From: a bacterium
Lineage (GTDB): Bacteria; Cyanobacteriota; Vampirovibrionia; Gastranaerophilales; Gastranaerophilaceae
Reading direction: 5' to 3'
DNA length: 64,000 nt
Assembly (NCBI GenBank): GCA_017626055.1
Contig: JAGAJM010000006.1
Location: forward strand, 310,001 to 374,000
The position numbers were made by a program, and so were the translations under genes. How positions within the stretch are numbered: position 1 is the stretch's first letter; each line of letters starts with the position of its first letter. The notes under the pieces are model-generated. The model did no database searches. It had not been told where the DNA came from and saw only the letters and a program-made list of their open reading frames with translations. This document shows, piece after piece, positions 1-64,000 of the stretch.

Positions 1-716
1 AACGCAATCCCAACTGGTTTTCCTTTGTATAAAAGTACGCTTGAAGAATTTGGCATAAATTCAGCATAAACATCTTTTACAACTTTTGTGATAATGTCTC
101 TTGTGCCTTCTTCAGTTGTAAATCTTGGGTCAAATAAGGCATCAGAGCTATCTTTAAAAGATTCATAAATGACTTCAATTGCATCTTCAAAATATCTATC
201 GTGCCAAGATACAACTTCATAATCTTCTGGAAGTTGTACAACTCTTGCTCTGTTAAATATTTCTCTTGATGCGTTAGAATCAAATCTAAATCTCAAAACT
301 TCAATTCCAATAAATTTAAACCCTAGTTTTGCAATTACGCTGATTAGATTTTTTTGTTCCCCTAACATTGGATAGCAAACAATTTTCTCTCTGCGTAGTG
401 GTTGAGTTACATCGAGAAATTTTGCTAAAAGTTCTTTTGCTCTGGCATTAAAATCATCTTTTGTCGCACTGTGAATTATATTTAATTCAATAGCTTCAGA
501 AATTGCTGTTGTATAAACTAAAAATGCAACAGGTTTATTTTCCTCGTATAACACAATACATTTGATTAAATCTTTATCAATCGCATCTAGAAAACCATCA
601 TAATCTAATGGTTCTAATTCAAAATTGTATTCAGTCGCAGCTTTGGTACGAAAATCTTCGTAAAGGTTTTCAAAACTTCCAAAATCTTCAGCTGTTAAAA
701 TTCTTGTGTTATACAT
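1..716 (-). CDS. GNAT-family N-acetyltransferase, truncated by the window edge
   Basis: An open frame runs from an ATG at 716 off the left edge (238 residues visible, no stop). An AAGGA ribosome site lies eight bases upstream of the ATG. The visible C-terminal end, with a strand ending LLYKGKPVGIAF, looks like the acetyl-CoA-binding half of a GNAT fold, and the first ~110 residues look like a partial, degenerate GNAT unit, so a two-domain acetyltransferase is likely. The substrate cannot be told. It starts 11 bases after the ribBA stop and is probably the last visible gene of a ribE-ribBA operon. Family call is from fold-like pattern only; the catalytic core may lie outside the window. Confidence 0.65.
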   Translation of the reverse strand, partial: MYNTRILTAEDFGSFENLYEDFRTKAATEYNFELEPLDYDGFLDAIDKDLIKCIVLYEENKPVAFLVYTTAISEAIELNIIHSATKDDFNARAKELLAKFLDVTQPLRREKIVCYPMLGEQKNLISVIAKLGFKFIGIEVLRFRFDSNASREIFNRARVVQLPEDYEVVSWHDRYFEDAIEVIYESFKDSSDALFDPRFTTEEGTRDIITKVVKDVYAEFMPNSSSVLLYKGKPVGIA

Positions 717-727
717 TCTTCAATTCC

Positions 728-1939
728 TTATAAGTAATGGTGCATTTTCTCTTTTTTAGTATCAATATACCTTTGGTTGTAAGGTGTAATTTCTGATGAT
801 ACTTTAATAATATCACTTACTGTTAATCCGTAACCCTCTAAACCTATGATTTTTTTAGGGTTATTGGTTATCAAGTTGAATGTTGTATAACCCAAATCTA
901 CTAAAATTTGAGCGCCAGTTCCATAATCCCTTAAATCTGACTTAAATCCAAGTGAAATGTTAGCTTCTATTGTGTCTTGACCTTGTTCTTGAAGTTTGTA
1001 TGCTTTAATTTTGTTGCAAAGTCCAATGCCTCTTCCTTCGTGGTCAGTTAAATACACGACTGCACCTTTTCCATAATCGTTGATATATTGCATAGCATTG
1101 TTTAATTGAGAATTGCAATCACATTTCAAACTATGGAAAACATCTCCAGTCAAGCACATACTATGAACTCTAACGGCTGGAATTTTATCAGAGCCATCAT
1201 CTTTGACTAATGCAACATGTTCAGTCCCGTTGATTTGGTTTTTGTATGCGTAAAGTTGAAATTCTCCATAAGGTGTTGGAAGAGTTGTTTCAGCTTCACG
1301 AGTAACAAGTTTTTCTGAACGAAGTCTGTATGCGATAAGTTCTGATACTGTAATAAATTTCATTCCGTGTTTATCTGCAAATTGTCTTAAATAATCACGT
1401 CTTGCCATATGTCCATCTGGAGCCATAACCTCGCACATTACCCCAGCAGGTCTATGTCCGCATAGTTTAGCTAAATCAACAACTGCTTCAGTATGTCCTG
1501 TTCTTTCTAAAACGCCACCACGTCTTGCAACACAAGGGAATAAATGTCCTGGACGTCTTAAATCAGATGGAACTGCATCATGTGCTACTGCAACTTCAAT
1601 AGTTTTTGCTCTATCATAAGCTGAAATCCCTGTTGTAACACCATATTTTTCTGCTGCATCAATGCTGATAGTGAACGCTGTTTTCATACCTTCAGAGTTT
1701 TGTTCAACCATTTGTGGCAAATCTAATTGTTTGGCAATATCTTCTGAGATTGCTAAACAAATTAAACCTTTCACTTCTGAAGCTAAAAAGTTTATAATTT
1801 CAGGAGTAACCTTTTCTGCTGAAACGATTACATCGCCTTCGTTTTCCCTATCTTCATCATCGGCTACGATGATTGGTTTTCCTGCTTTATAATCTTCAAG
1901 TGCTTCTTCTATACTATCAAATCTGAATTTTTCTTCCAT
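728..1939 (-). CDS. ribBA: Bifunctional 3,4-dihydroxy-2-butanone-4-phosphate synthase / GTP cyclohydrolase II
   Basis: Makes both precursors of riboflavin: DHBP from ribulose 5-phosphate, and the pyrimidine from GTP. The 403 residues split into an N-terminal RibB domain (about 1-200) with the acidic DDEDRENEGD motif at 27-36 and the RPGH and RTGHTEA segments near 129-152, and a C-terminal RibA domain with the zinc cysteines C262, C273 and C275 and the DHEGRGIGL loop near 299-307. Length is normal for the fusion. The ATG overlaps the ribE stop (TAATG), so the two are translationally coupled. No ribD or ribH is visible; they may lie elsewhere. Confidence 0.97.
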   Translation of the reverse strand: MEEKFRFDSIEEALEDYKAGKPIIVADDEDRENEGDVIVSAEKVTPEIINFLASEVKGLICLAISEDIAKQLDLPQMVEQNSEGMKTAFTISIDAAEKYGVTTGISAYDRAKTIEVAVAHDAVPSDLRRPGHLFPCVARRGGVLERTGHTEAVVDLAKLCGHRPAGVMCEVMAPDGHMARRDYLRQFADKHGMKFITVSELIAYRLRSEKLVTREAETTLPTPYGEFQLYAYKNQINGTEHVALVKDDGSDKIPAVRVHSMCLTGDVFHSLKCDCNSQLNNAMQYINDYGKGAVVYLTDHEGRGIGLCNKIKAYKLQEQGQDTIEANISLGFKSDLRDYGTGAQILVDLGYTTFNLITNNPKKIIGLEGYGLTVSDIIKVSSEITPYNQRYIDTKKEKMHHYL

Positions 1940-2580
1940 TATATAAATCCATTCTCTTGTAAAAAAGTCATACTAATCTTACTATCATTATCTTTTGCGG
2001 ATAACATTTTTTCAACATATTTGCCTAAAATATCCGTTTCAATATTTACATTATCGCCAATATTTAGGGTTTTTAAGTTTGTGTTTTCAAATGTGTGTGG
2101 AATTATCGCAACTTTAAATTTATTACCATTGATTTCAGCTACTGTTAAGCTGATGCCGTTTATTGTAATTGAACCTTTATGAACGACGTATTTTGTTTGT
2201 TCTTGAGGTATTTCAAATTCTAAGTTATAAAAATCTGTTAATTGTTCTAGTTTTATATATTTACCCCTGCAATCAACGTGTCCTGATACAATATGTCCGC
2301 CAAGACGTGAATTTAGAGTTAAAGCTCTTTCAAGGTTTACGATATCACCTGATTTGAGATTTTCAAAGGTTGTGACTTTTAGGGTTTCATCGCTTACTCT
2401 TGCTTTGAATGAGTTTGAAGATAGTTCAATCACAGTCTGACAAACACCATTTATTGCAATACTATCGCCAAGTTTGGTATCTTCAAGTACAAGAGAGCAG
2501 TCAACTTCAATAGTTGCGCCATTTGAATCTTTTTTAAAAGATTTTATTTTCCCTATTTCTTCAATAATCCCTGTGAACAT
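1939..2580 (-). CDS. ribE: Riboflavin synthase, alpha subunit
   Basis: Catalyses dismutation of two 6,7-dimethyl-8-ribityllumazine molecules to riboflavin. The 213-residue protein begins with the diagnostic MFTGIIEEIG and contains two lumazine-binding barrel repeats, about 1-88 and 92-200, the second opening with GGHIVSGHVD. It is the first gene of the ribE-ribBA unit. There is no Shine-Dalgarno: a -10-like TAGACT preceded by TG (extended -10) ends six bases before the ATG, so the message is probably leaderless. The 58-base upstream gap is too short for an FMN riboswitch. Note that MFTG here is a family motif and unrelated to the F-T-G motif of other proteins in the window. Confidence 0.96.
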   Translation of the reverse strand: MFTGIIEEIGKIKSFKKDSNGATIEVDCSLVLEDTKLGDSIAINGVCQTVIELSSNSFKARVSDETLKVTTFENLKSGDIVNLERALTLNSRLGGHIVSGHVDCRGKYIKLEQLTDFYNLEFEIPQEQTKYVVHKGSITINGISLTVAEINGNKFKVAIIPHTFENTNLKTLNIGDNVNIETDILGKYVEKMLSAKDNDSKISMTFLQENGFI

Positions 2581-2586
2581 AATTTT

Positions 2587-2615
2587 AGTCTAGCACATAA
2601 CTTTTTTCTTTTAAA
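2587..2615 (-). promoter_or_regulatory. Putative ribE promoter (leaderless)
   Basis: On the minus strand TTTAAA, a 17-base spacer ending TGTGC, then TAGACT, followed by six bases and the ribE ATG. The TG one base before the hexamer fits an extended -10. Prediction only. Confidence 0.45.
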
Positions 2616-2638
2616 TAAAGATGAAAAAAGCGTTACAA

Positions 2639-3454
2639 TTATTGAATATAAGCAGGGGCTTGAAGTTTTATTTCAAAAGAGCTTCCTGCAGGGATAGATA
2701 TATTAGATCCTTTTGCTCCTATTGCAGTTATTGGTGAAAGTATTGTGCAAATTGAATATCCAGCCATTCCTACTGCACTTGGAATAGGGGATAATAAGAC
2801 TAAAATAGGGTTGTTTGACATCTTATTTGATAGGTTACGAGATTTTTTATAAAATGATTCCCCTTTATCAATGTGTTTTGATACGTTTTTCCAGTATTGG
2901 CGTTTGCCTTTTATATTGCTGAAGAATATTTTTTTAGAATTTGCTTTTGTGATTTTTCCATCAACTTGATAAGTTTTTCCATTATAGGTAATGCTTGTGA
3001 TATCTATTTCAACAAGTCCACCATTACCAGTGATTTGTGGTCTATGAGAATCAGAAATGATTCCATAAAGTTTTGTACCTGCTGGAATTGTAAGGTTCTT
3101 TTTAAAAACCGCTTCTGTTGTTGTGAATGAAACGTTAGCTCCTTTTTGTGACCAATCAGAAATTGTCTGATTAGAACGAGCCTTGAATTTTGTTCTTGAT
3201 GGAATTTTTGACGCAGTAGTTTTATCTATCTTTGTTATTTTAGGGACAGTTGTTGCATATGTTGGGGTTGTTTTGGGTGGAGATGAAGGGGTTGCTGATT
3301 TTGGTAAATTTGGCAAAACTTTGTATTCCAATTTAGATGAGTTGTATTTCTTTTTTATTTCCTCATCTACGGATAAGTCTAATTCTAAGGCATAGCAATT
3401 TGTTGTTATGCTTAAGAATAATCCAAATAATATTATGAAATTACGCAACATCAT
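2639..3454 (-). CDS. Exported protein with split TrbI/VirB10-like beta-domain
   Basis: Function unknown. A signal peptide covers about residues 1-22 (cleavage near CYA-LE). A Ser/Thr/Pro-rich linker follows (50-90), then a beta-domain holding NLTIPAGTKLYGIISD (120-135) and a matching closing strand NISIPAGSSFEI (251-262), separated by a basic stretch and a hydrophobic Gly/Pro-rich segment (215-247). The IPxGTxxxG pattern resembles the C-terminal fold of VirB10/TrbI-type proteins and is shared with two other exported proteins in this window (the genes ending at 16878 and 34062). It overlaps the DUF805 gene upstream by 14 bases, so the two are cotranscribed. Periplasmic or envelope location is inferred from the signal peptide. 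Confidence 0.75.
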   Translation of the reverse strand: MMLRNFIILFGLFLSITTNCYALELDLSVDEEIKKKYNSSKLEYKVLPNLPKSATPSSPPKTTPTYATTVPKITKIDKTTASKIPSRTKFKARSNQTISDWSQKGANVSFTTTEAVFKKNLTIPAGTKLYGIISDSHRPQITGNGGLVEIDITSITYNGKTYQVDGKITKANSKKIFFSNIKGKRQYWKNVSKHIDKGESFYKKSRNLSNKMSNNPILVLLSPIPSAVGMAGYSICTILSPITAIGAKGSNISIPAGSSFEIKLQAPAYIQ

Positions 3455-3866
3455 TTTTGTCTTTTGGTTGTGCTTTTATAAGCTTACCATCTTTCATCAA
3501 TAGGAGTATTAATACGCTAATTGAGAATACTATCCCAACATATTTTATAATAGGTATAAATGGGTAAGCAAAATTTATGATAAATATTGCAATTGCATAG
3601 AATATGGCATCAGCTTTATTTCCAAAAAGATCCCAAATTCTTTTTGCAAAGTTTAGGCAAGATGTATAAATTGCAAAAATAAAAAGAGCTACCCATAAAA
3701 TGATAAATGGAATAAGAGTATATTTATTCAATTCAAATACCAAGTGCAACAATACTATAACAAGTGTTACAAAACCTATATAACACGCTATAAATAGTGC
3801 AGATTTAAGAAAAGTTTTTCTGCCTATTGGACCATCTAATTTGAATATGTTTCTGCCTTCTTTCAT
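3441..3866 (-). CDS. DUF805-like inner-membrane protein
   Basis: A 141-residue protein with four predicted membrane helices (about 20-43, 48-70, 85-103, 105-123). The N-terminal LDGPIGRKTF and the later FAKRIWDLFGNK match the two recurring segments of DUF805 membrane proteins (an aromatic-glycine-R start, and an RRxxD-like loop between helices). Molecular function of the family is unknown. The C-terminus is basic and cytoplasmic. Its 3' end overlaps the start of the exported beta-domain protein by 14 bases, suggesting coupled translation and a joint envelope role. Confidence 0.7.
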   Translation of the reverse strand: MKEGRNIFKLDGPIGRKTFLKSALFIACYIGFVTLVIVLLHLVFELNKYTLIPFIILWVALFIFAIYTSCLNFAKRIWDLFGNKADAIFYAIAIFIINFAYPFIPIIKYVGIVFSISVLILLLMKDGKLIKAQPKDKNDVA

Positions 3867-3893
3867 TCTGTTAACCCCATTTACTTTGTAATA

Positions 3894-3919
3894 GCTTATA
3901 GGGATAACTCCCTATAAGC
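3894..3919. terminator. Hairpin between gltD-like gene and DUF805 gene
   Basis: GCTTATAGGG and CCCTATAAGC form a perfect 10-bp stem around a six-base loop, just downstream of the gltD-like stop. No U-run follows on either strand, so it may be a processing or pausing hairpin rather than a strong terminator. Confidence 0.45.
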
Positions 3920-3934
3920 CATTAATATTTAGTT

Positions 3935-5305
3935 CTATTTTAATAGTTCATTGATAGCTTTCGCAGCTTTTTTACCAGCACCCATTGCATTGATAGCGTT
4001 AGATGCTCCAACAGGAGCAACGTCACCACCAGCATAAACTGTTGGTAAGTTTGTTGAGCGATTTTCTGCATCAACTTCAATGTAACCTTTAGCATCAGTG
4101 ATGATTTCTAATCCTTCAGCTTGAGCAGATTTTTGGATAATTGGGTTAGGACCTGTTCCTAATGCAACAATTACTGTATCTACATCTTCTACAACATATT
4201 CGCCAGTACCAACAGGTTTTCTTCTGCCAGAAGCATCAGGTTCGCCAAGTTCCATAATTTCAAATTTCATACCAGCAACGTAGCCTTCATTTTCAAGGAT
4301 TTCAACAGGAGCGTGTAAGAATTTGAATTGTACGCCTTCTTCTTTTGCGTGTCTGATTTCTTCTAAACGAGCAGGAAGTTCTTTTTCTGTACGTCTATAA
4401 AGAATTGAAACTTCTTCAAAACCTACACGAACTGCAGTTCTTGCAGCATCCATTGCAACGTTACCACCACCGATAACTGCTACTTTTTTCCCTATTTTTA
4501 AAGGTGTTACACATTCTCCTCTACCTGCACCCATAAGGTTAACACGAGTTAAAAATTCGTTAGCAGAGAATACTCCATTCAAGTTTTCTCCAGGAATTCT
4601 CATCATTTTTGGTAAACCTGCGCCAGAGCAGATAAAAATTGCATCAAAACCATCATCTTTTAATTGTTTTAAAGTGATAGATTTCCCAACAATAACGTTA
4701 GTATGGAATTGAACACCCATTGCTTTTAAGTTTGTAATTTCTCTATCTAAAATAGTTCTAGGAAGTCTGAATGGAGGGATACCATAACGAAGTACGCCAC
4801 CAAGTTTGTGTAGAGCTTCAAATACTACTACTTCGTGTCCAGCTTTTCTTAAGTCAGCTGCAGCAGTTATACCAGCGCAACCAGAACCAACAACAGCTAC
4901 TTTTTTACCAGAAGGTTTGATTTCTGGCATGTCAGCTGCAGTGTTATCACCAACATATCTTTCTAATGCACCAATAGCTACGGGTTCACCTTTAATCCCA
5001 AGAACGCAATTACCTTCACATTGTCTTTCTTGAGGGCAAACTCTACCGCAAACAGATGGTAACATACTTGTTTCACGAATAATTCTACCAGCTTCTTCTA
5101 AGTTATCTTCTTTTAATGCTTTTATAAAATCAGGAATTTGAATGTTCACTGGGCAACCTTGTACACAGCGTGGGTTTTTGCAATTCAAACATCTTGATGC
5201 TTCAAGTTTTACTTGTTCTGGGGTTAAATTACTTTCAACCGGGTCAAAATTAGAACGTCTTTCGATTTTATCTTGTTCTTTTACTCTTTGTCTTTCTACA
5301 GCCAT
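3935..5305 (-). CDS. gltD: GltD-type NADPH flavoprotein (glutamate synthase small subunit or NfnB-like)
   Basis: A 456-residue FAD- and NADPH-binding iron-sulfur protein. Cysteines C39, C42, C47 and C51 and the later CGRVCPQERQCEGNC cluster bind the two 4Fe-4S centres; VVGSGCAG is the FAD Rossmann motif and VIGGGNVAMDAAR the NADPH one. The whole length fits the stand-alone GltA/GltD class (about 450 residues). It feeds electrons either to glutamate synthase or, in the closely related NfnB, couples NADPH to ferredoxin and NADH. No gltB large subunit or nfnA is adjacent, so the two roles cannot be separated here. It has its own promoter and is divergent from rmuC. Confidence 0.85.
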   Translation of the reverse strand: MAVERQRVKEQDKIERRSNFDPVESNLTPEQVKLEASRCLNCKNPRCVQGCPVNIQIPDFIKALKEDNLEEAGRIIRETSMLPSVCGRVCPQERQCEGNCVLGIKGEPVAIGALERYVGDNTAADMPEIKPSGKKVAVVGSGCAGITAAADLRKAGHEVVVFEALHKLGGVLRYGIPPFRLPRTILDREITNLKAMGVQFHTNVIVGKSITLKQLKDDGFDAIFICSGAGLPKMMRIPGENLNGVFSANEFLTRVNLMGAGRGECVTPLKIGKKVAVIGGGNVAMDAARTAVRVGFEEVSILYRRTEKELPARLEEIRHAKEEGVQFKFLHAPVEILENEGYVAGMKFEIMELGEPDASGRRKPVGTGEYVVEDVDTVIVALGTGPNPIIQKSAQAEGLEIITDAKGYIEVDAENRSTNLPTVYAGGDVAPVGASNAINAMGAGKKAAKAINELLK

Positions 5306-5345
5306 AGCCTCATCCCTTCATAAAAAATATAAATCAATTACTGAT

Positions 5346-5374
5346 ATTTTAATTAAAAAATATTCATTGTGCAA
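5346..5374 (-). promoter_or_regulatory. Promoter of the gltD-like gene
   Basis: Minus strand TTGCAC, 17 bases, TAAAAT, placing the start site about 30 bases before the ATG. A GAGG ribosome site follows in the leader. Confidence 0.55.
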
Positions 5375-5467
5375 GCATTTTATTTCGTTACAAGAGTATT
5401 CTTTACGAATTCCATTAAATATGATATTATAGACTCAAAGCAACAGTAATTGAATGGTTAGGGGTAT

Positions 5468-6664
5468 ATGCTTATAGAAATTGTTATTTTATCGTTATCT
5501 ATTATAATGACAGGCTTGCTGGTTTGGTTAATTGCCTCAAAGTATTATGAAAGACAAGTTTTTTCATTAAGAGAGGAAAATTTGCAGTTAAAAGCTCAAG
5601 TTGGGTTAAATGAAAATATTCTCAATGAAGTGAAAGTTGCATTTTCACAAATCGCTCAAGAATCTCTAAAAAATCAGCAAGAAGCTCTTTTAGATGCCCA
5701 CGCTAATGATTTAAAAACAAAGATGGAGCTTTTTAAGTCAGAAGAACTAACCCCTATAAATCGCTTATTAAAAGACTTTAAAGAAAGTATTGATAATTAT
5801 CAAATAGCACATAAAAACGAGTCGTTAGAAATAAAAAATGCTATTTCTACCGCGGAGAAGTATGCTAGAGCTCTTACAATGAACCAAAATTCAAAAGGGG
5901 ATTTTGGTGAAGAATGGTTGGAACAAATTTTTAAGTTTGCAAATTTAGAAGAAAATGTTCATTATGTAAAACAATATGTAGCTGACGATAGAGCAAAACC
6001 AGACTTTATATTAAACTTGCCAAATAATAAAAATATTATTATTGATTCAAAAGTGATTTTGAAAAATTATATTGAATATCAGCAATCAGATAATGACGAA
6101 AGTTTAAAAAAAGCGTTTATTTCGGATTTGAATACTTGTATTGTTAATTTATCCAAGAAAAATTATGAAGATATTGAAACTGTAAACCAGCCAGGGTTTA
6201 TTCTGATGTATATTCCTGTTGAAACTTGTATAAATATGATTTATACAGATTACGATTGTAGAAAAGTTTTAGAATTAGCAAATTCTAGAAATATAATTAT
6301 TGTTGGTACTGCATCAATGCTTGTGACTTTACGTCTTGTAAATCAACTTTGGGCATCTCAAGTTCAGTATGACAATGTTAAAAATATAATTATTGTAGGT
6401 GAAAGCTTATACAACAAGATAGCATCTCATGCTCAAAATTTATTGAATATCCAAAAAACAATCGATAAAGTAGCAGAAAGTATATCTGTTGAGGTTAATA
6501 GATTTACAGCAAGAAAAAATGGTAGTATATTCAAAGATGCTGAAAAATTAAAACAATTCGGGATTTCTTCAAAAGAACTTAAGTCGGGTAAAAAAATTGT
6601 AGAAAATAATATACCACAACAATTTTTGGAGAATTTTGAAGAAGAAATAGAACAAGAAGTTTAG
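5468..6664 (+). CDS. rmuC: DNA recombination protein RmuC homologue
   Basis: RmuC proteins limit recombination between inverted repeats and are thought to carry a nuclease-like fold. This 398-residue copy has an N-terminal membrane helix (about 3-23), a coiled coil (about 30-125), then the conserved domain with GDFGEEWLEQIF, the DFILNLP and IIIDSKV segments (the PD-(D/E)xK-like core) and the later ANSRNIIIVG and LRLVNQLW stretches. Length is normal. The ATG is preceded by an AGGGG site. It is followed after 15 bases by a membrane-protein gene with its own ribosome site, so both are likely one transcript ending at 7873-7902. Confidence 0.93.
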   Translation: MLIEIVILSLSIIMTGLLVWLIASKYYERQVFSLREENLQLKAQVGLNENILNEVKVAFSQIAQESLKNQQEALLDAHANDLKTKMELFKSEELTPINRLLKDFKESIDNYQIAHKNESLEIKNAISTAEKYARALTMNQNSKGDFGEEWLEQIFKFANLEENVHYVKQYVADDRAKPDFILNLPNNKNIIIDSKVILKNYIEYQQSDNDESLKKAFISDLNTCIVNLSKKNYEDIETVNQPGFILMYIPVETCINMIYTDYDCRKVLELANSRNIIIVGTASMLVTLRLVNQLWASQVQYDNVKNIIIVGESLYNKIASHAQNLLNIQKTIDKVAESISVEVNRFTARKNGSIFKDAEKLKQFGISSKELKSGKKIVENNIPQQFLENFEEEIEQEV

Positions 6665-6679
6665 ATATAGGAGATGAAT

Positions 6680-7870
6680 ATGAGTTATTTTGATGAAAAT
6701 AGAAAATTCTTAGCACTAAATGGTGTCTTAGGAAGAAGAGATTTTATCGTAAATTGTTTAATTATTGAAATTATAGAATCGTTGTTTGTTCTAACTCCAG
6801 TTTTTATTGCGTCAGTTATTTCACCAGAGTTTAAAGATATTACGCTTGGACAAGTAAGACCTTTTTGGTATATGTTGCTTCAATGTATTATAGGTTTAGC
6901 TTCAACTGGTTTATATTTTCCTAGCGTAGTTCGTCGTGTAAGAGATATTCTTGGAGAAGAGGATGACAATCGTATTTTCTTAATTTCGTCAGTAATTTCT
7001 GTGATTATTTTTATGGGTTATACACCTGTTGCAAATAGCTTCTTTGGAGGTTGGATTTTATTATTCACTTTATTGTCATTGATATTTATGGCAGGAAAGA
7101 TTACTGGTGAAAAACCAAAAAGTGATGTTATAAAATTTAACTGGGGTGCTTGTTTTGGAACTTGGATTTGGGGTTTGGTGAATAAAGTACCTGTCACTTT
7201 GTTAATGATACCTCTTTTATTTACTGTTGCTTGGGTTCCTTTTATGGTTCTTTGCGGGATGAAAGGTAATGAATGGGCTTACAACAAAAATAAAGAAAAA
7301 TTTGAGAATGTTGATTCTTTCCATTCTGTTCAAAAAAATCAATCCAAACTTATGGTAATTTTAGCTCCAATTATAGCTTTGATTACATTTTTGGCAACTT
7401 CCACATTGTTGTTTGTATCAGTAAAAACTTATGCAAAATATAATCCTAAAGCTGCAGGATTTGTTAAAAATTATATATCTCAATATCAATTAAGTTCTGC
7501 TGAAGATGGGTTTGAATATATTAAGGAAGAAGATGGAGTTTATTCTTTCTTCTTAGATCCAGATGAGTGGACTGTCATTGTAAAATCAGATTTTCTAAGA
7601 AAAAGTATTATAAGAAATGCTCTCAATTATGCTCTTATAAAAAATGATAAAGAGCAATATTCTGTAAGAAGTTTGTTAGAAAATGTTGAGATTGTTAATA
7701 GAACAAAGGTTTATAGCGATTTTAATAATGAAGTTCTTGTTGAATTGGTGTTAGATGTGAAAAAAGCAAAAGAATATGCAAAACAACTCGATGATAAACA
7801 AAAATCAAATGAAATTATAGAGTTTATAAATAGTGGTTATAAATTCAATTATAATCCATCAATTCCATAA
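6680..7870 (+). CDS. DUF805 membrane domain fused to a DUF2628-like membrane domain
   Basis: A 396-residue polytopic membrane protein of unknown function. Residues ~1-135 match DUF805: FLALNGVLGRRDF at the start and VVRRVRD before the third helix. A second block, FNWGACFGTWIWGLVNK followed by a membrane helix and MKGNEWAYNKN, resembles DUF2628-type domains, then one more helix and a soluble 120-residue C-terminal domain. The start at 6680 was chosen over the ATG at 6674 because AGGAG (6669-6673) lies six bases before it and abuts the other. It is a second DUF805 protein beside the one at 3441, with rmuC and gltD-like genes between. Confidence 0.7.
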   Translation: MSYFDENRKFLALNGVLGRRDFIVNCLIIEIIESLFVLTPVFIASVISPEFKDITLGQVRPFWYMLLQCIIGLASTGLYFPSVVRRVRDILGEEDDNRIFLISSVISVIIFMGYTPVANSFFGGWILLFTLLSLIFMAGKITGEKPKSDVIKFNWGACFGTWIWGLVNKVPVTLLMIPLLFTVAWVPFMVLCGMKGNEWAYNKNKEKFENVDSFHSVQKNQSKLMVILAPIIALITFLATSTLLFVSVKTYAKYNPKAAGFVKNYISQYQLSSAEDGFEYIKEEDGVYSFFLDPDEWTVIVKSDFLRKSIIRNALNYALIKNDKEQYSVRSLLENVEIVNRTKVYSDFNNEVLVELVLDVKKAKEYAKQLDDKQKSNEIIEFINSGYKFNYNPSIP

Positions 7871-7872
7871 AC

Positions 7873-7902
7873 AAAAAAGCGGTCTATTGACCGCTTTTTT
7901 TT
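7873..7902. terminator. Bidirectional terminator between convergent genes
   Basis: AAAAAGCGGTC, TATT loop, GACCGCTTTTTT. U-runs on both strands. It overlaps the last codons and stop of the minus-strand gene at 7884. Confidence 0.9.
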
Positions 7903-8339
7903 ATGATAAATTCGTCTATAATATTACAAGCATCTGCAATTAGTTGTTCGCATGGTCTTTCTTCGTAATATTGAGAAGTTCGTTTTGAGGGGATTGGATT
8001 GTCATCGGCATCAACTCCCAGAAGCTCTCTGCATATGATTGTTCCATTTTTCTTTTTAAATTCGTTTGCTAAATTTTGAATTCTTGTGTAGTGTTCGGCT
8101 TTAATTTCATCATTATTATTTTCAGTGTAACCATTTTCTAGTCCTGCAATCATAAACATTGTGCTAACTGCTCCACAGACTTCTCTCATTCTGCCCATAC
8201 CACCGCCAAATGAAGATGAAAGTTTTAGTGCGGTTTCTTTATCAAATCCATATTTTTCAGCGTAAGTTAAAAACACTGATTGAGCACAATTATAACCACT
8301 TGTAAAATATTCTCTTGCGATTTGTTCGTTAGTTCTCAT
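7884..8339 (-). CDS. C_GCAxxG_C_C family redox-type protein
   Basis: A 151-residue soluble protein with the family signature: YNCAQSV near residue 17, the glycine-rich GGGMGRMREVCGAVS near 46-60, and further cysteines at IICREL and RPCEQLI. Members of this family (TIGR01909-like) are found mostly in anaerobes and are thought to bind a redox cofactor or metal; the reaction is not known. The ATG follows a GAGGC site. Its 3' end runs into the shared terminator with the upstream convergent gene. It is nine bases from the next minus-strand gene (rRNA methyltransferase), so these genes probably form one operon. Confidence 0.85.
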   Translation of the reverse strand: MRTNEQIAREYFTSGYNCAQSVFLTYAEKYGFDKETALKLSSSFGGGMGRMREVCGAVSTMFMIAGLENGYTENNNDEIKAEHYTRIQNLANEFKKKNGTIICRELLGVDADDNPIPSKRTSQYYEERPCEQLIADACNIIDEFIIKKSGQ

Positions 8340-8348
8340 ATTTGCCTC

Positions 8349-9095
8349 TTATACAAATAATTCATATAAAATTACAGAAACAGATGTCGCTAAATTCAGG
8401 GATTCAACAGTTTTAGCCATTTCTATTTTTACAGATGTTGTTGAAAATTTTATCAGATCTTCGGACAATCCATTTGCTTCAGAACCAAACATTACAAGAC
8501 AAGGTTGTTTTGTCACAAATGTTTTTAACAAGTTATTGGTTCTTGGTAGTGTTGCAATTCGTTCAAAATCTTTAAAATTATCTTCTAATTCTTCGATTTT
8601 TGTCAAGTGAAGGATTGGTAATTTCCAAAGGTTTCCAACAGATGCTCGAACACATTTTGGATTATAAATATCAACACTTTCTCCATACAAAATAATTGCG
8701 TCTGCTCCAAATGCGACAGATGAGCGGATAATTGTACCAAGATTTCCTAAGTCTTTAATATCTTCTAGAAGAACTACTTTTTTTGTGTTCTTTAGTAGAT
8801 TTTTATCATAAACTTTTTGGTAACCAATAGCAATTGCTTCTGGTGCAGATTCTGTTGTCGTAAGTTTTTTTAATACTGGTTCTGTTGTTTCAATGATTAA
8901 ATCTTTTGCAAAGTCATATTCTTTTAAGTGATTTTTTTCAACAAATATTTTGTCTAGTTTAATTCCACAATCAAAGGCTTCTTTAATTGCTTTGTAACCT
9001 TCCAATAAAAATTTACTGCTTTGAGTACGATATTTTTTTTGTTGAAGTTTGGCACTTTCTTTTACAAGATCATTATTTACGCTTGTGATTTCCAT
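8349..9095 (-). CDS. SpoU/TrmH-family RNA 2'-O-methyltransferase
   Basis: A 248-residue SPOUT methyltransferase that likely methylates rRNA or tRNA ribose using S-adenosylmethionine. The N-terminal ~95 residues are the SpoU substrate-binding domain (FLLEGYKAIKEA). The catalytic domain shows motif 1 DLGNLGTIIRSS, motif 2 MFGSEANGLS and motif 3 ESLNLATSVSVILYE, all intact. This is closest in build to the RlmB/TsnR group, but the target base cannot be read from sequence. Its ATG overlaps the pepP stop (TAATG), indicating translational coupling. Confidence 0.9.
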   Translation of the reverse strand: MEITSVNNDLVKESAKLQQKKYRTQSSKFLLEGYKAIKEAFDCGIKLDKIFVEKNHLKEYDFAKDLIIETTEPVLKKLTTTESAPEAIAIGYQKVYDKNLLKNTKKVVLLEDIKDLGNLGTIIRSSVAFGADAIILYGESVDIYNPKCVRASVGNLWKLPILHLTKIEELEDNFKDFERIATLPRTNNLLKTFVTKQPCLVMFGSEANGLSEDLIKFSTTSVKIEMAKTVESLNLATSVSVILYELFV

Positions 9096-10651
9096 TATCT
9101 AACCTCGAATTCTTGAAGCCATTGTTTTTCTTGTTCATCTAGCATATCAAAATTGATAAGTTTTTGTTCGTAATTCATATGAACAAAAGAATGAATTTGA
9201 TTATCTTTATAGTAACACGAATTTTCTAAACGAACCCCGAAATAGCCCTCTTTGTACAACCCAGGTTCAATTGAAAAACACATTCCGTCTTTGAATGGTG
9301 TTTTTGCAATCTCAGATGGACTCAAGTTTGGTGGGTACTCGTGAACGTTAATTCCAATTCCGTGTCCTAAGCCGTGATTAAATACAAAACCATCTAAATC
9401 TTGAGTCGAGAAAAATTCTCTTACTAATTTGTCGATTTCAAATCCATTTAATGGATTAAATGTCTTGTAAGCTCTTAGAAATGCTTTTAATACAAGAGTA
9501 TAAATCTTTTTGTGAAGTTCTGAGGGTTGTCCTTTTACAAGAACTCTTGTTATGTCTGTTGCAAGCCCCCCTTCAAAATATCCGCCACAGTCAATTAAAA
9601 CAAGACTTCCATCAGTGATAATTTCATCTTTTGATGATTTTGAATAATGTGCAAGGGCAGAATTTTTATCTTTTGCAACGATAGAACTAAAACTTAAGCC
9701 TAGTGCTCCTTGGTTTCTAAATTCTTTTGCAAGTTGTACTGTGATATCAAATTCAGAAATATTATTATTGTTTTCAATAAATTCTCTGATAGCACGTACG
9801 GCGTTATCTGTTCTGTTAAAAGCATCTTTTAAATGTTCTAATTCTGTATTATTTTTTTGAGCTTTCATAATTTGAATAGAATTTTCTCTTAATTCAACGG
9901 CTTTTCCACCTAAAATTTTGTAATCAAAAGCGTTAATTGTATTTTTATCAACATAAACTTCTTTATCTAGTGTTGTTAAAAATTGTTCTAAATCTTGTAG
10001 TTTATCTTGAGTAAATAAAACCGCATTGTCTTTAAAAATTATAGCTTTAGCTTTTATTTTTGCAGAGTAAATTTGTGAAAAATTGCGCATATTAAATAGG
10101 TATGAAACCTCGTCTAAATCAGTAATATATAAGGCTTCGTTAGGTGATAAATTTTGCGAAATTTTTGTTATTTTTTCTTCACTAGATTTGCCAGTTAATT
10201 CTTGAGGTAATGCGATATTTTCTGAAATTTTAGTGTTTAAATTATTATCTAACGGGTCAAAATCTAGAAGTTTGATCTGTCTTTTTTCTTTTAAACTTTC
10301 GTATTTTTTTTGAGAGTTTTTCTTTGAAAAGATTCCTAAAGTTTCGTGTTCTGGAATTCTTGAAATTAACTCATCAAGGTATTTTTGACCTTGTTGTAGT
10401 TTTATTACAGTAATAATTTCATGGTTAACTTCTTGGTCTGCTTGAATATGGTATCTGCCATCAACAAAAAGATAAATCTTATCTGGTGTCACAAGAGCTT
10501 CGCCTGTTGAACCTGAAAATTTTGTCAATTTATAGCGAGAGTTTTCTTCTAAAGTGTTGTATTCTACCAAAAACTCATTTGTTGCGTTTACCAATAGGTA
10601 ATTCAACCCTTGGTTAACCATGAAATTTCTAATTACTGTAATGTTTTCCAT
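9095..10651 (-). CDS. pepP: Xaa-Pro aminopeptidase (M24B)
   Basis: Removes N-terminal residues preceding proline; cytoplasmic. The 518 residues contain two creatinase-type N-terminal domains (about 1-140 and 150-270) and a C-terminal pita-bread metallopeptidase domain (about 280-510). Metal ligands are visible: LIDCGG and ATDITR aspartates, the histidine in GHGIGINVHE, and the glutamates in SIEPGLY and VRLENS. The two N-terminal domains make it like the APP1-type aminopeptidase P. No Shine-Dalgarno is apparent; it begins 12 bases after ppiC and is probably translated by read-through coupling within the operon ppiC-pepP-methyltransferase-redox protein. Confidence 0.93.
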   Translation of the reverse strand: MENITVIRNFMVNQGLNYLLVNATNEFLVEYNTLEENSRYKLTKFSGSTGEALVTPDKIYLFVDGRYHIQADQEVNHEIITVIKLQQGQKYLDELISRIPEHETLGIFSKKNSQKKYESLKEKRQIKLLDFDPLDNNLNTKISENIALPQELTGKSSEEKITKISQNLSPNEALYITDLDEVSYLFNMRNFSQIYSAKIKAKAIIFKDNAVLFTQDKLQDLEQFLTTLDKEVYVDKNTINAFDYKILGGKAVELRENSIQIMKAQKNNTELEHLKDAFNRTDNAVRAIREFIENNNNISEFDITVQLAKEFRNQGALGLSFSSIVAKDKNSALAHYSKSSKDEIITDGSLVLIDCGGYFEGGLATDITRVLVKGQPSELHKKIYTLVLKAFLRAYKTFNPLNGFEIDKLVREFFSTQDLDGFVFNHGLGHGIGINVHEYPPNLSPSEIAKTPFKDGMCFSIEPGLYKEGYFGVRLENSCYYKDNQIHSFVHMNYEQKLINFDMLDEQEKQWLQEFEVR

Positions 10652-10663
10652 ATGATTTTTCGC

Positions 10664-10945
10664 TTAGTGTTTTCCAGTAAGTTGGATTAAGTGCCATCCG
10701 AATTGTGTTTGAACTGGTTGAGAAATTTCACCAACTTCAAGATCAAAAGCTGCATCTTCAAAAGGTTTAACCATCATACCTTTGCCAAAAAATCCTAAAT
10801 CTCCACCATTTCTACCAGATGGGCACATAGAATTTTCAGCGGCTAAGTCTGCAAATGATGCACCATTTTTGATTTCATTGTATAAATCCATAGCTTCTTG
10901 TTCTGTTTTAACAAGGATGTGGCTTGCTCTTACTTCAGTTGTCAT
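10664..10945 (-). CDS. ppiC: Single-domain parvulin peptidyl-prolyl cis-trans isomerase
   Basis: A 93-residue cytosolic parvulin. RASHILV at the start, then SFADLAAENSMCPSGRNGGDLGFF and the QTQFGWHLIQLT end are the standard rotamase landmarks. The start at 10945 was chosen because TAGGAG lies eight bases upstream and the family begins here; the longer frame adds twenty unrelated residues. No signal peptide, so it acts in the cytoplasm on proline bonds of client proteins. First gene of the minus-strand operon ending at 7884. Confidence 0.93.
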   Translation of the reverse strand: MTTEVRASHILVKTEQEAMDLYNEIKNGASFADLAAENSMCPSGRNGGDLGFFGKGMMVKPFEDAAFDLEVGEISQPVQTQFGWHLIQLTGKH

Positions 10946-11060
10946 AATTTGAACTCCTATCTTTTCTACAGGAGCGATTATAAAATAAAAAGGTTTGTCT
11001 TGCAATACTACTACAACACAAACCGGAAGTTATAAAACATGAAAAATTTTCTGAAAGTGG

Positions 11061-11147
11061 TGTAAGTTCAAAGTGTTTTAAACCAAACCGCAAAAAGAAA
11101 AATCTTGTCGCAACCCCGAAAAAGTGCTTGGACATTCTGAACTTACA
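11061..11147. repeat. 10-bp inverted repeat bracketing 67 bases
   Basis: TGTAAGTTCA (11061-11070) and TGAACTTACA (11138-11147) are exact complements, extendable by one G-U pair. Interior partial complementarity (CCAA near 11082 with TTGG near 11129) suggests a structured RNA, strand unknown. Confidence 0.6.
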
Positions 11148-11267
11148 TTAATATAATAATCTGTCATGATATATTCTTGCACCACCCCGTAGAATAAAAT
11201 TTTAGGGATATTGGTTAGTAAATTTTACTAATTAAAAAGAATTACCTATATGGATAAGATTTTTATC

Positions 11268-11296
11268 TTGATTTTCAAAAATGTTTATTGTATTAT
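11268..11296 (+). promoter_or_regulatory. tRNA-Gly promoter
   Basis: TTGATT, 17-base spacer, TATTAT, then about 25 bases to the first tRNA base. A good sigma70-type match at the right distance. Confidence 0.65.
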
Positions 11297-11321
11297 CTTT
11301 TTGTACAAATTAAATATTTGT

Positions 11322-11397
11322 GCGGAAGTAGCTCAGTTGGTAGAGTATCTGCCTTCCAAGCAGACTGTCGCGAGTTCGAGTCTCGTCTTCCGCTCCA
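11322..11397 (+). tRNA. tRNA-Gly (anticodon TCC)
   Basis: A 76-base cloverleaf: acceptor GCGGAAG/CTTCCGC, D-arm GCTC AGTTGGTA GAGT, anticodon arm TCTGC CTTCCAA GCAGA giving anticodon TCC (reads GGA), T-arm GCGAG TTCGAGT CTCGT, discriminator T and an encoded CCA. All stems pair with only G-U exceptions. It is followed directly by an intrinsic terminator. A 23-base copy of its 3' end and terminator lies 196 bases downstream. Confidence 0.97.
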
Positions 11398-11398
11398 T

Positions 11399-11433
11399 AA
11401 AAAAGCCTTAGAACAAAAGTTCAAGGCTTTTTT
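11399..11433 (+). terminator. tRNA-Gly terminator
   Basis: AAAAAAGCCTT pairs with AAGGCTTTTTT, with an inner GAAC/GTTC helix above an A bulge. It starts two bases after CCA. Confidence 0.9.
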
Positions 11434-11464
11434 ATTATGAAGAGAAAGACATACTCTCGCTCGG

Positions 11465-11557
11465 GGTTGTTGTTCGTGTTGCTCACAACAACCAGAGTTC
11501 AACCGAATAAATTCGGTATCCGTCGCAGTAAGACTCGTGTTGCTCGTCAACTGCGAC
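11465..11557. repeat. Three hairpins, two with identical 11-base loops
   Basis: Hairpin 1: GGTTGTTGT (11465) / ACAACAACC (11485-11493), loop TCGTGTTGCTC. Hairpin 2: ACCGAAT AA ATTCGGT (11502-11517). Hairpin 3: GTCGCAGT..GAC (11522-11534) / GTC..ACTGCGAC (11546-11557), loop again TCGTGTTGCTC. Stems of 1 and 3 are unrelated while loops are identical. Confidence 0.8.
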
Positions 11558-11561
11558 TGGA

Positions 11562-11628
11562 GAGTCTCGTCTAAAATATTTACCCCCGCTCCATAAAAAA
11601 GCCTTAGATGTTATTCTAAGGCTTTTTT
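11562..11628 (+). repeat. Degenerate second copy of tRNA-Gly 3' tail plus terminator
   Basis: GAGTCTCGTCT (11562-11572) repeats tRNA bases 11378-11388; a 23-base block at 11586-11608 is identical to 11390-11412 (acceptor end, CCA and start of the terminator). Thirteen foreign bases separate the two blocks. The 14-bp terminator stem at 11595-11628 remains perfect and is followed by a U-run. No intact tRNA body precedes it. Confidence 0.75.
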
Positions 11629-11653
11629 ATTTCTATAAATATTATTATAAATA

Positions 11654-11923
11654 TTATTTTAATTTATCTAGTAAGTTTTCAATCCAAGATGGTTTTACAC
11701 CCATTGCTTGTTCAAATTCTTTTTCGTTCGGAAGTTTTGATGCCATTTGGAATGAATCAAATTCTTTTTCATCATCAAAAACGCTACTGAATGGGTTGAA
11801 ATCTTTTTTCTTTTTTCCCCTCATCATATAACCAGTATTACCACCGCTACCGCCATCGTTGTTCATATTAGCGGCTGCTTTAATCATAGGTTGTGATCTT
11901 CCAATGTTTACATCGAAACTCAT
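11654..11923 (-). CDS. Small hypothetical protein
   Basis: An 89-residue protein of unknown function. It has a Gly/Asn-rich stretch (23-33: NDGGSGGNTGY), a lysine patch (GKKKKDF, 36-42) and an acidic-amphipathic C-terminal half ending in a likely helix (PSWIENLLDKLK). An AAGGA site precedes the ATG by about ten bases. No signal peptide, membrane helix or cysteine. It is monocistronic, between the tRNA-Gly region and the divergent gene at 12153. I do not recognise the family. Confidence 0.65.
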   Translation of the reverse strand: MSFDVNIGRSQPMIKAAANMNNDGGSGGNTGYMMRGKKKKDFNPFSSVFDDEKEFDSFQMASKLPNEKEFEQAMGVKPSWIENLLDKLK

Positions 11924-12152
11924 TGTCCCAATTCCTTATGGTTTTTCCCTTATATATATAAACGTATTTTTTTATAACTTTTTGTTACAAAGATAGTAAA
12001 AATGTTACATTTTTTAATAAAAATTTACCTAAAAAAGTGCGTAGTTATTACACTTTTGGGGATTATTACTTTTTGTTACGAAAAATAAATGTGTTGAAAT
12101 TATATAAATAAATATACGTTAATATATATAAGAGAGAATTTAAGGACTAACT

Positions 12153-13061
12153 ATGTCAATTGTAATCAACGCAGATTTAGAATATTTAAAGAGCAAGTTG
12201 AACATACCTGAATCCCGTATGGCAACTTATCAAGCTAAAACTGTGGATGAAATTCTAAAAGCTGAAGCTGCTGCTGGTAACCAAGAAGCAATTAAATTGG
12301 CTGCGGATATGTTTACTAATGTTAGTCAATTGATTGAACTTTTTCAATTAGCCGACCCGCAAAATAAACTTGTTATTATGCAACAAATGGATTCTTCTCA
12401 ATTGGAAAAGTTAGTTCCAATGCTTGAGCAGGATGATTTATTACAAGGTTTGCATTATTTTACTCAAGATAATTTATTAGATTTATTAAAAGAAATTCCA
12501 AAAGAAGAACTATTAAAAACTGTGTTTGAATTATTCTCTCAAACTCAGATTATCGAATATTTGCCAGAAAAAGAATTAGATGGGCTTTTGACAAATATTG
12601 ATTTAGATAAAGGTTTGTTATTGCAAAATTTGAAATTTATTCCAGATATGTATTTGCAACAAATTTTGGAAAGTGTTACAGGTGAAGAAGCTCAAGGTTC
12701 TTCTTCTCAGTTGATATTACAAATTAGCCAGCTTGGAGATCAAGATTATAAAAACGCTTTGATGAATTTCCAACCAGCACAAAAGAAAGATTTAACTTAT
12801 GCTCTTGTTAATCAGGAAAACAAACTTTTTGAAAAGTTTAGCACTGATTCTTATACATATATGATTAACAGAGAACGTGATAAAAATGAATTGATTAAGG
12901 CAATGCATGTTATTAAGCCTGAGCATTTACATAATATGATAAATGAATTACCGCAAGATTTGTTGTCTGTTGTTACAACTCAAATTGATACTGAAAAATT
13001 TGCAGATGCTTTGATTAACCAATTCCCAGAATTGTTAGCACAATTTGTTGCTGGGGGGTAA
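12153..13061 (+). CDS. All-helical repeat protein, weakly MgtE-N-like
   Basis: A 302-residue soluble protein of unknown function. It is rich in Leu, Gln and Glu, and shows successive ~30-residue helical units such as LLDLLKEIPKEELLKTVFEL and MYLQQILESV that resemble the armadillo-like MgtE N-terminal or FliG-type superhelix. No membrane part, signal or catalytic motif was found. AAGGA sits eight bases before the ATG, behind an AT-rich leader with likely -10 boxes. Codon use is like its neighbours. It may be a scaffold protein; that is inference. Confidence 0.6.
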   Translation: MSIVINADLEYLKSKLNIPESRMATYQAKTVDEILKAEAAAGNQEAIKLAADMFTNVSQLIELFQLADPQNKLVIMQQMDSSQLEKLVPMLEQDDLLQGLHYFTQDNLLDLLKEIPKEELLKTVFELFSQTQIIEYLPEKELDGLLTNIDLDKGLLLQNLKFIPDMYLQQILESVTGEEAQGSSSQLILQISQLGDQDYKNALMNFQPAQKKDLTYALVNQENKLFEKFSTDSYTYMINRERDKNELIKAMHVIKPEHLHNMINELPQDLLSVVTTQIDTEKFADALINQFPELLAQFVAGG

Positions 13062-13094
13062 GATTGCGCGTATTAAATACGTGACGATAAATTT

Positions 13095-13583
13095 CTAGCA
13101 AATGCGATTATCTTCTAATAAAGAAATCGCAAGTTTTAGAGCTTGGTTTGCAAACTCTTCTTTCATTTGAATTCGTGGTAAATCTGGTGAAAGTCGGATT
13201 TCTTTTACTGTTGTAATTCCATTGTATTTTGCGGAAATATAAACAAGTCCGACAGGTTTTTCTTTTGTTCCTCCTGTTGGCCCTGCAATTCCTGTGGTGC
13301 ATAGAGCAATATCACAATTTGTTTTTGCTTGAAGCCCGTCAGCCATGCTTTGAGCACACTGTTCGCTTACTGCCCCATATGAATTTAGGATATCCCAGCT
13401 TACACCAAGAATTTCGTTTTTGGCATCGTTAGCGTAAGTTACAAAATTAAGTTTAATATAATCAGAACTTCCTGAAATATCTGTTAATTTTGAGCTCAAA
13501 AGCCCGCCAGTACAAGATTCTGCGGTTGCTATTGTTAAGTGTTTTTCTATTAAAAGTCTTCCTAAGATTTCTTCTGGTTTCAT
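13095..13583 (-). CDS. pncC: CinA C-terminal-type nicotinamide-nucleotide amidohydrolase
   Basis: Deamidates nicotinamide mononucleotide to nicotinate mononucleotide in pyridine nucleotide recycling. The 162 residues are just the CinA C-terminal domain: AESCTGG at 21-27 with the catalytic Ser-Thr region, NFVTYANDAKNEILGV, and TTGIAGPTGGTKEKPVG. The start at 13583 (AGGA upstream, two bases after the radA stop) was preferred over the longer frame. There is no N-terminal MoCF domain, as in the short PncC class. Cotranscribed with radA. Confidence 0.93.
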   Translation of the reverse strand: MKPEEILGRLLIEKHLTIATAESCTGGLLSSKLTDISGSSDYIKLNFVTYANDAKNEILGVSWDILNSYGAVSEQCAQSMADGLQAKTNCDIALCTTGIAGPTGGTKEKPVGLVYISAKYNGITTVKEIRLSPDLPRIQMKEEFANQALKLAISLLEDNRIC

Positions 13584-13585
13584 TT

Positions 13586-14962
13586 TTAATCCTGATTTGG
13601 TGAAATACAAGCTGTGATTGCATCGATTAAGCGTTTAACTGGTACGATTTTGATTTTTTCGTTTTCAATGTTGCGGTTAGCGTATGGAATAATTGCTTTT
13701 TTAAATCCTGATGTAACGGCCTCATTTAAACGCTTTTCGATGTTGCTTACTGGGTGAATTTCACCTGACAAACCAATTTCTCCGATGATTACAGTTTGAG
13801 GATCAACAACGACATCCCTTGCGCAAGTTGCAATAGCTAATGCGATACCTAAATCTGCGCTTGGTTCATCGATTTCGATTCCGCCCATTACATTAATATA
13901 TACATCTTGTTTTGATAAATTTAATCCCACACGTTTTTCCAAAACGGCTAATATTTGCAATAACCTACTGTTATCCACCCCATTTGTAACACGTCTTGGT
14001 GTTGGGTATGGTGTTGTTCCAACAAGTGCTTGAATTTCTACTAAAAGAGGTCGAGTGCCTTCGTTTGTTACAATAATTGCACTGCCTGGGATTGCATCTT
14101 GAGAACGTTCATTCAGGAATAATTCATTTGGATTTTTTACTTCTACAAGTCCTTTCGCTTGCATTTCAAAAATGCCAACTTCAGAGGTGTTTCCAAATCG
14201 GTTTTTCATTGAACGAAGCATACGATAAGATTTGTACTTGTCCCCTTCAAATGAAATAACAGTATCAACCATATGTTCTAAAATTTTAGGTCCAGCGATA
14301 TTTCCATCTTTTGTAACGTGTCCGATTACAATAACTGTAATATTTTGTGTTTTTGCAATTTGCATTAAAATATTACAACATTCTCTAATTTGAGAAACAC
14401 TACCAGCAGAGCTTGAAATTGTTTGAGAATATATTGCTTGGATACTATCAATTACGATTGTATCTGGTTGAAGTTCTGTAATTTGTTGACGAATACTTTC
14501 TAAATTTGTTTGAGGGTAAATATAGAGTTTATCTGAGTTTATTCCCAAACGATTTGCTCTAAGTTTTAATTGGCTTGCGGATTCTTCTGCCGAAACATAA
14601 AGAATTTTTTGTCCATTGTTACAAAGTTCTCCACTTGTTTGTAAAAGAATTGTAGATTTACCAATTCCAGGATCTCCTGCGATTAAAACCAAAGAACCTT
14701 GAACAAGTCCACCACCAAGAATTCTATCAAATTCAGATATGTTTGTGCTAACTCTAACTTCTTCGCCAATATGGATATCATTGATGAGTGATGGTTTTGT
14801 ATCGTTTGCGATACCTTGTGGTGAAACGTTTTGAGGTTTTAAACTGCTTTGAACTTCTTCTACAAAACTTGTCCAAGCTCCACATTCTGGGCATTTCCCT
14901 AAGTACCCTGCTGATTCATAACCACATTGTTGACATATCCATTTTGATTTAACTTTAGCCAT
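13586..14962 (-). CDS. radA: DNA repair protein RadA/Sms
   Basis: A RecA-like, Lon-domain protein that promotes branch migration in recombinational repair. From the chosen start (14962) it has 458 residues: an N-terminal zinc finger with CQQCG and CPECG, Walker A GDPGIGKST, the RadA-specific KNRFG motif, and a C-terminal Lon-protease-like domain. The start was set at MAKVKSKW because the family begins there; a longer frame adds twelve extra residues. There is no Shine-Dalgarno: TATAAT ends six bases before the ATG, so translation is likely leaderless. pncC follows. Confidence 0.95.
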   Translation of the reverse strand: MAKVKSKWICQQCGYESAGYLGKCPECGAWTSFVEEVQSSLKPQNVSPQGIANDTKPSLINDIHIGEEVRVSTNISEFDRILGGGLVQGSLVLIAGDPGIGKSTILLQTSGELCNNGQKILYVSAEESASQLKLRANRLGINSDKLYIYPQTNLESIRQQITELQPDTIVIDSIQAIYSQTISSSAGSVSQIRECCNILMQIAKTQNITVIVIGHVTKDGNIAGPKILEHMVDTVISFEGDKYKSYRMLRSMKNRFGNTSEVGIFEMQAKGLVEVKNPNELFLNERSQDAIPGSAIIVTNEGTRPLLVEIQALVGTTPYPTPRRVTNGVDNSRLLQILAVLEKRVGLNLSKQDVYINVMGGIEIDEPSADLGIALAIATCARDVVVDPQTVIIGEIGLSGEIHPVSNIEKRLNEAVTSGFKKAIIPYANRNIENEKIKIVPVKRLIDAITACISPNQD

Positions 14963-14968
14963 ACAACT

Positions 14969-14998
14969 ATTATAAAAAAAGGTTGAACTTTTGTCCAA
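14969..14998 (-). promoter_or_regulatory. radA promoter embedded in the upstream terminator
   Basis: Minus strand TTGGAC, 18 bases, perfect TATAAT (14969-14974), six bases, ATG. The spacer is the right half of the terminator stem and its U-run, so the promoter overlaps the terminator of the gene at 15013. Confidence 0.65.
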
Positions 14999-15006
14999 CC
15001 TTTTTT
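14975..15006 (-). terminator. Terminator of the BlaI operon
   Basis: Eleven-bp stem AAAAAAGGTTG / CAACCTTTTTT with a ten-base loop. On the minus strand the U-run continues into the radA -10. Confidence 0.88.
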
Positions 15007-15012
15007 AGAATT

Positions 15013-16050
15013 TTATTTACCAGTTTTGTTTATCGCATCAACATCGCTTATTTTCATTGCGTAATATGGTGTGCGTTTCCCTTTTTCAGCTAGGAACAAA
15101 ACAAAATTGTTTGTAAACATAAAATTTCTTCCTCTAGATGGTGGTAGAAGTGCGCATCTTGCAATGATTGCGGCTTCACTTTTTAGTTTTACGCCTTCGT
15201 TATCCATTTTAAAATCAATTGTTTCAATAGTTTCGCCGATGATATAATCAGAACCTTTTATTGGGTGTCCTTCAAGTTCAGGGAAACTTGTTTTTTGATA
15301 TAAGTTGATGCTTGGAACTTTTAATCTATCGTCTTTTGTGAATTTTCTATTTTTAAAATAGAATTGAGATTTTCTTCTCATATCAGAATAATATTTGTCA
15401 AAAGTTTTGTCGTCATCTGTTCTGTAAAGCATTACAACATCATTATCTTTTGTGAATAATTTAACTGCAAAATCTTCTGTTGAGTTGTAGAACATAACTT
15501 CAATATTTTTATATAATTTTTTGTCACTATCCTCGTTTATACCAAAGTAATCCACTGCAACTTTTGAATTTTTACCAAAATTTTGTGGTGTTAATTTATC
15601 AAAAGCCTCTAAAAATTTGAAGTCTTTTTTAAGCATTGCGTAAACGATTACATTGGTTGAATTTTTTGCCCAATCAAAAAGATGTAAAATATCACTTTTT
15701 TCATTGAATTTTTTTAAAAGTGCTTTTTCAATTTCAACTCTTGTTTCAGGTGTCATCAAACCGTATTTTGTATAGTATGCCTTATTACTAATATCAGATT
15801 TTTTGAAAGATTTTTTATTTAAATCTTCAGCCATTTTTGATTTATAGTCGATAAATTCAATTGGTCCTTTGATAATATTGCTCATAAATTCATTCCATAC
15901 GATTTGGAATGTGCCTACCCAAATTCTATTTGGAGCAGTGCTTTCTGATTTCATTGTAGGAACTACTTCAATTTTTGTTTCGTTTGCATAGCTTGATAAA
16001 CCAGAAAAAGTAGCAAATAAAATTGCTAATGTAATAAATAACTTTTTCAT
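15013..16050 (-). CDS. Exported protein of unknown family, faint serpin-like C-terminus
   Basis: A 345-residue secreted protein: signal peptide about 1-22 (cleavage near SYA-NE). The body is lysine/aspartate-rich with no catalytic motif I can name. The C-terminal 60 residues (DNEGVKLKSEAA, then a cysteine-proline segment, then NFVLFLAEKGKRTPYYAMKISDV) are arranged like the reactive-loop-to-last-strand part of serpins. That resemblance is weak and is not enough to call an inhibitor. Last gene of the BlaI operon, one base from the gene upstream, followed by a strong terminator. Confidence 0.6.
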   Translation of the reverse strand: MKKLFITLAILFATFSGLSSYANETKIEVVPTMKSESTAPNRIWVGTFQIVWNEFMSNIIKGPIEFIDYKSKMAEDLNKKSFKKSDISNKAYYTKYGLMTPETRVEIEKALLKKFNEKSDILHLFDWAKNSTNVIVYAMLKKDFKFLEAFDKLTPQNFGKNSKVAVDYFGINEDSDKKLYKNIEVMFYNSTEDFAVKLFTKDNDVVMLYRTDDDKTFDKYYSDMRRKSQFYFKNRKFTKDDRLKVPSINLYQKTSFPELEGHPIKGSDYIIGETIETIDFKMDNEGVKLKSEAAIIARCALLPPSRGRNFMFTNNFVLFLAEKGKRTPYYAMKISDVDAINKTGK

Positions 16051-16434
16051 TTATTTCTCCTTGTTAAATCCTACGTTAAGGTTTCTCCAAAAGCTTTTAA
16101 AAAAGCCTTGGGTATTATCTTTGTGAAGAATTGGTGCCGTATCATAATATTTTTTGTAATTTGCAATGATATTGCTTGGTAAATCTTCACCTCTATCTAA
16201 AATATATGATAAAAATTCTATATAGTCATCTTGTTCTTCTTTATAAAGGGGATCTCTTCGTCTTAAATCTTCATCAGCTTCATAATGAATAAGTGCATGA
16301 TAAGCCGCAACAAGACTTTCGTCTGTTGTATCTTTTGGATATAAAAGCATAGCCTCTCTTACGCTACAATTTCCAAGACGAACACTTCGCAATAAATTTG
16401 CGACAGTTTTTCTATCTGTAATAAATTCAGACAT
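16051..16434 (-). CDS. Hypothetical protein in the BlaI operon
   Basis: A 127-residue, predicted cytosolic helical protein, charged, with a central acidic patch (HYEADEDLRRRDPLYKEEQDD). No membrane helix, signal peptide or family was recognised. It sits one base after the repressor and one base before the exported protein, so it is coupled to both and probably acts in the same response. Confidence 0.7.
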   Translation of the reverse strand: MSEFITDRKTVANLLRSVRLGNCSVREAMLLYPKDTTDESLVAAYHALIHYEADEDLRRRDPLYKEEQDDYIEFLSYILDRGEDLPSNIIANYKKYYDTAPILHKDNTQGFFKSFWRNLNVGFNKEK

Positions 16435-16435
16435 A

Positions 16436-16780
16436 CTATTTTACTAAAATTTCAGACATTTCTCTTTCTACAAAACGCATCATTTCTGCGTGGTTTCCGC
16501 CAAAGAAATTATGAGTAAACTCATTAAGCATGTCTAATGCCATTTCACGTTTGTCCATAGTTGCTTTGTAGAAGAATTTTTTACCAACTTTATATCTTAC
16601 AAGGATGCTTTTTGTAACAAGTCTGTCCATTACAGTTTTGATAGTTGTATATGCACGTTCTGTGCCGTTTTTGGATAATTCGTCAACTACATCTTGAATA
16701 GAAATATCAATATCTTCATTTGTTGAAGTTAAGTTCCAAAATGTGTTTAAAATTTCAATTTCGAGTGATCCGCAAACCAT
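16436..16780 (-). CDS. BlaI/MecI/CopY-family transcriptional repressor
   Basis: A 114-residue winged-helix repressor of the penicillinase-repressor family. The DNA-binding half spans about 1-75, with YTTIKTVMDRLVTKSIL as the recognition-helix and wing region, and a C-terminal dimerisation helix follows. Family members bind short dyads and in some systems are cleaved by a BlaR1 membrane protease. No BlaR1/M56 gene lies in the window. An 11-bp inverted repeat overlaps the operon -10, so autoregulation is likely. A GGAGG site precedes the ATG. Confidence 0.88.
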   Translation of the reverse strand: MVCGSLEIEILNTFWNLTSTNEDIDISIQDVVDELSKNGTERAYTTIKTVMDRLVTKSILVRYKVGKKFFYKATMDKREMALDMLNEFTHNFFGGNHAEMMRFVEREMSEILVK

Positions 16781-16797
16781 ATATTCCTCCTGTTAAG

Positions 16798-16826
16798 TTT
16801 TATATTACTATAATTGTAATATAAAA
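16798..16826. promoter_or_regulatory. Likely BlaI-family operator
   Basis: Perfect 11-bp arms TTTTATATTAC / GTAATATAAAA around a seven-base centre, covering the -10 of the operon promoter. Size and dyad form fit BlaI/CopY-type operators. Confidence 0.75.
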
Positions 16827-16840
16827 TAAATTTTTGACAA
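16813..16840 (-). promoter_or_regulatory. Promoter of the BlaI operon
   Basis: Minus strand TTGTCA (16835-16840), 16 bases, TACAAT (16813-16818). The -10 lies inside the operator dyad. Confidence 0.65.
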
Positions 16841-16877
16841 GTATATTTATAAGAAATCTTTACAAATAGGGGGTTTT

Positions 16878-18038
16878 CTAAAAATCCATATCCATAAAAT
16901 CTTCTTCTTTTTTGAAGTTAGATTTTTTTGTTCTTACTTTTTCATTTTTCTTACGAGTTTTTTCTGATAAGCCTCTGTAAGCATTATCAACTGAAACCTT
17001 TGTAATAACTTGGTTATTTCTTCTGTCATAGAAAGTTAACCAGAATTTTCTGTTAATATTATCAACTGCAAAAGAAACTTCTCCAACGAGTTTGTCCCCT
17101 GGTTTTATTTGACGGAACATCAATTTTGTATCTCCAAATATTGATGGGCTAAATTTTGCGTTGTAGTCGTTGATAAGTGCCATTTCAAAACCAGATAGAG
17201 TTTTGTCTGACATATTAGAAATTAGTAATGATAAAGTTATTGTATTAACTTCTCCAAAGGGGTCTTTTTCGTGTTTTACATCATTGATGTTAATAGTAAG
17301 ACCTTCGTATAAAATTTCTTCTTGTTTAAGTGCTTCTTCTTTATAAACAGGTAGATCAACGCTTGTATTGATTTTGACTTTAATTTCATCTCCAGGGGCA
17401 ATCATAACGTGGTCCCCTTTTCTGATAAGTGCAACACCTAGACCTGCTACACCCCCAACTGCAGCTCCTGCGGCAACTGTGTATCCTTGTGATGCGATAG
17501 CTCCGCCTAAGCCAAACCAATTCAAAGCCATTAAGCCCCCAACAGCTCCACCTGCAACAGTATATCCAACATCTTTAACAACTGTTTTTGCACCTTGTGT
17601 AATTGGGTGTAATTTAGTTGTCATTTTCCCTTCAATTGGGATTTCTCTCCCATCTGGAGTTACAAGGTAATCAAAAACTAAATCCATTGTTGCTTCTTTT
17701 CCAAATTTTCCGGGTCCAGATGTGTTTGATAATCTGCCGTGAGCATGAGTTCCTTTAGGAATAATAATCCCTTTATCCCCATAAACATCATCAGTAACTT
17801 CAGCAAAAAACTCATCGCCTTCCATTGAAATAGAGGAATCCAAAACCTGAGAAACTGTCATGTTGATAATATCTTTTCTTTGTAAAGTTTCTATTTTACC
17901 TGTAAAAATCTCATCAGGGGTTGTTTGGATTTCTGTCGTTTCAACAACTGAACCTTTAAGTGGTTCAGCAGAGCAAACTACTGCTAAATTTGATAGCAGT
18001 AATGTTGTTATTATTGTAAAGCTCAATGTTTTCTTCAT
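16878..18038 (-). CDS. Exported protein with split TrbI/VirB10-like beta-domain and glycine-rich segment
   Basis: A 386-residue protein with a signal peptide (about 1-24, cleavage near CSA-EP) when started at ATG 18038; a longer TTG frame starts at 18077. The beta-domain shows IIIPKGTHAHGRLSN and PDGREIPIEGK, then a glycine/alanine-rich hydrophobic stretch (VGGVAGLGVALI) and a closing strand IAPGDEIKVKIN. A second domain of about 130 residues (LYEGLTININDVK onward) looks like an added immunoglobulin-like module, and the basic tail is lysine-rich. It is downstream of the GT2 gene, 40 bases away. Function unknown. Confidence 0.7.
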   Translation of the reverse strand: MKKTLSFTIITTLLLSNLAVVCSAEPLKGSVVETTEIQTTPDEIFTGKIETLQRKDIINMTVSQVLDSSISMEGDEFFAEVTDDVYGDKGIIIPKGTHAHGRLSNTSGPGKFGKEATMDLVFDYLVTPDGREIPIEGKMTTKLHPITQGAKTVVKDVGYTVAGGAVGGLMALNWFGLGGAIASQGYTVAAGAAVGGVAGLGVALIRKGDHVMIAPGDEIKVKINTSVDLPVYKEEALKQEEILYEGLTININDVKHEKDPFGEVNTITLSLLISNMSDKTLSGFEMALINDYNAKFSPSIFGDTKLMFRQIKPGDKLVGEVSFAVDNINRKFWLTFYDRRNNQVITKVSVDNAYRGLSEKTRKKNEKVRTKKSNFKKEEDFMDMDF

Positions 18039-18078
18039 ACTATTACTATTAACTCCCCGAGATGACTTTTTGTTCAAA

Positions 18079-19644
18079 TTAATTTTCTTGATTTTCGACT
18101 TCTTGAGCCATTTCTTCTATTATACTATTAATTTGAGCTGGTTCAAAACTTGAACAAGAATTCCAAATCAATGTTGGACGAGGTTCGTTTAGCAATGGGC
18201 TTGGAAATTCGTTGTGACATTGACCTTTTAACATGTTTGTTGAGCCATCAATACAAGAGGTAAAGTTCTTACAACAACTACAAATTTTTAGTATCAAGCC
18301 ATAGTCTTCCATTTTAGATTTTAATTGTTGCAATGCATCTATCATTCTCAAGTGAGTTGATGTTGTGTATTTTTTATTTTTATAGATAAATCTAATCTTA
18401 GAAAGTCCGCTTTCTGTTGATATGAATTCTAGTTTACAACCTCTATCACCATGTTTTGTTTGAACTAGAACATCGATAGATAATTTATCAGTTTCTTTAT
18501 CTGAGCCTGCACCGATTTTCTGTAACAAGTATCTTACAGGTGGGAAGTTTTTAATTATGTGGCACATTGAATAAATTGGATAAGTCATAAGAAGTAGCGT
18601 TTCTTGAATATCCAATTTTGAGTTAACTAAACTGATTCCAAATACAGCAAGTAGTAAAATTGCAGAGAAGATTACCACATTACAAGGTACTAAAAATTGA
18701 TAACTATAAGAATATGTAATCAAAAGTGTATAAATAGCAGCTAAAGCCCAGAAATTAGGGTTTAGTAATGAACAAAAATGTTCTAAAAATGCAAAGTTTA
18801 TTGTTTTTAAGTTTTTGAAATTAGTTTTAAATAGATTAAATCTTTTTGTTAAACGAGGTTTTTTGAATAAACAATCTTGTCCAAGTATGTAAGATTGAAT
18901 GTTTGGGTTATATACGCATTTGTGCCCAGTTTGAGATAACAACAAGCTGAACTCAAGTTCACTATTAATATCTTTGAAGTTTATACCATTAATTTCATCT
19001 AAAACATCACGTTTAATAATAAATAGACCAGAGTCAATTTGAGTAGCTAAACCTAACAATGAACGTGCTTGTTTGAAGAAATTAGCATGATATTTTTTGT
19101 GAACAGCTTTAATCTTATCAACGATATCAAGGCTTTCTCTATTGATTTCAAGTTCACCAGTAACGGCATCAGCATTTGTAAGTGCAGTATTTGCTAATGT
19201 TAAAAAGTCTGATTCGATTTTTCTTATACCATCAATGAAAATGTAAGCATCTATTGTTGGGTCTTTTTTTAATTCGTCTAGTAACATTGAAACTGCTTTG
19301 TTTTTGCCTAATGTTCCAACATCTTGAATATTCATTACGTGAACAAAATTGTCGTGTTCAAATAGCTTTTCTGAACCATCATTACAATCATCTAGAATTG
19401 CGTAAACTCTAAAGTTTGCAAGTGGATAATCTTGCATTTTGATTTGTTCAACAAGTTCTTCTAGGCAGTCTTTATGGTTATGGTTATAGATAATTACTGC
19501 AAAATTTTTCTTTCCACCATCGTATTTTGAATATTTTTTCTCAATATAAAATGGTCTATCGTTTAAATTTCTGATAGATAGTATGAAGAAATAAATTGTG
19601 TAAATAATTACATATAAATAAAGTATCGATAATATAAATTCCAT
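18079..19644 (-). CDS. Membrane-anchored family 2 glycosyltransferase with cysteine-rich tail
   Basis: A 521-residue GT2 enzyme that transfers sugars, likely to envelope glycans. An N-terminal membrane helix (4-24), then the GT-A core: VIIYNHNH, ILDDCNDGS (DxD-like), GTLGKNKA, and ELEFSLLLSQTGHK near the acceptor site, then four or five membrane helices (~290-365). The C-terminal ~110 residues hold a cluster of six or so cysteines (CSCCKNFTSC, later QCHNE and WNSCSSF), unusual for GT2 enzymes and suggestive of metal binding. It is the first gene of the pair with the exported beta-domain protein. Confidence 0.85.
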   Translation of the reverse strand: MEFILSILYLYVIIYTIYFFILSIRNLNDRPFYIEKKYSKYDGGKKNFAVIIYNHNHKDCLEELVEQIKMQDYPLANFRVYAILDDCNDGSEKLFEHDNFVHVMNIQDVGTLGKNKAVSMLLDELKKDPTIDAYIFIDGIRKIESDFLTLANTALTNADAVTGELEINRESLDIVDKIKAVHKKYHANFFKQARSLLGLATQIDSGLFIIKRDVLDEINGINFKDINSELEFSLLLSQTGHKCVYNPNIQSYILGQDCLFKKPRLTKRFNLFKTNFKNLKTINFAFLEHFCSLLNPNFWALAAIYTLLITYSYSYQFLVPCNVVIFSAILLLAVFGISLVNSKLDIQETLLLMTYPIYSMCHIIKNFPPVRYLLQKIGAGSDKETDKLSIDVLVQTKHGDRGCKLEFISTESGLSKIRFIYKNKKYTTSTHLRMIDALQQLKSKMEDYGLILKICSCCKNFTSCIDGSTNMLKGQCHNEFPSPLLNEPRPTLIWNSCSSFEPAQINSIIEEMAQEVENQEN

Positions 19645-19700
19645 AACCCTGTCCTCGTTTTATACTAATTTTAGTAAAAACCTAAATAAATAGCAAACAA

Positions 19701-20285
19701 TTATAAATCAATGTAAATTGCACCTTGTCTGAAAATTCTCAATTCTTCGTTCATAACGCCAACAACTGTTGATTCTAAACCTTTTGCGGTATATCCATAA
19801 TCTTCTATGATTAAATCAGCAAGTCCTGTCATATTTTCCAATGCTTGTTCGTAAGTTTTTGCAGAAGGTTGATTTGAAAGATTGGCACTTGTTGTCGCAA
19901 GTACGTGTTCTGGAATTATTTCGCAAATTTGTTTAAAAACTTTGTTATCTGGAATTCTAATACCAACTGTCGGCATTGAAGATGTTATATAATCTGGAGT
20001 TTTATCGCTTTTGTCTGTTACGATAGTAAGGGCTCCAGGGAAGTATTTTTTGATAAGTTTTTGCCCAATTTTTGGAATTGGTTTAACGTAATCTAGTAAG
20101 TTATATATCTCATTTGACATTAGAATAAGAGGTTTTTTTGCTTCACGTTTTTTGATTTCGTAGATTTTTTTAACAGCTTGTTCGTTCGTTGGTAAACATC
20201 CTAAACCCCAAACTGTGTCTGTAACATAGGCTATTACACCACCATTTTCTAAAACTTTTATAATTTCATCTTTATTTTTTATCAT
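19701..20285 (-). CDS. tsaC: Threonylcarbamoyladenylate synthase (YrdC/Sua5 family)
   Basis: Makes threonylcarbamoyl-AMP for the t6A37 modification of ANN-decoding tRNAs. A YrdC domain of 194 residues: GGVIAYVTDTVWGLGC, the KKREAKKPLILM loop that binds substrate, and VLATTSANLSNQPSA. The C-terminal Sua5 domain is absent, so this is the short TsaC type. The start at 20285 has GAGGT upstream and excludes six residues of the longer frame. Confidence 0.92.
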   Translation of the reverse strand: MIKNKDEIIKVLENGGVIAYVTDTVWGLGCLPTNEQAVKKIYEIKKREAKKPLILMSNEIYNLLDYVKPIPKIGQKLIKKYFPGALTIVTDKSDKTPDYITSSMPTVGIRIPDNKVFKQICEIIPEHVLATTSANLSNQPSAKTYEQALENMTGLADLIIEDYGYTAKGLESTVVGVMNEELRIFRQGAIYIDL

Positions 20286-20388
20286 ACTTACCTCATAAAC
20301 CATTCTATCACAGAAATTAAACCTGTTGACATTTTTTGAAACATCATTATTATTAGGATAGGTAGAAAGTAAAAAAAGGATTTATATT

Positions 20389-20943
20389 ATGGCTTCAGGT
20401 TCATCAATTATCGCAAATATTTCAAATAACTTGTCTAATACATATTCATATTTAGCATCACTTTATCCAGAGGATGGTGTTACTTTAAAAAATATTACTG
20501 CGGCCAGAAATGATGGTACAAATTATTTGACTCTAAATCAGCCATTTGCGTCTTATTTACAAAATAACTTTGGACAAATTGATAAAGATGGTGATGGTGT
20601 TATTGGTGCAGATGAGATGAATAATCTGACAAATACTATTTCTACATCGGGTGCATCTCGAGCTGAATTAACTCAGCTTGCAATGTCTGGTGCTTACTCA
20701 GGTGAATCTATCAATAAAATTCTAGATCATTTTGACGAAATTGATACAAATCACGATGGCAGGGTTACAAGTGCTGAAATCTCAGCTTTCACATATTCTG
20801 CAAATAAACAAGAAATGATGGATGAGCAAAATCATAAATTTGCGACAGGTACATCATTGTTCTATGCTGATGACTCAGCTTCAGAATTGTCGTCTTATAG
20901 TATATTAAGCTACAAGTATAAGAACTTTAATGGTTCAAAATAA
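20389..20943 (+). CDS. EF-hand calcium-binding protein
   Basis: A 184-residue protein with two canonical EF-hand loops: D65-K-D67-G-D69-G with E76, and D119-T-N121-H-D123-G with E130. Both have the ligand spacing for calcium. The rest is Ser/Asn/Leu rich and of unknown fold; there is no signal peptide. An AAAGGA site precedes the ATG. It abuts mnmE tail to tail without intergenic space. A calcium-sensing or structural role is inferred from the loops only. Confidence 0.85.
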   Translation: MASGSSIIANISNNLSNTYSYLASLYPEDGVTLKNITAARNDGTNYLTLNQPFASYLQNNFGQIDKDGDGVIGADEMNNLTNTISTSGASRAELTQLAMSGAYSGESINKILDHFDEIDTNHDGRVTSAEISAFTYSANKQEMMDEQNHKFATGTSLFYADDSASELSSYSILSYKYKNFNGSK

Positions 20944-22290
20944 TTACTTTCCGATGCAGAAGTGATCGAAAATATTATTTAAAATATCATCGGTGATTAC
21001 TTCACCTGTGATTTCGTCTAATGAAAGAAGAGCAGATTTAAGATCAATATAAATCATATCTTGTAATTCTTCCATTTCTGCAGCTTGAAGTGCTCTTTCT
21101 AATGATTCTTTACAACGCAACAGGCATGATTGTTGACGTTTGTTTGTTATAAATTCTGTTTCTTCAAGTGAGAATTGGCAAACAATAGACTTCATTTTTT
21201 CTTTTAAATCATCTAAACCATCTTTTGTATAAACCGAAAGTTTCGCCGTGTTCGGTATTTCTTCTTTAAAATCTGTACTCAATAAATCTATTTTATTTGC
21301 AACAACAATATGAGTTTTGTCTTTGATTATGTTGTAAATTTCGTTGTCTGCATCTGTAATACCAATATTTGCATCGTACAAGAACAAGTTCAAATCAGCC
21401 TCTTGAGCAGATTGTTTTGAATATTCAATACCAATTTCTTCAACTTTATCGATATTTTCGTCATCTCTAATTCCTGCAGTATCGATAAGAGTAACTGCAA
21501 CACCAAGGTCAAGATTTTCTTTGATGATATCTCTTGTAGTGCCTGCAATATCAGTGACAATTGCTCTATCAAGATTTAAAAGTGCATTGAATAATGAAGA
21601 TTTTCCTACGTTAGGACGTCCCACAATTGCAACTTTTACTCCTTGTCTTAATATGTCTGAAGATTTTGCACAAGCTAATATTTTATTGATTTGTTCAAGT
21701 GATTTTGTAAATCTTTCAATGAGATATGAATATTCAGGTTCTGCAACATCTTCTGGAAAATCAATTCCAGCAACAATTCTTGAGGTTGTTTCAAAGATTT
21801 CACCTTTAATTTCATTAATTTTAGTAGCTAGAACACCAGATAGATTTTTAGCTGATTGAATTGCAAAGTTGGATGTTTTTGCGTGGATTAAATCATCAAC
21901 GGCTTCAGCTTGTGATAGATCAAGTTTTTTATTTAGAAATGCACGTTTAGTAAATTCACCACGTTCAGCCATTCTTGCACCATTTCTTAAAACTACATCA
22001 AGAATATTTCTAACTACATTTACGCCACCATGGCATTGAATTTCAACAACATCTTCCCCAGTGTAACTATTTGGATTTTTGAATGGCAGAATTACTACTT
22101 CATCGATTTTTGTTTCGCCATCTAAAATCCACCCGTGACAAATTTTTCCCGCTGGTAAATCTTTTCGATTTGAGATTTTTAAAGCAATTTCAAAACTTTT
22201 GTCGCCAGATATACGAATAACTCCAACCCCACCTGTTCCAAGTGGTGTAGAGATAGCTGCTATTGTTTCAAATTCTTGATTTATGTTCAT
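20944..22290 (-). CDS. mnmE: tRNA modification GTPase MnmE (TrmE)
   Basis: With MnmG it makes the cmnm5 modification of the tRNA wobble uridine. The 448 residues show the N-terminal folate-binding domain (SGDKSFEIALKISNR, GEDVVEIQCHGG), the G domain with GRPNVGKSSLFN, DTAGIRDDE and NKID, and the terminal CIGK, the conserved cysteine tail. Length is normal. No Shine-Dalgarno precedes the ATG; TATAAT ends six bases upstream. The EF-hand gene is convergent and abuts it. No mnmG is nearby. Confidence 0.96.
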   Translation of the reverse strand: MNINQEFETIAAISTPLGTGGVGVIRISGDKSFEIALKISNRKDLPAGKICHGWILDGETKIDEVVILPFKNPNSYTGEDVVEIQCHGGVNVVRNILDVVLRNGARMAERGEFTKRAFLNKKLDLSQAEAVDDLIHAKTSNFAIQSAKNLSGVLATKINEIKGEIFETTSRIVAGIDFPEDVAEPEYSYLIERFTKSLEQINKILACAKSSDILRQGVKVAIVGRPNVGKSSLFNALLNLDRAIVTDIAGTTRDIIKENLDLGVAVTLIDTAGIRDDENIDKVEEIGIEYSKQSAQEADLNLFLYDANIGITDADNEIYNIIKDKTHIVVANKIDLLSTDFKEEIPNTAKLSVYTKDGLDDLKEKMKSIVCQFSLEETEFITNKRQQSCLLRCKESLERALQAAEMEELQDMIYIDLKSALLSLDEITGEVITDDILNNIFDHFCIGK

Positions 22291-22296
22291 AAGAAA

Positions 22297-22302
22297 ATTA
22301 TA
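22297..22302 (-). promoter_or_regulatory. mnmE -10, leaderless arrangement
   Basis: Minus strand TATAAT ending six bases before the ATG. No good -35 is seen at 16-18 bases; the U-rich tract of the upstream hairpin lies there. Confidence 0.45.
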
Positions 22303-22319
22303 CTATAAAAATAAAGAAA

Positions 22320-22343
22320 AGCTATGTACTGAGGTGCATAGCT
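22320..22343 (-). terminator. Terminator-like hairpin upstream of mnmE
   Basis: AGCTATG / CATAGCT, seven bp with a ten-base loop, followed on the minus strand by TTTTCTTTATTTTT. It may stop antisense or upstream transcription just before the mnmE -10. Confidence 0.5.
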
Positions 22344-22546
22344 GTTGATTAGGGATATGTGTATCTTAGTCTCTAAGGAGTATATTGTTATCTTATCATT
22401 TATCATTTTTTTGTAATCATACAAATTGATGAGATTTTTATTTTATTAAAATTTGAATATTGTTTTCTAAAAGGTAAGTATTACGTTTGTTGCTAAAAAT
22501 TGAATTTTTGCTATAATGTGATTATAGACAAATGCAAGGGGGAGAA

Positions 22547-23041
22547 ATGAAAAAGATTACATTATTCGCTTTAATAGCAACAGTTGCGTTAAGTCTTACT
22601 TGCTTGTGCGCTTTTGCTGCTGAAAATTATTCTAATTTTTCTTCTAAATTTAAAAAGAATTTCAGAGATTGTGATAAATACGAAGAAACTATAAATTCAG
22701 AATATCAAGGAGAATCTTTTACTACGAATAGAAAAATTAAAGGTTGGAGAAATTCTTTTTGTATGTATGAAGAAACTATTTCATCAAAGAATGGTACGTA
22801 TAGGTTAAACTGTGGTTTTTCAAATGTCCAAGTTGATGAATTGTATGAAGCTATGAAATCACGTTCAAAAGAAATTACAAAATATGAATTAGATACTTTT
22901 GTTGAGCATAAAGATCCAAAAACTGGTAAATCAAAATTCGTAAAAGCAGGAACAACAACAATTAAGGGTGATAAAGCTCACATAGTTTGGGCAAAATATC
23001 AAAACAATCCTTACTTTTGTAAGCCACAAAAGATTAAATAA
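22547..23041 (+). CDS. Small exported hypothetical protein
   Basis: A 164-residue secreted protein. The start at 22547 was chosen for its AAGGGGGAG site and because the signal peptide (about 1-24, cleavage near CAFA-AE) begins there. The mature part is Lys/Tyr-rich and holds four cysteines, which could make two disulfides in the periplasm. The family was not recognised. It ends at a strong terminator. Confidence 0.7.
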   Translation: MKKITLFALIATVALSLTCLCAFAAENYSNFSSKFKKNFRDCDKYEETINSEYQGESFTTNRKIKGWRNSFCMYEETISSKNGTYRLNCGFSNVQVDELYEAMKSRSKEITKYELDTFVEHKDPKTGKSKFVKAGTTTIKGDKAHIVWAKYQNNPYFCKPQKIK

Positions 23042-23055
23042 AAATTTTCACATTT

Positions 23056-23088
23056 AAAAAAGCTGTAAGTTTAACTTACAGCTTTTTT
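23056..23088 (+). terminator. Terminator after the exported gene
   Basis: AAAAAAGCTGTAAGTT and its exact complement flank one base, with U-runs on both strands. It is shared with the convergent minus-strand pair ending at 23110. Confidence 0.88.
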
Positions 23089-23109
23089 ATTTATATGATT
23101 TTGCAGAAA

Positions 23110-23970
23110 CTAAGCTTTTTTAGTTTGATCTACTTGTTCTTGTTGAGCGTTTTTCTCATGGATCTTACGACCGATGTAGTTTGCTGGTTTCATTACAAGA
23201 ACTGGAACGATGTATCTGTAAACCATACCGAATACGAATAATGATTTCAATACGCCGATACCATCAATTTGAGTTGTTAATTTTTTGTTTTTCAAGATAT
23301 CTAGGTTGAATTCTCTGATATTTGTGTATGCTTTTTCACCTAAATCTTTAATAAGTTTGGCACCTTCTTCTGATTCTGGTTTGATGTGTTTGTACCATTC
23401 AGACATCATTTGTTTTAAGTCTTTTGGATTCCACTCGCCGAACAAATCAGTTCTTCTAGCTTCTGGGTTATCTAATAGGTAGTTAGCAGCAAATCTAGTT
23501 GTAGCTTTGTCGCATAAATTACCAAGTTTAGAGTCTAGAAGATATGCACCAGCTGTTGATAATACCCAAGTTAAACCATCGTTGATAGCTAAAGTTTTTC
23601 TTTTTTCAGGGTCAAGTTTGTCGTTTTGAAGTGTTCTCATCACGTACATACCAGAAATAAGAGTTGAACCTAAAGCTGACATATGAGTTGTCATGTTATT
23701 CCATTTAGGGCTTTTTGTATGATCAACGATAAATTTTGCTGCTTTACTGTTATAGAATCTTGCATAATAGTTTTTAGCAATCCATTCTGTTAGTTTGTCG
23801 TACCAACCTTGAGCTTTTGGAGCAGCAGAGTTTGCTACTTCTTTCGCTACTGTTGCAAAACCAGTGAATTGTGGTTGGTATGCTGAAGTAGATGGAGCAA
23901 TTTGTTTGAAATTAGATGTATATGCTCTGTTTTGAGCGATATTGTAATTTTGAGGTTTAATAACTTGCAT
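23110..23970 (-). CDS. Hypothetical protein with N-terminal FTG motif
   Basis: A 286-residue protein of unknown function. QPQFTG sits at residues 32-37, after a flexible polar start. The middle (95-155) and the end (241-262) carry hydrophobic helices with basic flanks, consistent with membrane association. It overlaps the start of the upstream gene by one base and shares its style: FTG near the start, helical membrane-like segments, basic tails. The two are likely a functional pair. No family recognised. Confidence 0.7.
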   Translation of the reverse strand: MQVIKPQNYNIAQNRAYTSNFKQIAPSTSAYQPQFTGFATVAKEVANSAAPKAQGWYDKLTEWIAKNYYARFYNSKAAKFIVDHTKSPKWNNMTTHMSALGSTLISGMYVMRTLQNDKLDPEKRKTLAINDGLTWVLSTAGAYLLDSKLGNLCDKATTRFAANYLLDNPEARRTDLFGEWNPKDLKQMMSEWYKHIKPESEEGAKLIKDLGEKAYTNIREFNLDILKNKKLTTQIDGIGVLKSLFVFGMVYRYIVPVLVMKPANYIGRKIHEKNAQQEQVDQTKKA

Positions 23971-24761
23971 TATTTAACACCTCCTTTTACTTCATCAAAT
24001 GCAGTGCTGCTAAGTTGAGCTTTTGCATAATCCATTTTTTGATTAGTTACTTCAGTAACTTGAGGCGCATCTTTTTTCTTTCCTTTTTCCATATGGAACA
24101 CATATTTCAAAATTGGAGGAATCAATGCGATTGTCAACATTGCTTTTGGAATACCTAAAACTAGAGTATCAGGAATGAACTGAGCAATCTTACTTAATTT
24201 TTTATAAGGTTTAGATTTTTCAAGTTTACGAGGTCCAATTTTTTCTACATCTAGAACTTCTTCAAGTCCTTTTAGGTATTTTTCTGGGTTTTCTTTAATC
24301 TTTTTGAATGCTGCACCGAATGGAGCCATAACGATTGAAGAAACTACGAAACCGATAACTGCTGAAGCAATTGCGTGAGATGCTGCATAGATACTGTCTT
24401 CTCTATCTTTATCTGTTGCCATTGCTAGGTTTGTTGCTGGTCTTAAACCGCCAGCTACAAAAAGAGCAACTAGAGCTTGTCCGATTACTGACTGTTCTTC
24501 AAACATTGCGTTAAGCCATTTGAACTTGTCAGAGCGGAAGATTTTGTCTCCAAGTGTGTTACCTAAATTTTTATAAGAGTTAGCGGCAGCTCGGTTCATA
24601 TTTATACCCGTAAAGCTGCCGCTATAATATCCTCTATTCACACTTTTGTTTTCACACAAATCCGCACTCTCTTTGTTATACTCAAGCACATTCGTATTCT
24701 GCCTATGCTTAAGTTTGGCTGATGAGCCTGTGGGATAATTTTTAATTGAGTCTATATTCAT
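23970..24761 (-). CDS. Hypothetical membrane-like protein with N-terminal FTG motif
   Basis: A 263-residue protein: GSFTG at residues 48-52, a hydrophobic segment 91-112 (GQALVALFVAGG), another near 128-150 (SAVIGFVVSSIVMAPFGA), and one near 205-222. The tail is lysine-rich. No signal peptide at the start. It precedes the partner at 23110 by a one-base overlap. Unknown family; together with other FTG proteins it forms a motif group discussed in the findings. Confidence 0.7.
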   Translation of the reverse strand: MNIDSIKNYPTGSSAKLKHRQNTNVLEYNKESADLCENKSVNRGYYSGSFTGINMNRAAANSYKNLGNTLGDKIFRSDKFKWLNAMFEEQSVIGQALVALFVAGGLRPATNLAMATDKDREDSIYAASHAIASAVIGFVVSSIVMAPFGAAFKKIKENPEKYLKGLEEVLDVEKIGPRKLEKSKPYKKLSKIAQFIPDTLVLGIPKAMLTIALIPPILKYVFHMEKGKKKDAPQVTEVTNQKMDYAKAQLSSTAFDEVKGGVK

Positions 24762-24939
24762 TTCGCACCACTTAAATTAATAACTGCTACACATTTATTC
24801 TAAATCAAACAATATTTTTTTTTGTCATATAATTACGAAAATGTTACAATTAAATGTAAAACATACATTTAATGGGATTGTTCTTAATATTGTTGAAATT
24901 AACAGAACTTTATATTAGTATATGTGCAAGGAGAGATGG

Positions 24940-25920
24940 TTGACTTTGAGTAGTGGTACAGATATCAATTTGAAGCAAATAGCACAGGATTGCGGATTGT
25001 TTAGCAATGCTGAAACTGCCGTTGTGACTGAAAATATTGATAAGCTAAAAGAGTCATATGATAATAAATCTCTTATTAATATATATAATTACATGCTCTG
25101 TCATGCCTCAGAACCAGATGTAATTATGCACTTAATTCGTTGCGTTGACATGTTCAGAGATAAATCAAGCCTTGAATATTTGGTAGATATTTTACTTTTG
25201 AAAAACGCATCTTCAGCAGAACCTGAAATTAAAGAACAATATGTTAATGTTCGAGTGATGTGTGCTAAAGCTATTGCAAATCAGAAAAATACCGATGTTG
25301 TGTCATCATTGTTATATTGTTTGAATAATAAAGATGAAAACTATCGAGTAAGACTGGCATGTGCAGATGCTTTGGGTAGAATTGGTGATAGATTTGCAGT
25401 TGCGCCATTGATTGATGTAGTTACTGATGAGGATGAAAAGTCTGTTTATCTTAGAGAATCAGCAGTTTCAGCGTTAGGTTTGTTGGGGGATGCAAGAGCA
25501 ATTGATCCGTTGGTAAGTATTTTAGAAACTAAAAAAGGTATCATTGATAAATTCTCGTTCTTGAAAGAACGAGCAATTGAAGCTCTTTCTAAGATGGGAT
25601 TTAATGATAATGAAAGAGTCTTTAAGGCTTTAAAAAACTCATTGATGGATGAATCTTCTCAAGTTAGAATTAATGCGATTGAAGCCTTAATGGATAGTGA
25701 TCATCCAAAAGCGTATGAAACAATCAAAGAATGTTTGGAAAATGATTCAAATGTTGAAGTTAGAAAAAATGCAATGATAGCTTTGTATAATATTTCAGAT
25801 AGAAGTATTTTGGATGAAGTTATAAATTCTCCAAACTATCCAGATTTATTAAAAATGGAAGCTGTTTCAATTATTGAAGAATATGAAAATGGCGATGATG
25901 AGGATTATGAAGATGACTAA
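24940..25920 (+). CDS. HEAT-repeat protein (TTG start)
   Basis: A 326-residue protein built of HEAT/PBS-type helical repeats, such as VRLACADALGRIGDRFAVAPL, YLRESAVSALGLLGDARAIDP and VRKNAMIALYNIS, spaced about 31-37 residues. HEAT proteins scaffold other proteins or act as lyase-like phycobilin partners; no catalytic site is visible. The TTG at 24940 is chosen because AAGGAG (24928-24933) lies six bases before it; the upstream ATG at 24922 has none. The C-terminus is acidic and overlaps queC by eight bases. Confidence 0.85.
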   Translation: MTLSSGTDINLKQIAQDCGLFSNAETAVVTENIDKLKESYDNKSLINIYNYMLCHASEPDVIMHLIRCVDMFRDKSSLEYLVDILLLKNASSAEPEIKEQYVNVRVMCAKAIANQKNTDVVSSLLYCLNNKDENYRVRLACADALGRIGDRFAVAPLIDVVTDEDEKSVYLRESAVSALGLLGDARAIDPLVSILETKKGIIDKFSFLKERAIEALSKMGFNDNERVFKALKNSLMDESSQVRINAIEALMDSDHPKAYETIKECLENDSNVEVRKNAMIALYNISDRSILDEVINSPNYPDLLKMEAVSIIEEYENGDDEDYEDD

Positions 25921-26581
25921 ATCAATAGTCCTTTTGTCAGGTGGTTTGGATTCTTTAGTTAGTTTAGGGTTGAAAAGAAATGAATTAAATGTTTCTTTGG
26001 CTTTAACTTTTGATTACGGGCAAAAATCTGCCCAACAGGAGATTGACGCTTCAAAAAAAATCTGTGAATATTATGGAATTGAGCATGTAGTTATAAAACT
26101 AGATTGGCTTAAAAATATTACTCAAACATCATTGGTTTCAGATGATAAAATTCCAACGGGGGATGCTCTAAATGATGGTAATCAATCTATGAAATCTGTG
26201 TGGGTGCCAAATAGAAATGGTTTATTTTTAAATATTGCAGGTAGTTTTGCGGATTCTTACGGATATGATTATATTTTAATAGGGGCAAATAAAGAAGAAG
26301 CTCAAACTTTTTCAGATAATACTCAGGAATTTATTGATGCTATAAATAAAGAGTTTGAATATTCTACTCAAAATGCTCCAAAGGTTGTTGCACCCTTGAT
26401 AAATTATATTAAAAATGATATAGTCATGTTAGCTTTGGATAGTGGTATTCCGTTAGAATTAACAAGAAGTTGCTATCAAGGTGGAGCAAAACATTGTGGG
26501 ATATGTGAGTCATGTGTAAGGCTAAAAAATTCACTTTTGGCTAATAATGACCAAAAATATATAAAGGTTTTATTTGAATAA
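25913..26581 (+). CDS. queC: 7-cyano-7-deazaguanine synthase
   Basis: Converts 7-carboxy-7-deazaguanine to preQ0 in queuosine synthesis, using ATP and ammonia. The 222 residues start at MTKSIVLLSGGLDS (PP-loop SGGLDS) and include the C-terminal zinc-binding cysteines in SCYQGGAKHCGICESC. The start at 25913 was chosen for family fit; the longer frame adds an extra methionine-rich stretch from the HEAT gene. The 3' end overlaps DUF366. It lies in a plus-strand operon with the HEAT gene, and folE2 (a queuosine/folate entry enzyme) is at 48779. Confidence 0.95.
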   Translation: MTKSIVLLSGGLDSLVSLGLKRNELNVSLALTFDYGQKSAQQEIDASKKICEYYGIEHVVIKLDWLKNITQTSLVSDDKIPTGDALNDGNQSMKSVWVPNRNGLFLNIAGSFADSYGYDYILIGANKEEAQTFSDNTQEFIDAINKEFEYSTQNAPKVVAPLINYIKNDIVMLALDSGIPLELTRSCYQGGAKHCGICESCVRLKNSLLANNDQKYIKVLFE

Positions 26582-27137
26582 TATGAAGACATTATTTATT
26601 GATGAAGAAATTAAGTATATAGGTTCACAGTTAGCACCTCATTGGATTTATAAAAATTTTAAAATCCAAGGTGATGCGATTGTTGCGTTTTGTGGTGAGT
26701 GTGAAGTGAAACTTACCGAAATGGTTGATATTGAAGATGTTATTAATAATGAACCTATTTATAGTAAATACATGCTTAGTTTTATATCTGAACAGTTTAA
26801 TATAGAACTTGTTGAAGGTGTTTTTAGACAACGTCTTTTGATGTGTTGTATTAAAGAAGCACTTGAAAAGAGAGGCTTTAGAGTATCAAGAAATGGTGAT
26901 GATTTGTTTGTTGATAACAGAAAATTGTCTGTTTCTATTGCTACAAAATCAATTACCTCTGTTTTGATTCATACAGGTGTAAATATTTTATCTGAAGGTG
27001 CGCCAATTCCTGTGTCAGCTTTGAGAAGTGATTTGGGTATTGATGATGTTAAGGAATTTGCACTAGAGGTTATGAAAAGGTATAGTGAAGAAATTGATGA
27101 TATAGTTCTTGCAAGTACAAAAGTTCGAGGTGTTTAA
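26574..27137 (+). CDS. DUF366 family protein
   Basis: A 187-residue protein matching the DUF366 pattern (LFIDEEIKYIGSQLAPHWIY near the start, later SVSIATKSITSVLIHTGVN). The family is of unknown function. A TTG start at 26574 has AAAGG six bases upstream; an ATG at 26583 is the alternative and lacks a well-placed site. It overlaps queC by eight bases and the SPOR gene by one (TAATG), so queC, DUF366 and the SPOR gene are coupled, suggesting a shared context. Confidence 0.85.
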   Translation: MNNMKTLFIDEEIKYIGSQLAPHWIYKNFKIQGDAIVAFCGECEVKLTEMVDIEDVINNEPIYSKYMLSFISEQFNIELVEGVFRQRLLMCCIKEALEKRGFRVSRNGDDLFVDNRKLSVSIATKSITSVLIHTGVNILSEGAPIPVSALRSDLGIDDVKEFALEVMKRYSEEIDDIVLASTKVRGV

Positions 27138-27901
27138 TGCTTAAAAATGCTGATAAAACTGAACAAACTTCTCATTTTACTTATGAGGAATATAAGAAAA
27201 AATCTAATAGGGGTGCAAATAAAGATGTATTAGTTTTTGTGTCTGTTTTTGCCGTTGGTTTAATCGTACTTTTAGGCTTTGCAAAAGTTTTATCACCAAA
27301 TGTTGATGTTGCAATTAGTGTTGATAATGAGATTGCCGCAATGGAAGAAGAAGCACGTACCGCTGCAATTGATGAGCGTTTACGACATCTAAAAATGGAA
27401 GATGAGGGTATTGAAATTGATGAAGATGCTGAGAAAATGTTCTCTCCAGAATTAGATGAAAAAGTTGTTCTTCCAAATCAACGAAAGAAAACAGTTGGCG
27501 AAGTTGAAGCTGAAAAAGCCTCTAAAAAGTTGACAACTGAAGATTTGGCAAAGGCAAATGATTCTGTAAATTCATTCAAACCTCTACCAAAAGAAGAAGC
27601 TGAAGAAGTTGTTAAAGAAATTAAAGTTCAACAGGCGGCTCAAAAACCTCAAACTCCACCAGCTCCAACACCTGCAAAACCAACAATTACCAGAGTTGTT
27701 GTTGGGTATTATGCAACAGAAAAACAAGCTGAGGTTGCTAAGTCAATTATTCAAGATGCAGGGGTTGGTGTAACTCCGATTGTTAAAAATATTGGCGGAT
27801 ATTATACTTTACAAGTTGGTTCTTACTCAACAAAAGAAGCTGCACAAGCTGCTGCAAACAATTTATTAAAAGCTAATTTCCCAGCAAGAATTGTCGAATA
27901 A
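27137..27901 (+). CDS. SPOR-domain cell-envelope protein
   Basis: A 254-residue single-pass membrane protein: cytosolic start, membrane helix about 31-50, a charged linker rich in Glu and Lys, a Pro/Ala linker, and a C-terminal SPOR domain (about 180-254) with VVVGYYATEKQAEVAK and GGYYTLQVGSYSTKEAA. SPOR domains bind denuded septal peptidoglycan glycan strands. It likely works at the divisome or envelope. The stop abuts the convergent gene at 27902 without intergenic space. Confidence 0.9.
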   Translation: MLKNADKTEQTSHFTYEEYKKKSNRGANKDVLVFVSVFAVGLIVLLGFAKVLSPNVDVAISVDNEIAAMEEEARTAAIDERLRHLKMEDEGIEIDEDAEKMFSPELDEKVVLPNQRKKTVGEVEAEKASKKLTTEDLAKANDSVNSFKPLPKEEAEEVVKEIKVQQAAQKPQTPPAPTPAKPTITRVVVGYYATEKQAEVAKSIIQDAGVGVTPIVKNIGGYYTLQVGSYSTKEAAQAAANNLLKANFPARIVE

Positions 27902-28480
27902 TTAACGTTTACCTTGTAAGGCTGCTAAAATTCCATTGCTTTCGTCTGCAAGTAGTTCTCGTATTGTTCTGTCGCTCATTGTGGAAAATTCAATTTCTGT
28001 TAATTCTGAATTAGGGTTTTCTTCTTTTATTCGTTTTGCAAATCCAATAAAGTCATTAAAATATTCTCTACGTTGTCCTGCGGTTAGCTTTGAATTTGCG
28101 ATTGTTTGTAGTTCATCAAGAGTTTTCCCTTTTTCAACTTCTTTTGAAATTATTTGTTTGAATAATTTACATTCATTGTAATTAAAGTTTAAATAATGCG
28201 CATTTAGAAGACGTTCAGATAGCGTTTTTGCTCTTGCAACTAAATTGAATATTATCCTATGATTAGGAAATGCTGGGTTAGATATTTCAAATTTACCACC
28301 TTTACGAAGCTCAAGGATGGTATTTTCTTCTAACCATTCTTCAAAATTTTTGCTAAAAGTATCTTCAAATTCTACAAGTTTTTGTTTGCTCCCACCAAAA
28401 TCAGTTTTTAATAATGTAGATTTTAGGTTAGGACCAAATTTTGCACCAAAATTTACATTGTAGTTATTTGAAATTTCCAT
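27902..28480 (-). CDS. Hypothetical protein with N-terminal NVNFGA motif
   Basis: A 192-residue predicted cytosolic helical protein. NVNFGAKFG at residues 8-16 is the FGA variant of the F-T-G-type motif. No family recognised. An AAAGGA site precedes the ATG. Its last base abuts the SPOR gene on the other strand. It lies immediately upstream, in the opposite direction, of the leaderless kdsA. Confidence 0.65.
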   Translation of the reverse strand: MEISNNYNVNFGAKFGPNLKSTLLKTDFGGSKQKLVEFEDTFSKNFEEWLEENTILELRKGGKFEISNPAFPNHRIIFNLVARAKTLSERLLNAHYLNFNYNECKLFKQIISKEVEKGKTLDELQTIANSKLTAGQRREYFNDFIGFAKRIKEENPNSELTEIEFSTMSDRTIRELLADESNGILAALQGKR

Positions 28481-28567
28481 TGTTAATCCTTTTCTTTTGG
28501 TATTAAATCTGTAAATATATTTTTTTGCTAAAGGTAAATATTACGTTAAATTGTATTGTCTTATTTG

Positions 28568-28596
28568 TTGATATTTTAGTATGTTTTGCATATAAT
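28568..28596 (+). promoter_or_regulatory. kdsA promoter (leaderless)
   Basis: TTGATA (28568-28573), 17 bases, TATAAT (28591-28596), six bases, ATG at 28603. A near-consensus sigma70 promoter whose start site would fall at or next to the A of the ATG. Confidence 0.75.
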
Positions 28597-28602
28597 TTTT
28601 GT

Positions 28603-29427
28603 ATGGAAAATATTAAGAGAATTAAATTAAGGGATTTTGAAATCGGTGGGGATAAATTAACTATTCTTGCTGGTCCTTGTGCTATTGAAAGCCAAGAAAT
28701 TTTAAATGAAACCGCTCAAGGTTTAAAAGAAATTACAAAAGAATTGGATATTAATTTTGTATTCAAATCATCTTTTGATAAGGCAAATCGTTCATCAATC
28801 ACATCTTTTCGTGGCCCAGGTATGGAAAAGGGGCTAGAGATGTTGCAATTGGTGAAAGAAAAATACGATTTACCAATTGTTACTGATATCCACACTCCAG
28901 ATCAGGCAAAACCTGTTGCTGAAGTTGCTGATATTTTACAAATCCCAGCGTTTTTATGCAGGCAGACAGATTTGTTGGTAGCAGCAGCTGAAACTGGTAA
29001 AATTGTGAATATTAAAAAAGGTCAATTTTTAGCGCCTGAACAAATGGGCAGTCTTGTTAAAAAGGTTGAAGATTCTGGTAATACAAATATTATGTTAACT
29101 GATAGAGGCTCTTCTTTTGGTTATAACAATTTGGTATCTGATTTTAGGGGAATACCTATTATGCAACAGTTTGGCTATCCAGTTGTATTTGATGCAACAC
29201 ATAGTGTTCAATTACCTGGGGCAAATGGTATTTGTTCTGGTGGGGATAGAAGATTTGTTCCTGTTTTAGCAAAAGCAGCAATGGCAGTTGGTGCAAATGT
29301 TTTATTCTTTGAAGTTCACCCTGATCCAGATAAAGCTAAATGTGATGGACCTAATATGGTTGCATTGAAGGATGCTAAAGAATTGTTTGCTACCTGCAAA
29401 AAGATATTTGAAGTAGTGAGAGCTTAA
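28603..29427 (+). CDS. kdsA: 3-deoxy-8-phosphooctulonate (Kdo-8-P) synthase
   Basis: Condenses arabinose 5-phosphate with phosphoenolpyruvate to make Kdo-8-phosphate for LPS. The 274-residue protein carries the KdsA-specific SSFDKANRSS, plus CRQTDLLVAA and THSVQLPG. The Cys26 in LAGPCAIES marks the metal-dependent class, unlike the Asn of the E. coli enzyme. The start at 28603 was chosen for family fit and for its promoter; the longer frame adds an unrelated 26-residue start. Presence of kdsA implies an LPS-bearing outer membrane. Downstream are an MBL hydrolase and pheS in the same direction. Confidence 0.96.
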   Translation: MENIKRIKLRDFEIGGDKLTILAGPCAIESQEILNETAQGLKEITKELDINFVFKSSFDKANRSSITSFRGPGMEKGLEMLQLVKEKYDLPIVTDIHTPDQAKPVAEVADILQIPAFLCRQTDLLVAAAETGKIVNIKKGQFLAPEQMGSLVKKVEDSGNTNIMLTDRGSSFGYNNLVSDFRGIPIMQQFGYPVVFDATHSVQLPGANGICSGGDRRFVPVLAKAAMAVGANVLFFEVHPDPDKAKCDGPNMVALKDAKELFATCKKIFEVVRA

Positions 29428-29437
29428 GAGGTTTGCA

Positions 29438-30067
29438 ATGATTACCATTAAGACATTTGTAGAAGGTCCTATTGACGCAAATAACTATCTTGTGATAGAT
29501 GAAGACTCAAAAGAAGCAGTTTTAATCGATTGTTCATCTGCAAGAGATGAGTTTATTCAAGCAATCAAAGATAGTGGTGTTAATCTTAAATATATTCTTC
29601 TTACTCATGGGCACTTTGATCATTTGTTAGGTGTTGATGGGTTTAAAGAGGCTTTTGGCGTTGAAACTTGTATTTCTGAAGATGATATGGGACAGGTTCG
29701 TTTAGTTCCAGATATGCTTCAAATGTTTTTAGGTATGATGGGTGGTAGTATTCCAAGTATTAAAAACTTTGTTAAAGACGGAGATATTATAAAGATTGGA
29801 AATACTGAAATCAAAGCGATTGCGACACCAGGACACACTAAAGGTGGAATGTGCTATTTGATAGAAGATAAACTTTTTTCTGGAGATACAGTATTTTTAG
29901 GTAGTTGTGGTAGATGTGATTTGCCAGAAGGTGATTTTGATACGATAGTAAAAAGTATTAAAGAAAAAGTATTTACTTTGCCAGAAAATGTTGAGGTATA
30001 TCCTGGACATGGTCCAAAAACAACAATAGCTCACGAAAAGAAATTTAATGAAATTATAAATTACTAG
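29438..30067 (+). CDS. Metallo-beta-lactamase-fold hydrolase (glyoxalase II-like)
   Basis: A 209-residue cytosolic MBL-fold enzyme: LTHGHFDHLLG is the binuclear zinc site, PGHTKGGM the third His, SGDTVFLG the bridging Asp and YPGHGPKTT the last His. This build matches the short glyoxalase II-like group, which acts on thioesters or other esters; the substrate is unknown. It is in an operon with kdsA and pheS, 10 bases after kdsA. Confidence 0.92.
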   Translation: MITIKTFVEGPIDANNYLVIDEDSKEAVLIDCSSARDEFIQAIKDSGVNLKYILLTHGHFDHLLGVDGFKEAFGVETCISEDDMGQVRLVPDMLQMFLGMMGGSIPSIKNFVKDGDIIKIGNTEIKAIATPGHTKGGMCYLIEDKLFSGDTVFLGSCGRCDLPEGDFDTIVKSIKEKVFTLPENVEVYPGHGPKTTIAHEKKFNEIINY

Positions 30068-30078
30068 AGGGATAAAAA

Positions 30079-31119
30079 ATGAAGGAACAATTAGAAAAAA
30101 TATATGCTGATGCTTCAGCTGATATCGAAAAAGCAGTTTCGGTAAAAGACTTAGAAGATATTAAATTTAAATATTTGAGCAGAAAAGGTGAATTTAACGA
30201 GATTAAAAAAGGGTTAAAAGACCTTTCTCCAGATGACAAAAGAATTGTTGGTTCTTTAGCAAATGAAATTACTCAAAAATTAGAATCTTCAATTTCTGAA
30301 AAGTTCCAAATTTTTTATGAACAAGAGTTGAATAAAAAGTTAGAAAAAGAAAGATTAGATGTAACTTTACCTGGTCAATATGTTCCACGTGGACATGTTC
30401 ACCCTTTAACTTCAACTACGAATGAAATTGTTTCTATTTTTCAAAGCCTAGGTTTTTCAGTTGCTCCGAATGAAAATTCACCTGAAGTTGAAACTGAATA
30501 CTTTAACTTTGATATGTTGAATGTTCCAAAAGATCACCCAGCTCGTGATGTTCAAGATACATTCTTTACAAATATTGCGGAAAATGTTGTATTAAGAAGT
30601 CAAACTTCTGGCGCTCAAATTCACGTTATGGAAGACCAAAAACCACCTATCAGAATTATTGCTCCTGGTAGAGTTTACAGAAATGAAAATATCAATTCTC
30701 GTAAAAATAATTTCTTCCACCAAATTGAAGGTCTTTATGTAGATAAAGATATTACATTCGGTGATTTGAAGGGTGTTTTAAACGAATTTATCAGAATTTA
30801 TTTTGGAGCAAGTCGTCCTACAAGATTTAGAAACAGTTTCTTCCCATTCACTGAACCTTCAGCTGAAATCGATGTTCAATGTATTATGTGTGAAGGTAAA
30901 GGTTGTAGAACTTGCTCTGGTACTGGCTGGTTAGAAATCTTAGGCGCAGGTATGGTTGACCCTAATGTATTGCGTGGCGTTGGTATTGACCCAGATGTTT
31001 ATTCAGGTTTTGCATTTGGTATGGGTGTTGAAAGACTTGCTATGCTAAAATACGCAATTGACGATATCAGATTGTTCTTCAATAACGACGTAAGATTTTT
31101 AGAACAATTCAAAAAGTAA
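30079..31119 (+). CDS. pheS: Phenylalanyl-tRNA synthetase alpha subunit
   Basis: Charges tRNA-Phe, with PheT as partner. The 346 residues contain an N-terminal coiled-coil arm (tRNA contact), HPLTSTTNEI, the motif 2 loop RNENINSRKNNFFHQIEGL, FPFTEPSAEIDV, and motif 3 GFAFGMGVERLAML. A CMCEGKGCRTC-type zinc-like insert is seen after FPFTEPS; it is common in PheS. The start follows an AGAGGG site. No pheT is adjacent, which is unusual; it must lie elsewhere. Confidence 0.97.
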   Translation: MKEQLEKIYADASADIEKAVSVKDLEDIKFKYLSRKGEFNEIKKGLKDLSPDDKRIVGSLANEITQKLESSISEKFQIFYEQELNKKLEKERLDVTLPGQYVPRGHVHPLTSTTNEIVSIFQSLGFSVAPNENSPEVETEYFNFDMLNVPKDHPARDVQDTFFTNIAENVVLRSQTSGAQIHVMEDQKPPIRIIAPGRVYRNENINSRKNNFFHQIEGLYVDKDITFGDLKGVLNEFIRIYFGASRPTRFRNSFFPFTEPSAEIDVQCIMCEGKGCRTCSGTGWLEILGAGMVDPNVLRGVGIDPDVYSGFAFGMGVERLAMLKYAIDDIRLFFNNDVRFLEQFKK

Positions 31120-31204
31120 GGGTAAAGGGGTAAATATAACTTTTTACACCGACCCGCCACCTTTTTAGGGGTAAGAGACGTATGATTTTAAGAAGAGGAA
31201 TGTA

Positions 31205-32572
31205 ATGTCTATTATTATAATGATTTTATTACTTAGTTTTTTGGTGCTTGTGCACGAAGCTGGACATTTTTACGCAGCAAGAGCGTTAGGTATTAAAGTT
31301 TCTAAGTTTGGATTTGGCTTGCCAATTGGTCCAACTTTATGGAGTAAACAGGTTGGTGATGTTGAAGTTTTAGTGCATGCATTTCTTTTGGGTGGTTATG
31401 TTTCTTTCCCAGACGATGAAAAAGAGTCTGGTGTTGTTATCCCTGATGAAGATAAATTTATGAACAAACCAGTTTGGAAAAGAATGATTGTGATTTCTGC
31501 TGGTGTTATTGCAAATATTATCACTGCAATAGTTTTTGTTTTGATTACAGCTTTTGTTTGGGGGAAATTACCATCTGGACAATATGAAGTTTATATCAAT
31601 AAAATTGTTGCTGAAAAAAGTGAATCTGTATGGGCTAGTGGTTTAGAAAAAGGTGATAGAATTATTAAAATCAATGGCTCTGATATTAATTCAAGCTATG
31701 CTCTAAACCTATATTCTAAGAATAGCAAACGTTATGATGGCAAAGTTGATAAAACTTCAGTGGATGAAACTCTAGATAAGTTGAAAACTTTGAACCAAAA
31801 ACTTGTAGATGTTGATATGATTGAAGATAAAACAGTTGTTGTTTTGCCTAAAAGAGTTGATGAGTTGGCTTTAACTATTGAAGATGAAGCTCTAAAAGGA
31901 TATAAATTATACAAAGATAACCAAGTTGCATTGAGTGATACTCAAGCAAAATTAAGAGATTTATTGAAAGATAAAACAACTTATAAAGCAGATGGTACAA
32001 CAACATTAGCTGATGTTGCTTATGCTATTACCGATACGCAAAGACCAATGAATATTACAGTATTACGTGATGGTAAAGAGATTGCTTTAAAAACTGTTTA
32101 TTCAAACGAAAAAGGTTTGATTGGAGTAATGGTTGAAGCTCGTGAGGTTTTAAGACCAACAAAAGATATTCCATCAGCATTGAAAGGTACTTTTAGTTAT
32201 CTTTGGGAACAAACTTATATGCTTGTATATGGTTTGTGGCAGTTGTTTACTGGTCAAATTCCTATCCAAGATATGCATGGAATTGTTGCTATTACAAAAA
32301 TTGGTGGTGATGTAATTCAAAATAGTGGATTTTTCTCAGGTTTATTGCTAACGGCAATGATTTCATTAGATTTGGCTTTAGTTAATTTCTTGCCAATTCC
32401 AGCATTAGATGGCGGACACTTTATGTTCCTTGTGATTGAAAAGATAAGACGTAAGCCTTTGGATGAGGATACAATTAATAAGATTAGTTCGGTATTTTTC
32501 CTATTGTTAATTGTATTTATGATATTTATTGTGTTCAATGATGTGTATGCCTTGATTAAACATAAATTTTAA
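31205..32572 (+). CDS. rseP: RIP-type site-2 zinc protease
   Basis: Intramembrane zinc protease that cuts anti-sigma factors or signal-peptide remnants. HEAGH at 17-21 in the first membrane helix and NFLPIPALDGGH near residue 395 are the metal ligands. A PDZ domain (GLEKGDRIIKINGS) is in the middle. At 455 residues it is somewhat larger than the usual 360-450 because of a charged insert between 165 and 250 (KTSVDETLDKLKTLNQKLV). It ends at a GNRA-loop terminator. Confidence 0.95.
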   Translation: MSIIIMILLLSFLVLVHEAGHFYAARALGIKVSKFGFGLPIGPTLWSKQVGDVEVLVHAFLLGGYVSFPDDEKESGVVIPDEDKFMNKPVWKRMIVISAGVIANIITAIVFVLITAFVWGKLPSGQYEVYINKIVAEKSESVWASGLEKGDRIIKINGSDINSSYALNLYSKNSKRYDGKVDKTSVDETLDKLKTLNQKLVDVDMIEDKTVVVLPKRVDELALTIEDEALKGYKLYKDNQVALSDTQAKLRDLLKDKTTYKADGTTTLADVAYAITDTQRPMNITVLRDGKEIALKTVYSNEKGLIGVMVEAREVLRPTKDIPSALKGTFSYLWEQTYMLVYGLWQLFTGQIPIQDMHGIVAITKIGGDVIQNSGFFSGLLLTAMISLDLALVNFLPIPALDGGHFMFLVIEKIRRKPLDEDTINKISSVFFLLLIVFMIFIVFNDVYALIKHKF

Positions 32573-32576
32573 AGAG

Positions 32577-32601
32577 GTTGAGCGAAAGCTCAACTTTTTT
32601 T
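32577..32601 (+). terminator. rseP terminator
   Basis: GTTGAGC GAAA GCTCAAC followed by seven T. A stable seven-bp stem with a GNRA loop. Confidence 0.92.
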
Positions 32602-32642
32602 ATGGTATAATTAACCTTGTATAAAAAGGGAGAAAAAGAGAG

Positions 32643-33974
32643 ATGTTAGATTTTATTCACACGCATGGAATGATTATTTCGGGTGCAATACTTCTAATTG
32701 CATACATCTTCATTGCCAGCGAAAAAATTCAAAAATCTGTTGTAGCTCTTGTTGGTGCAGCCTTGACAATGCTACTTGGATTAATTCCTCTAGAAGGACA
32801 TTTAGATATTGAAAATATGAAATACATCAAAGGTGTGTTTGAACACGTTGATTTTGAAGTGATTTTCTTACTTATTGGTATGATGATTATTGTTCATATC
32901 GCAAGTAGAAGTGGAGTGTTCAAATGGATGGCATTACATTTATTAAAGGCAACAAAAGGTCATCCAAAAACTGTTTTATTTGCATTAGCTGCGTTTACTG
33001 CAGTTGCATCAGCATTTTTGGATAACGTAACAACAGTTGTTCTTATGATGCCAATTACATTCATCATTGCAAAAGAATTCGAAGCAGATCCTGTACCATT
33101 TTTGATTACTGAAGTTTTAGCTTCAAATATTGGTGGTACTGCAACTTTAATTGGGGATCCGCCTAATATTATTATTGGAACAAGAGCAGGCTTAAGCTTT
33201 ATGGACTTTGTTCGTGAACTTTCTCCTGTTGTTGCAATTATTTTTATTGTGAGTACTTCAATGTTGGTGTTCATGTTCAGAAAAGGCTTAAAAGCAACTC
33301 CTGAAAAAATGGCACAAGTTGCAAATATGGATAATTCTAAAACAATTACAGATAAAGCTCTTATGATTCGTTCAGTGATTACATTGGCTTTAGTAATTTT
33401 AGGTTTTGTAACTCACGATATTACACACATTTCAGCTTATGTATTTGCGGTAGCTGGTGCAGCGTTCTTATTGTTGTTTGAAGAGCCAAAAGAAATTTAC
33501 AAAGATGTTGAGTGGTTAACTATTTTCTTCTTTGTAGGCTTGTTCATCATTATTGGTGGCTTTGAATCAAATGGTGGTATCAAATATTTGGCGGATCAAC
33601 TTATCGTTTTAACTAACGGAAGTTTGAATGCAGCTACAATGATTATTCTTTGGGCATCTGGTATTTTATCAGGTATCATCGATAATATTCCATACACAGC
33701 AACAATGGCTCCATTGATTTCTGAGTTGGTTAATCCAGCTAATCCAAATGCAATCACTGGTAATACTCAAGCTCTATGGTGGGCATTATCATTAGGTGCT
33801 TGCTTGGGTGGAAACTTGACTATTATTGGTGCAGCTGCAAATGTTATTGTTTCAGAAACTGCAGCATCACAAGGTCATAAGATTTCATTTATGAGATTTA
33901 TGAAATATGGTGCTTTGGTTACAATGATTTCACTTGCAATAAGTACTGCATATTTAGCAATTAAATATTTATAA
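32643..33974 (+). CDS. ArsB/NhaD-type ion transporter
   Basis: A 443-residue polytopic membrane protein of the ion-transporter superfamily, with about 11-12 helices. TLIGDPPNIIIGTRAG and SGIIDNIPYTATMAPLI match the two re-entrant substrate-loop signatures of ArsB, NhaD and P-protein relatives. It could export arsenite or exchange Na+/H+; the sequence alone does not separate the two, though NhaD is likely given no ars genes. It stands alone with a strong terminator. Confidence 0.88.
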   Translation: MLDFIHTHGMIISGAILLIAYIFIASEKIQKSVVALVGAALTMLLGLIPLEGHLDIENMKYIKGVFEHVDFEVIFLLIGMMIIVHIASRSGVFKWMALHLLKATKGHPKTVLFALAAFTAVASAFLDNVTTVVLMMPITFIIAKEFEADPVPFLITEVLASNIGGTATLIGDPPNIIIGTRAGLSFMDFVRELSPVVAIIFIVSTSMLVFMFRKGLKATPEKMAQVANMDNSKTITDKALMIRSVITLALVILGFVTHDITHISAYVFAVAGAAFLLLFEEPKEIYKDVEWLTIFFFVGLFIIIGGFESNGGIKYLADQLIVLTNGSLNAATMIILWASGILSGIIDNIPYTATMAPLISELVNPANPNAITGNTQALWWALSLGACLGGNLTIIGAAANVIVSETAASQGHKISFMRFMKYGALVTMISLAISTAYLAIKYL

Positions 33975-33992
33975 GTTGCATTTTTAAATATG

Positions 33993-34027
33993 AAAAGGCG
34001 GTAAGAATATTTTCTTACCGCCTTTTT
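33993..34027. terminator. Terminator between transporter and SLH gene
   Basis: AAAAGGCGGTAAGA, four-base loop, TCTTACCGCCTTTTT, nearly perfect and bidirectional. Confidence 0.9.
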
Positions 34028-34061
34028 GGTGATGAATTATCAACTGTAATTCGAATTTACG

Positions 34062-36077
34062 TTATTCATTACATCCGAATGCGATAGTAACGTGTTCCCT
34101 AGGATTAACTGCGGATATTTTATATCCACGAGGATCAACAAGGTAAGCAAATTCATCACCAGTTGTTTGGAATAAGCCCATAGCACCAGATAGAGCCGTT
34201 CTAGTTACATCAATTGGAGCTTTAACTGTTTCGAAGATACCATCGCCTAAGTTTCTAGCAGCCGCACCGAATTGACCTTGGAAAACGTGTCCTAACATGT
34301 AACCTGCATCATTAGATACGTTTTCTACGGCGTTACCAAGGTTAGTAACAATACCACCTGCAGTTCTGCCTACTACCCCGACTAATGAACCTGCCCAAGT
34401 GAATGGCATTTCAACAAGTCTTGCTACTGGGTTTACGTTTTTAGATTTGTTTACTTGTGCTTGTAAGATTTGTTTTGGTAATTTTGTTTTACAATCACCA
34501 TTCTTGATTTCTGTAAATGCTAATTTTAACGCACCTTTGTCGCAGCCTGATGGTCTGATAACTTCAACAACTTGACCTGTTACAGTTGAACCACAAGGAT
34601 ATGTTCTGCCGTTAATTGTAATGTCTTCAAGGGTGTTTGCTCTGAAGTATTGACCAACGTGAGAAGATTTAGCTGTCAATTGGTCTATCATTGATAATTT
34701 CAATGTAGGGATTTTTACGATTTCTTCTTGTTCAATCAACGCATTTTTCTCGATAGGACAGGCTGGACAAATATTGTGTGCTGTTCTTGGATTAGTGTCG
34801 TAACCTAGTGCGACACGTACTGTTTGCATCATAGATGCTACATCTGCACGTGATGCATCTCTATGTGGTAAAATCATATTTGGTGTTGGAGAATCTTTTA
34901 ATGCTCCATTTTGAAGAGATTTTGCAACTGGAACTTTTGCCCAATCAGGAACTTTGTTTCCGTCGGCGTATTGGCTTAAAATTTCATCAGCTTTGCAGCT
35001 ATCCATATCACAAGTCATACCTTTTGCAATTGAAGTTAATGCTTCAACACGAGTTACATTTGCATTTGGTTTGAATGTTCTATTTGGATAACCTGCAAGT
35101 AAGTCTTCATCTACTGCTTTTGCAATGGCTGCATTTGCCCAGTTATCTCTTGGGACATCTTTAAACATTGCTTGTCTATTTAAGTCACAGTTTAGATTAA
35201 AACCTTTAACTAACATTGTTGCAAATTCTGCACGTGAAATCTTTTGGTTAGGTTTGAAATAACCATCTGGATAACCTACAACAACATCGTTTATGGCTAA
35301 TTTATCAATATCACAAGCTGCCCAGTGGCTATTTGGTACGTCTGGGAATTGACAAGCTCCGTTATATGGCGCTGCTGCCCCTGTAATATTGTTTTGAATT
35401 TGTTGTGGAATTTCGTATGGAATTAATGTTTTCTTAACTGCATTAATTGAGTTTGCTGATTGGATATCTATGGGGCAATTATTCCCATTCATTCTGCAGT
35501 CATCTCTGTTTACAGGAATTCCATTGTACATATTTGGACATTCGTTTAGGCAAGGCATTTGTGTTGCCGCACCTGTGATTTGTCCATCAGTGGCAACTGT
35601 TGCTCCTGAAATTCCTCGAGTTAATCTATCTGCAGGACAACCTTTTAGAGCTGTTTCTGTTGAGAAAATTGAGTTTGCAGGTTCGCCTACATAATTGTTT
35701 GTTCCATATACAGCTTGTGGGTAACCATAAACTTGTTTCATTTCTGAACGATTAGGTTTGCCAGTTTGTGGGCATAGTGCAGTTGATGGAACCGCTGGTT
35801 GGTCACAACTAATTTCATCTGGGCAACCACAATCTGTTTTTTGTACTGGACATGGGTCTGGTTTTCTGCAATCACAGTCTGGTAAAGCCTTTTTACATTT
35901 GTTGCATGTTGGGTTTGGCATTACATTTTCAATTGGACATGCTGGACCAGTTACTACTGGTAAGGCTTCTGCTGGAGCTGGAGTATTGCACGGACAAGCT
36001 GCCATTACTGGAGTCAAGGAACACGTTGCTATTCCAACGGCAATCGCAGCTGCCACAGTAAGTTTTTTAATTGACAT
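34062..36077 (-). CDS. SLH-domain outer-envelope protein with cysteine-rich N-terminus and C-terminal beta-domain
   Basis: A 671-residue secreted protein. Signal peptide about 1-26. Residues 27-110 hold some 17 cysteines (NKCKKALPDCDCRK, DCGCPDEISC). Three SLH domains follow (243-291, 304-352, 368-424), each with a FxDVPxxxW and YPDGxFKPNxxxxRAE pattern, the third more degenerate. A C-terminal beta-domain (about 458-540, GRTYPCGSTVTGQVV) and a closing strand VTIAFGC complete it. The first two SLH domains carry extra cysteines. The SLH domains likely bind a peptidoglycan-linked polymer. The start at 36077 has AAGGAGG five bases before it. Confidence 0.9.
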   Translation of the reverse strand: MSIKKLTVAAAIAVGIATCSLTPVMAACPCNTPAPAEALPVVTGPACPIENVMPNPTCNKCKKALPDCDCRKPDPCPVQKTDCGCPDEISCDQPAVPSTALCPQTGKPNRSEMKQVYGYPQAVYGTNNYVGEPANSIFSTETALKGCPADRLTRGISGATVATDGQITGAATQMPCLNECPNMYNGIPVNRDDCRMNGNNCPIDIQSANSINAVKKTLIPYEIPQQIQNNITGAAAPYNGACQFPDVPNSHWAACDIDKLAINDVVVGYPDGYFKPNQKISRAEFATMLVKGFNLNCDLNRQAMFKDVPRDNWANAAIAKAVDEDLLAGYPNRTFKPNANVTRVEALTSIAKGMTCDMDSCKADEILSQYADGNKVPDWAKVPVAKSLQNGALKDSPTPNMILPHRDASRADVASMMQTVRVALGYDTNPRTAHNICPACPIEKNALIEQEEIVKIPTLKLSMIDQLTAKSSHVGQYFRANTLEDITINGRTYPCGSTVTGQVVEVIRPSGCDKGALKLAFTEIKNGDCKTKLPKQILQAQVNKSKNVNPVARLVEMPFTWAGSLVGVVGRTAGGIVTNLGNAVENVSNDAGYMLGHVFQGQFGAAARNLGDGIFETVKAPIDVTRTALSGAMGLFQTTGDEFAYLVDPRGYKISAVNPREHVTIAFGCNE

Positions 36078-36315
36078 TTTTACCTCCTTGTTTGTATGAG
36101 TTTTGTTTAAATAAATGCAAGTTTTATTTATCACCAAACTTATACAGTGATTATGTACTTTTTAGGAGGTTTTAAACATTAGTAAAACTTCTTATTCGGG
36201 TGGGTAATATTTGAATTACTAAGTTTGTAACAATTTTTGTAAAGTTCGCAAAATTTCTAAAAAATATGTTTTTATATATATGTGAAGGTTAATTATTGTG
36301 TGGAAAAGGTGTTGT

Positions 36316-36465
36316 ATGTTTAGCAAAGAGTTTATGAAATTTTTGTATAGTTATCAAAAAGATGACTTTAAACCAAAAGAACCTTTAAAACGTGAGATTA
36401 GGTTCAAAAGTAATGGCGGCGGAAAAGTTGCCGAAGTTTTAGTTCCAGAAACTAACAAAGGTTAA
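36316..36465 (+). CDS. Small ORF (49 codons), hypothetical
   Basis: A 49-residue ORF beginning MFSKEFMKFLYSYQKDDF and ending VPETNKG; it is basic with an aromatic start. An AAAGG lies eight bases before the ATG, and an AT-rich -10-like element is upstream. It is too short for most ORF calling. The stop (36463-36465) falls inside the outer stem of the large palindrome, so the true reading frame may have been truncated by it. Real expression is unproven. Confidence 0.45.
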   Translation: MFSKEFMKFLYSYQKDDFKPKEPLKREIRFKSNGGGKVAEVLVPETNKG

Positions 36466-36562
36466 CAACCCTTACCAATAACTACCTACATTTGATCTCT
36501 CACAAAACAACCATGTGTTGTTTTGTGAGGTGGACGGGAGGGTAGTTCGGTTGTTAACCTTT
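36457..36562. repeat. 106-base nested palindrome
   Basis: Three coaxial perfect helices: AAAGGTTAACAACC / GGTTGTTAACCTTT (14 bp, 36457-36470 with 36549-36562), AACTACC / GGTAGTT (7 bp, 36480-36486 with 36541-36547) and CTCACAAAACAAC / GTTGTTTTGTGAG (13 bp, 36499-36511 with 36517-36529) around the loop CATGT. Internal loops are 9/1 and 12/11 bases. In total 34 bp pair. Confidence 0.9.
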
Positions 36563-36576
36563 TCATACCAAAAAGA

Positions 36577-36602
36577 AAAAGCCTTTCGAAGGAAAGGCTT
36601 TT
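36577..36602 (-). terminator. Terminator-like hairpin after the palindrome
   Basis: AAAAGCCTTTC GAAG GAAAGGCTTTT, 11 bp with a four-base loop. The minus strand follows with TTTTTCTTTTT, the plus strand only with GG, so minus-strand termination is favoured. Confidence 0.65.
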
Positions 36603-36605
36603 GGA

Positions 36606-36700
36606 ATGTAAATTTGATTTCATTCCTCGTAATAGTGAAGTGTGAAGTGTGTGCTTAAGTCTGTTTGTGATTCCTCAATAAGCACGCCTCGTGTTTACAT
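36606..36700. repeat. Long-range inverted repeat pair
   Basis: ATGTAAA (36606-36612) with TTTACAT (36694-36700), and inside it GTGTGCTTA (36649-36657) with TAAGCACGC (36679-36687, one wobble). A tandem GTGAAGT GTGAAGT lies between. Possibly a small structured RNA; strand unknown. Confidence 0.45.
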
Positions 36701-36834
36701 ATTAATAAAGTTTTTTTAGTATATAAAATTGCTATATTTTATATCACTGTCTTAATACTTTTTAACATTTTAGAATTTTTATTTTCGTGCATTATACTAG
36801 AGTTAAGTAGGGATATGATTTTAGGGAGAAAATT

Positions 36835-37629
36835 ATGAATATTTTAATATCTAATGATGATGGAATTGCTGCAAATGGTATAAGAGCTTTAACTGAAGCA
36901 TTATCTAAGAAACATAACGTATATGTTGTTGCTCCTGATAGAGAACGAAGTGCCGCAGGTCATTCTTTGACTTTACACACTCCTTTGAGGGTTGAGGAGC
37001 TTGATGAAGAAAAACATGGGGCTCGTAAAACTTGGGTTACAACAGGGACTCCTGGTGATTGTGTAAAAATGGGTGTAAGTGCTCTTTTAGCAGAAGATGA
37101 AAAACCAGATTTTGTAATTTCAGGTATAAATCATGGTCCAAATTTGGGTGCGGATATTCTTTATTCAGGAACAGTTAGTTGTGCAATGGAAGGTGCTATG
37201 CTTGGTATTCCAAGTATTGCAGTTTCTTTAGCATCAATGAAAGCTGAGTATGAGGACTTTTTGTTTGGTGCAAATTTTGTTGTATCTTTGCTGGACAAAA
37301 TTAAAGATTTTCATTTTCCTAAGAAAAGTATTTTAAATGTTAATCTTCCCAATTTAGATCCAGAAGATATTACAGGTGTTGCAATTACTGAACTTGGTCG
37401 TAGGATGTTTACAGATGATTATGAACGTAGAGTTGACCCTAGAGGTAAGGTTTATTACTGGATGGCAGGTGAACTTATCAATGAGCCTGATGATGCAAAA
37501 ACAGATATTGCAGCTGTTAGAAATAATATGATTTCAGTTACGCCAGTAACCTATGAAATGACTCGAACTGAAACTTTAGATGATTTGAATCATATACTTT
37601 GTGAAAAAGGTTCATGTGATTGGTATTAG
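36835..37629 (+). CDS. surE: 5'/3'-nucleotidase SurE
   Basis: Survival-protein nucleotide phosphatase that dephosphorylates nucleoside monophosphates. The 264 residues show the NDDG motif at 7-10, VAPDRERSAAGHSLT, VISGINHGPNLGADILYSGTV and the C-terminal beta region. Length and motifs are normal. AGGGAG precedes the ATG. Monocistronic, with a weak hairpin downstream. Confidence 0.96.
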   Translation: MNILISNDDGIAANGIRALTEALSKKHNVYVVAPDRERSAAGHSLTLHTPLRVEELDEEKHGARKTWVTTGTPGDCVKMGVSALLAEDEKPDFVISGINHGPNLGADILYSGTVSCAMEGAMLGIPSIAVSLASMKAEYEDFLFGANFVVSLLDKIKDFHFPKKSILNVNLPNLDPEDITGVAITELGRRMFTDDYERRVDPRGKVYYWMAGELINEPDDAKTDIAAVRNNMISVTPVTYEMTRTETLDDLNHILCEKGSCDWY

Positions 37630-37636
37630 TATTAAA

Positions 37637-37665
37637 AACCCTCTAGGAAAATTATCTAGGGGGTT
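37637..37665 (+). terminator. Weak terminator after surE
   Basis: AACCCTCTAG / CTAGGGGGTT with one wobble and a nine-base loop; the following T-run is interrupted (ATATTTTA). Confidence 0.55.
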
Positions 37666-37715
37666 ATATTTTATTTGAACATACGTTATAATATTAATAG
37701 GGATATTTGGAGTTT

Positions 37716-37955
37716 ATGGTCGATTTTAACACTAGCTTGAATTTGCCTGTCAATCTTGGCTTAGATCCTAATGCAAGCCACTCATCTGGTGTTGGAAAAC
37801 TCAAGGCAATTACCCCAGAAGATTTTGGTACCCGTCATTTACCAGAGGCTTCTCACGATTTTGCAGGAGCTTTTTATGGTGATGGTCCATATAGTTTAGA
37901 GCATCCAAATAATACAACTGAACTTGTAGCTCAAAATGTTGATTACCTTGCCTAA
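37716..37955 (+). CDS. Small hypothetical protein
   Basis: A 79-residue protein, soluble, with acidic and Asn/Ser-rich segments (NTSLNLPVNLGLDPNAS) and no cysteines. An ATG at 37716 (GGAG three bases upstream) is used; a TTG at 37707 with AGGG upstream is the alternative. TATAAT at 37687-37692 could start a very short leader. No family recognised. Confidence 0.6.
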   Translation: MVDFNTSLNLPVNLGLDPNASHSSGVGKLKAITPEDFGTRHLPEASHDFAGAFYGDGPYSLEHPNNTTELVAQNVDYLA

Positions 37956-38070
37956 GACTGGTTTATTTTTTTAATATTAAGAATTATTAACATAAACTTT
38001 TCAAAAAAGGCAATTCTCGTAAAAAAAAATACTTTATATAAATGTATATAGGAAAGAGGATACTCAGGTA

Positions 38071-38274
38071 ATGAAAGAACAAGAATTAAACACATTAATG
38101 TCTGTTGTGACTGATCCAATTGAAAATGTGTATAGAATTGACTCATATCAAGATTTGGCAGAAATTCAACGTATTATTAGAATTTTTAATATTGCTGAAG
38201 AACAACACAACAAACATACTATGTTATCAATTAAAAACCTTGCAGCATTACGCTTGGTATTAAGTAACAATTAA
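38071..38274 (+). CDS. Small hypothetical helical protein
   Basis: A 67-residue, charged helical protein (MKEQELNTLMSV to NLAALRLVLSNN) with AGGT before the ATG. No membrane or signal sequence. It lies between the previous small ORF and the convergent dgkA, with a terminator between. Family unknown. Confidence 0.55.
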   Translation: MKEQELNTLMSVVTDPIENVYRIDSYQDLAEIQRIIRIFNIAEEQHNKHTMLSIKNLAALRLVLSNN

Positions 38275-38301
38275 TTCTTGATTCTGTATATAAAGTTTGA
38301 A

Positions 38302-38329
38302 AAAGCCCTTGCTAGTTAGCGAGGGCTTT
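38302..38329. terminator. Bidirectional terminator before dgkA
   Basis: AAAGCCCTTGCTA GT TAGCGAGGGCTTT, 13 bp including one wobble, between convergent genes. Confidence 0.78.
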
Positions 38330-38336
38330 ATAGTGA

Positions 38337-38717
38337 TTATTTTGAGAAAAGCGATATTATTGGTGGTGCGAAAAGTAAAACGCCTACCATAATTGCGCTT
38401 ATTGATACCACCATAACTGCACCTGCGGCGATGTCTTTTGCCATTCCAACCATCCTTGAATAGCGGTTGTGAAAAATTGCATCAAGTGAAAATTCTATTG
38501 CTGAGTTAAACATTTCAGCGGAAATTACCGCTGCAATTGTTAAAAATAATATGCAGAATTTGTTGATTGAAAAGTTTAGGCAAAATGCAGTAACAACAAC
38601 TAGCGCAGCGATAAAAAGATGAATTCTAATATTGCGTTCGCTTTTTATAGACAATCTCATACCTTTTCTGGCATTTCTGAAAGTGTTTGTAAATGAACCT
38701 TTTTTATATTTTGTCAT
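38337..38717 (-). CDS. dgkA: Diacylglycerol/undecaprenol kinase
   Basis: Integral membrane kinase that phosphorylates diacylglycerol or undecaprenol, recycling lipid carriers. The 126 residues show NARKGMRLSIKSERNIRIH, AEMFNSAIEFSLD (catalytic Glu motif) and AKDIAAGAV, with three membrane helices. Normal length for the DgkA family. It overlaps ybeY by 14 bases at its 5' end and is in the pgpH-ybeY-dgkA operon. Confidence 0.93.
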   Translation of the reverse strand: MTKYKKGSFTNTFRNARKGMRLSIKSERNIRIHLFIAALVVVTAFCLNFSINKFCILFLTIAAVISAEMFNSAIEFSLDAIFHNRYSRMVGMAKDIAAGAVMVVSISAIMVGVLLFAPPIISLFSK

Positions 38718-39222
38718 ATTTAATTCCCATACTTTCCAAGGCTAATTTTTGATGTTTAACGACAAAATTAAATTCGTCTTCGCTTTGGTGGTCAAATCCT
38801 AACAAGTGCATTATACCATGGCTTATTAAGAATACCAGTTCCATCTCTTTTGAGATTTCTTTTTTCTGAGCTTCTTCGATAATCTTGTCTAATCCTATTA
38901 TAATCTCTCCTAAATTAATTTCCATATCAAGAACAAATCTTTCATCTTTAGGTGAGTCTGCAAATACTGCAAAAGTTATAATATCCGCAGGATAATCTTT
39001 TTCTCTGTATTCTTTATTTATTTCGTGAGTTTTTTTACTGTCACAGAATAAAAAATCAAAAGAAATTGTATCAAATTCATAGGATTTCAAACAACAGTGA
39101 TTAGCAATTTCTGGAGTTTTTAAGTAGAAATTACAAATTTCTTCTGCCGTTTTTGCTATTTTTTCATTATCGATTTCCCAGTTTTGGTATTCATTTTCGG
39201 TATAAATATTGAAGTTAATCAT
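38704..39222 (-). CDS. ybeY: Endoribonuclease YbeY
   Basis: Zinc-dependent RNase for 16S rRNA 3' maturation and ribosome quality control. The 172 residues carry HGIMHLLGFDH with ligands H135, H139 and H145, the UPF0054 signature. It is five bases after pgpH and overlaps dgkA by 14 bases. The order pgpH-ybeY-dgkA is conserved in many bacteria. Confidence 0.96.
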   Translation of the reverse strand: MINFNIYTENEYQNWEIDNEKIAKTAEEICNFYLKTPEIANHCCLKSYEFDTISFDFLFCDSKKTHEINKEYREKDYPADIITFAVFADSPKDERFVLDMEINLGEIIIGLDKIIEEAQKKEISKEMELVFLISHGIMHLLGFDHQSEDEFNFVVKHQKLALESMGIKYDKI

Positions 39223-39227
39223 TGATT

Positions 39228-41438
39228 TTATTTCTCGTTATTGTCAGGGTCAAGCGATTTTGGAAGTTTTGATTCCTCTAATTCTTTGATTTTCTTTTCA
39301 AAATCTTCATCTAAGATTTTGTTTGGCATTTCGATTTTATTTTTGCCAAATTCTTCAGCAATATCTTCTTGGTATTTAATTCTATTGTGTTGCATACCTC
39401 TTAGAATTCTGCTGAAAGTTATAGAAATAATTTTCAAATCATTCAAAGTAAGAGGGCTATCTGCTAACTGACCATCGTTAAGTCTTTCAACAATAATTTT
39501 ATCGATAATATTTTCGATTTCGTCGGCAGTTGCACCTTTCATTGCTCTAACTGCAGATTCTACGGCGTCAGCAATCATTAAGATAGCTGTTTCTTTAGAG
39601 TTTGGTTTTGGTCCAGTGTATCTAAATTGTTCTTCTTTTACGTTTTCAGCGCCTTCTTCTTGAACTGCTTGGTTGTAGAAGTATTTAGCAATACCTTCGC
39701 CGTGGTGTTGTAAAATAAAATCACATATAACGCTTGGTAATCCATTTTTTCTTGCGATTTCTAAACCATCTTTAGGGTGGGCAGTGATAACCATTTTACT
39801 TAATCTTGGATTAAGTTTGTTGTGTGGGTTTTCAATACCGAAATAAGATTGGTTTTCAACGAAGAATAATGGTCTTTTTAATTTTCCGATATCGTGGTAG
39901 AAAGCACCAACTCTTGCTAGAATTGGGTTTGCGCCAACTGCTTCAGCTGCAGCTTCACATAAAGTTGAAACCATTAAGCTATGGTGATATGTGCCAGGAG
40001 CTTCCATTTGTAAACGTTTTAATAATGGTTGGTTGTGGTCACCTAGCTCTGCTAAACCATATGGAGTAATGATTTGGAAAGCGTTTTCAAGTAATGGAGA
40101 TGCTCCAAGTACAAGAATTGAGTTAAGAACACCACTTACAAAGATATAAATACAGTTTCTAACGATGAATATGTTACTCACATCGATTAAGCATTTATCT
40201 ATGAAGTACAAACTTAGCATAATTAGAACGCCAGCAAGACCAAGGTTGAAACCAACTTTAATAAGGTCGAAACGTCTTGTATAACGGATTTTTGAAATTG
40301 TAATCATTCCGATTAAAGAAAGAATTATAAAAATTATCATAAATTGAGCGTTATATTGCATGCCAACTGTTAAAATTATTAATAATAAAGTTGATAATAA
40401 GAACGCAATTCTTGGGCTTAGAAAGATTGCAGCAATCATGATTACCGCTGGAATTGGTAAGATATATGGTGATGAACCTGTTGGTAGAATAACTGCAGTC
40501 AAACAGGTTAGGGCAACAAGCATACCAGAAAGTGACATAAATCTTGGTTCAAAGTATGTTTTTTCAAAGAATTTTAAATATCCTAAGAATATGATTGTAA
40601 CTAATAAAACAAGCATATATACAGATAAAATGCCTTGCCAATTTAGTTCGTAAACGTTGAAACCAGCTGCTCTTAGTGCATCCCTTTTTAATCTAGATAC
40701 AGGTTCGCCTTCAAATAAGATTTTTTCACCTTTTTGGAAAGTTACTATATATGGCTTTACTGATTCTTGAGCTTTAATTTTAGCACTTTCTGTTGCGGCT
40801 TCATCTACAACAAGGTTTGGAACAATAACTTGTTCTAATAGTGCTGTAATTACTGAAATTTGTCTTTTTGAAACGTTAGATACTAAATTGTTCTGGATTA
40901 ACGTTTTAATCTTATTCTTTTGGTAATCATCTTCTGTAATACCTTTTCTTAAGATGTTTACTAAAGATAGAGAGGCTTTGTCAAATGCTTCTTTTAGGCT
41001 TGGTTCATCTGCGTGTAAGAAAAAGTCTATGACAAAATCTCTTTTTGTATTATCAGAAAAATCAAATAAAATATTCAATTCGGTGATTTTTTCTTGTTCT
41101 GATTTATCTTTTCTTCTTATCTGAATAATTGATTTTTGAAGTGTTTCTAGGTTAGTTTTAATAAAGTCATCTTCAGCAGGGACAAGAATTGGTTCGATTT
41201 TTTGTGTAACTTCTCGTCTGTGTTGTTCTGTACGTTTTACATCTTCAACAGTAATTGTTTTTTGTGCAACGACATCTTTTTTGCTTATTCCATTGTCAAT
41301 AATACTTTGGAAAAAGAAGTTTTGTGATGCGATGATTGCTGTGATTAAAAGTGTAAACGTTACTAAATAAAGTATTTTAACAGCTCTTGATGATGTTAAA
41401 AGTTCTCTCATCTTCTCAAAATATTCAATTTTTTTCAT
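39228..41438 (-). CDS. pgpH: 7TM-HD cyclic-di-AMP phosphodiesterase
   Basis: A 736-residue membrane protein that hydrolyses cyclic di-AMP in known relatives. Residues about 1-250 have an N-terminal membrane helix followed by an extracytoplasmic sensor domain (7TMR-HDED), then seven membrane helices (about 280-470) and a cytosolic HD domain with GTYHHSLMV, GAFYHDIGKLKRP and LQHHGEG. Length and order are typical of PgpH. AGGA precedes the ATG by about 11 bases. First gene of the ybeY-dgkA operon. Confidence 0.95.
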   Translation of the reverse strand: MKKIEYFEKMRELLTSSRAVKILYLVTFTLLITAIIASQNFFFQSIIDNGISKKDVVAQKTITVEDVKRTEQHRREVTQKIEPILVPAEDDFIKTNLETLQKSIIQIRRKDKSEQEKITELNILFDFSDNTKRDFVIDFFLHADEPSLKEAFDKASLSLVNILRKGITEDDYQKNKIKTLIQNNLVSNVSKRQISVITALLEQVIVPNLVVDEAATESAKIKAQESVKPYIVTFQKGEKILFEGEPVSRLKRDALRAAGFNVYELNWQGILSVYMLVLLVTIIFLGYLKFFEKTYFEPRFMSLSGMLVALTCLTAVILPTGSSPYILPIPAVIMIAAIFLSPRIAFLLSTLLLIILTVGMQYNAQFMIIFIILSLIGMITISKIRYTRRFDLIKVGFNLGLAGVLIMLSLYFIDKCLIDVSNIFIVRNCIYIFVSGVLNSILVLGASPLLENAFQIITPYGLAELGDHNQPLLKRLQMEAPGTYHHSLMVSTLCEAAAEAVGANPILARVGAFYHDIGKLKRPLFFVENQSYFGIENPHNKLNPRLSKMVITAHPKDGLEIARKNGLPSVICDFILQHHGEGIAKYFYNQAVQEEGAENVKEEQFRYTGPKPNSKETAILMIADAVESAVRAMKGATADEIENIIDKIIVERLNDGQLADSPLTLNDLKIISITFSRILRGMQHNRIKYQEDIAEEFGKNKIEMPNKILDEDFEKKIKELEESKLPKSLDPDNNEK

Positions 41439-41511
41439 ATTTATAAGTATCCTATTTTTACTTCAATACTATAAGCTATATTCTAGTACAAAACATATTC
41501 AGTTGCAATAC

Positions 41512-41539
41512 AAAAAAGAGGCCGCAAATGCGACCTCTC
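41512..41539 (-). terminator. Terminator after the YtxH gene
   Basis: Minus strand AGAGGTCGC ATTT GCGGCCTCT with one mismatch, then TTTTTT. Confidence 0.75.
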
Positions 41540-41562
41540 CTTAGATACATCTTTATTTGAAG

Positions 41563-41865
41563 TTATTCAGCAGATTCTTCTTTGTTTTCTTCTGTATTTT
41601 CTGCTTTACCTTCTTTTTGTTTAGCGATTAAATCTTGAAGTTTTTCTTTGATTTCATCACCTTTTTTTTGAAGGTCAGAAACTGCATCGTCTGCTTTAAC
41701 TTTGATTTGTTTAGCTGTTTCATCAGCACGTCTTGCCATATCATCAGCTGTATCTTTTAACATTTTTCTTGTTTCTTCACCTGATCTTGGAGCTAATAAA
41801 ACACCTGCAACGGCACCGATAGCACCACCAACGATGAAACCTGCTAAAAATCTTGATACTGACAT
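41563..41865 (-). CDS. YtxH-domain protein
   Basis: A 100-residue small envelope protein: a glycine-rich membrane helix at the start (GFIVGGAIGAVAGVLLAPRSGEETR, the YtxH mark) and a long charged coiled coil (45-95) ending in acidic residues. Its function in the family is unclear, with a stress-related history. AGGAG precedes the ATG. It shares an operon with a DUF948-like gene and another YtxH gene upstream. Confidence 0.88.
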   Translation of the reverse strand: MSVSRFLAGFIVGGAIGAVAGVLLAPRSGEETRKMLKDTADDMARRADETAKQIKVKADDAVSDLQKKGDEIKEKLQDLIAKQKEGKAENTEENKEESAE

Positions 41866-41936
41866 AATTTTATTCTCCTTTAAATATTCTTACATATTAT
41901 AAATCTGATTATTCTGTAAAACATTACCTAAAAGTT

Positions 41937-42302
41937 TTATTTTCTTTTTAATAATGAAAATACAGTCATAAAACCTTTGAAAAATCCACCAAGGATACTT
42001 TCAGAGAAAGCTTTAGTTTTTGTAATAGCAGATTCTAAACTGTTTTTTACACTTTCTACACCTTGGTCAGTACTTTGGATGATAGAATTGATAGAGCGCA
42101 TAGTGTCATTCAATTCTTTTAATGTTGGTTTTAGTTCAGTATTTAAAATTAGTGATGTTTCATTAACATTTTTAGAAAGAACAGATAAATCCATTAACAA
42201 TCTAACTAGGAAGTAGCCAACAACACCGATAACAATAGCTGTTACAACAACCAAAAATGTTAATCCGTTATTAAGTACGATTTGTGATAATTCAATATTC
42301 AT
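41937..42302 (-). CDS. DUF948-like membrane coiled-coil protein
   Basis: A 121-residue protein with an N-terminal membrane helix (about 13-35) and a coiled coil of about 75 residues (LSVLSKNVNETSLILNTEL onward), matching the DUF948 shape. Function unknown. It lies between two YtxH genes, 23 and 71 bases apart, in one minus-strand unit. DUF948 and YtxH genes often occur together. Confidence 0.78.
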   Translation of the reverse strand: MNIELSQIVLNNGLTFLVVVTAIVIGVVGYFLVRLLMDLSVLSKNVNETSLILNTELKPTLKELNDTMRSINSIIQSTDQGVESVKNSLESAITKTKAFSESILGGFFKGFMTVFSLLKRK

Positions 42303-42325
42303 AGTTGTATCCTTTTTTATTTAAA

Positions 42326-42646
42326 TTAATAGTCGAATTCGTTTTCGTTTCCGTTTTCAAAATCTTCTAAAGCTTTAGCTTTTTGCATTTTTTTAGATTT
42401 TGCGGAATTGTTGATTTTTCTGATTTGTCTTTCTAACTTATATTTCATAAGATCAATAGACTCTAATGCTTGGCGTTTTGCATCTTCGATTTGTGGTGCG
42501 TGTTTGTCGTAAGCATCACAGATAGCATCTTTAAGCTCTTTGCGTGATTCTTCGCCTGGTTTTGGGGCATATAATACACCTGCAACAATGCCGCCGACAA
42601 CACCTGCAATCACGCCCATAGAAAACATAAATGCTTTTTTACTCAT
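42326..42646 (-). CDS. YtxH-domain protein
   Basis: A 106-residue paralogue of the 41563 gene: MFSMGVIAGVVGGIVAGVLYAPKPGEESR at the start and a basic coiled region (DLMKYKLERQIRKINNSAKSKKMQK). It is the first gene of the YtxH-DUF948-YtxH unit. The promoter region is shared divergently with the prepilin-like gene. Unknown role. Confidence 0.88.
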   Translation of the reverse strand: MSKKAFMFSMGVIAGVVGGIVAGVLYAPKPGEESRKELKDAICDAYDKHAPQIEDAKRQALESIDLMKYKLERQIRKINNSAKSKKMQKAKALEDFENGNENEFDY

Positions 42647-42804
42647 AGTTGTAAACCTCGTCTTTCAAATTTCTTCATAATTGTAACATATTTTTTTGCG
42701 AATTACAATAATCTATATAAAAAACTTCTAATTTTATTGCAAATTGTATGAAATATTGTTATAATAATATTATAAGTTTTACGAGGATAAAGGAGTTTTG
42801 AATA

Positions 42805-43992
42805 GTGTTATTTCATAATAAAAAAGCAAAAGGATTTACTCTAACGGAAGTTCTTTTAGCAGTTGCAGTTGTTGGGATTATTGCGGCTTTAGTTTTGCCA
42901 TCAACAATATCAAAATTTGATTCATCAATTTTGGAAAATGGTTTTAAACGTCAAGAACAGGCAATTCAAACTGCGATAGATGTTCTACCAATCAAAGAAA
43001 ATGCTACAAATTTCGGTGAAACATCTATGTATTCTGATGGTTCAAAAACTGCAGAAGAATCATCTGGTAAGTTTATAAAACGCTATTTGAGGGTTTCTAA
43101 GTATTTTGGTGATGCTGTTATCAATAAAGATGCGATAAAAAAAGAATGTTTTGCACAAAAATATTATGAATATTCTGGTGGAGAAAAGAAAGAATTAGAT
43201 ATCGATACGATGCTTTTTGGGGCTTGTGCAAAGTTGAAAAATGGTGCAAGTTTATGCTTGGCTCCGCAAATTGGTACTACAAATAATATTCAAGGCGTTA
43301 TGGATTTGAATGGTCCAAAAGGACCAAATATTATTGGTAGAGATATGCGTAGTATAGTATTAAACCAAGTTACTTTTTCTAATTATTCGACAAAGGTTTC
43401 TGATGATGTATCAACAGATGTTTATACGACAGATAATCCTAATTTGAACCCAGATAAACCAGAGCCTTGTGAAGAAGGGAATTATACAACAGCTTGTTGT
43501 AATTATTTCCAATCTATGGGAAGAATTACAAATTCTTCTCATGGTTGTTGTAGCAACCCTGCAGTATCAGCTAGTATCCCTCAGTGCGCAAGTAACATAA
43601 CAATAGATTTGAATTTCTATTCTAGTGGTGATTCAACTGCGTCTTGTGTGTTAACTTCATCTACTTGTAGGCCAACGTTAAAGGGTAGCGGAACAAATGC
43701 TAAATTAAATAATACTGGTTCTCCATTGACAAAATTACCATCAGCTCCACCTCGTGTAGATTTGTATTGTGGGGGTGTTAAAGTTGGGAATATGGTTCCG
43801 GGTCAATTAAAACAAGCTTTAGAAAAAACTTCTGGTACATATGAATTTAAAATTACAAATAAAAATTCTGGTAAATCTTGTCAGCATCAATCTGGCTCGG
43901 GTATAAAGCCAACAAAAAGTTCTATGGTATTTGAAAATGGACAATCAACAATTTACAAAGATGGTGTAAATTGGACAGTGAAATATCACTAA
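42805..43992 (+). CDS. Prepilin-like (type IV/type II) secreted protein
   Basis: A 395-residue protein with a class III signal: KKAKGFTLTEVLLAVAVVGIIAALV, cleavage G10/F11 with Glu at +5. The rest is large and cysteine-rich (about 20 Cys between residues 115 and 380, such as NYTTACCNYF and HGCCSNP), far longer than a normal pilin. It may be a minor or adhesive pilin. A GTG start is used, with AGGAG nine bases upstream and TATAAT further on. It interrupts the surrounding YtxH/DUF948 genes on the other strand. Confidence 0.85.
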   Translation: MLFHNKKAKGFTLTEVLLAVAVVGIIAALVLPSTISKFDSSILENGFKRQEQAIQTAIDVLPIKENATNFGETSMYSDGSKTAEESSGKFIKRYLRVSKYFGDAVINKDAIKKECFAQKYYEYSGGEKKELDIDTMLFGACAKLKNGASLCLAPQIGTTNNIQGVMDLNGPKGPNIIGRDMRSIVLNQVTFSNYSTKVSDDVSTDVYTTDNPNLNPDKPEPCEEGNYTTACCNYFQSMGRITNSSHGCCSNPAVSASIPQCASNITIDLNFYSSGDSTASCVLTSSTCRPTLKGSGTNAKLNNTGSPLTKLPSAPPRVDLYCGGVKVGNMVPGQLKQALEKTSGTYEFKITNKNSGKSCQHQSGSGIKPTKSSMVFENGQSTIYKDGVNWTVKYH

Positions 43993-43996
43993 AAAC

Positions 43997-44029
43997 AAAA
44001 AAGGAAGTTTTTAAAAACTTCCTTTTTTT
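43997..44029. terminator. Terminator after prepilin gene
   Basis: AAAAAAGGAAGTTTTTAAAAACTTCCTTTTTT, a perfect palindrome shared with the convergent gene at 44034. Confidence 0.9.
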
Positions 44030-44033
44030 ACGT

Positions 44034-44387
44034 TTATTTTCTAAGAATTTTTTTAACTTTAATTACAATTTCTAGTAGAGAAAGAATTTCTCTAAATGGA
44101 AGTTTTAAAACTACTGCTACTGCAGTTGAAAAGATGTTTCGATTCATTAGTGTTCCAAGTTCACCTTGCTTTTCAGCCAGGAACTTCATAAAAGTTTCAA
44201 GAGATACTAATGTTTTTGATAGCATTTCGTGAGCTTTTTCGATGTTTGTTTTGATTAGTGGCTGAATGTCTGTAACTTGCTGATTGACTTCGCAAACAAG
44301 TTTTCTTGCTTTTGTGATTTGTGCAATAATCCAACCTGCAACAATTAGTTCTGCCAAAAATATTATTGTAAAAAATAAATATAACAT
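44034..44387 (-). CDS. Small membrane-anchored coiled-coil protein (DUF948-like)
   Basis: A 117-residue protein with an N-terminal membrane helix (3-22) and a mid coiled coil, then a second amphipathic/hydrophobic stretch (85-105). It resembles the DUF948-like gene at 41937 but is more divergent. Function unknown. It is separated from the other YtxH/DUF948 genes by the prepilin gene on the opposite strand. Confidence 0.65.
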   Translation of the reverse strand: MLYLFFTIIFLAELIVAGWIIAQITKARKLVCEVNQQVTDIQPLIKTNIEKAHEMLSKTLVSLETFMKFLAEKQGELGTLMNRNIFSTAVAVVLKLPFREILSLLEIVIKVKKILRK

Positions 44388-44470
44388 CTTTTCTCTTTTC
44401 TTACTTTGTATTATATTTTACTTGTAATATATTATCATGTTTTTTTGAATACGTCTAGGAGGAGTATTTT

Positions 44471-45802
44471 ATGAAGAGTATTCGTTTTTATTTAACATTA
44501 GTAATTGCCCGTATGATTTATTTAGCAATAAAAATTTTGAACAAATCGTCGGGAACGTCTTTTGTTGGCATGGTTACTCTGAAAATTTGTCCTGGTTTTT
44601 TAGCTTGTTGTAGAGAATATGTGAAACAAGCAATAACAATTACTGGAACAAATGGTAAATCTACGACTTCTGGAATTTTGGCACATATTCTAGATGTTAA
44701 TAGTGCTAGTGTTGTGCATAATTTAAAAGGTGCAAATATGCTAACAGGTGTTGCTAATATGTTTGCATTATGTGGTATTCCATTTAAGAATTTTGATTAT
44801 GCGGTTATTGAATCTGATGAAGCATATTTGAATAAGGTTTATGATGATTTCAAAGCTGATTATTTATTAGTGACAAATTTGTTTAATGATCAAGTTGATA
44901 GATATGCAAATGTTTTTGAAACTGCTGCGTATATTCAAAAAGCTATTGATAAAAATCCTGAAGTTCATTTGTTATTAAATGCAGATGATCCAGTTGTAAG
45001 TAATTTTGGAAAAGATAAGCAAGCGCTATATTTTGGTTTTGAAGATGTCCAATATTGTTCAGAAGATTATCAATCTGATAATAAGGATTTGGGTGAATAT
45101 AAATGCGTTTGTGGTAATGTTTTAAGTTATCAAAAACAATTTTTAGCTCAAGAAGGTCACTATTCTTGTGAATCTTGTGGGTATAAACGTCCAGAACTAG
45201 ATTTTAAAGGATACGCAAAAGTTTATGCTGATTATTCTGAAATTAAAGTTGTTTATCAAGGTAAAGAATATGATTTCAGTGTAAATTTAATTGGATTATA
45301 TAATGCTTATAATGCTCTGGCTGCGGTTTCTCACGCAATATTGCTTGGGGTTGATTATGCAGTGATCGTTGATGCGTTGGCATCTTATAAGACAGCATTT
45401 GGTCGTTCTGAAAAAACTGTTATAAATGGGCACGAGGCGCTAATTCAGCTTATTAAAAACCCAGCTGGTGCAGGGGAAGTGTTGAAAACAGTTGATTTGA
45501 ATTCTAATATTTTAATTGGTATAAATAATAATATAGCTGATGGAACTGATATTTCTTGGTTATGGGATACAGATTTTTCAAGGTTAAAAGATGCAAAAGG
45601 ATTACTTGTAACATCTGGTATTAAGGCTAAGGATATGGCTAAACGTCTTGTTGATGCTGGAATTTCAGAAGATAAAATTATTATTGAAGAAGATGTTGAA
45701 AAAGCGGTAGAATTAGTTGCAAATCCAAATAATAAGGAGGCTAAAGTTACTATTTTACCATCATATACAGTTTTAATGAAATTAAGTAGAATGAAATTTT
45801 AG
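44471..45802 (+). CDS. murT: Lipid II isoglutaminyl synthase MurT subunit
   Basis: Mur-ligase-like enzyme that activates the second-position Glu of lipid II for amidation. The 443 residues contain GTNGKST at 59-65, a zinc ribbon (C212, C214, C233, C236), the SDEAYL and LFNDQVDRY Mur-ligase core, and the C-terminal DUF1727 domain with the catalytic DGTDISW near 357-363. The glutaminase partner gatD normally follows but is absent: pdxJ comes 12 bases later. AGGAGGA precedes the ATG. It may use a distant gatD or ammonia. Confidence 0.93.
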   Translation: MKSIRFYLTLVIARMIYLAIKILNKSSGTSFVGMVTLKICPGFLACCREYVKQAITITGTNGKSTTSGILAHILDVNSASVVHNLKGANMLTGVANMFALCGIPFKNFDYAVIESDEAYLNKVYDDFKADYLLVTNLFNDQVDRYANVFETAAYIQKAIDKNPEVHLLLNADDPVVSNFGKDKQALYFGFEDVQYCSEDYQSDNKDLGEYKCVCGNVLSYQKQFLAQEGHYSCESCGYKRPELDFKGYAKVYADYSEIKVVYQGKEYDFSVNLIGLYNAYNALAAVSHAILLGVDYAVIVDALASYKTAFGRSEKTVINGHEALIQLIKNPAGAGEVLKTVDLNSNILIGINNNIADGTDISWLWDTDFSRLKDAKGLLVTSGIKAKDMAKRLVDAGISEDKIIIEEDVEKAVELVANPNNKEAKVTILPSYTVLMKLSRMKF

Positions 45803-45814
45803 AAAGGATATAAA

Positions 45815-46525
45815 ATGCTTTTAGGTGTAAACATTGATCACGTTGCTACTTTGCGAAATGCTAGAGGTGGATTTGAACCAGATCCAATTCAAGCAGCGCA
45901 TACTTGCGAAGAAAATGGAGCAACTTCTATCACCGCTCACTTACGTGAGGATAGACGTCATATTAAAGATCAAGATGTTCGAACATTAAAGAAAGTTTTG
46001 AAGGTTAACTTAAATCTGGAAATGGCAGTAACTGATGAGATGCAAGCTATTGCTTTAGAAGTGTTGCCTCATTCTGTTTGTCTTGTTCCTGAAAAAAGAC
46101 AAGAAGTAACAACCGAAGGTGGTTTGGATGTTGCTGCTCAATTAGAAAGGGTTACAAAATTTGTTAAACCTTTAGTTGATGCAGGTATTCAAGTTAGTTT
46201 GTTTATTGATCCTGATTTAGACCAAATTAAAGCGGCTGCAAAAACGGGTGCGCAATTTATCGAAATGCATACAGGTCAATATTCTTTAGCTTTTGGTACT
46301 GAGCAGGAAAAATTTGAATTTGAAAAACTTAAAAACTCAGCTAGTTTAGCTCAAGAGCTTGGTTTGAAGGTTAATGCTGGGCATGGTTTGAACTATGAAA
46401 ACGTATCTAGGATGCACGAAATAGATGGCTTGTATGAATTAAATATTGGTCATAGTATAATTTCAAAAGCGGTATTTACAGGTCTTGCTCAAGCAGTTAG
46501 AGATATGGCTGACCTATCAAAATAA
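45815..46525 (+). CDS. pdxJ: Pyridoxine 5'-phosphate synthase
   Basis: Condenses 1-deoxyxylulose 5-phosphate with aminoacetone phosphate (3-amino-1-hydroxyacetone phosphate) to PNP. The 236 residues are a single TIM barrel with LGVNIDHVATLRNARGG, HLREDRRHIKD, VPEKRQEVTTEGG and NAGHGLNYENV. Length and motifs are normal. In operon with murT and the zinc-ribbon gene, an unusual association. Confidence 0.97.
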   Translation: MLLGVNIDHVATLRNARGGFEPDPIQAAHTCEENGATSITAHLREDRRHIKDQDVRTLKKVLKVNLNLEMAVTDEMQAIALEVLPHSVCLVPEKRQEVTTEGGLDVAAQLERVTKFVKPLVDAGIQVSLFIDPDLDQIKAAAKTGAQFIEMHTGQYSLAFGTEQEKFEFEKLKNSASLAQELGLKVNAGHGLNYENVSRMHEIDGLYELNIGHSIISKAVFTGLAQAVRDMADLSK

Positions 46526-46535
46526 GGATATAATT

Positions 46536-46862
46536 ATGGGAAAATCAAAAGAAGAAATAATTGAAGAAATGCAACAAGTTGTAGCTCAAATGGTTATTGA
46601 TGATTTAGAAGATAATCCAGATTGTGCTAATGAATATTTTGATTGCGATTGTTGTGGTAAAAATAGTTGTATGGCGGGCTCAATTGGTTATGGGAATTAC
46701 AGATTGTGTAATGACTGTGTTCTTTTAGCTGAAACAGGATTTGCATTGGGTAAATTTACCGATATTCAAAGTTTGATTGATGCAATGGAAGATTCTAGAC
46801 TTGAAGAAGTTTGTAAGTTTATAAAAGATGAAGAAGCTCGTAAAAAGAGTTTAGAAAATTAA
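46536..46862 (+). CDS. Small zinc-ribbon-like protein
   Basis: A 108-residue protein with DCDCCGKNSCMAGSIGYGNYRLCNDC, two CxxC-type pairs likely holding zinc, on a helical scaffold. The start at 46536 has AAGGA seven bases upstream; a longer frame from inside pdxJ is less likely. Unknown role, possibly nucleic-acid binding. Follows pdxJ by 10 bases and is followed by a terminator. Confidence 0.75.
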   Translation: MGKSKEEIIEEMQQVVAQMVIDDLEDNPDCANEYFDCDCCGKNSCMAGSIGYGNYRLCNDCVLLAETGFALGKFTDIQSLIDAMEDSRLEEVCKFIKDEEARKKSLEN

Positions 46863-46903
46863 GACAGTCTTGTTGGTTGCGTTTAACTCAATAAATTAAA
46901 TAC

Positions 46904-46934
46904 AAAAAAGACCACTTATTAAGTGGTCTTTTTT
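46904..46934. terminator. Terminator after the zinc-ribbon gene
   Basis: AAAAAAGACCACTT, ATT loop, AAGTGGTCTTTTTT, perfect and bidirectional. Confidence 0.9.
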
Positions 46935-46957
46935 TATATATATTGTCTAATTTATAA

Positions 46958-47344
46958 TTAGCTTAATGCCATTAGTGCTTTTACTGAACGAGCGTTTTCT
47001 TTTACTTCTTCATCAAAACTTTCTGAAGAAATAGTGTTTTCAAGAACTTTCATTGCTTCTTCTTTATTTTCAAGAGAAAGAAGTTCGTTGATTGTACTCA
47101 TAGCAACAACAGTTGACATATCGTTGATACCTTTACCTCTGTTAGAGATAACAACTGCTAATGAGTCGTGTTCATTTCTTTTTACTAATGCGCGTGATGT
47201 TAATTCTCTTACATCATCGATTGAAGAATTTGTACCAATTTCTTCTAAAACAGCAATTGAATCTGGGCTAGGATTGATTGTTAATGATTCAATAATATTA
47301 CTTACTTTCGAAAAGTTTTTGTTGTTTCTCATATTGTTATCCAT
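46958..47344 (-). CDS. Hypothetical helical (HEAT-like) protein
   Basis: A 128-residue soluble protein with regular 30-residue helical units (SIAVLEEIGTNSSIDDVREL, NELLSLENKEEAMKVLENT). It may be a two-repeat HEAT-like scaffold. No cysteine or catalytic motif. It is 14 bases downstream of the FTG protein at 47359 and probably in its operon. GGGAGG precedes the ATG. Confidence 0.65.
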   Translation of the reverse strand: MDNNMRNNKNFSKVSNIIESLTINPSPDSIAVLEEIGTNSSIDDVRELTSRALVKRNEHDSLAVVISNRGKGINDMSTVVAMSTINELLSLENKEEAMKVLENTISSESFDEEVKENARSVKALMALS

Positions 47345-47358
47345 TTAACTTATCCTCC

Positions 47359-47898
47359 CTATGCTGCAACCACAGCCATATCAGCTTCTAAAGCTGAAAG
47401 AGCTTCTACTAACATTGGTTTAACCTCTGAATGAGGGTCCATTTTTGATAATTTTGAGATTTCTCTTTCTCTACCATTAATAAAGAATGATGTAATATCT
47501 CTTTTTAAAATTTCTTTTGTTCCGTCTAGTGAAATTTCTGTGTTACCAATTTCTTGTAATTTATTCCAACCATGTTTGCAAGTATTTACGATACTATCTT
47601 TCATTCTAGTACCAAATGCCATGATTGATTCGATACCTTCGTAGAATTTGTTACCAAAATCTCCTAATGATCCTACGAATGTTGAATATATTCTTTTTGA
47701 ACTTGCAGTTAAGTTTCCAGTGAAACTTACTTTGCTAGCTTCTTTTGCTTTGCTTGATTCAAAAACATCTTCTGTTAAGATATTTTTTTGGAAATTAGAA
47801 GCTGCAAAAGGGTTACTTGTTCTTGTAGTTTGCGCTTCGCTCTTGCTAGTATTGAAGATACGATGGCTTAACTGATTGATTCTTTCAATTGCTGTCAT
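47359..47898 (-). CDS. Hypothetical protein with FTG motif
   Basis: A 179-residue protein: a Ser/Thr/Asn-rich start (17-55) then KVSFTGNL at 56-63, followed by helical and basic segments. No signal peptide. First gene of a two-gene minus-strand unit, divergent from mazG. Family unknown; shares the F-T-G motif with four or more unrelated proteins of the window. Confidence 0.7.
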   Translation of the reverse strand: MTAIERINQLSHRIFNTSKSEAQTTRTSNPFAASNFQKNILTEDVFESSKAKEASKVSFTGNLTASSKRIYSTFVGSLGDFGNKFYEGIESIMAFGTRMKDSIVNTCKHGWNKLQEIGNTEISLDGTKEILKRDITSFFINGREREISKLSKMDPHSEVKPMLVEALSALEADMAVVAA

Positions 47899-47985
47899 AT
47901 AAATTAAACCTCTTTCTATAATTATCCACGTATTAAGTCTATCATAGTGTCTAAATTTTAAATCAACCTTTTGTATGATTTGTGT

Positions 47986-47991
47986 TAAAAT
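47986..47991 (+). promoter_or_regulatory. mazG -10, leaderless arrangement
   Basis: TAAAAT, then six bases, then the ATG at 47998. No -35 or Shine-Dalgarno visible. Confidence 0.4.
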
Positions 47992-47997
47992 ATAACT

Positions 47998-48771
47998 ATG
48001 AATTACAAAAATTTGGAAGAATTAATAGCTGTTATTGCAAAATTACGCTCACCAGAGGGTTGTCCTTGGGATAAAGAGCAAACTCATGCTTCTCTACGTC
48101 CTAATATGATTGAGGAGGCGTATGAAGCGGTTGATGCTATTGATGATAACGATATGAAACACTTGAGAGAAGAATTAGGGGATGTCCTTTTACAAGTTCT
48201 ATTACATTCTCAAATTGCTTCTGAAAACGGCGATTTTACAATAGAAGATGTTGCTAAAGAATTAAAAGATAAACTTATACATCGTCATCCGCATGTGTTT
48301 GGAGATGCAAAAATTGATTCGCCAGATGGTGTTGTTGATGCTTGGGAAAAACTTAAAGCTGAAGAAAAAGCTCATAGAAAGTCTGCTATGGATGGAATTT
48401 CAAGAGCTCAAGCAGCTTTAATTTCTGCTCAAAAAATTTCTAAAAAAGCTGTTAAAGTTGGATTTGAGTGGCCTAATGAAGAATCTTTATATGAGTGTAT
48501 AATGTCAGAATTTAGGGAGTTTAAAGAGGCAACTCAAGAGGCTGACAGAGAACATATGGAAGAAGAGTTTGGTGATATTTTATTTGCGACAGTAAATTTG
48601 GCTCGCTGGAATAAAATTGATGCTGAACAGGCTTTGTTAAAAGCTAATAAAAAGTTTGAAAAACGTTTCCGCAAAATGGAAGAACTAGCAACAAAACCAT
48701 TAACAGAATATTCCTTTGAAGAATATGATGCGTTGTGGAAACATGCAAAAAAGGCGTTAGTCGAAGAATAG
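47998..48771 (+). CDS. mazG: Nucleoside triphosphate pyrophosphohydrolase MazG
   Basis: House-cleaning enzyme that hydrolyses non-canonical or stress-associated NTPs to NMPs. The 257 residues comprise two MazG domains: the first with LRSPEGCPWDKEQTH, EEAYEAVDAI and REELGDVLLQ; the second with MSEFREFKEA and MEEEFGDILFA. Both Glu/Asp ligand sets are intact. It has no ribosome site and appears leaderless. It is followed after seven bases by folE2. Confidence 0.96.
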   Translation: MNYKNLEELIAVIAKLRSPEGCPWDKEQTHASLRPNMIEEAYEAVDAIDDNDMKHLREELGDVLLQVLLHSQIASENGDFTIEDVAKELKDKLIHRHPHVFGDAKIDSPDGVVDAWEKLKAEEKAHRKSAMDGISRAQAALISAQKISKKAVKVGFEWPNEESLYECIMSEFREFKEATQEADREHMEEEFGDILFATVNLARWNKIDAEQALLKANKKFEKRFRKMEELATKPLTEYSFEEYDALWKHAKKALVEE

Positions 48772-48778
48772 GTGCAAA

Positions 48779-49558
48779 ATGAAAGACGTACAAAATTCAC
48801 AAGATAATAGAAATGTTGATATTCAAAAAGTTGGTATAAAACATGTTGAATTGCCTCTTGTTGTTCAACGAAAAAATAAATCAGATAAAGTTGTTTATGC
48901 CAAAGCTAGAGTGTGTGTATCTTTACCAAGAGATTATAAAGGTACTCATATGAGTCGTTTTGTTGAAGTTTTGAACGAATGGCGTAGTAAAAAACTTTTG
49001 GGGGTTGATATTCGTGGATGTCTTGAAGAAGTAGTAAAAAGACTTGATGCACAAAGTGGTGAATTAGAATTCGATTTTAAATATTTTGTTGATAAGCAAG
49101 CTCCAGTTTCTAATTTGTCAGCTCCAATGTGTTATGATTGTTCTTTTGAGGGCAGAATTGACAATGGTCAGTATAAATTTGTTCTAGGCGTGAAAGTTCC
49201 TGTAACAACACTTTGTCCTTGTTCAAAAGAAATCTCAGAATATGGTGCTCATAACCAAAGAGCAATTATTAGTGTAAAAGTTTCTTATGATGAAACTGAA
49301 CATATATGGTTGGAAGATTTAATCGAACTTATTGAATCTTGTGCATCTTGCCCTGTTCACCCATTATTAAAACGTCAAGATGAAAAATACGTAACTGAAA
49401 AGGCTTGGGAAAACCCTAAGTTTGTAGAAGATGTGTTGCGTGATACGGTCGTGAAATTACGTGAGAATTCTACAATCAAAGAATTTGAAGTTGATTGCGA
49501 AGCGTTTGAAAGTATCCATAATCATTCTGCTTGGGCTTATCAATCTGAAGTAAAATAA
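48779..49558 (+). CDS. folE2: GTP cyclohydrolase IB (FolE2)
   Basis: Metal-dependent first enzyme of folate and queuosine synthesis, converting GTP to dihydroneopterin triphosphate. The 259 residues show PVTTLCPCSKEIS with the active-site cysteine, GAHNQRA and the ESCASCPVHPLLKRQDEKYV segment. Length is normal. AGGTG precedes the ATG. In an operon with mazG; both fit nucleotide metabolism and queC/DUF366 sit upstream at 25.9 kb. Confidence 0.95.
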   Translation: MKDVQNSQDNRNVDIQKVGIKHVELPLVVQRKNKSDKVVYAKARVCVSLPRDYKGTHMSRFVEVLNEWRSKKLLGVDIRGCLEEVVKRLDAQSGELEFDFKYFVDKQAPVSNLSAPMCYDCSFEGRIDNGQYKFVLGVKVPVTTLCPCSKEISEYGAHNQRAIISVKVSYDETEHIWLEDLIELIESCASCPVHPLLKRQDEKYVTEKAWENPKFVEDVLRDTVVKLRENSTIKEFEVDCEAFESIHNHSAWAYQSEVK

Positions 49559-49563
49559 TTATC

Positions 49564-50940
49564 CTATATGATGCCTTCCATCATGTCATTCAGTGCAAGT
49601 TTTGCAACTCTTGTTGGTGCGGAAATTGAGGTACCTGTGATTTCTTGCAGTGCAACTGCGTATTTCCCGTCTTTTTGTATTAATTGATAACTAAAATCGA
49701 GTAATTTTTTCTTTCTTTGCATATTGATATGTATAGCTTGATTGAGCTTTTGAGTTTTAGCTGTTAATTCAGTAAAGGATAATCTTTTGGTGTATAAATC
49801 CATTTTTTCTCGTTCAAGTTCTTTTATTCTGGCTTCGATTTTTGCTTGTAATGCTTTTACTTTATCGACAGGTTTTCCGATAAGAGGATTTTGAGATAGC
49901 TCTTTTAATCTATTACTTGAGTATGGTATATCTGTTCCTGGTAGTCCTGTAATATTTATGCCATATTCAGTTAGAGTTGGTGTAACTTCTCCAACTTCAT
50001 AGTGCTGAGTTAATTCAGAATTCCTTGAAGCAGAAAACTCAGAAACTTTACCTGTTTTTGAACTAAGAGATCCAACTCCTTCAACGTGTGCGTGCGAAGC
50101 TAGATTAGTACTTCCGATATTTGCAATGTCTGCAAATTCTTCAGGTTTGGCGTTTCCTCCTGATAAAATAACTCTTACTCCTTTATCAGATAAATCTTGA
50201 TAGTCAAATAACTCTGGTGAAAATTTTCTATATCTATCAGGTAACATAAGTGGTGTTTTTCGAGTTATATCACTGCTGAGAGTTGAAAATGAACCAGAGA
50301 GATAATCGACGTGATTACCTTTGTTTATGTAATCTATAACTTCACGTAATTCAGTATTAGTGTATAAATTATTATAGTTTATTTTGAATGGGACATATCT
50401 TGCAAAAGGGTTATGTCGTCTTGCAAATGTCATTACAACATCTCCATGACTTAATCCAAAGCAACCTTTATTAAAATCTTCAAAAAAGTCAGGAATTGCA
50501 ATAACTTTTGGTGTCAATTCTGCTTCTTTTACAAACACTCCGTCAGCATCCAAAATTCTTACTATAACTTTGCCATCTTCAGTTTCACCTTGTTTTAAAA
50601 GGTGATAAACTTTGCCATCTTTTGGGTTTGTCCATTCGGCTCTAGCATAGGTGTCTTTAATTCTTGTTGAAGTTAACCTTGCATAATCTTCTGGAGTTGC
50701 TTTTGTGAATGTTCTTTGGATACCAGTTTTTGCTTGTCTAAGTGCAATTCTGTTCATCTTTTGAGCAGTTTGCATTTCAATTGAGCTAAAACGAGGTAAT
50801 TCTACAACTTCTCCTGTTTCTTCGATTATTCCTTTTGGGTTTATTCCGTGAATTTCAGGGTTTGTTTGTAGAATTCTTGCTCGCTTTTGGGCCAATTCTT
50901 GAGCTGCGTTTATAATTTGTTTTATATCTGGTACTTTCAT
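49564..50940 (-). CDS. Divergent subtilisin-like serine protease with coiled-coil insertion
   Basis: A 458-residue protein with the S8 triad visible but spread out: D151 (VIAIPDFFEDF), H165 (GLSHGDVV), oxyanion N263 (VILSGGNAK) and S438 in ITGTSISAPTRVA. A GxxH-like ASRN and the PGTDIPYSS stretch also fit subtilases. A charged coiled coil (about 355-412) is inserted between the PG-loop and the catalytic serine. There is no signal peptide or propeptide mark, so it may be cytosolic or exported by another route. It lies 2 bases downstream of a beta-rich protein gene. Activity is unproven. Confidence 0.75.
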   Translation of the reverse strand: MKVPDIKQIINAAQELAQKRARILQTNPEIHGINPKGIIEETGEVVELPRFSSIEMQTAQKMNRIALRQAKTGIQRTFTKATPEDYARLTSTRIKDTYARAEWTNPKDGKVYHLLKQGETEDGKVIVRILDADGVFVKEAELTPKVIAIPDFFEDFNKGCFGLSHGDVVMTFARRHNPFARYVPFKINYNNLYTNTELREVIDYINKGNHVDYLSGSFSTLSSDITRKTPLMLPDRYRKFSPELFDYQDLSDKGVRVILSGGNAKPEEFADIANIGSTNLASHAHVEGVGSLSSKTGKVSEFSASRNSELTQHYEVGEVTPTLTEYGINITGLPGTDIPYSSNRLKELSQNPLIGKPVDKVKALQAKIEARIKELEREKMDLYTKRLSFTELTAKTQKLNQAIHINMQRKKKLLDFSYQLIQKDGKYAVALQEITGTSISAPTRVAKLALNDMMEGII

Positions 50941-50942
50941 TT

Positions 50943-51464
50943 CTAGTTCCCGATAGGAATTGATACTCCAGCGTTTACGCCGATTGTGTTTTTATTTACG
51001 TGAGTAAGGTCATATAGTTGACCTTCGACAAAAACGCTAGCTTTACCAACTTTTGTTGAAACTCCAGTGTAGTTGCCGAATGAAGTTTTTGGGTTACCTG
51101 TTTTATAGTTTATATTTGTTGCAACATAAGGTGTTGTGTAAATGTTTGTATTTTTTGCAACAGGAACTGTAACTGTCAAAGGCTGAACTCTTAGTTGTAC
51201 AGTTTGTGAATCTTGGTTTAGTTTGTTTCTAACTCTAAAACCACCAGATAAGCAAGTATCACCATAAGGCATTGAGCCTTTAAAATCGATTACGGCACAT
51301 ATTGGCTTGCCATTAAAAGATGTTCCAGCACCAGTGTATAGTCCAAGACTTCCATTTCCAATATTAACACTATTATCAACCCCAACAGTTGTAAAGTTTG
51401 GTCCTGCTATATCTTGATAAGTTGCAGCTGATACTTTTGTATTTATTTTTAAGTCCCCAGGCAT
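50943..51464 (-). CDS. Beta-strand-rich hypothetical protein
   Basis: A 173-residue protein with alternating hydrophobic and polar residues in many short strands (KINTKVSAATYQD, VQLRVQPLTVTVPV, IGVNAGVSIPIG), the look of a beta-barrel or beta-sandwich. No signal peptide, which is odd for an outer-membrane protein. GGAG precedes the ATG. First gene of the unit with the subtilase, two bases away. Unknown family. Confidence 0.65.
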   Translation of the reverse strand: MPGDLKINTKVSAATYQDIAGPNFTTVGVDNSVNIGNGSLGLYTGAGTSFNGKPICAVIDFKGSMPYGDTCLSGGFRVRNKLNQDSQTVQLRVQPLTVTVPVAKNTNIYTTPYVATNINYKTGNPKTSFGNYTGVSTKVGKASVFVEGQLYDLTHVNKNTIGVNAGVSIPIGN

Positions 51465-51528
51465 AAAAACTCCATAGTTATCCCCTATGTATATATAAAG
51501 TAATTTTTGGGGGATTTTTTGCCAATAA

Positions 51529-51565
51529 AAAAGAAAGAAGTTACGTTTTGTAACTTCTTTCTTTT
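51529..51565 (-). terminator. Terminator of the M49-like pair
   Basis: AAAAGAAAGAAGTTAC, five-base loop, GTAACTTCTTTCTTTT: 16-bp perfect stem with a U-rich tail on the minus strand. Confidence 0.9.
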
Positions 51566-51591
51566 GGTTATTTATTCTTAGGTATTTTGTC

Positions 51592-53319
51592 TTACCCCTC
51601 CGCTAATAATTTGTCAGCTAATTCGGTTTCCAATGTTCCGTTTAGGGCTTTATTTACCTTTTGAAGTTTTTTAGCAATAATTTCCATATTGTCTGTCCAA
51701 ACAAAGTTTTCATTTACGTATTGTTCAGCCTTGTTGAAATCTCCGTCAATTTGAATTCTAACAATTTCAGATAACATTTCTTTCGCAATTGGGACAACTT
51801 TATCAATATTAACTAAGATTTTACCATCTTTGGTAAGTTCGTATCCGCCTCGTTCTGCGAAGTATTTATTTTGCATTACTGTACGAACTCTGTGCGCTTG
51901 TGACATTGTTGGTTTTGATTTTAAGAAATTATCAGCCATTGTTGTTACAATGATTTGAAGTCTTTGTTCTTGTGTGTACATACCAAGTTCTGTCAACAAG
52001 TCAACAAATGCTAAAGCTCCCATATCTGCTTTGTTTTCTTCTATAATATTTCTGTATTTGCCTAATTTTTCACTGCTTTCTTTTGGCCCAAGGGAGTGTG
52101 CGTTTTCGTGACCAATTGTGAACCAGTGATCTGCTTCATCAAGATAATATTTGTGTTGTGATTTATCTAAAATTGCATCAAGTCTTTCTTGAAGTTTAGA
52201 TTTATCACTAATAAATCTGATTTGTCTGTGGTAAACGTTTCTTCTGCCACCGCCAATTGTTAATGATAATTTATCTGAGTTTGGTAGGTTCTCAGCAAGG
52301 GTAATTCCGCCTCTGTATTCTCCAACATCACCTGCAGCCATTACCATATCAACGTCAACCATTGTTTGTTGAGCATCATTTTCTGCTGAAATTGTCTGAG
52401 TATATTCATCGTTAAATGGCATATTATCTGCTAAAACTTGAAGATATTTTTTTATTTTCATCAAATCTTGTGTGCCTTGTTTGTTTACGATACCAACTCT
52501 ACCCCCTAAGAAATCTTTTGGAATAGGTGATATTCCGTGTTCTTCTAAAAGTGCTGAGAGTTCTTCGTTTTCAACAATTGTACCTGTCATTTCATCTTCA
52601 TAATTTTCACGAGTGATTGTGAATTCTAATGGGGTGTCTTGTAGTTCTGCCCATTTTTTATCAGCGTAAGCATCAAGCATAGGATCTGGTGTTCTTAGTG
52701 CTTTTGCTTGTAGTGATAGATATTCGTTAAAATCTTTGTTTGTTGAGTATTCAGCTGCTCTATTTAGTTCATATGCAACTTTTGAAAAATCGTCTTTAAA
52801 ATATTCAACATAATCCACCCCAACTAAGTCTTCAGCTACTCTGATTCCTACTGAACGTTGAGTTAGGATGCTTTTTACATCATCAATTTTGCCTTCTTTT
52901 AACATTCTGATTAAGACATTGTGAAATTCTTCTTTTGAAAGGTTTTCTGGGTAAACACCTTTACCAGGTTTTTCGTCAATTCCTTTAATAAGTCTAATAG
53001 GATTAGACATTGTATCAACTGCATTCACCCCTTTTTGAGCATCAAATAAAATTTTTGTAAGTTTTGCTTGTTTGTTTTTCTTAGATGCTTCTTCTAAGTA
53101 TTCTTTTACTGCTAAATTGTGATGACAATCTAGTTGCATATTGATTTTTTCAATAATTTCAGCAGCTTTACATAAATGTTTAAGAGCTTTTTTATCACCC
53201 TCAGCCAGTGCCAAATATTCTGGTGCATCTGCTTTTAAGAATTTTTTAGTAACTAAATAATCTTTATGGGTTCTTTTTTCTAATTCTTTCATTGATAAAT
53301 TCAATTCAAAAGTTTCCAT
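51592..53319 (-). CDS. M49-like zinc metallopeptidase, second of a tandem pair
   Basis: A 575-residue soluble protein with HENAH at H404-E405-H408 and E428 in EENKAD, the zinc set of dipeptidyl-peptidase III-like (M49) enzymes. LGGRVGIVNKQGT and IGGGRRNVYHRQ are further family-like blocks. It is strongly similar along most of its length to the neighbour at 53391 (shared TPLEFTITREN, GGRRNVYHRQ, GHENAHSLGP-type blocks), so the two are a tandem duplication; this copy lacks the neighbour's first ~55 residues with the FTG motif. AAGGAG precedes the ATG. Substrate unknown. Confidence 0.8.
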   Translation of the reverse strand: METFELNLSMKELEKRTHKDYLVTKKFLKADAPEYLALAEGDKKALKHLCKAAEIIEKINMQLDCHHNLAVKEYLEEASKKNKQAKLTKILFDAQKGVNAVDTMSNPIRLIKGIDEKPGKGVYPENLSKEEFHNVLIRMLKEGKIDDVKSILTQRSVGIRVAEDLVGVDYVEYFKDDFSKVAYELNRAAEYSTNKDFNEYLSLQAKALRTPDPMLDAYADKKWAELQDTPLEFTITRENYEDEMTGTIVENEELSALLEEHGISPIPKDFLGGRVGIVNKQGTQDLMKIKKYLQVLADNMPFNDEYTQTISAENDAQQTMVDVDMVMAAGDVGEYRGGITLAENLPNSDKLSLTIGGGRRNVYHRQIRFISDKSKLQERLDAILDKSQHKYYLDEADHWFTIGHENAHSLGPKESSEKLGKYRNIIEENKADMGALAFVDLLTELGMYTQEQRLQIIVTTMADNFLKSKPTMSQAHRVRTVMQNKYFAERGGYELTKDGKILVNIDKVVPIAKEMLSEIVRIQIDGDFNKAEQYVNENFVWTDNMEIIAKKLQKVNKALNGTLETELADKLLAEG

Positions 53320-53390
53320 TATAAAGCTCTCCTTATTTAACTGTTGTTATATAAAGATTATATCACATTATATCCCAGATACAATAGAGA

Positions 53391-55265
53391 TTAATTGTTT
53401 GATAATGCATCAGCAAGTGGGGTGTTTACTTTAGCATTTAACATTTTAGAATTCTTACGAAGCTCTTTTGCAATGTATTCCATTTTTGGAGTCCAAACGA
53501 AGTTTCTGTCAACGTATTCACCTGCAGCTTTATAATCTCCATCAATTTGAATTCTGATAATTTCTTTTAACATTTTTTGTGCAGTTGGAACAACTTTTTC
53601 TACGTCAACAAAAATCTTACCATCTTTTGTTAAACGTACAACATCGTTATCTTCAAAATATTTTGCTTGCATAACTTGTCGGACTCTATGCGCAACATGT
53701 GCATCAGGTTTAGCTTTTAAATAATTCTGAAGTACAAAATTTATCAATAGTGCTTCTCGTTCAAATTCACTGTAAACTCCAAGTTCAGTTAGTTTATCAG
53801 TGAAAGCTATTGCCGCAATATCGGCTTTATTTTCTTCAATAATATTTCTATATTTACCTAATTTTTCGTGCCCTTTATTTGGTCCAAGTGAGTGAGCGTT
53901 TTCGTGGAAAATAGTGAAATAATGATAACTATTTGGACTTAATTTTGCTAATTGTTCAGGTACTAAAAGCTTTTTATATGGTTCAAATAGATTATCTTTG
54001 TTTACTCTCATTTGTCTATGATAAACATTGCGTCTGCCTCCACCAATTGTTAGTGAAAGTTTATCAATATTTGGTAAATTTTCTGCTAATGTTATTTTCC
54101 CTCTATGTTCACCAACGTTGCCTGTTACAGTTACCAAATCAACGTCAACCATTGTTTGTTTATTATCTTTGTTTATGGTTTGTGTGTATTCGTTTCTGTA
54201 TGGCATTAGCTCAGCTAGTTTCGGTAATAAATCTTTTGAACTCGTAATAAAATCAGTTCCTTCTTTATTCACGATACCAACTCTGCCTCCTATAAAGTCT
54301 TTTGCAATTGGCTGGATACCATTTTTTTGAAGAAGTTTTAGTAGTTTTTCATTGTCAAAAATGGTTTCAGTCATTTTATCATCATAGTTTTCACGAGTGA
54401 TTGTGAATTCTAACGGCGTGTCTTGTAAAGTTGCCCATTTTTTATCAGCATAAGCATCAAGCAATGGGTCTGCAGTTTTTAATGCTTCAGCTTGATATCT
54501 TAAAAATTCATTAAAATCTTCGTTTGTAGAATGTTTTGCAGCTTGTTCTAGGTGATGTGCAACTTGGGTAAATTCTTTCTTGTAATAATCAATATAATCA
54601 ATACCTTTTAACTTATCACCATCTCTTACAACAACGCTGCGTTGAGTTAGCATTTTTTTGACAGCTTCTATTTCCCCATCGTAAATCATTCTCTCTAGTA
54701 TATTATGGAATTCTTCAACACTTAAATCTCTTGGGTAAACCCCTTTTCCTAAAGATTGTTTCATACCTTTGATTAGTGAAATATGGTTAAATTCCATATC
54801 TTGGGAAAATGCGCCTTTTTGACCTTTGAAAAGTTCATACGTAAGTTCAGCTCTTAGATTCCCTTTTTTAATTTCAGATTCTAGATATGTTCTAAAAGGT
54901 ATGTTGTTTTCATCGTCTAATTTCATATTGATTTCGCCGATAAGATTTGCTGCATGTACCAAGTGAGCAAGTGCTTTTTTATCACCAGCGGCTAAACGTT
55001 GATATTCTGGAGCGTCTGCACTAAGTAGATTGATATGTCCAAATCTTTCTGGCTTTGTTCTTTTTAATAATTCTCTACCTGATAAACCTATTTCATAACC
55101 ATTGTTTTGCCCAGTAAATGCAATATGATTTACAACAGCTAGATTATTCAGTTGTGTAAGTAATAGTTCTGAATTTTGTTCAGCTTTTGGCGCAGAAACA
55201 GTTTTTGTTGGTATGTTTGTGTTTGTGTAAATTTGATTTTGAGTGTTTATTTTTAAAATTTTCAT
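53391..55265 (-). CDS. M49-like zinc metallopeptidase with N-terminal FTG motif
   Basis: A 624-residue protein. The N-terminal ~60 residues are polar with HIAFTGQN (F50-T51-G52). Zinc ligands are H454, H458 (HENAH) and E478 (EENKAD). The remaining architecture matches its neighbour at 51592. GGAG precedes the ATG by 11 bases. First gene of the pair; a strong terminator lies after the second. Family assignment is from the HExxH/EExKAD pattern and length, so moderate. Confidence 0.8.
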   Translation of the reverse strand: MKILKINTQNQIYTNTNIPTKTVSAPKAEQNSELLLTQLNNLAVVNHIAFTGQNNGYEIGLSGRELLKRTKPERFGHINLLSADAPEYQRLAAGDKKALAHLVHAANLIGEINMKLDDENNIPFRTYLESEIKKGNLRAELTYELFKGQKGAFSQDMEFNHISLIKGMKQSLGKGVYPRDLSVEEFHNILERMIYDGEIEAVKKMLTQRSVVVRDGDKLKGIDYIDYYKKEFTQVAHHLEQAAKHSTNEDFNEFLRYQAEALKTADPLLDAYADKKWATLQDTPLEFTITRENYDDKMTETIFDNEKLLKLLQKNGIQPIAKDFIGGRVGIVNKEGTDFITSSKDLLPKLAELMPYRNEYTQTINKDNKQTMVDVDLVTVTGNVGEHRGKITLAENLPNIDKLSLTIGGGRRNVYHRQMRVNKDNLFEPYKKLLVPEQLAKLSPNSYHYFTIFHENAHSLGPNKGHEKLGKYRNIIEENKADIAAIAFTDKLTELGVYSEFEREALLINFVLQNYLKAKPDAHVAHRVRQVMQAKYFEDNDVVRLTKDGKIFVDVEKVVPTAQKMLKEIIRIQIDGDYKAAGEYVDRNFVWTPKMEYIAKELRKNSKMLNAKVNTPLADALSNN

Positions 55266-55297
55266 ATAAATATTAACTCCAAGCGGAAAATTTTTTG

Positions 55298-55768
55298 CTA
55301 TTTATGGTAAGTTTCGTTTTTAATAATTTTGAAGGCTCGATAGATTTGTTCAACTAAGATAAGTCTGGCAAATTGATGTAGGAATGTCATTTTTGACATA
55401 CTCATTTTTAAATTTGCTCTTTCAGAAACATTTTTTCCGATACCGCAAGATGAACCGATTACAAAAACGATTTCTTGAACCCCATCGTGGGTAAGGGTTT
55501 CGATTTTTTGAGCAAATTCTTCACTTGAAAATTGCTTTCCGTTGATTTCCATTGTGATTACAAAATCAAGCGGTTTGATATTTGATAAGATTTTTTCCCC
55601 TTCTTCTAAAAGGATTTTATCTATTAGATTTTCGTCTTTGATTTCAATTGGATTTAGTTCCAGAATTGATACAGAAGCATAAGGGGTAAGACGTTTTAAA
55701 AATTCGTCTATACCCTCTTTTAAAAATTTTTCTTTAATTTTTCCTAATGCAATAATTTTAATTTTCAA
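55298..55768 (-). CDS. rlmH: 23S rRNA pseudouridine-1915 N3-methyltransferase
   Basis: SPOUT enzyme that methylates the 23S rRNA pseudouridine at 1915. The 156 residues match RlmH: KIKIIALGKIKE, VFVIGSSCGIG (SAM knot), LRLILVEQIYRA-like FARLILVEQIYRAFKI and the terminal NETYHK. The TTG at 55768 is chosen because the family starts at KIKIIALGK; a GTG at 55783 would add five residues and has no better ribosome site. It overlaps the mscS stop by 11 bases. Confidence 0.93.
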   Translation of the reverse strand: MKIKIIALGKIKEKFLKEGIDEFLKRLTPYASVSILELNPIEIKDENLIDKILLEEGEKILSNIKPLDFVITMEINGKQFSSEEFAQKIETLTHDGVQEIVFVIGSSCGIGKNVSERANLKMSMSKMTFLHQFARLILVEQIYRAFKIIKNETYHK

Positions 55769-56579
55769 TTTTAGTGTTATCACTTTCTATATAAATTGAT
55801 TGTGATGGGAATGCAAAATTAATTCCTGCTTGTCTGAAACGTTTCACAACTTCTTGAATAAATTCGCCACGAACCAGTGTGAATTTATCAAAAGCACCAT
55901 GTTTTACATACCCTCTGAATTTAATATTTATTGAGCTACTTGCAAGAGTGTCAACATAAACTTTGCAATCTTTGTGTAAGTCTTTATGTTCTTCTGCAAC
56001 TTCTTTTAAGATATTAATTGCTTCTTGAATCTTTTCATCGCTTGTCGAATATGTAACTCCAAAAACTTCATTTATAAATCGTTTCTTAGCGTTAGAAACA
56101 TTTGTTACAACTGATTTTGCAGTAACACTATTTGGGATATTTATTAAGAAATTATCCAAATCACGTATTTTTGTAGAACGAATATTTATTTCTTCAACAG
56201 TTCCTTCAATTCCTGAAACTTTGATATAATCGCCGACTTTATAAACTTTATCTGATATAACTTCAACACTACCAAAGATATTAGCTAATGCTCCTTGTGC
56301 GGCCATACTGATTGCAATACCACCGATACCAAAACCTGCGATAATTGATGATACTGAATAACCTTGGCTTTGTAAGAAACTTGTTACCGCAAAGAATATG
56401 ATTAAAGCTTTTAAAAGTTTTACAATAATTGGTAAAAATCTTAGCAGAGCAGTGTGAGTATCGTTCTTTTCTAGTTTATTTTTGATTTTGTTATTGATGA
56501 AGTCTAAAATCTTAAAAATTACATAAATTATGATAAGGTTTATGCCAGCTTCAATTAAAAGTTTTTGCCAAGTTTCCAT
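55758..56579 (-). CDS. MscS-family mechanosensitive channel
   Basis: A 273-residue small-conductance channel protein that opens on hypo-osmotic shock. It has N-terminal membrane helices, the TM3-like AISMAAQGALANIFGSVEV pore segment with GGIAI, and the beta-domain KVGDYIKVSGIEGTVEEINIR. AGGAG is eight bases before the ATG at 56579, which is preferred over a TTG two codons earlier. It is upstream of rlmH with an overlap. Confidence 0.93.
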   Translation of the reverse strand: METWQKLLIEAGINLIIIYVIFKILDFINNKIKNKLEKNDTHTALLRFLPIIVKLLKALIIFFAVTSFLQSQGYSVSSIIAGFGIGGIAISMAAQGALANIFGSVEVISDKVYKVGDYIKVSGIEGTVEEINIRSTKIRDLDNFLINIPNSVTAKSVVTNVSNAKKRFINEVFGVTYSTSDEKIQEAINILKEVAEEHKDLHKDCKVYVDTLASSSINIKFRGYVKHGAFDKFTLVRGEFIQEVVKRFRQAGINFAFPSQSIYIESDNTKIEN

Positions 56580-56689
56580 TCTCAATTCTCCTGTGTTTTT
56601 CTTAATTATAAAATATAAACCTTAAGAAAAAAGTCTATGTAAATATTTTATAAAAATTTTTACTTTTATTCCATGTCTGCTATCATGTC

Positions 56690-58690
56690 ATGGTTATGCT
56701 GAATTTAAGGGATAGAGATAAGGGTATAATAGCAGGTTTTGTCCTGTTGTTGTGTTTGATTGGTGGTTTTTACTTTGCCAAGATTTACCAACCAGAGGCA
56801 AAAACGATTAAAATTTATAAACAAGCGTTGAAGGATTATGATAATGGTAATTATTCAAATGCTTATTTCTTATTCTCAAAAATTAGTCACTTATCTGATT
56901 TGAAACCTTTTGCAGTGTATCGTCAGGCAATGTGTGCAAAAATTTTAGGCGATAAGGAATCAGAACTTCATAGATATCAGCAATTATTTAAGCGTTATCC
57001 TAGTAATAAACTAAGCGCAGAAGCAAAATATAGCGCAGCTCAATTATTACTAGAAGATGAACCAGCGTTAGCATTGAAGTATTTTAATGATGTTGTAAAA
57101 TCAAATATTTCAGAAGATTATAAAGTTGCATCAGAGTATTATATTGCAAGAATTTCAGCCTCTAAAATGAAATATTCAAGAAAGATTTTCTCAAAGAAAA
57201 AGATGTCTGAAATTGAAGTCGCTTTTCGTGATTATTTAGAAAAATATCCGAATGGTAGATTAGCTCCAAGTGTTGCAACTACTTGGAAAAAGTTCAATAC
57301 AAATATGCAAAAATCAGATATTATTCTTGTGATTAGAGCGTATTATCTTGCTGGTATGTATAAAGAAGCAAAAGAATTGATGGAATCTGTTAAAGATGAG
57401 AATGTTTGGGCTTTGAAAGTTTCAACGGCTTATTCAACAAAAGATTTTGCAACTGTTTATAATCTAACAGAAACTGGTGTTGAAAAGTATTCTGATAACG
57501 TTACAGAAGAAGATTATAACAGGGCTGTTGATAATTATTTAAGTATGTTTGATGCAAAACAACAATTTCATTATGCATCTAAGTTGTTATCAAGTGCAAA
57601 AGGTGATAAGAAGGTTTATTTGTGGGATTTGAAGTGTCAAGGAATTAATGATAAAGGGAAATTATCTTGTTATGAAGACTTATACAAAAACTTTTCAAAC
57701 AGCAAATATTCTGAAAACGCTTTATATCAAGTAATAATGTTGAATGTTAAAGCTAAGGATTATAAGAAAGCTAGAACATTAGTTAAAGACTTTTTATCTA
57801 AGTATCCAAAATCTAAAAAAGCTCCAGAAATATTGTTCTGGGCAGGCAAAATTGAACAAAAATATAATAACTTTAATGCGATGGGTAATTATTTCCAAAG
57901 TATTATCAATAATTATCCAGATTCATATTATGCATATCGTGCGTATTGGTTAATGAAAGGTGTTCAATCTGCTACAATCCCTACTGAACTAAATTATAAA
58001 CCAGTCGTTTATCCATATAAGCAACCTGGAGATAAGGATATTTTGAATAAGCTTATGCAAGTTCAGGATTACGATATGATGGTTAAGTATATTAATGATG
58101 ATTTTATTGCAAGTTGGGTTGAGTATGAAAAAGGTAATTACGCAGCTTCTATGATTATTGCACGAGACGCTATGGATAAATTAGATGTAAAACCTGTAAA
58201 ATCAGACTTGAGATGGCGTTTGGTTTACCCTCAAAATTATTACAAACAAGTTAAAAAATTTGCCGATGAAGCCAAGAATAATGATGCACTTATGATGGGA
58301 ATTGTTAGAGAAGAAAGTTCATTTAATTCCCAAGCGCAAAGCGGGGTTGGGGCTATTGGTTTAATGCAGTTGATGCCAACTACTGCTCGTGAAATTGGTC
58401 AAAAACATGGTATTACTTTTAATAATAGTTACTTGTTTAATCCAGAATTGAATTTGAGATTGGGTAATTTATATTACTCTTCAATTAATAAAATGTTAGA
58501 AGGTAAAGATGTTTCAGCTATTGCTGCTTACAATGGTGGTATTGGCTCTGTAACTCGCTGGAAATCTAATTTAAAATACGATGATCCTGATGAATTTGTA
58601 GAACAAATTCCATATGATGAAACAAGAAATTATGTAATTAAGGTATTTAGAAGTTACTGGAATTACACAAGGATTTACCAAAAGGGATAG
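56690..58690 (+). CDS. Soluble lytic transglycosylase (Slt-type)
   Basis: A 666-residue peptidoglycan lyase. An N-terminal membrane helix (about 10-27) anchors it; a long alpha-helical superhelix of TPR/Slt type fills 40-510; the C-terminal SLT domain has MGIVREESSF (catalytic Glu), GAIGLMQLMP and AAYNGGIGSVTRW. It cleaves glycan strands with 1,6-anhydro products. A start at 56696 is also possible. No ribosome site is clear. Likely shares envelope function with the SpoIID-like gene downstream. Confidence 0.93.
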   Translation: MVMLNLRDRDKGIIAGFVLLLCLIGGFYFAKIYQPEAKTIKIYKQALKDYDNGNYSNAYFLFSKISHLSDLKPFAVYRQAMCAKILGDKESELHRYQQLFKRYPSNKLSAEAKYSAAQLLLEDEPALALKYFNDVVKSNISEDYKVASEYYIARISASKMKYSRKIFSKKKMSEIEVAFRDYLEKYPNGRLAPSVATTWKKFNTNMQKSDIILVIRAYYLAGMYKEAKELMESVKDENVWALKVSTAYSTKDFATVYNLTETGVEKYSDNVTEEDYNRAVDNYLSMFDAKQQFHYASKLLSSAKGDKKVYLWDLKCQGINDKGKLSCYEDLYKNFSNSKYSENALYQVIMLNVKAKDYKKARTLVKDFLSKYPKSKKAPEILFWAGKIEQKYNNFNAMGNYFQSIINNYPDSYYAYRAYWLMKGVQSATIPTELNYKPVVYPYKQPGDKDILNKLMQVQDYDMMVKYINDDFIASWVEYEKGNYAASMIIARDAMDKLDVKPVKSDLRWRLVYPQNYYKQVKKFADEAKNNDALMMGIVREESSFNSQAQSGVGAIGLMQLMPTTAREIGQKHGITFNNSYLFNPELNLRLGNLYYSSINKMLEGKDVSAIAAYNGGIGSVTRWKSNLKYDDPDEFVEQIPYDETRNYVIKVFRSYWNYTRIYQKG

Positions 58691-58745
58691 CTACGAATGT
58701 ATTAAAAATACTACATTTGGCTTATTACTTTTGTTCAATAAATGA

Positions 58746-58751
58746 TAAGAT
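58746..58751 (+). promoter_or_regulatory. -10 of the SpoIID-like gene, leaderless arrangement
   Basis: TAAGAT, six bases, ATG at 58758. No Shine-Dalgarno; no clear -35. Confidence 0.4.
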
Positions 58752-58757
58752 AGAACT

Positions 58758-59624
58758 ATGAAAAAGATTTTAATACTATTTGTGACATTAATAATAAATT
58801 TAATTTTGGCTAATCCAAGCTATGCGATTAAGATTGGGTTACTTACTCAAGTTGAGGAAGTTGGAATTGGTACGAACGTAGCTGGAAGAATGATTGATAC
58901 CCATACGAACAAGACTGTTTGCGAAGTTGATGCTATGAAAGGCTATATGCTTGTTCCGTATAAAAAAGAAATTGCAATTAAAAGTGGGTCACATTTTTAC
59001 ACCTTGGAAACAGATTCAATTGTATTAAAACCTGATTCAGAAGGCTTTGTGAGTACAAAAGGTAAGTGGTATCGTGGTTTGTTAATGATAAAAAATATCG
59101 ATGGCAAACTTACAGTAATCAATGATATTGATTTAGAAAGTTATATAAAAGGTGTTGTGCCTGTTGAAATGTCTCCTAGTTGGGAATATGAAGCGTTAAA
59201 AGCTCAGGCAATTGCGGCAAGAAGTTTTGCTCTTGCAAACCTTGGTAAGCAGTCAAGAAATGGCTATGATTTAAAAGATAACACAGAAGATCAAGCGTAT
59301 GGTGGTGCGTCTTCTGAAACAAAAATCACTACAAGAGCCGTTGAGGAAACTGATGGATTAGTTTTGACTTATGATATGAAAATTATTTCAGCATATTATT
59401 TTGCATCAGCTGGCGGAATGACTAGAACTTCTATCTGGGGTTCTGATTTGCCATATTTAAGAGCGGTTCCATCTTTTGATGATGAAGTGAAAAAGAATGG
59501 GCATGGCGTTGGAATGTCGCAGCATGGTGCTAATAATTTAGCAAAACAAGGGTATAATGCTTACCAAATTTTGCAATATTTCTATCAAAATATCAAATTT
59601 GCGAAATTGGATAGTGAGTCGTAA
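58758..59624 (+). CDS. SpoIID/LytB-domain protein, shortened
   Basis: A 288-residue exported protein: signal peptide about 1-23. The SpoIID domain shows DLESYIKGVVPVEMSPSW, AIAARSFAL and GHGVGMSQHGA. SpoIID enzymes trim glycan strands without stem peptides. The usual ~100 residues between PYLRAVPS and GHGVGMSQ are missing: only DDEVKKN joins them, so the domain is compacted or deleted, yet frame is open. No Shine-Dalgarno is present; a leaderless start is likely. It may not be active. Confidence 0.85.
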   Translation: MKKILILFVTLIINLILANPSYAIKIGLLTQVEEVGIGTNVAGRMIDTHTNKTVCEVDAMKGYMLVPYKKEIAIKSGSHFYTLETDSIVLKPDSEGFVSTKGKWYRGLLMIKNIDGKLTVINDIDLESYIKGVVPVEMSPSWEYEALKAQAIAARSFALANLGKQSRNGYDLKDNTEDQAYGGASSETKITTRAVEETDGLVLTYDMKIISAYYFASAGGMTRTSIWGSDLPYLRAVPSFDDEVKKNGHGVGMSQHGANNLAKQGYNAYQILQYFYQNIKFAKLDSES

Positions 59625-59710
59625 CTCAGTAATAATAGTGTTTTTAGGTATGATATACCTTTAGATATACACTATAATTGGTTTGTAAAGAAAATTAATC
59701 TCTAAAACCC

Positions 59711-59738
59711 TTGACAGTCTTAAAAAAAGTGCTATAAT
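59711..59738 (+). promoter_or_regulatory. hup promoter
   Basis: Consensus TTGACA (59711-59716), 16 bases, consensus TATAAT (59733-59738). The leader of about 70 bases holds a CTGCGGA / TCCGTAG hairpin with one wobble. Confidence 0.88.
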
Positions 59739-59812
59739 AAATTTGTCGATTACACAAATACTGCGGAATATGGTTATTTTATCCGTAGGTTTAAGGAAGA
59801 AGGAGGTTCATA

Positions 59813-60085
59813 ATGAACAAAGAAGAATTAGTAAAAGAGGTATCTAAAAAAGCAAAAGTTTCACAAAAAGCAACAGCTGATATTTTAGCAGCTACTTTAG
59901 ACACAATTCAAAAAACAGTTGCTAAAGGTAAAAAAGTTACTTTAGTTGGTTTCGGTACTTTCGAAGCTCGCAAAAGAGCTGCTAGAACTGGTAGAAACCC
60001 ACAAACTGGTGCAGCTTTAAAAATCGCTGCTAAAACAGTTCCTGCTTTCTCAGCTGGTAAAAAATTCAAAGAACAAGTTAAGTAA
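59813..60085 (+). CDS. hup: DNA-binding protein HU
   Basis: The 90-residue nucleoid-associated protein: MNKEELVKEVSKKAKVSQK, GFGTFEARKRAARTGRNPQTG and AGKKFKEQVK, the beta-arm with the RxGRNPxTG DNA contact. Normal length. AGGAGG precedes the ATG. A consensus promoter and strong terminator fit an abundant, constitutively expressed protein. Confidence 0.97.
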   Translation: MNKEELVKEVSKKAKVSQKATADILAATLDTIQKTVAKGKKVTLVGFGTFEARKRAARTGRNPQTGAALKIAAKTVPAFSAGKKFKEQVK

Positions 60086-60109
60086 TTCTAGATACTTGAT
60101 AAAAAGTTC

Positions 60110-60143
60110 AAGACCGATAATCGAAAGGTTATCGGTCTTTTTT
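60110..60143 (+). terminator. hup terminator
   Basis: AAGACCGATAA, eight-base loop, TTATCGGTCTT then TTTTA: 11-bp stem. Confidence 0.9.
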
Positions 60144-60228
60144 ATGCAAAATGTTACAATTTTATTGAAGATAGCCGTTTTTCGTGGTAATATGTACTCA
60201 TATGTATTAGGGTAGTGAGGTAAAGGAT

Positions 60229-60873
60229 ATGAAAAGTTCTACTATTAGAAGAGCAACTCTATCAAGAGAGTCTATGGATGTTATTGAGAATTTAGCTAGA
60301 GAGCAACAATATGAGGGTTCTTCATTGGGTGAATATTATAGACCAGATGAAGTCTCTCAAGATGACTATGATGCTTCTAACAAATCTAAAGAAATAGATT
60401 TATTATGGCAGAACTTTAAAACAACTCAATTTAATACAAATTCTCCATTTGTAAATATTGTAATTGGTTTTGTAGCGGGAGTTTTAACCACTTTGATTTT
60501 ATTAGCTTGTTTTGGTGTGTTTTCTAAAGCTCCATCAGTTTCACATTCAACACCAGTTGTTGAACAGACATTAAATGAGCAAGCTGAAGAAGCTCAAAAA
60601 GAACTAAACAATAGAGTTTCAGTACCTGGTGAAGATGATACAGTTCAACCAGTTGAACAGGTTTCAAAGGTTGAGGAATCTACTCCAGTTGCTAGTTCAA
60701 ATGATACTTCTTCTATGACAAAATATGTTGTTAAAAATGGCGATACTGGTGAAGCTATCATAAAACGTCATTATGGTGTTTGGTCTGAAGAAAAAATGAA
60801 CGCTATTATCAAGGTTAATAATTTGAAAAACCTTGATAGACTTCAAATAGATCAAGTCTTATACCTTCCTTAG
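60229..60873 (+). CDS. Single-pass membrane protein with LysM domain
   Basis: A 214-residue protein with a cytosolic start, a membrane helix about 77-102 (GFVAGVLTTLILLACFG), a polar linker, and a C-terminal LysM domain (about 164-214, TKYVVKNGDTGEAIIKRHY and IDQVLYLP), which binds glycan strands of peptidoglycan. The ribosome site is AAAGGA very close to the ATG, with GAGG further upstream. It precedes the GH13 gene by 14 bases, in one operon. Confidence 0.88.
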   Translation: MKSSTIRRATLSRESMDVIENLAREQQYEGSSLGEYYRPDEVSQDDYDASNKSKEIDLLWQNFKTTQFNTNSPFVNIVIGFVAGVLTTLILLACFGVFSKAPSVSHSTPVVEQTLNEQAEEAQKELNNRVSVPGEDDTVQPVEQVSKVEESTPVASSNDTSSMTKYVVKNGDTGEAIIKRHYGVWSEEKMNAIIKVNNLKNLDRLQIDQVLYLP

Positions 60874-60887
60874 TTTGGAGAAAATAA

Positions 60888-62435
60888 ATGTTTCTAAAAC
60901 GAATATTAGCTTTAGCTATGATGTTTCCATTTGTTGTTGGTAGTGCTTTGGCAGATGATTTTGTCTGGGAAAATGATGCAAGAACTAAGTTTTTAAATAA
61001 CGAAACAGTAATTATGGAAATAAATATTCGTTCGTTTAATTCTAAAGACTATAATGAAGACGGATTTATTCAAGAAAATATGGGTGAAGTTCGAGGGACT
61101 TTTCTCAATGCTATTGAGCGATTAGATGAATTAAAGTCGCTTGGTGTAAATACATTACACGTTTTGCCGATTACGCCAACGGGTAAGTTAAAAGCCTTAG
61201 GAACTGCAGGTAGTCTTTATGCTATATCAGATTTTGATTCTTTAAGTTCAGATTTATATGATAAAAATTCAGATTTGTCATTAGAAGATCAAGCGAAAAA
61301 ATTTGTTGAAGAGGCCCATAAAAGAGGATTAAGGGTTATTCTTGATGTTCCTGCGTGTGCTTCATATGATTTGTATTTAGAACGTCCAGATTTGTTTGTA
61401 ACTGCCCAATCTGGAGAACCTGTAATTCCTGCTGATTGGACTGATGTTAGACTTTTAGCAACTGGTACAGAAGAAAAAATTGACGTTAATGTATATAGCT
61501 TGTACAAAGATTTTGTAAAAATGGCTTTAGCTCTCGGTGTTGATGGTATTAGGGCTGATGTAGCGCACGCAAAGACGGCTTTATTTTGGAAAGAATTAAT
61601 TGCTTATTCTAGAGAAAAAGATCCAGAATTTGTGTGGTTGGCAGAATCTTCTGAGTCTTGGCATGATGCGATTTCGCCACAAGCAGTTTTTACTCCTTAC
61701 AATAAACTTTTAGAAGCTGGTTTTGACGGATATTATGGTTCATTTTTTGATTTGAAAGATTGGAAAACTCCAAAGGATTTATATAAACAAATTACATTTA
61801 CTTTAGGTGAAACTAAAAAGTTTAAGGAAAAAAAGAGTGTAATAGGTAGTTTTACGACTCATGATGAGGTTAGTCCGATTATTTTAAAAGGTCCTCAGTT
61901 TAGTGAAATGATGATTTGGTTAAATGCAACCCTTCCTGTAAATTCTTATTTTGTTGATGGTTTTCAAACGGGTGATGATTATATGTATCGTAAAGGTAAT
62001 CGCCTTGCAGATGAGTCAAATACTGATGATGATACTTATTTTACTCATCGTGGAAAATTTGATATTTTTAATCTTTCAAGAAAGCCTGAGGGAAAATACG
62101 ATGAATTACGTGGGGAATTTTTGCTTGGTAATAATGTAAAACAAAGTGTTCTTTCTGCCTTGAATGACGGAAATTTTACCCCGTTAAAAAATAATAATCA
62201 GAAAAAAATCTTTTCTTATATGTTTGCGAATAATATAAAAAAGGTTATTACGATTGGTAACTTGGATTTTGAAAATTATGCAAAAGTAACAGTAAAAGTT
62301 CCTAAATTTAATCCAAATAAGCAAAATCTCTTACCAATAAAAATTTCAAAAATGCCTGATGCCAAAAAAGGTAAAGTTCATCTGAATTTACAACCTGGCG
62401 AGATTGTTGTAATCATTATTCATGAACTATTATAA
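60888..62435 (+). CDS. Exported alpha-amylase-family (GH13) enzyme, region I divergent
   Basis: A 515-residue enzyme with a signal peptide (about 1-22), a TIM-barrel (30-400) and a C-terminal beta-sandwich. Catalytic residues are visible: D224 (DGIRADVAHAK), E253 (WLAESSESW) and D326 (TTHDEVS). Conserved region I usually reads DxVxNH, but here it reads LDVPACASYD, losing the His/Asn. That profile is like GH13_3 (GlgE-type) rather than amylases; this is inference. It acts on alpha-glucans in the periplasm or outside. It overlaps acsC tail to tail by six bases. Confidence 0.88.
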   Translation: MFLKRILALAMMFPFVVGSALADDFVWENDARTKFLNNETVIMEINIRSFNSKDYNEDGFIQENMGEVRGTFLNAIERLDELKSLGVNTLHVLPITPTGKLKALGTAGSLYAISDFDSLSSDLYDKNSDLSLEDQAKKFVEEAHKRGLRVILDVPACASYDLYLERPDLFVTAQSGEPVIPADWTDVRLLATGTEEKIDVNVYSLYKDFVKMALALGVDGIRADVAHAKTALFWKELIAYSREKDPEFVWLAESSESWHDAISPQAVFTPYNKLLEAGFDGYYGSFFDLKDWKTPKDLYKQITFTLGETKKFKEKKSVIGSFTTHDEVSPIILKGPQFSEMMIWLNATLPVNSYFVDGFQTGDDYMYRKGNRLADESNTDDDTYFTHRGKFDIFNLSRKPEGKYDELRGEFLLGNNVKQSVLSALNDGNFTPLKNNNQKKIFSYMFANNIKKVITIGNLDFENYAKVTVKVPKFNPNKQNLLPIKISKMPDAKKGKVHLNLQPGEIVVIIIHELL

Positions 62436-63563
62436 TGTGGCGGTTAGTTTTTTTACAAATTCTCGAATCGCAGAGGCTTCGTGTGTTCCTACAATAAATT
62501 CAAAGTCGGGAACCGCTTCTTTTAATTCTTCTGTCATATGAGCTAAAAGTCCAGGGATTATAATCTTTCTTGTAGTTAAATTTTCTCGGATTTGAAGTTT
62601 ATCAATAGTTTTTGAAACAATATTTGCAGTAAATTTTTCAGCAGACCAAGCAGTTAAAACGCTCATGCCATCTGCAGGAATTACAATCAAATATGACGGA
62701 ACATCTATATTTTCTAGTTCGTTTGCAACTGCAAAAAATGTTAGTGCAAAGTTTGTAGTTAAAAATACAATAGAATCTTTTTTGGGGTCTTTAAATTCAT
62801 ATAATTTAGATTCTACTTGTAGAGGTTTTTGAGGGTCTGTGAAGATGTTTTGGCGAAGTGAGATTAATGTTGAAAACATTGCTTCGTCAAAATTTTCGAA
62901 GATTAACATATTTGCGTATTTGCAAATATAATAACTTGCCTGAGCCGTTGTTGTAAATTTATCATTTGTCCCCATCCAGACTGCAACTGGGCTTGAGTAG
63001 TTGTCATCTTTTTCAAGAATAGCTTTTTCTCTTGTTGAAATTAATGTTTCTTTTGTAGTTTTAAAATCTGAGTTTTTAATATTTAAAATTTCAAGTTTTT
63101 CATATTCTTCAAGGGTAATTGTATTAACTTTTAGTTCTCCAAGTTCTTGATTTGAGTAGTTTTTAAGAATAATCAAATCAACTGTGTACATTTGATTTAT
63201 TCCTTTTATTTCAAAATTATTAATTCGTTCTAATTGTTTTTGATAGGCGGAATTATTACAATCAACAACAATGGCAAGTATTGTTGGGTTTATGAATGTT
63301 TTTTCGTGTCTGTATAAGACATTTTCGCCACCAATTCTCAATCCTTTTATTTCAATGGTTTTTTGAGGATGTTTTATACTATGTGAATATAATTCTTTCA
63401 ATTCTCCTTTTACGTATGGGCATTTTTCGATTTCTATATTTTGTTTTGCAAGTTTTAGGGCAAATGCCATACAAGTTGGACAACCACACTCTTTACAGTT
63501 GGAGTGGTCTTCTTTTTTAGCTGCTGGTAAATATTTGAAGATTTGTAATCCAGTCATTTCCAT
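62430..63563 (-). CDS. acsC: Corrinoid iron-sulfur protein, large (gamma) subunit AcsC
   Basis: Carries methyl groups on cobalamin to acetyl-CoA synthase in the Wood-Ljungdahl pathway. The 377-residue protein starts with the 4Fe-4S motif C23, C26, C31 and C48 (CKECGCPTC), has LRIGGENVLYRHEKTFINPT for the TIM-barrel, and ends in the corrinoid-binding region with IFTDPQKPLQVES, FLTTNFALTFF, SVLTAWSAEKFTAN and IIPGLLAHM. It is shorter than the usual ~445 residues. The start at 63563 is two bases after the acsD stop; a longer frame adds 29 unrelated residues. Confidence 0.93.
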   Translation of the reverse strand: MEMTGLQIFKYLPAAKKEDHSNCKECGCPTCMAFALKLAKQNIEIEKCPYVKGELKELYSHSIKHPQKTIEIKGLRIGGENVLYRHEKTFINPTILAIVVDCNNSAYQKQLERINNFEIKGINQMYTVDLIILKNYSNQELGELKVNTITLEEYEKLEILNIKNSDFKTTKETLISTREKAILEKDDNYSSPVAVWMGTNDKFTTTAQASYYICKYANMLIFENFDEAMFSTLISLRQNIFTDPQKPLQVESKLYEFKDPKKDSIVFLTTNFALTFFAVANELENIDVPSYLIVIPADGMSVLTAWSAEKFTANIVSKTIDKLQIRENLTTRKIIIPGLLAHMTEELKEAVPDFEFIVGTHEASAIREFVKKLTATL

Positions 63564-63565
63564 TG

Positions 63566-64000
63566 CTACACCATACCTTTCAATATAGAAATATTTTCGG
63601 GAATATTTACCATAATTATATTTGCACCAGCAGCGATAATACCAGCACAAGCCGAAAGTTCAATCATACGAGTGCTGTTTTCTAATTCACCATAACTTTT
63701 TGGAAAGTCATTTGAGCGGGCTTCTTTCGTTTTTAAAGCTTCAGTTGAGGCGTCTGAAAATAGTGGAAACTCTAAGAATTCATCCCCTTTGGAACCTTCT
63801 TGGATAACTTTTTCCATTATACTAAAACCGTATTCATAACCATATCCTAAACCACCAATATCAGTATTCATAATGATTTTTGATTTGTCTAGACCCATAT
63901 CAACTGATAAGATATTTAACTCTTTAGCTAAATTTATATCAATTGGGCTTTTTAGAATAATATAATGATTACCTTTGATTACATCTGGCATAATTTTTTT
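63566..64000 (-). CDS. acsD: Corrinoid iron-sulfur protein, small (delta) subunit AcsD, C-terminal part
   Basis: The C-terminal ~145 residues of AcsD, open to the window edge. IMNTDIGGLGYGYEYGFSIMEKV, LFSDASTEALKTKEAR and GIIAAGANIIMVNIPENI fit the TIM-barrel end of the small CFeSP subunit (full length is about 310-320 residues). It likely continues upstream; a local ATG at 63991 is not the true start. acsC follows directly, and the two subunits form the CFeSP heterodimer. Confidence 0.88.
   Translation of the reverse strand, partial: KKIMPDVIKGNHYIILKSPIDINLAKELNILSVDMGLDKSKIIMNTDIGGLGYGYEYGFSIMEKVIQEGSKGDEFLEFPLFSDASTEALKTKEARSNDFPKSYGELENSTRMIELSACAGIIAAGANIIMVNIPENISILKGMV

Follow-up and report, generated by a model that had tools for sequence, protein, structure and literature searches.

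A Nested Palindrome in a Gastranaerophilales Genome Probably Stems from an Old Insertion of a Small Dispersed Hairpin Cassette

Introduction

The small dispersed repeats (SDR) of Nostoc and other cyanobacteria, reportedly the subject of a 2008 work by Elhai et al., belong to the sister lineage Cyanobacteria and are by description tens of base pairs long, dispersed, free of any gene of their own and in some cases placed inside other repeats. The hairpin cassette considered below resembles them in these traits; its covariance model has no match in the cyanobacterial genomes sampled, and we know of no strong association of SDRs with the arms of stable RNA genes. Rickettsia palindromic elements (RPEs), which are 100–150 nt long and often lie in coding frames, are likewise palindromic inserts that genes, RNA genes among them, can tolerate, but differ by description from a cassette of ~41 nt.

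REP, BIME and REPIN elements are interspersed, palindromic and non-autonomous as well, a REPIN consisting of two REPs in inverted orientation and depending on a RAYT (the tyrosine transposase associated with REPs; PMC3116915), whereas the cassette has a single apical hairpin and is abundant in some genomes without a RAYT. Specific insertion into palindromic repeats is also a property of IS1397, ISKpn1 and IS621, which target palindromic units and are full transposons with a transposase (PMC1525189), in contrast to the 41-nt cassette, at whose sites 3–8 nt of the target are lost. Finally, quasipalindrome template switching is documented to create and extend hairpin stems (PMC8794818); its products are like those proposed for the present locus, perfect stems being made or extended by copying of the opposite arm, but they would account only for the outer arms of the palindrome and not for its dispersed core. 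The integron attC core sites RYYYAAC/GTTRRRY, compared by eye, did not fit the outer arms.

The window, i.e., the whole stretch of 64,000 nucleotides that was analysed (G000:C23:310001-374000; host genome G000, 1.87 Mb), carries a 106-base palindrome, bordered on one side by the stop codon of a 49-codon ORF and on the other by the terminator of an sRNA-like gene on the minus strand, in the vicinity of surE. It probably originated when a small dispersed cassette, special to Gastranaerophilales, inserted long ago and then diverged. The cassette is a known kind of element, and its family is new.

Materials and Methods

The ORF region and the element were searched at the DNA level in 59 relatives. 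Weak matches to the core hairpin led to ten loci with a common GCACTCTGCCGAACAAAACAATTAAGTATTGTTTTGTGAGAGG, nine of which were used to build the covariance model R1, the window being left out. Membership in the repeat family was defined by a match to R1 and not by the left junction. Most or all of the compared genomes were metagenome assemblies.

Results

Structure and Surroundings of the Palindrome

The three nested perfect stems proposed in the first-pass annotation (outer 14 bp, middle 7 bp, core 13 bp) were all found (Table 1), the core stem closing a 5-nt loop and forming an apex hairpin at 36499-36529. They exceed random expectation, as had been claimed: the RNA fold of the palindrome reached -45.6 kcal/mol compared to an average of -25.9 (sd 3.5; z -5.6) over shuffles, none of 200 being as good, and shuffled windows contained 0–3 perfect arm pairs of at least 13 bp within 100 nt, against several in the real window. 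Among the matches listed in the window, the palindrome was the sole one with arms ~80 nt apart. No U-run follows the stem, in agreement with the earlier opinion that this is not an intrinsic terminator, and the stop codon of the ORF (TAA, 36463-36465) does lie inside the outer left arm.

Table 1. Coordinates of the palindrome, its parts and the adjoining genes in the window.
Feature	Position	Strand	Remarks
Conserved 49-codon ORF, intact, directly upstream of the palindrome	36316..36465	+	no Pfam family
Conserved left arm and core	36447..36530	.	95–98% identical in three species; ORF 79–95%
Whole nested palindrome (insert, about 100 nt)	36457..36562	.	absent from syntenic relatives
Outer stem, left strand	36457..36470	+	overlaps ORF stop codon; conserved in three species
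Middle stem, left strand AACTACC	36480..36486	+	
Family core (hairpin cassette), diverged copy	36495..36533	-	right end TTGTTTTGTGAGAG on the minus strand is the family consensus
Core stem, left strand CTCACAAAACAAC	36499..36511	+	
Core stem, right strand GTTGTTTTGTGAG	36517..36529	+	
Middle stem, right strand GGTAGTT	36541..36547	+	sequence specific to this species
Outer stem, right strand	36549..36562	+	fast-evolving; right arm 47–72% identity between sister species
Conserved sRNA-like gene, converging on the insert; a neighbour, separate from it	36570..36711	-	intrinsic terminator 36602-36577

The overlap with the stop codon had been taken as a hint of insertion into an older gene. This was not borne out: the ORF is intact and keeps a length of 48–50 codons in each of the 16 compared loci, whether these carry the insert or not, so that no gene was broken, and the insert is located at or after the stop codon. 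The ORF represents a small protein family (M[YF]SKEFMKF..YQK[DE][DE]FK), which DNA searching recovered in the majority of 35 genomes from the genus. The genes downstream of it vary between species. In the window, the palindrome is followed by the sRNA-like gene (about 36711-36570; fold z -4.75) and then by surE. This gene, to which no Rfam family corresponds, is 97–99% identical in the three sister species G000, G059 and G028 and is conserved in about ten.

Filled and Empty Sites

The ORF region was recovered from most genomes of the genus, while the element itself was present within the genus only in G000, G059 and G028. In eight other syntenic species the alignment gave a spacer of ~10–30 nt between the ORF stop and the terminator, and the three former species have roughly 100 nt more at this place. 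With three sister species filled and eight other syntenic species empty, the palindrome is an insertion; since its core is, moreover, repeated elsewhere, it is not a single-copy feature shared at one site by all relatives. The surE proteins of G059 and G028 are 94–96% identical to that of the window, in comparison with 53–81% for the other loci, but the surE tree leaves the monophyly of the three filled species unresolved, and therefore they could in principle be a remnant of a wider ancestral state.

The Cassette Family and Its Distribution

The family cassette, of ~41 nt, reads GCA-CTCTGCCGA-ACAAAACAAT-loop-ATTGTTTTGT-GAGAG-G, i.e., A-CTCTGCCGA, a 10-bp stem and GAGAG-G. R1 matched 44 of 46 genomes of the genus and 41 of 60 in an order-wide sample, where copies also turned up in a few genomes belonging to two further families and the maximum (75 copies) was found in G087. 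In a phylum sample it matched 61 of 62 genomes of the bacterial family and none of about 85 outside it, most of which are probably cyanobacteria. Across the gut bacteria of the Gastranaerophilales the copy number varies from a few to dozens per genome. Rfam gave no match to the element or the family loci apart from tRNA, 5S and LSU rRNA; exact cassette patterns were absent from viral contigs, the family consensus was absent from phage and plasmid records, and no description of such a family in Gastranaerophilales/Melainabacteria was found in the open-licence literature.

The cassette is maintained as a hairpin, as its stem covaries. Among 115 R1 matches (81 distinct), 98.4% of the stem cells pair, and both sides change in 8 of the 10 inner stem pairs, with a covariation beyond 500 of 500 shuffles, a figure that is not a probability because related copies share history but that agrees with the far lower covariation in every slid control. 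The junctions are near-invariant: A is followed by CTCT in 47 of 48 copies, and GAGAG by G in 45 of 46. The flanks of 48 non-redundant copies are mutually complementary (mean -17.2 against -14.9, sd 0.5, for re-paired flanks; 0/300), and the cassette thus tends to form the tip of a longer hairpin, as it does in the window.

The Window Copy as a Diverged Member

The apex hairpin of the window palindrome is likely a worn member of this previously unlisted hairpin-cassette family. In the own genome R1 matched three places: C1:20551 (65 bits), C10:67943 (35 bits) and the window copy, which scored 29.9 bits on the plus strand (36496-36531) and 21.1 bits on the minus strand, against 60–75 bits for typical copies. 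The corresponding E-values, 7e-6 in the window search and 2e-4 in the whole-genome search, are rough, and the empty outgroup is the better control. The copies at the filled site of the two sister species scored 29.0 and 27.5 bits. The window copy shares with the family the 14-nt exact TTGTTTTGTGAGAG and a matching stem; the left junction A-CTCTGCCGA, which is typical of members but not required, has been lost or changed, and only the GAGAG side is intact, which makes this a diverged member. At such a low score, the evidence for membership is the core stem together with one flank. A second diverged copy, L112 in G059 (32.6 bits), has GAGAGAT followed by AAATGT in common with the window copy, and this helps the assignment slightly. 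The position of the window copy at the apex of a longer palindrome corresponds to a tendency of the family, albeit not a universal one.

Of the first-pass suggestions, a miniature inverted-repeat element comes closest, but it can be retained for the core only. The apex hairpin does belong to a large interspersed family, its site is empty in relatives and two further copies of the core exist in the own genome, but the repeating part is the ~41-nt core: no other copy of the whole 106-base element was found in the own genome, and its two outer stems are not repeated elsewhere.

Unequal Evolution of the Arms

Between G000, G059 and G028, the left arm with the core is more similar than the ORF and the right arm is the most divergent part (Table 1), the spacer beyond the sRNA-like gene being 66–86% identical. 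The pairing of the right with the left arm reached -29.2 kcal/mol in G000 (0 of 2000 shuffles), was weaker in G059 (-18.3 kcal/mol, p 0.004) and was not above chance in G028 (-10.8 kcal/mol, p 0.21). The outer stems are therefore lineage-specific and without compensatory maintenance. Their preservation by compensatory change was rejected, the right arm having diverged without keeping identical pairs. The left arm with its spacer (36447-36486) is almost invariant in the three species, although it is non-coding past the stop codon. A dead insertion does not account for the conserved left arm (84 nt with the core), which may have been put to use.

Insertion Targets

Copies of the cassette were located in partial tRNA copies (D- and T-arms) adjoining intact tRNAs, beside tmRNA genes and inside other palindromic repeats. 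In the own genome, the cassette occupies loop C of an incomplete additional 5S rRNA gene (L184, G000:C10:67643-68290), which lies next to the intact rRNA genes, on the far side of the operon's complete 5S gene. By our count, 31 of the 47 copies retrieved have an intact tRNA or tmRNA gene no more than 300 nt away, compared to ~2% expected at random places (estimated from ~45 such genes per genome). Over all copies the observed share would be smaller, since those retrieved were mostly the best-scoring and many dispersed copies lie in other repeats. In our reading of their orientation, 25 copies are sense and 6 antisense to the host RNA gene.

Fourteen pairs of a filled and an empty site were curated; the cassette had replaced 3–8 nt in 13 of them and none in the other. 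The replaced bases were GGAAC in 5S, GCAGC and GGAAT in D-arms, GGAA in a T-arm, and CGTTAGC and CGCAAGGC at the tips of GTCATTCTGAG palindromes, single bases at the junctions being uncertain because some of the empty counterparts were taken from different copies or genomes. Like MITEs, the family has many interspersed copies and sites that are empty in relatives. Target-site duplication, another mark of MITEs, was not observed, none of these pairs having a long one. No excision of the cassette was seen.

Search for a Mobilising Gene

No mobilising gene or cognate transposase was found for the cassette. For the cassette pairs 1.8–2.2 kb apart in G087, G020 and G089, a cassette-bounded transposon was rejected, as ordinary genes lie between them. 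A reverse transcriptase was rejected as the required mobiliser, RVT_1 being absent from the copy-rich G029, G020, G077, G168, G189 and G200. Y1_Tnp genes occur in 21 of the 46 genomes of the genus and are absent from G000, G028, G059, G063 (24 copies), G077 (49) and G096 (51). The RAYT-like genes of the genus (L208-L214) are mostly flanked by REP-like repeats of their own, GGTAGACTAAAGTCTACCCTAC or TTGGGCATACTTGCCCAAC, and the cassette was near only 1 of 10 Y1_Tnp loci. The RAYT was rejected as the mobiliser because it is missing from several copy-rich genomes and most of the RAYT genes examined are flanked by other repeats.

Discussion

Selection on RNA structure, with the palindrome serving as the 3' end or stabiliser of the ORF mRNA or as a structured sRNA, would agree with the strong fold, with the covariation of the core stem across the family and with a left arm and core conserved more than the ORF. 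It is nevertheless an unlikely explanation, given that the outer stems lack conservation, the insert is missing from eight syntenic species and no Rfam family corresponds to it; furthermore, the occurrence of family copies in both orientations to the host RNA gene argues against a single RNA-sense function. An even less probable origin is that the palindrome arose by itself through template switching and resembles the family core by chance. The low score of the window copy and the ease with which A/C-rich stems are matched speak for such a coincidence, but it would have to produce the exact TTGTTTTGTGAGAG together with the matching stem, at an insertion whose site is empty in relatives, with the above whole-genome E-value and a model that finds nothing in ~85 genomes outside the bacterial family.

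A REP/REPIN element moved by a RAYT was already largely refuted and is very improbable. The copies are palindromic, interspersed and mostly extragenic, and the copy number is higher in genomes with RAYT-like genes, although this correlation is weak (rho 0.44, p 0.0025) and uncorrected for phylogeny; against it stand the copy-rich genomes without Y1_Tnp and the different repeats at most of the RAYT genes examined.

According to the preferred reading, i.e., the old insertion of a dispersed cassette, the element spreads non-autonomously and lands at the tip of another hairpin in exchange for 3–8 nt, and insertion into a foldback tip would generate nested palindromes. Template switching at replication between imperfect arms might then replace one flank by an inverted copy of its partner, and the outer stems would therefore differ between lineages; a fixed template arm next to a rewritten copy arm is the pattern predicted by, and best explained by, quasipalindrome template switching. 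In the window, the cassette would have inserted into the spacer downstream of the ORF, the simplest scenario placing this in an ancestor common to the three sister species; afterward, the left arm and core would have stayed nearly fixed while the right arm was rewritten, leading to 14 perfect pairs only in this species.

The small loss of target bases at the tip, the two orientations and the lack of a long duplication speak for an event at the DNA level, located at a foldback, which might be the copying of a hairpin that is cut or stalled; our preferred guess for the mobilising step is single-strand or hairpin-targeted copying. It is possible, but rather doubtful, that this represents a new mode of dispersal acting family-wide, in which a ~41-nt hairpin is swapped for the tips of DNA foldbacks (tRNA, tmRNA and 5S gene arms and other palindromes) without target duplication, probably by single-strand copying. 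If the proposed origin is correct, a family-wide, very small interspersed element would be added to the known bacterial repeats, with an unusual target in hairpin tips, above all the arms of stable RNA genes that are duplicated. Many filled and empty sites of the cassette are ready for comparison, and the window locus, with one palindrome arm rewritten and the other fixed in three sister species, bears on the origin of long perfect stems.

Several loci contained tandem arrays (L080 130-640; L142; L170; L171; L200) of two to four units, 85–128 nt each, composed of a promoter-like stretch, a tRNA 5' part, the cassette and a variable hairpin. Several of the arrays are located directly 5' of an intact tRNA gene, and the hairpins of their units vary in sequence while palindromy is kept.
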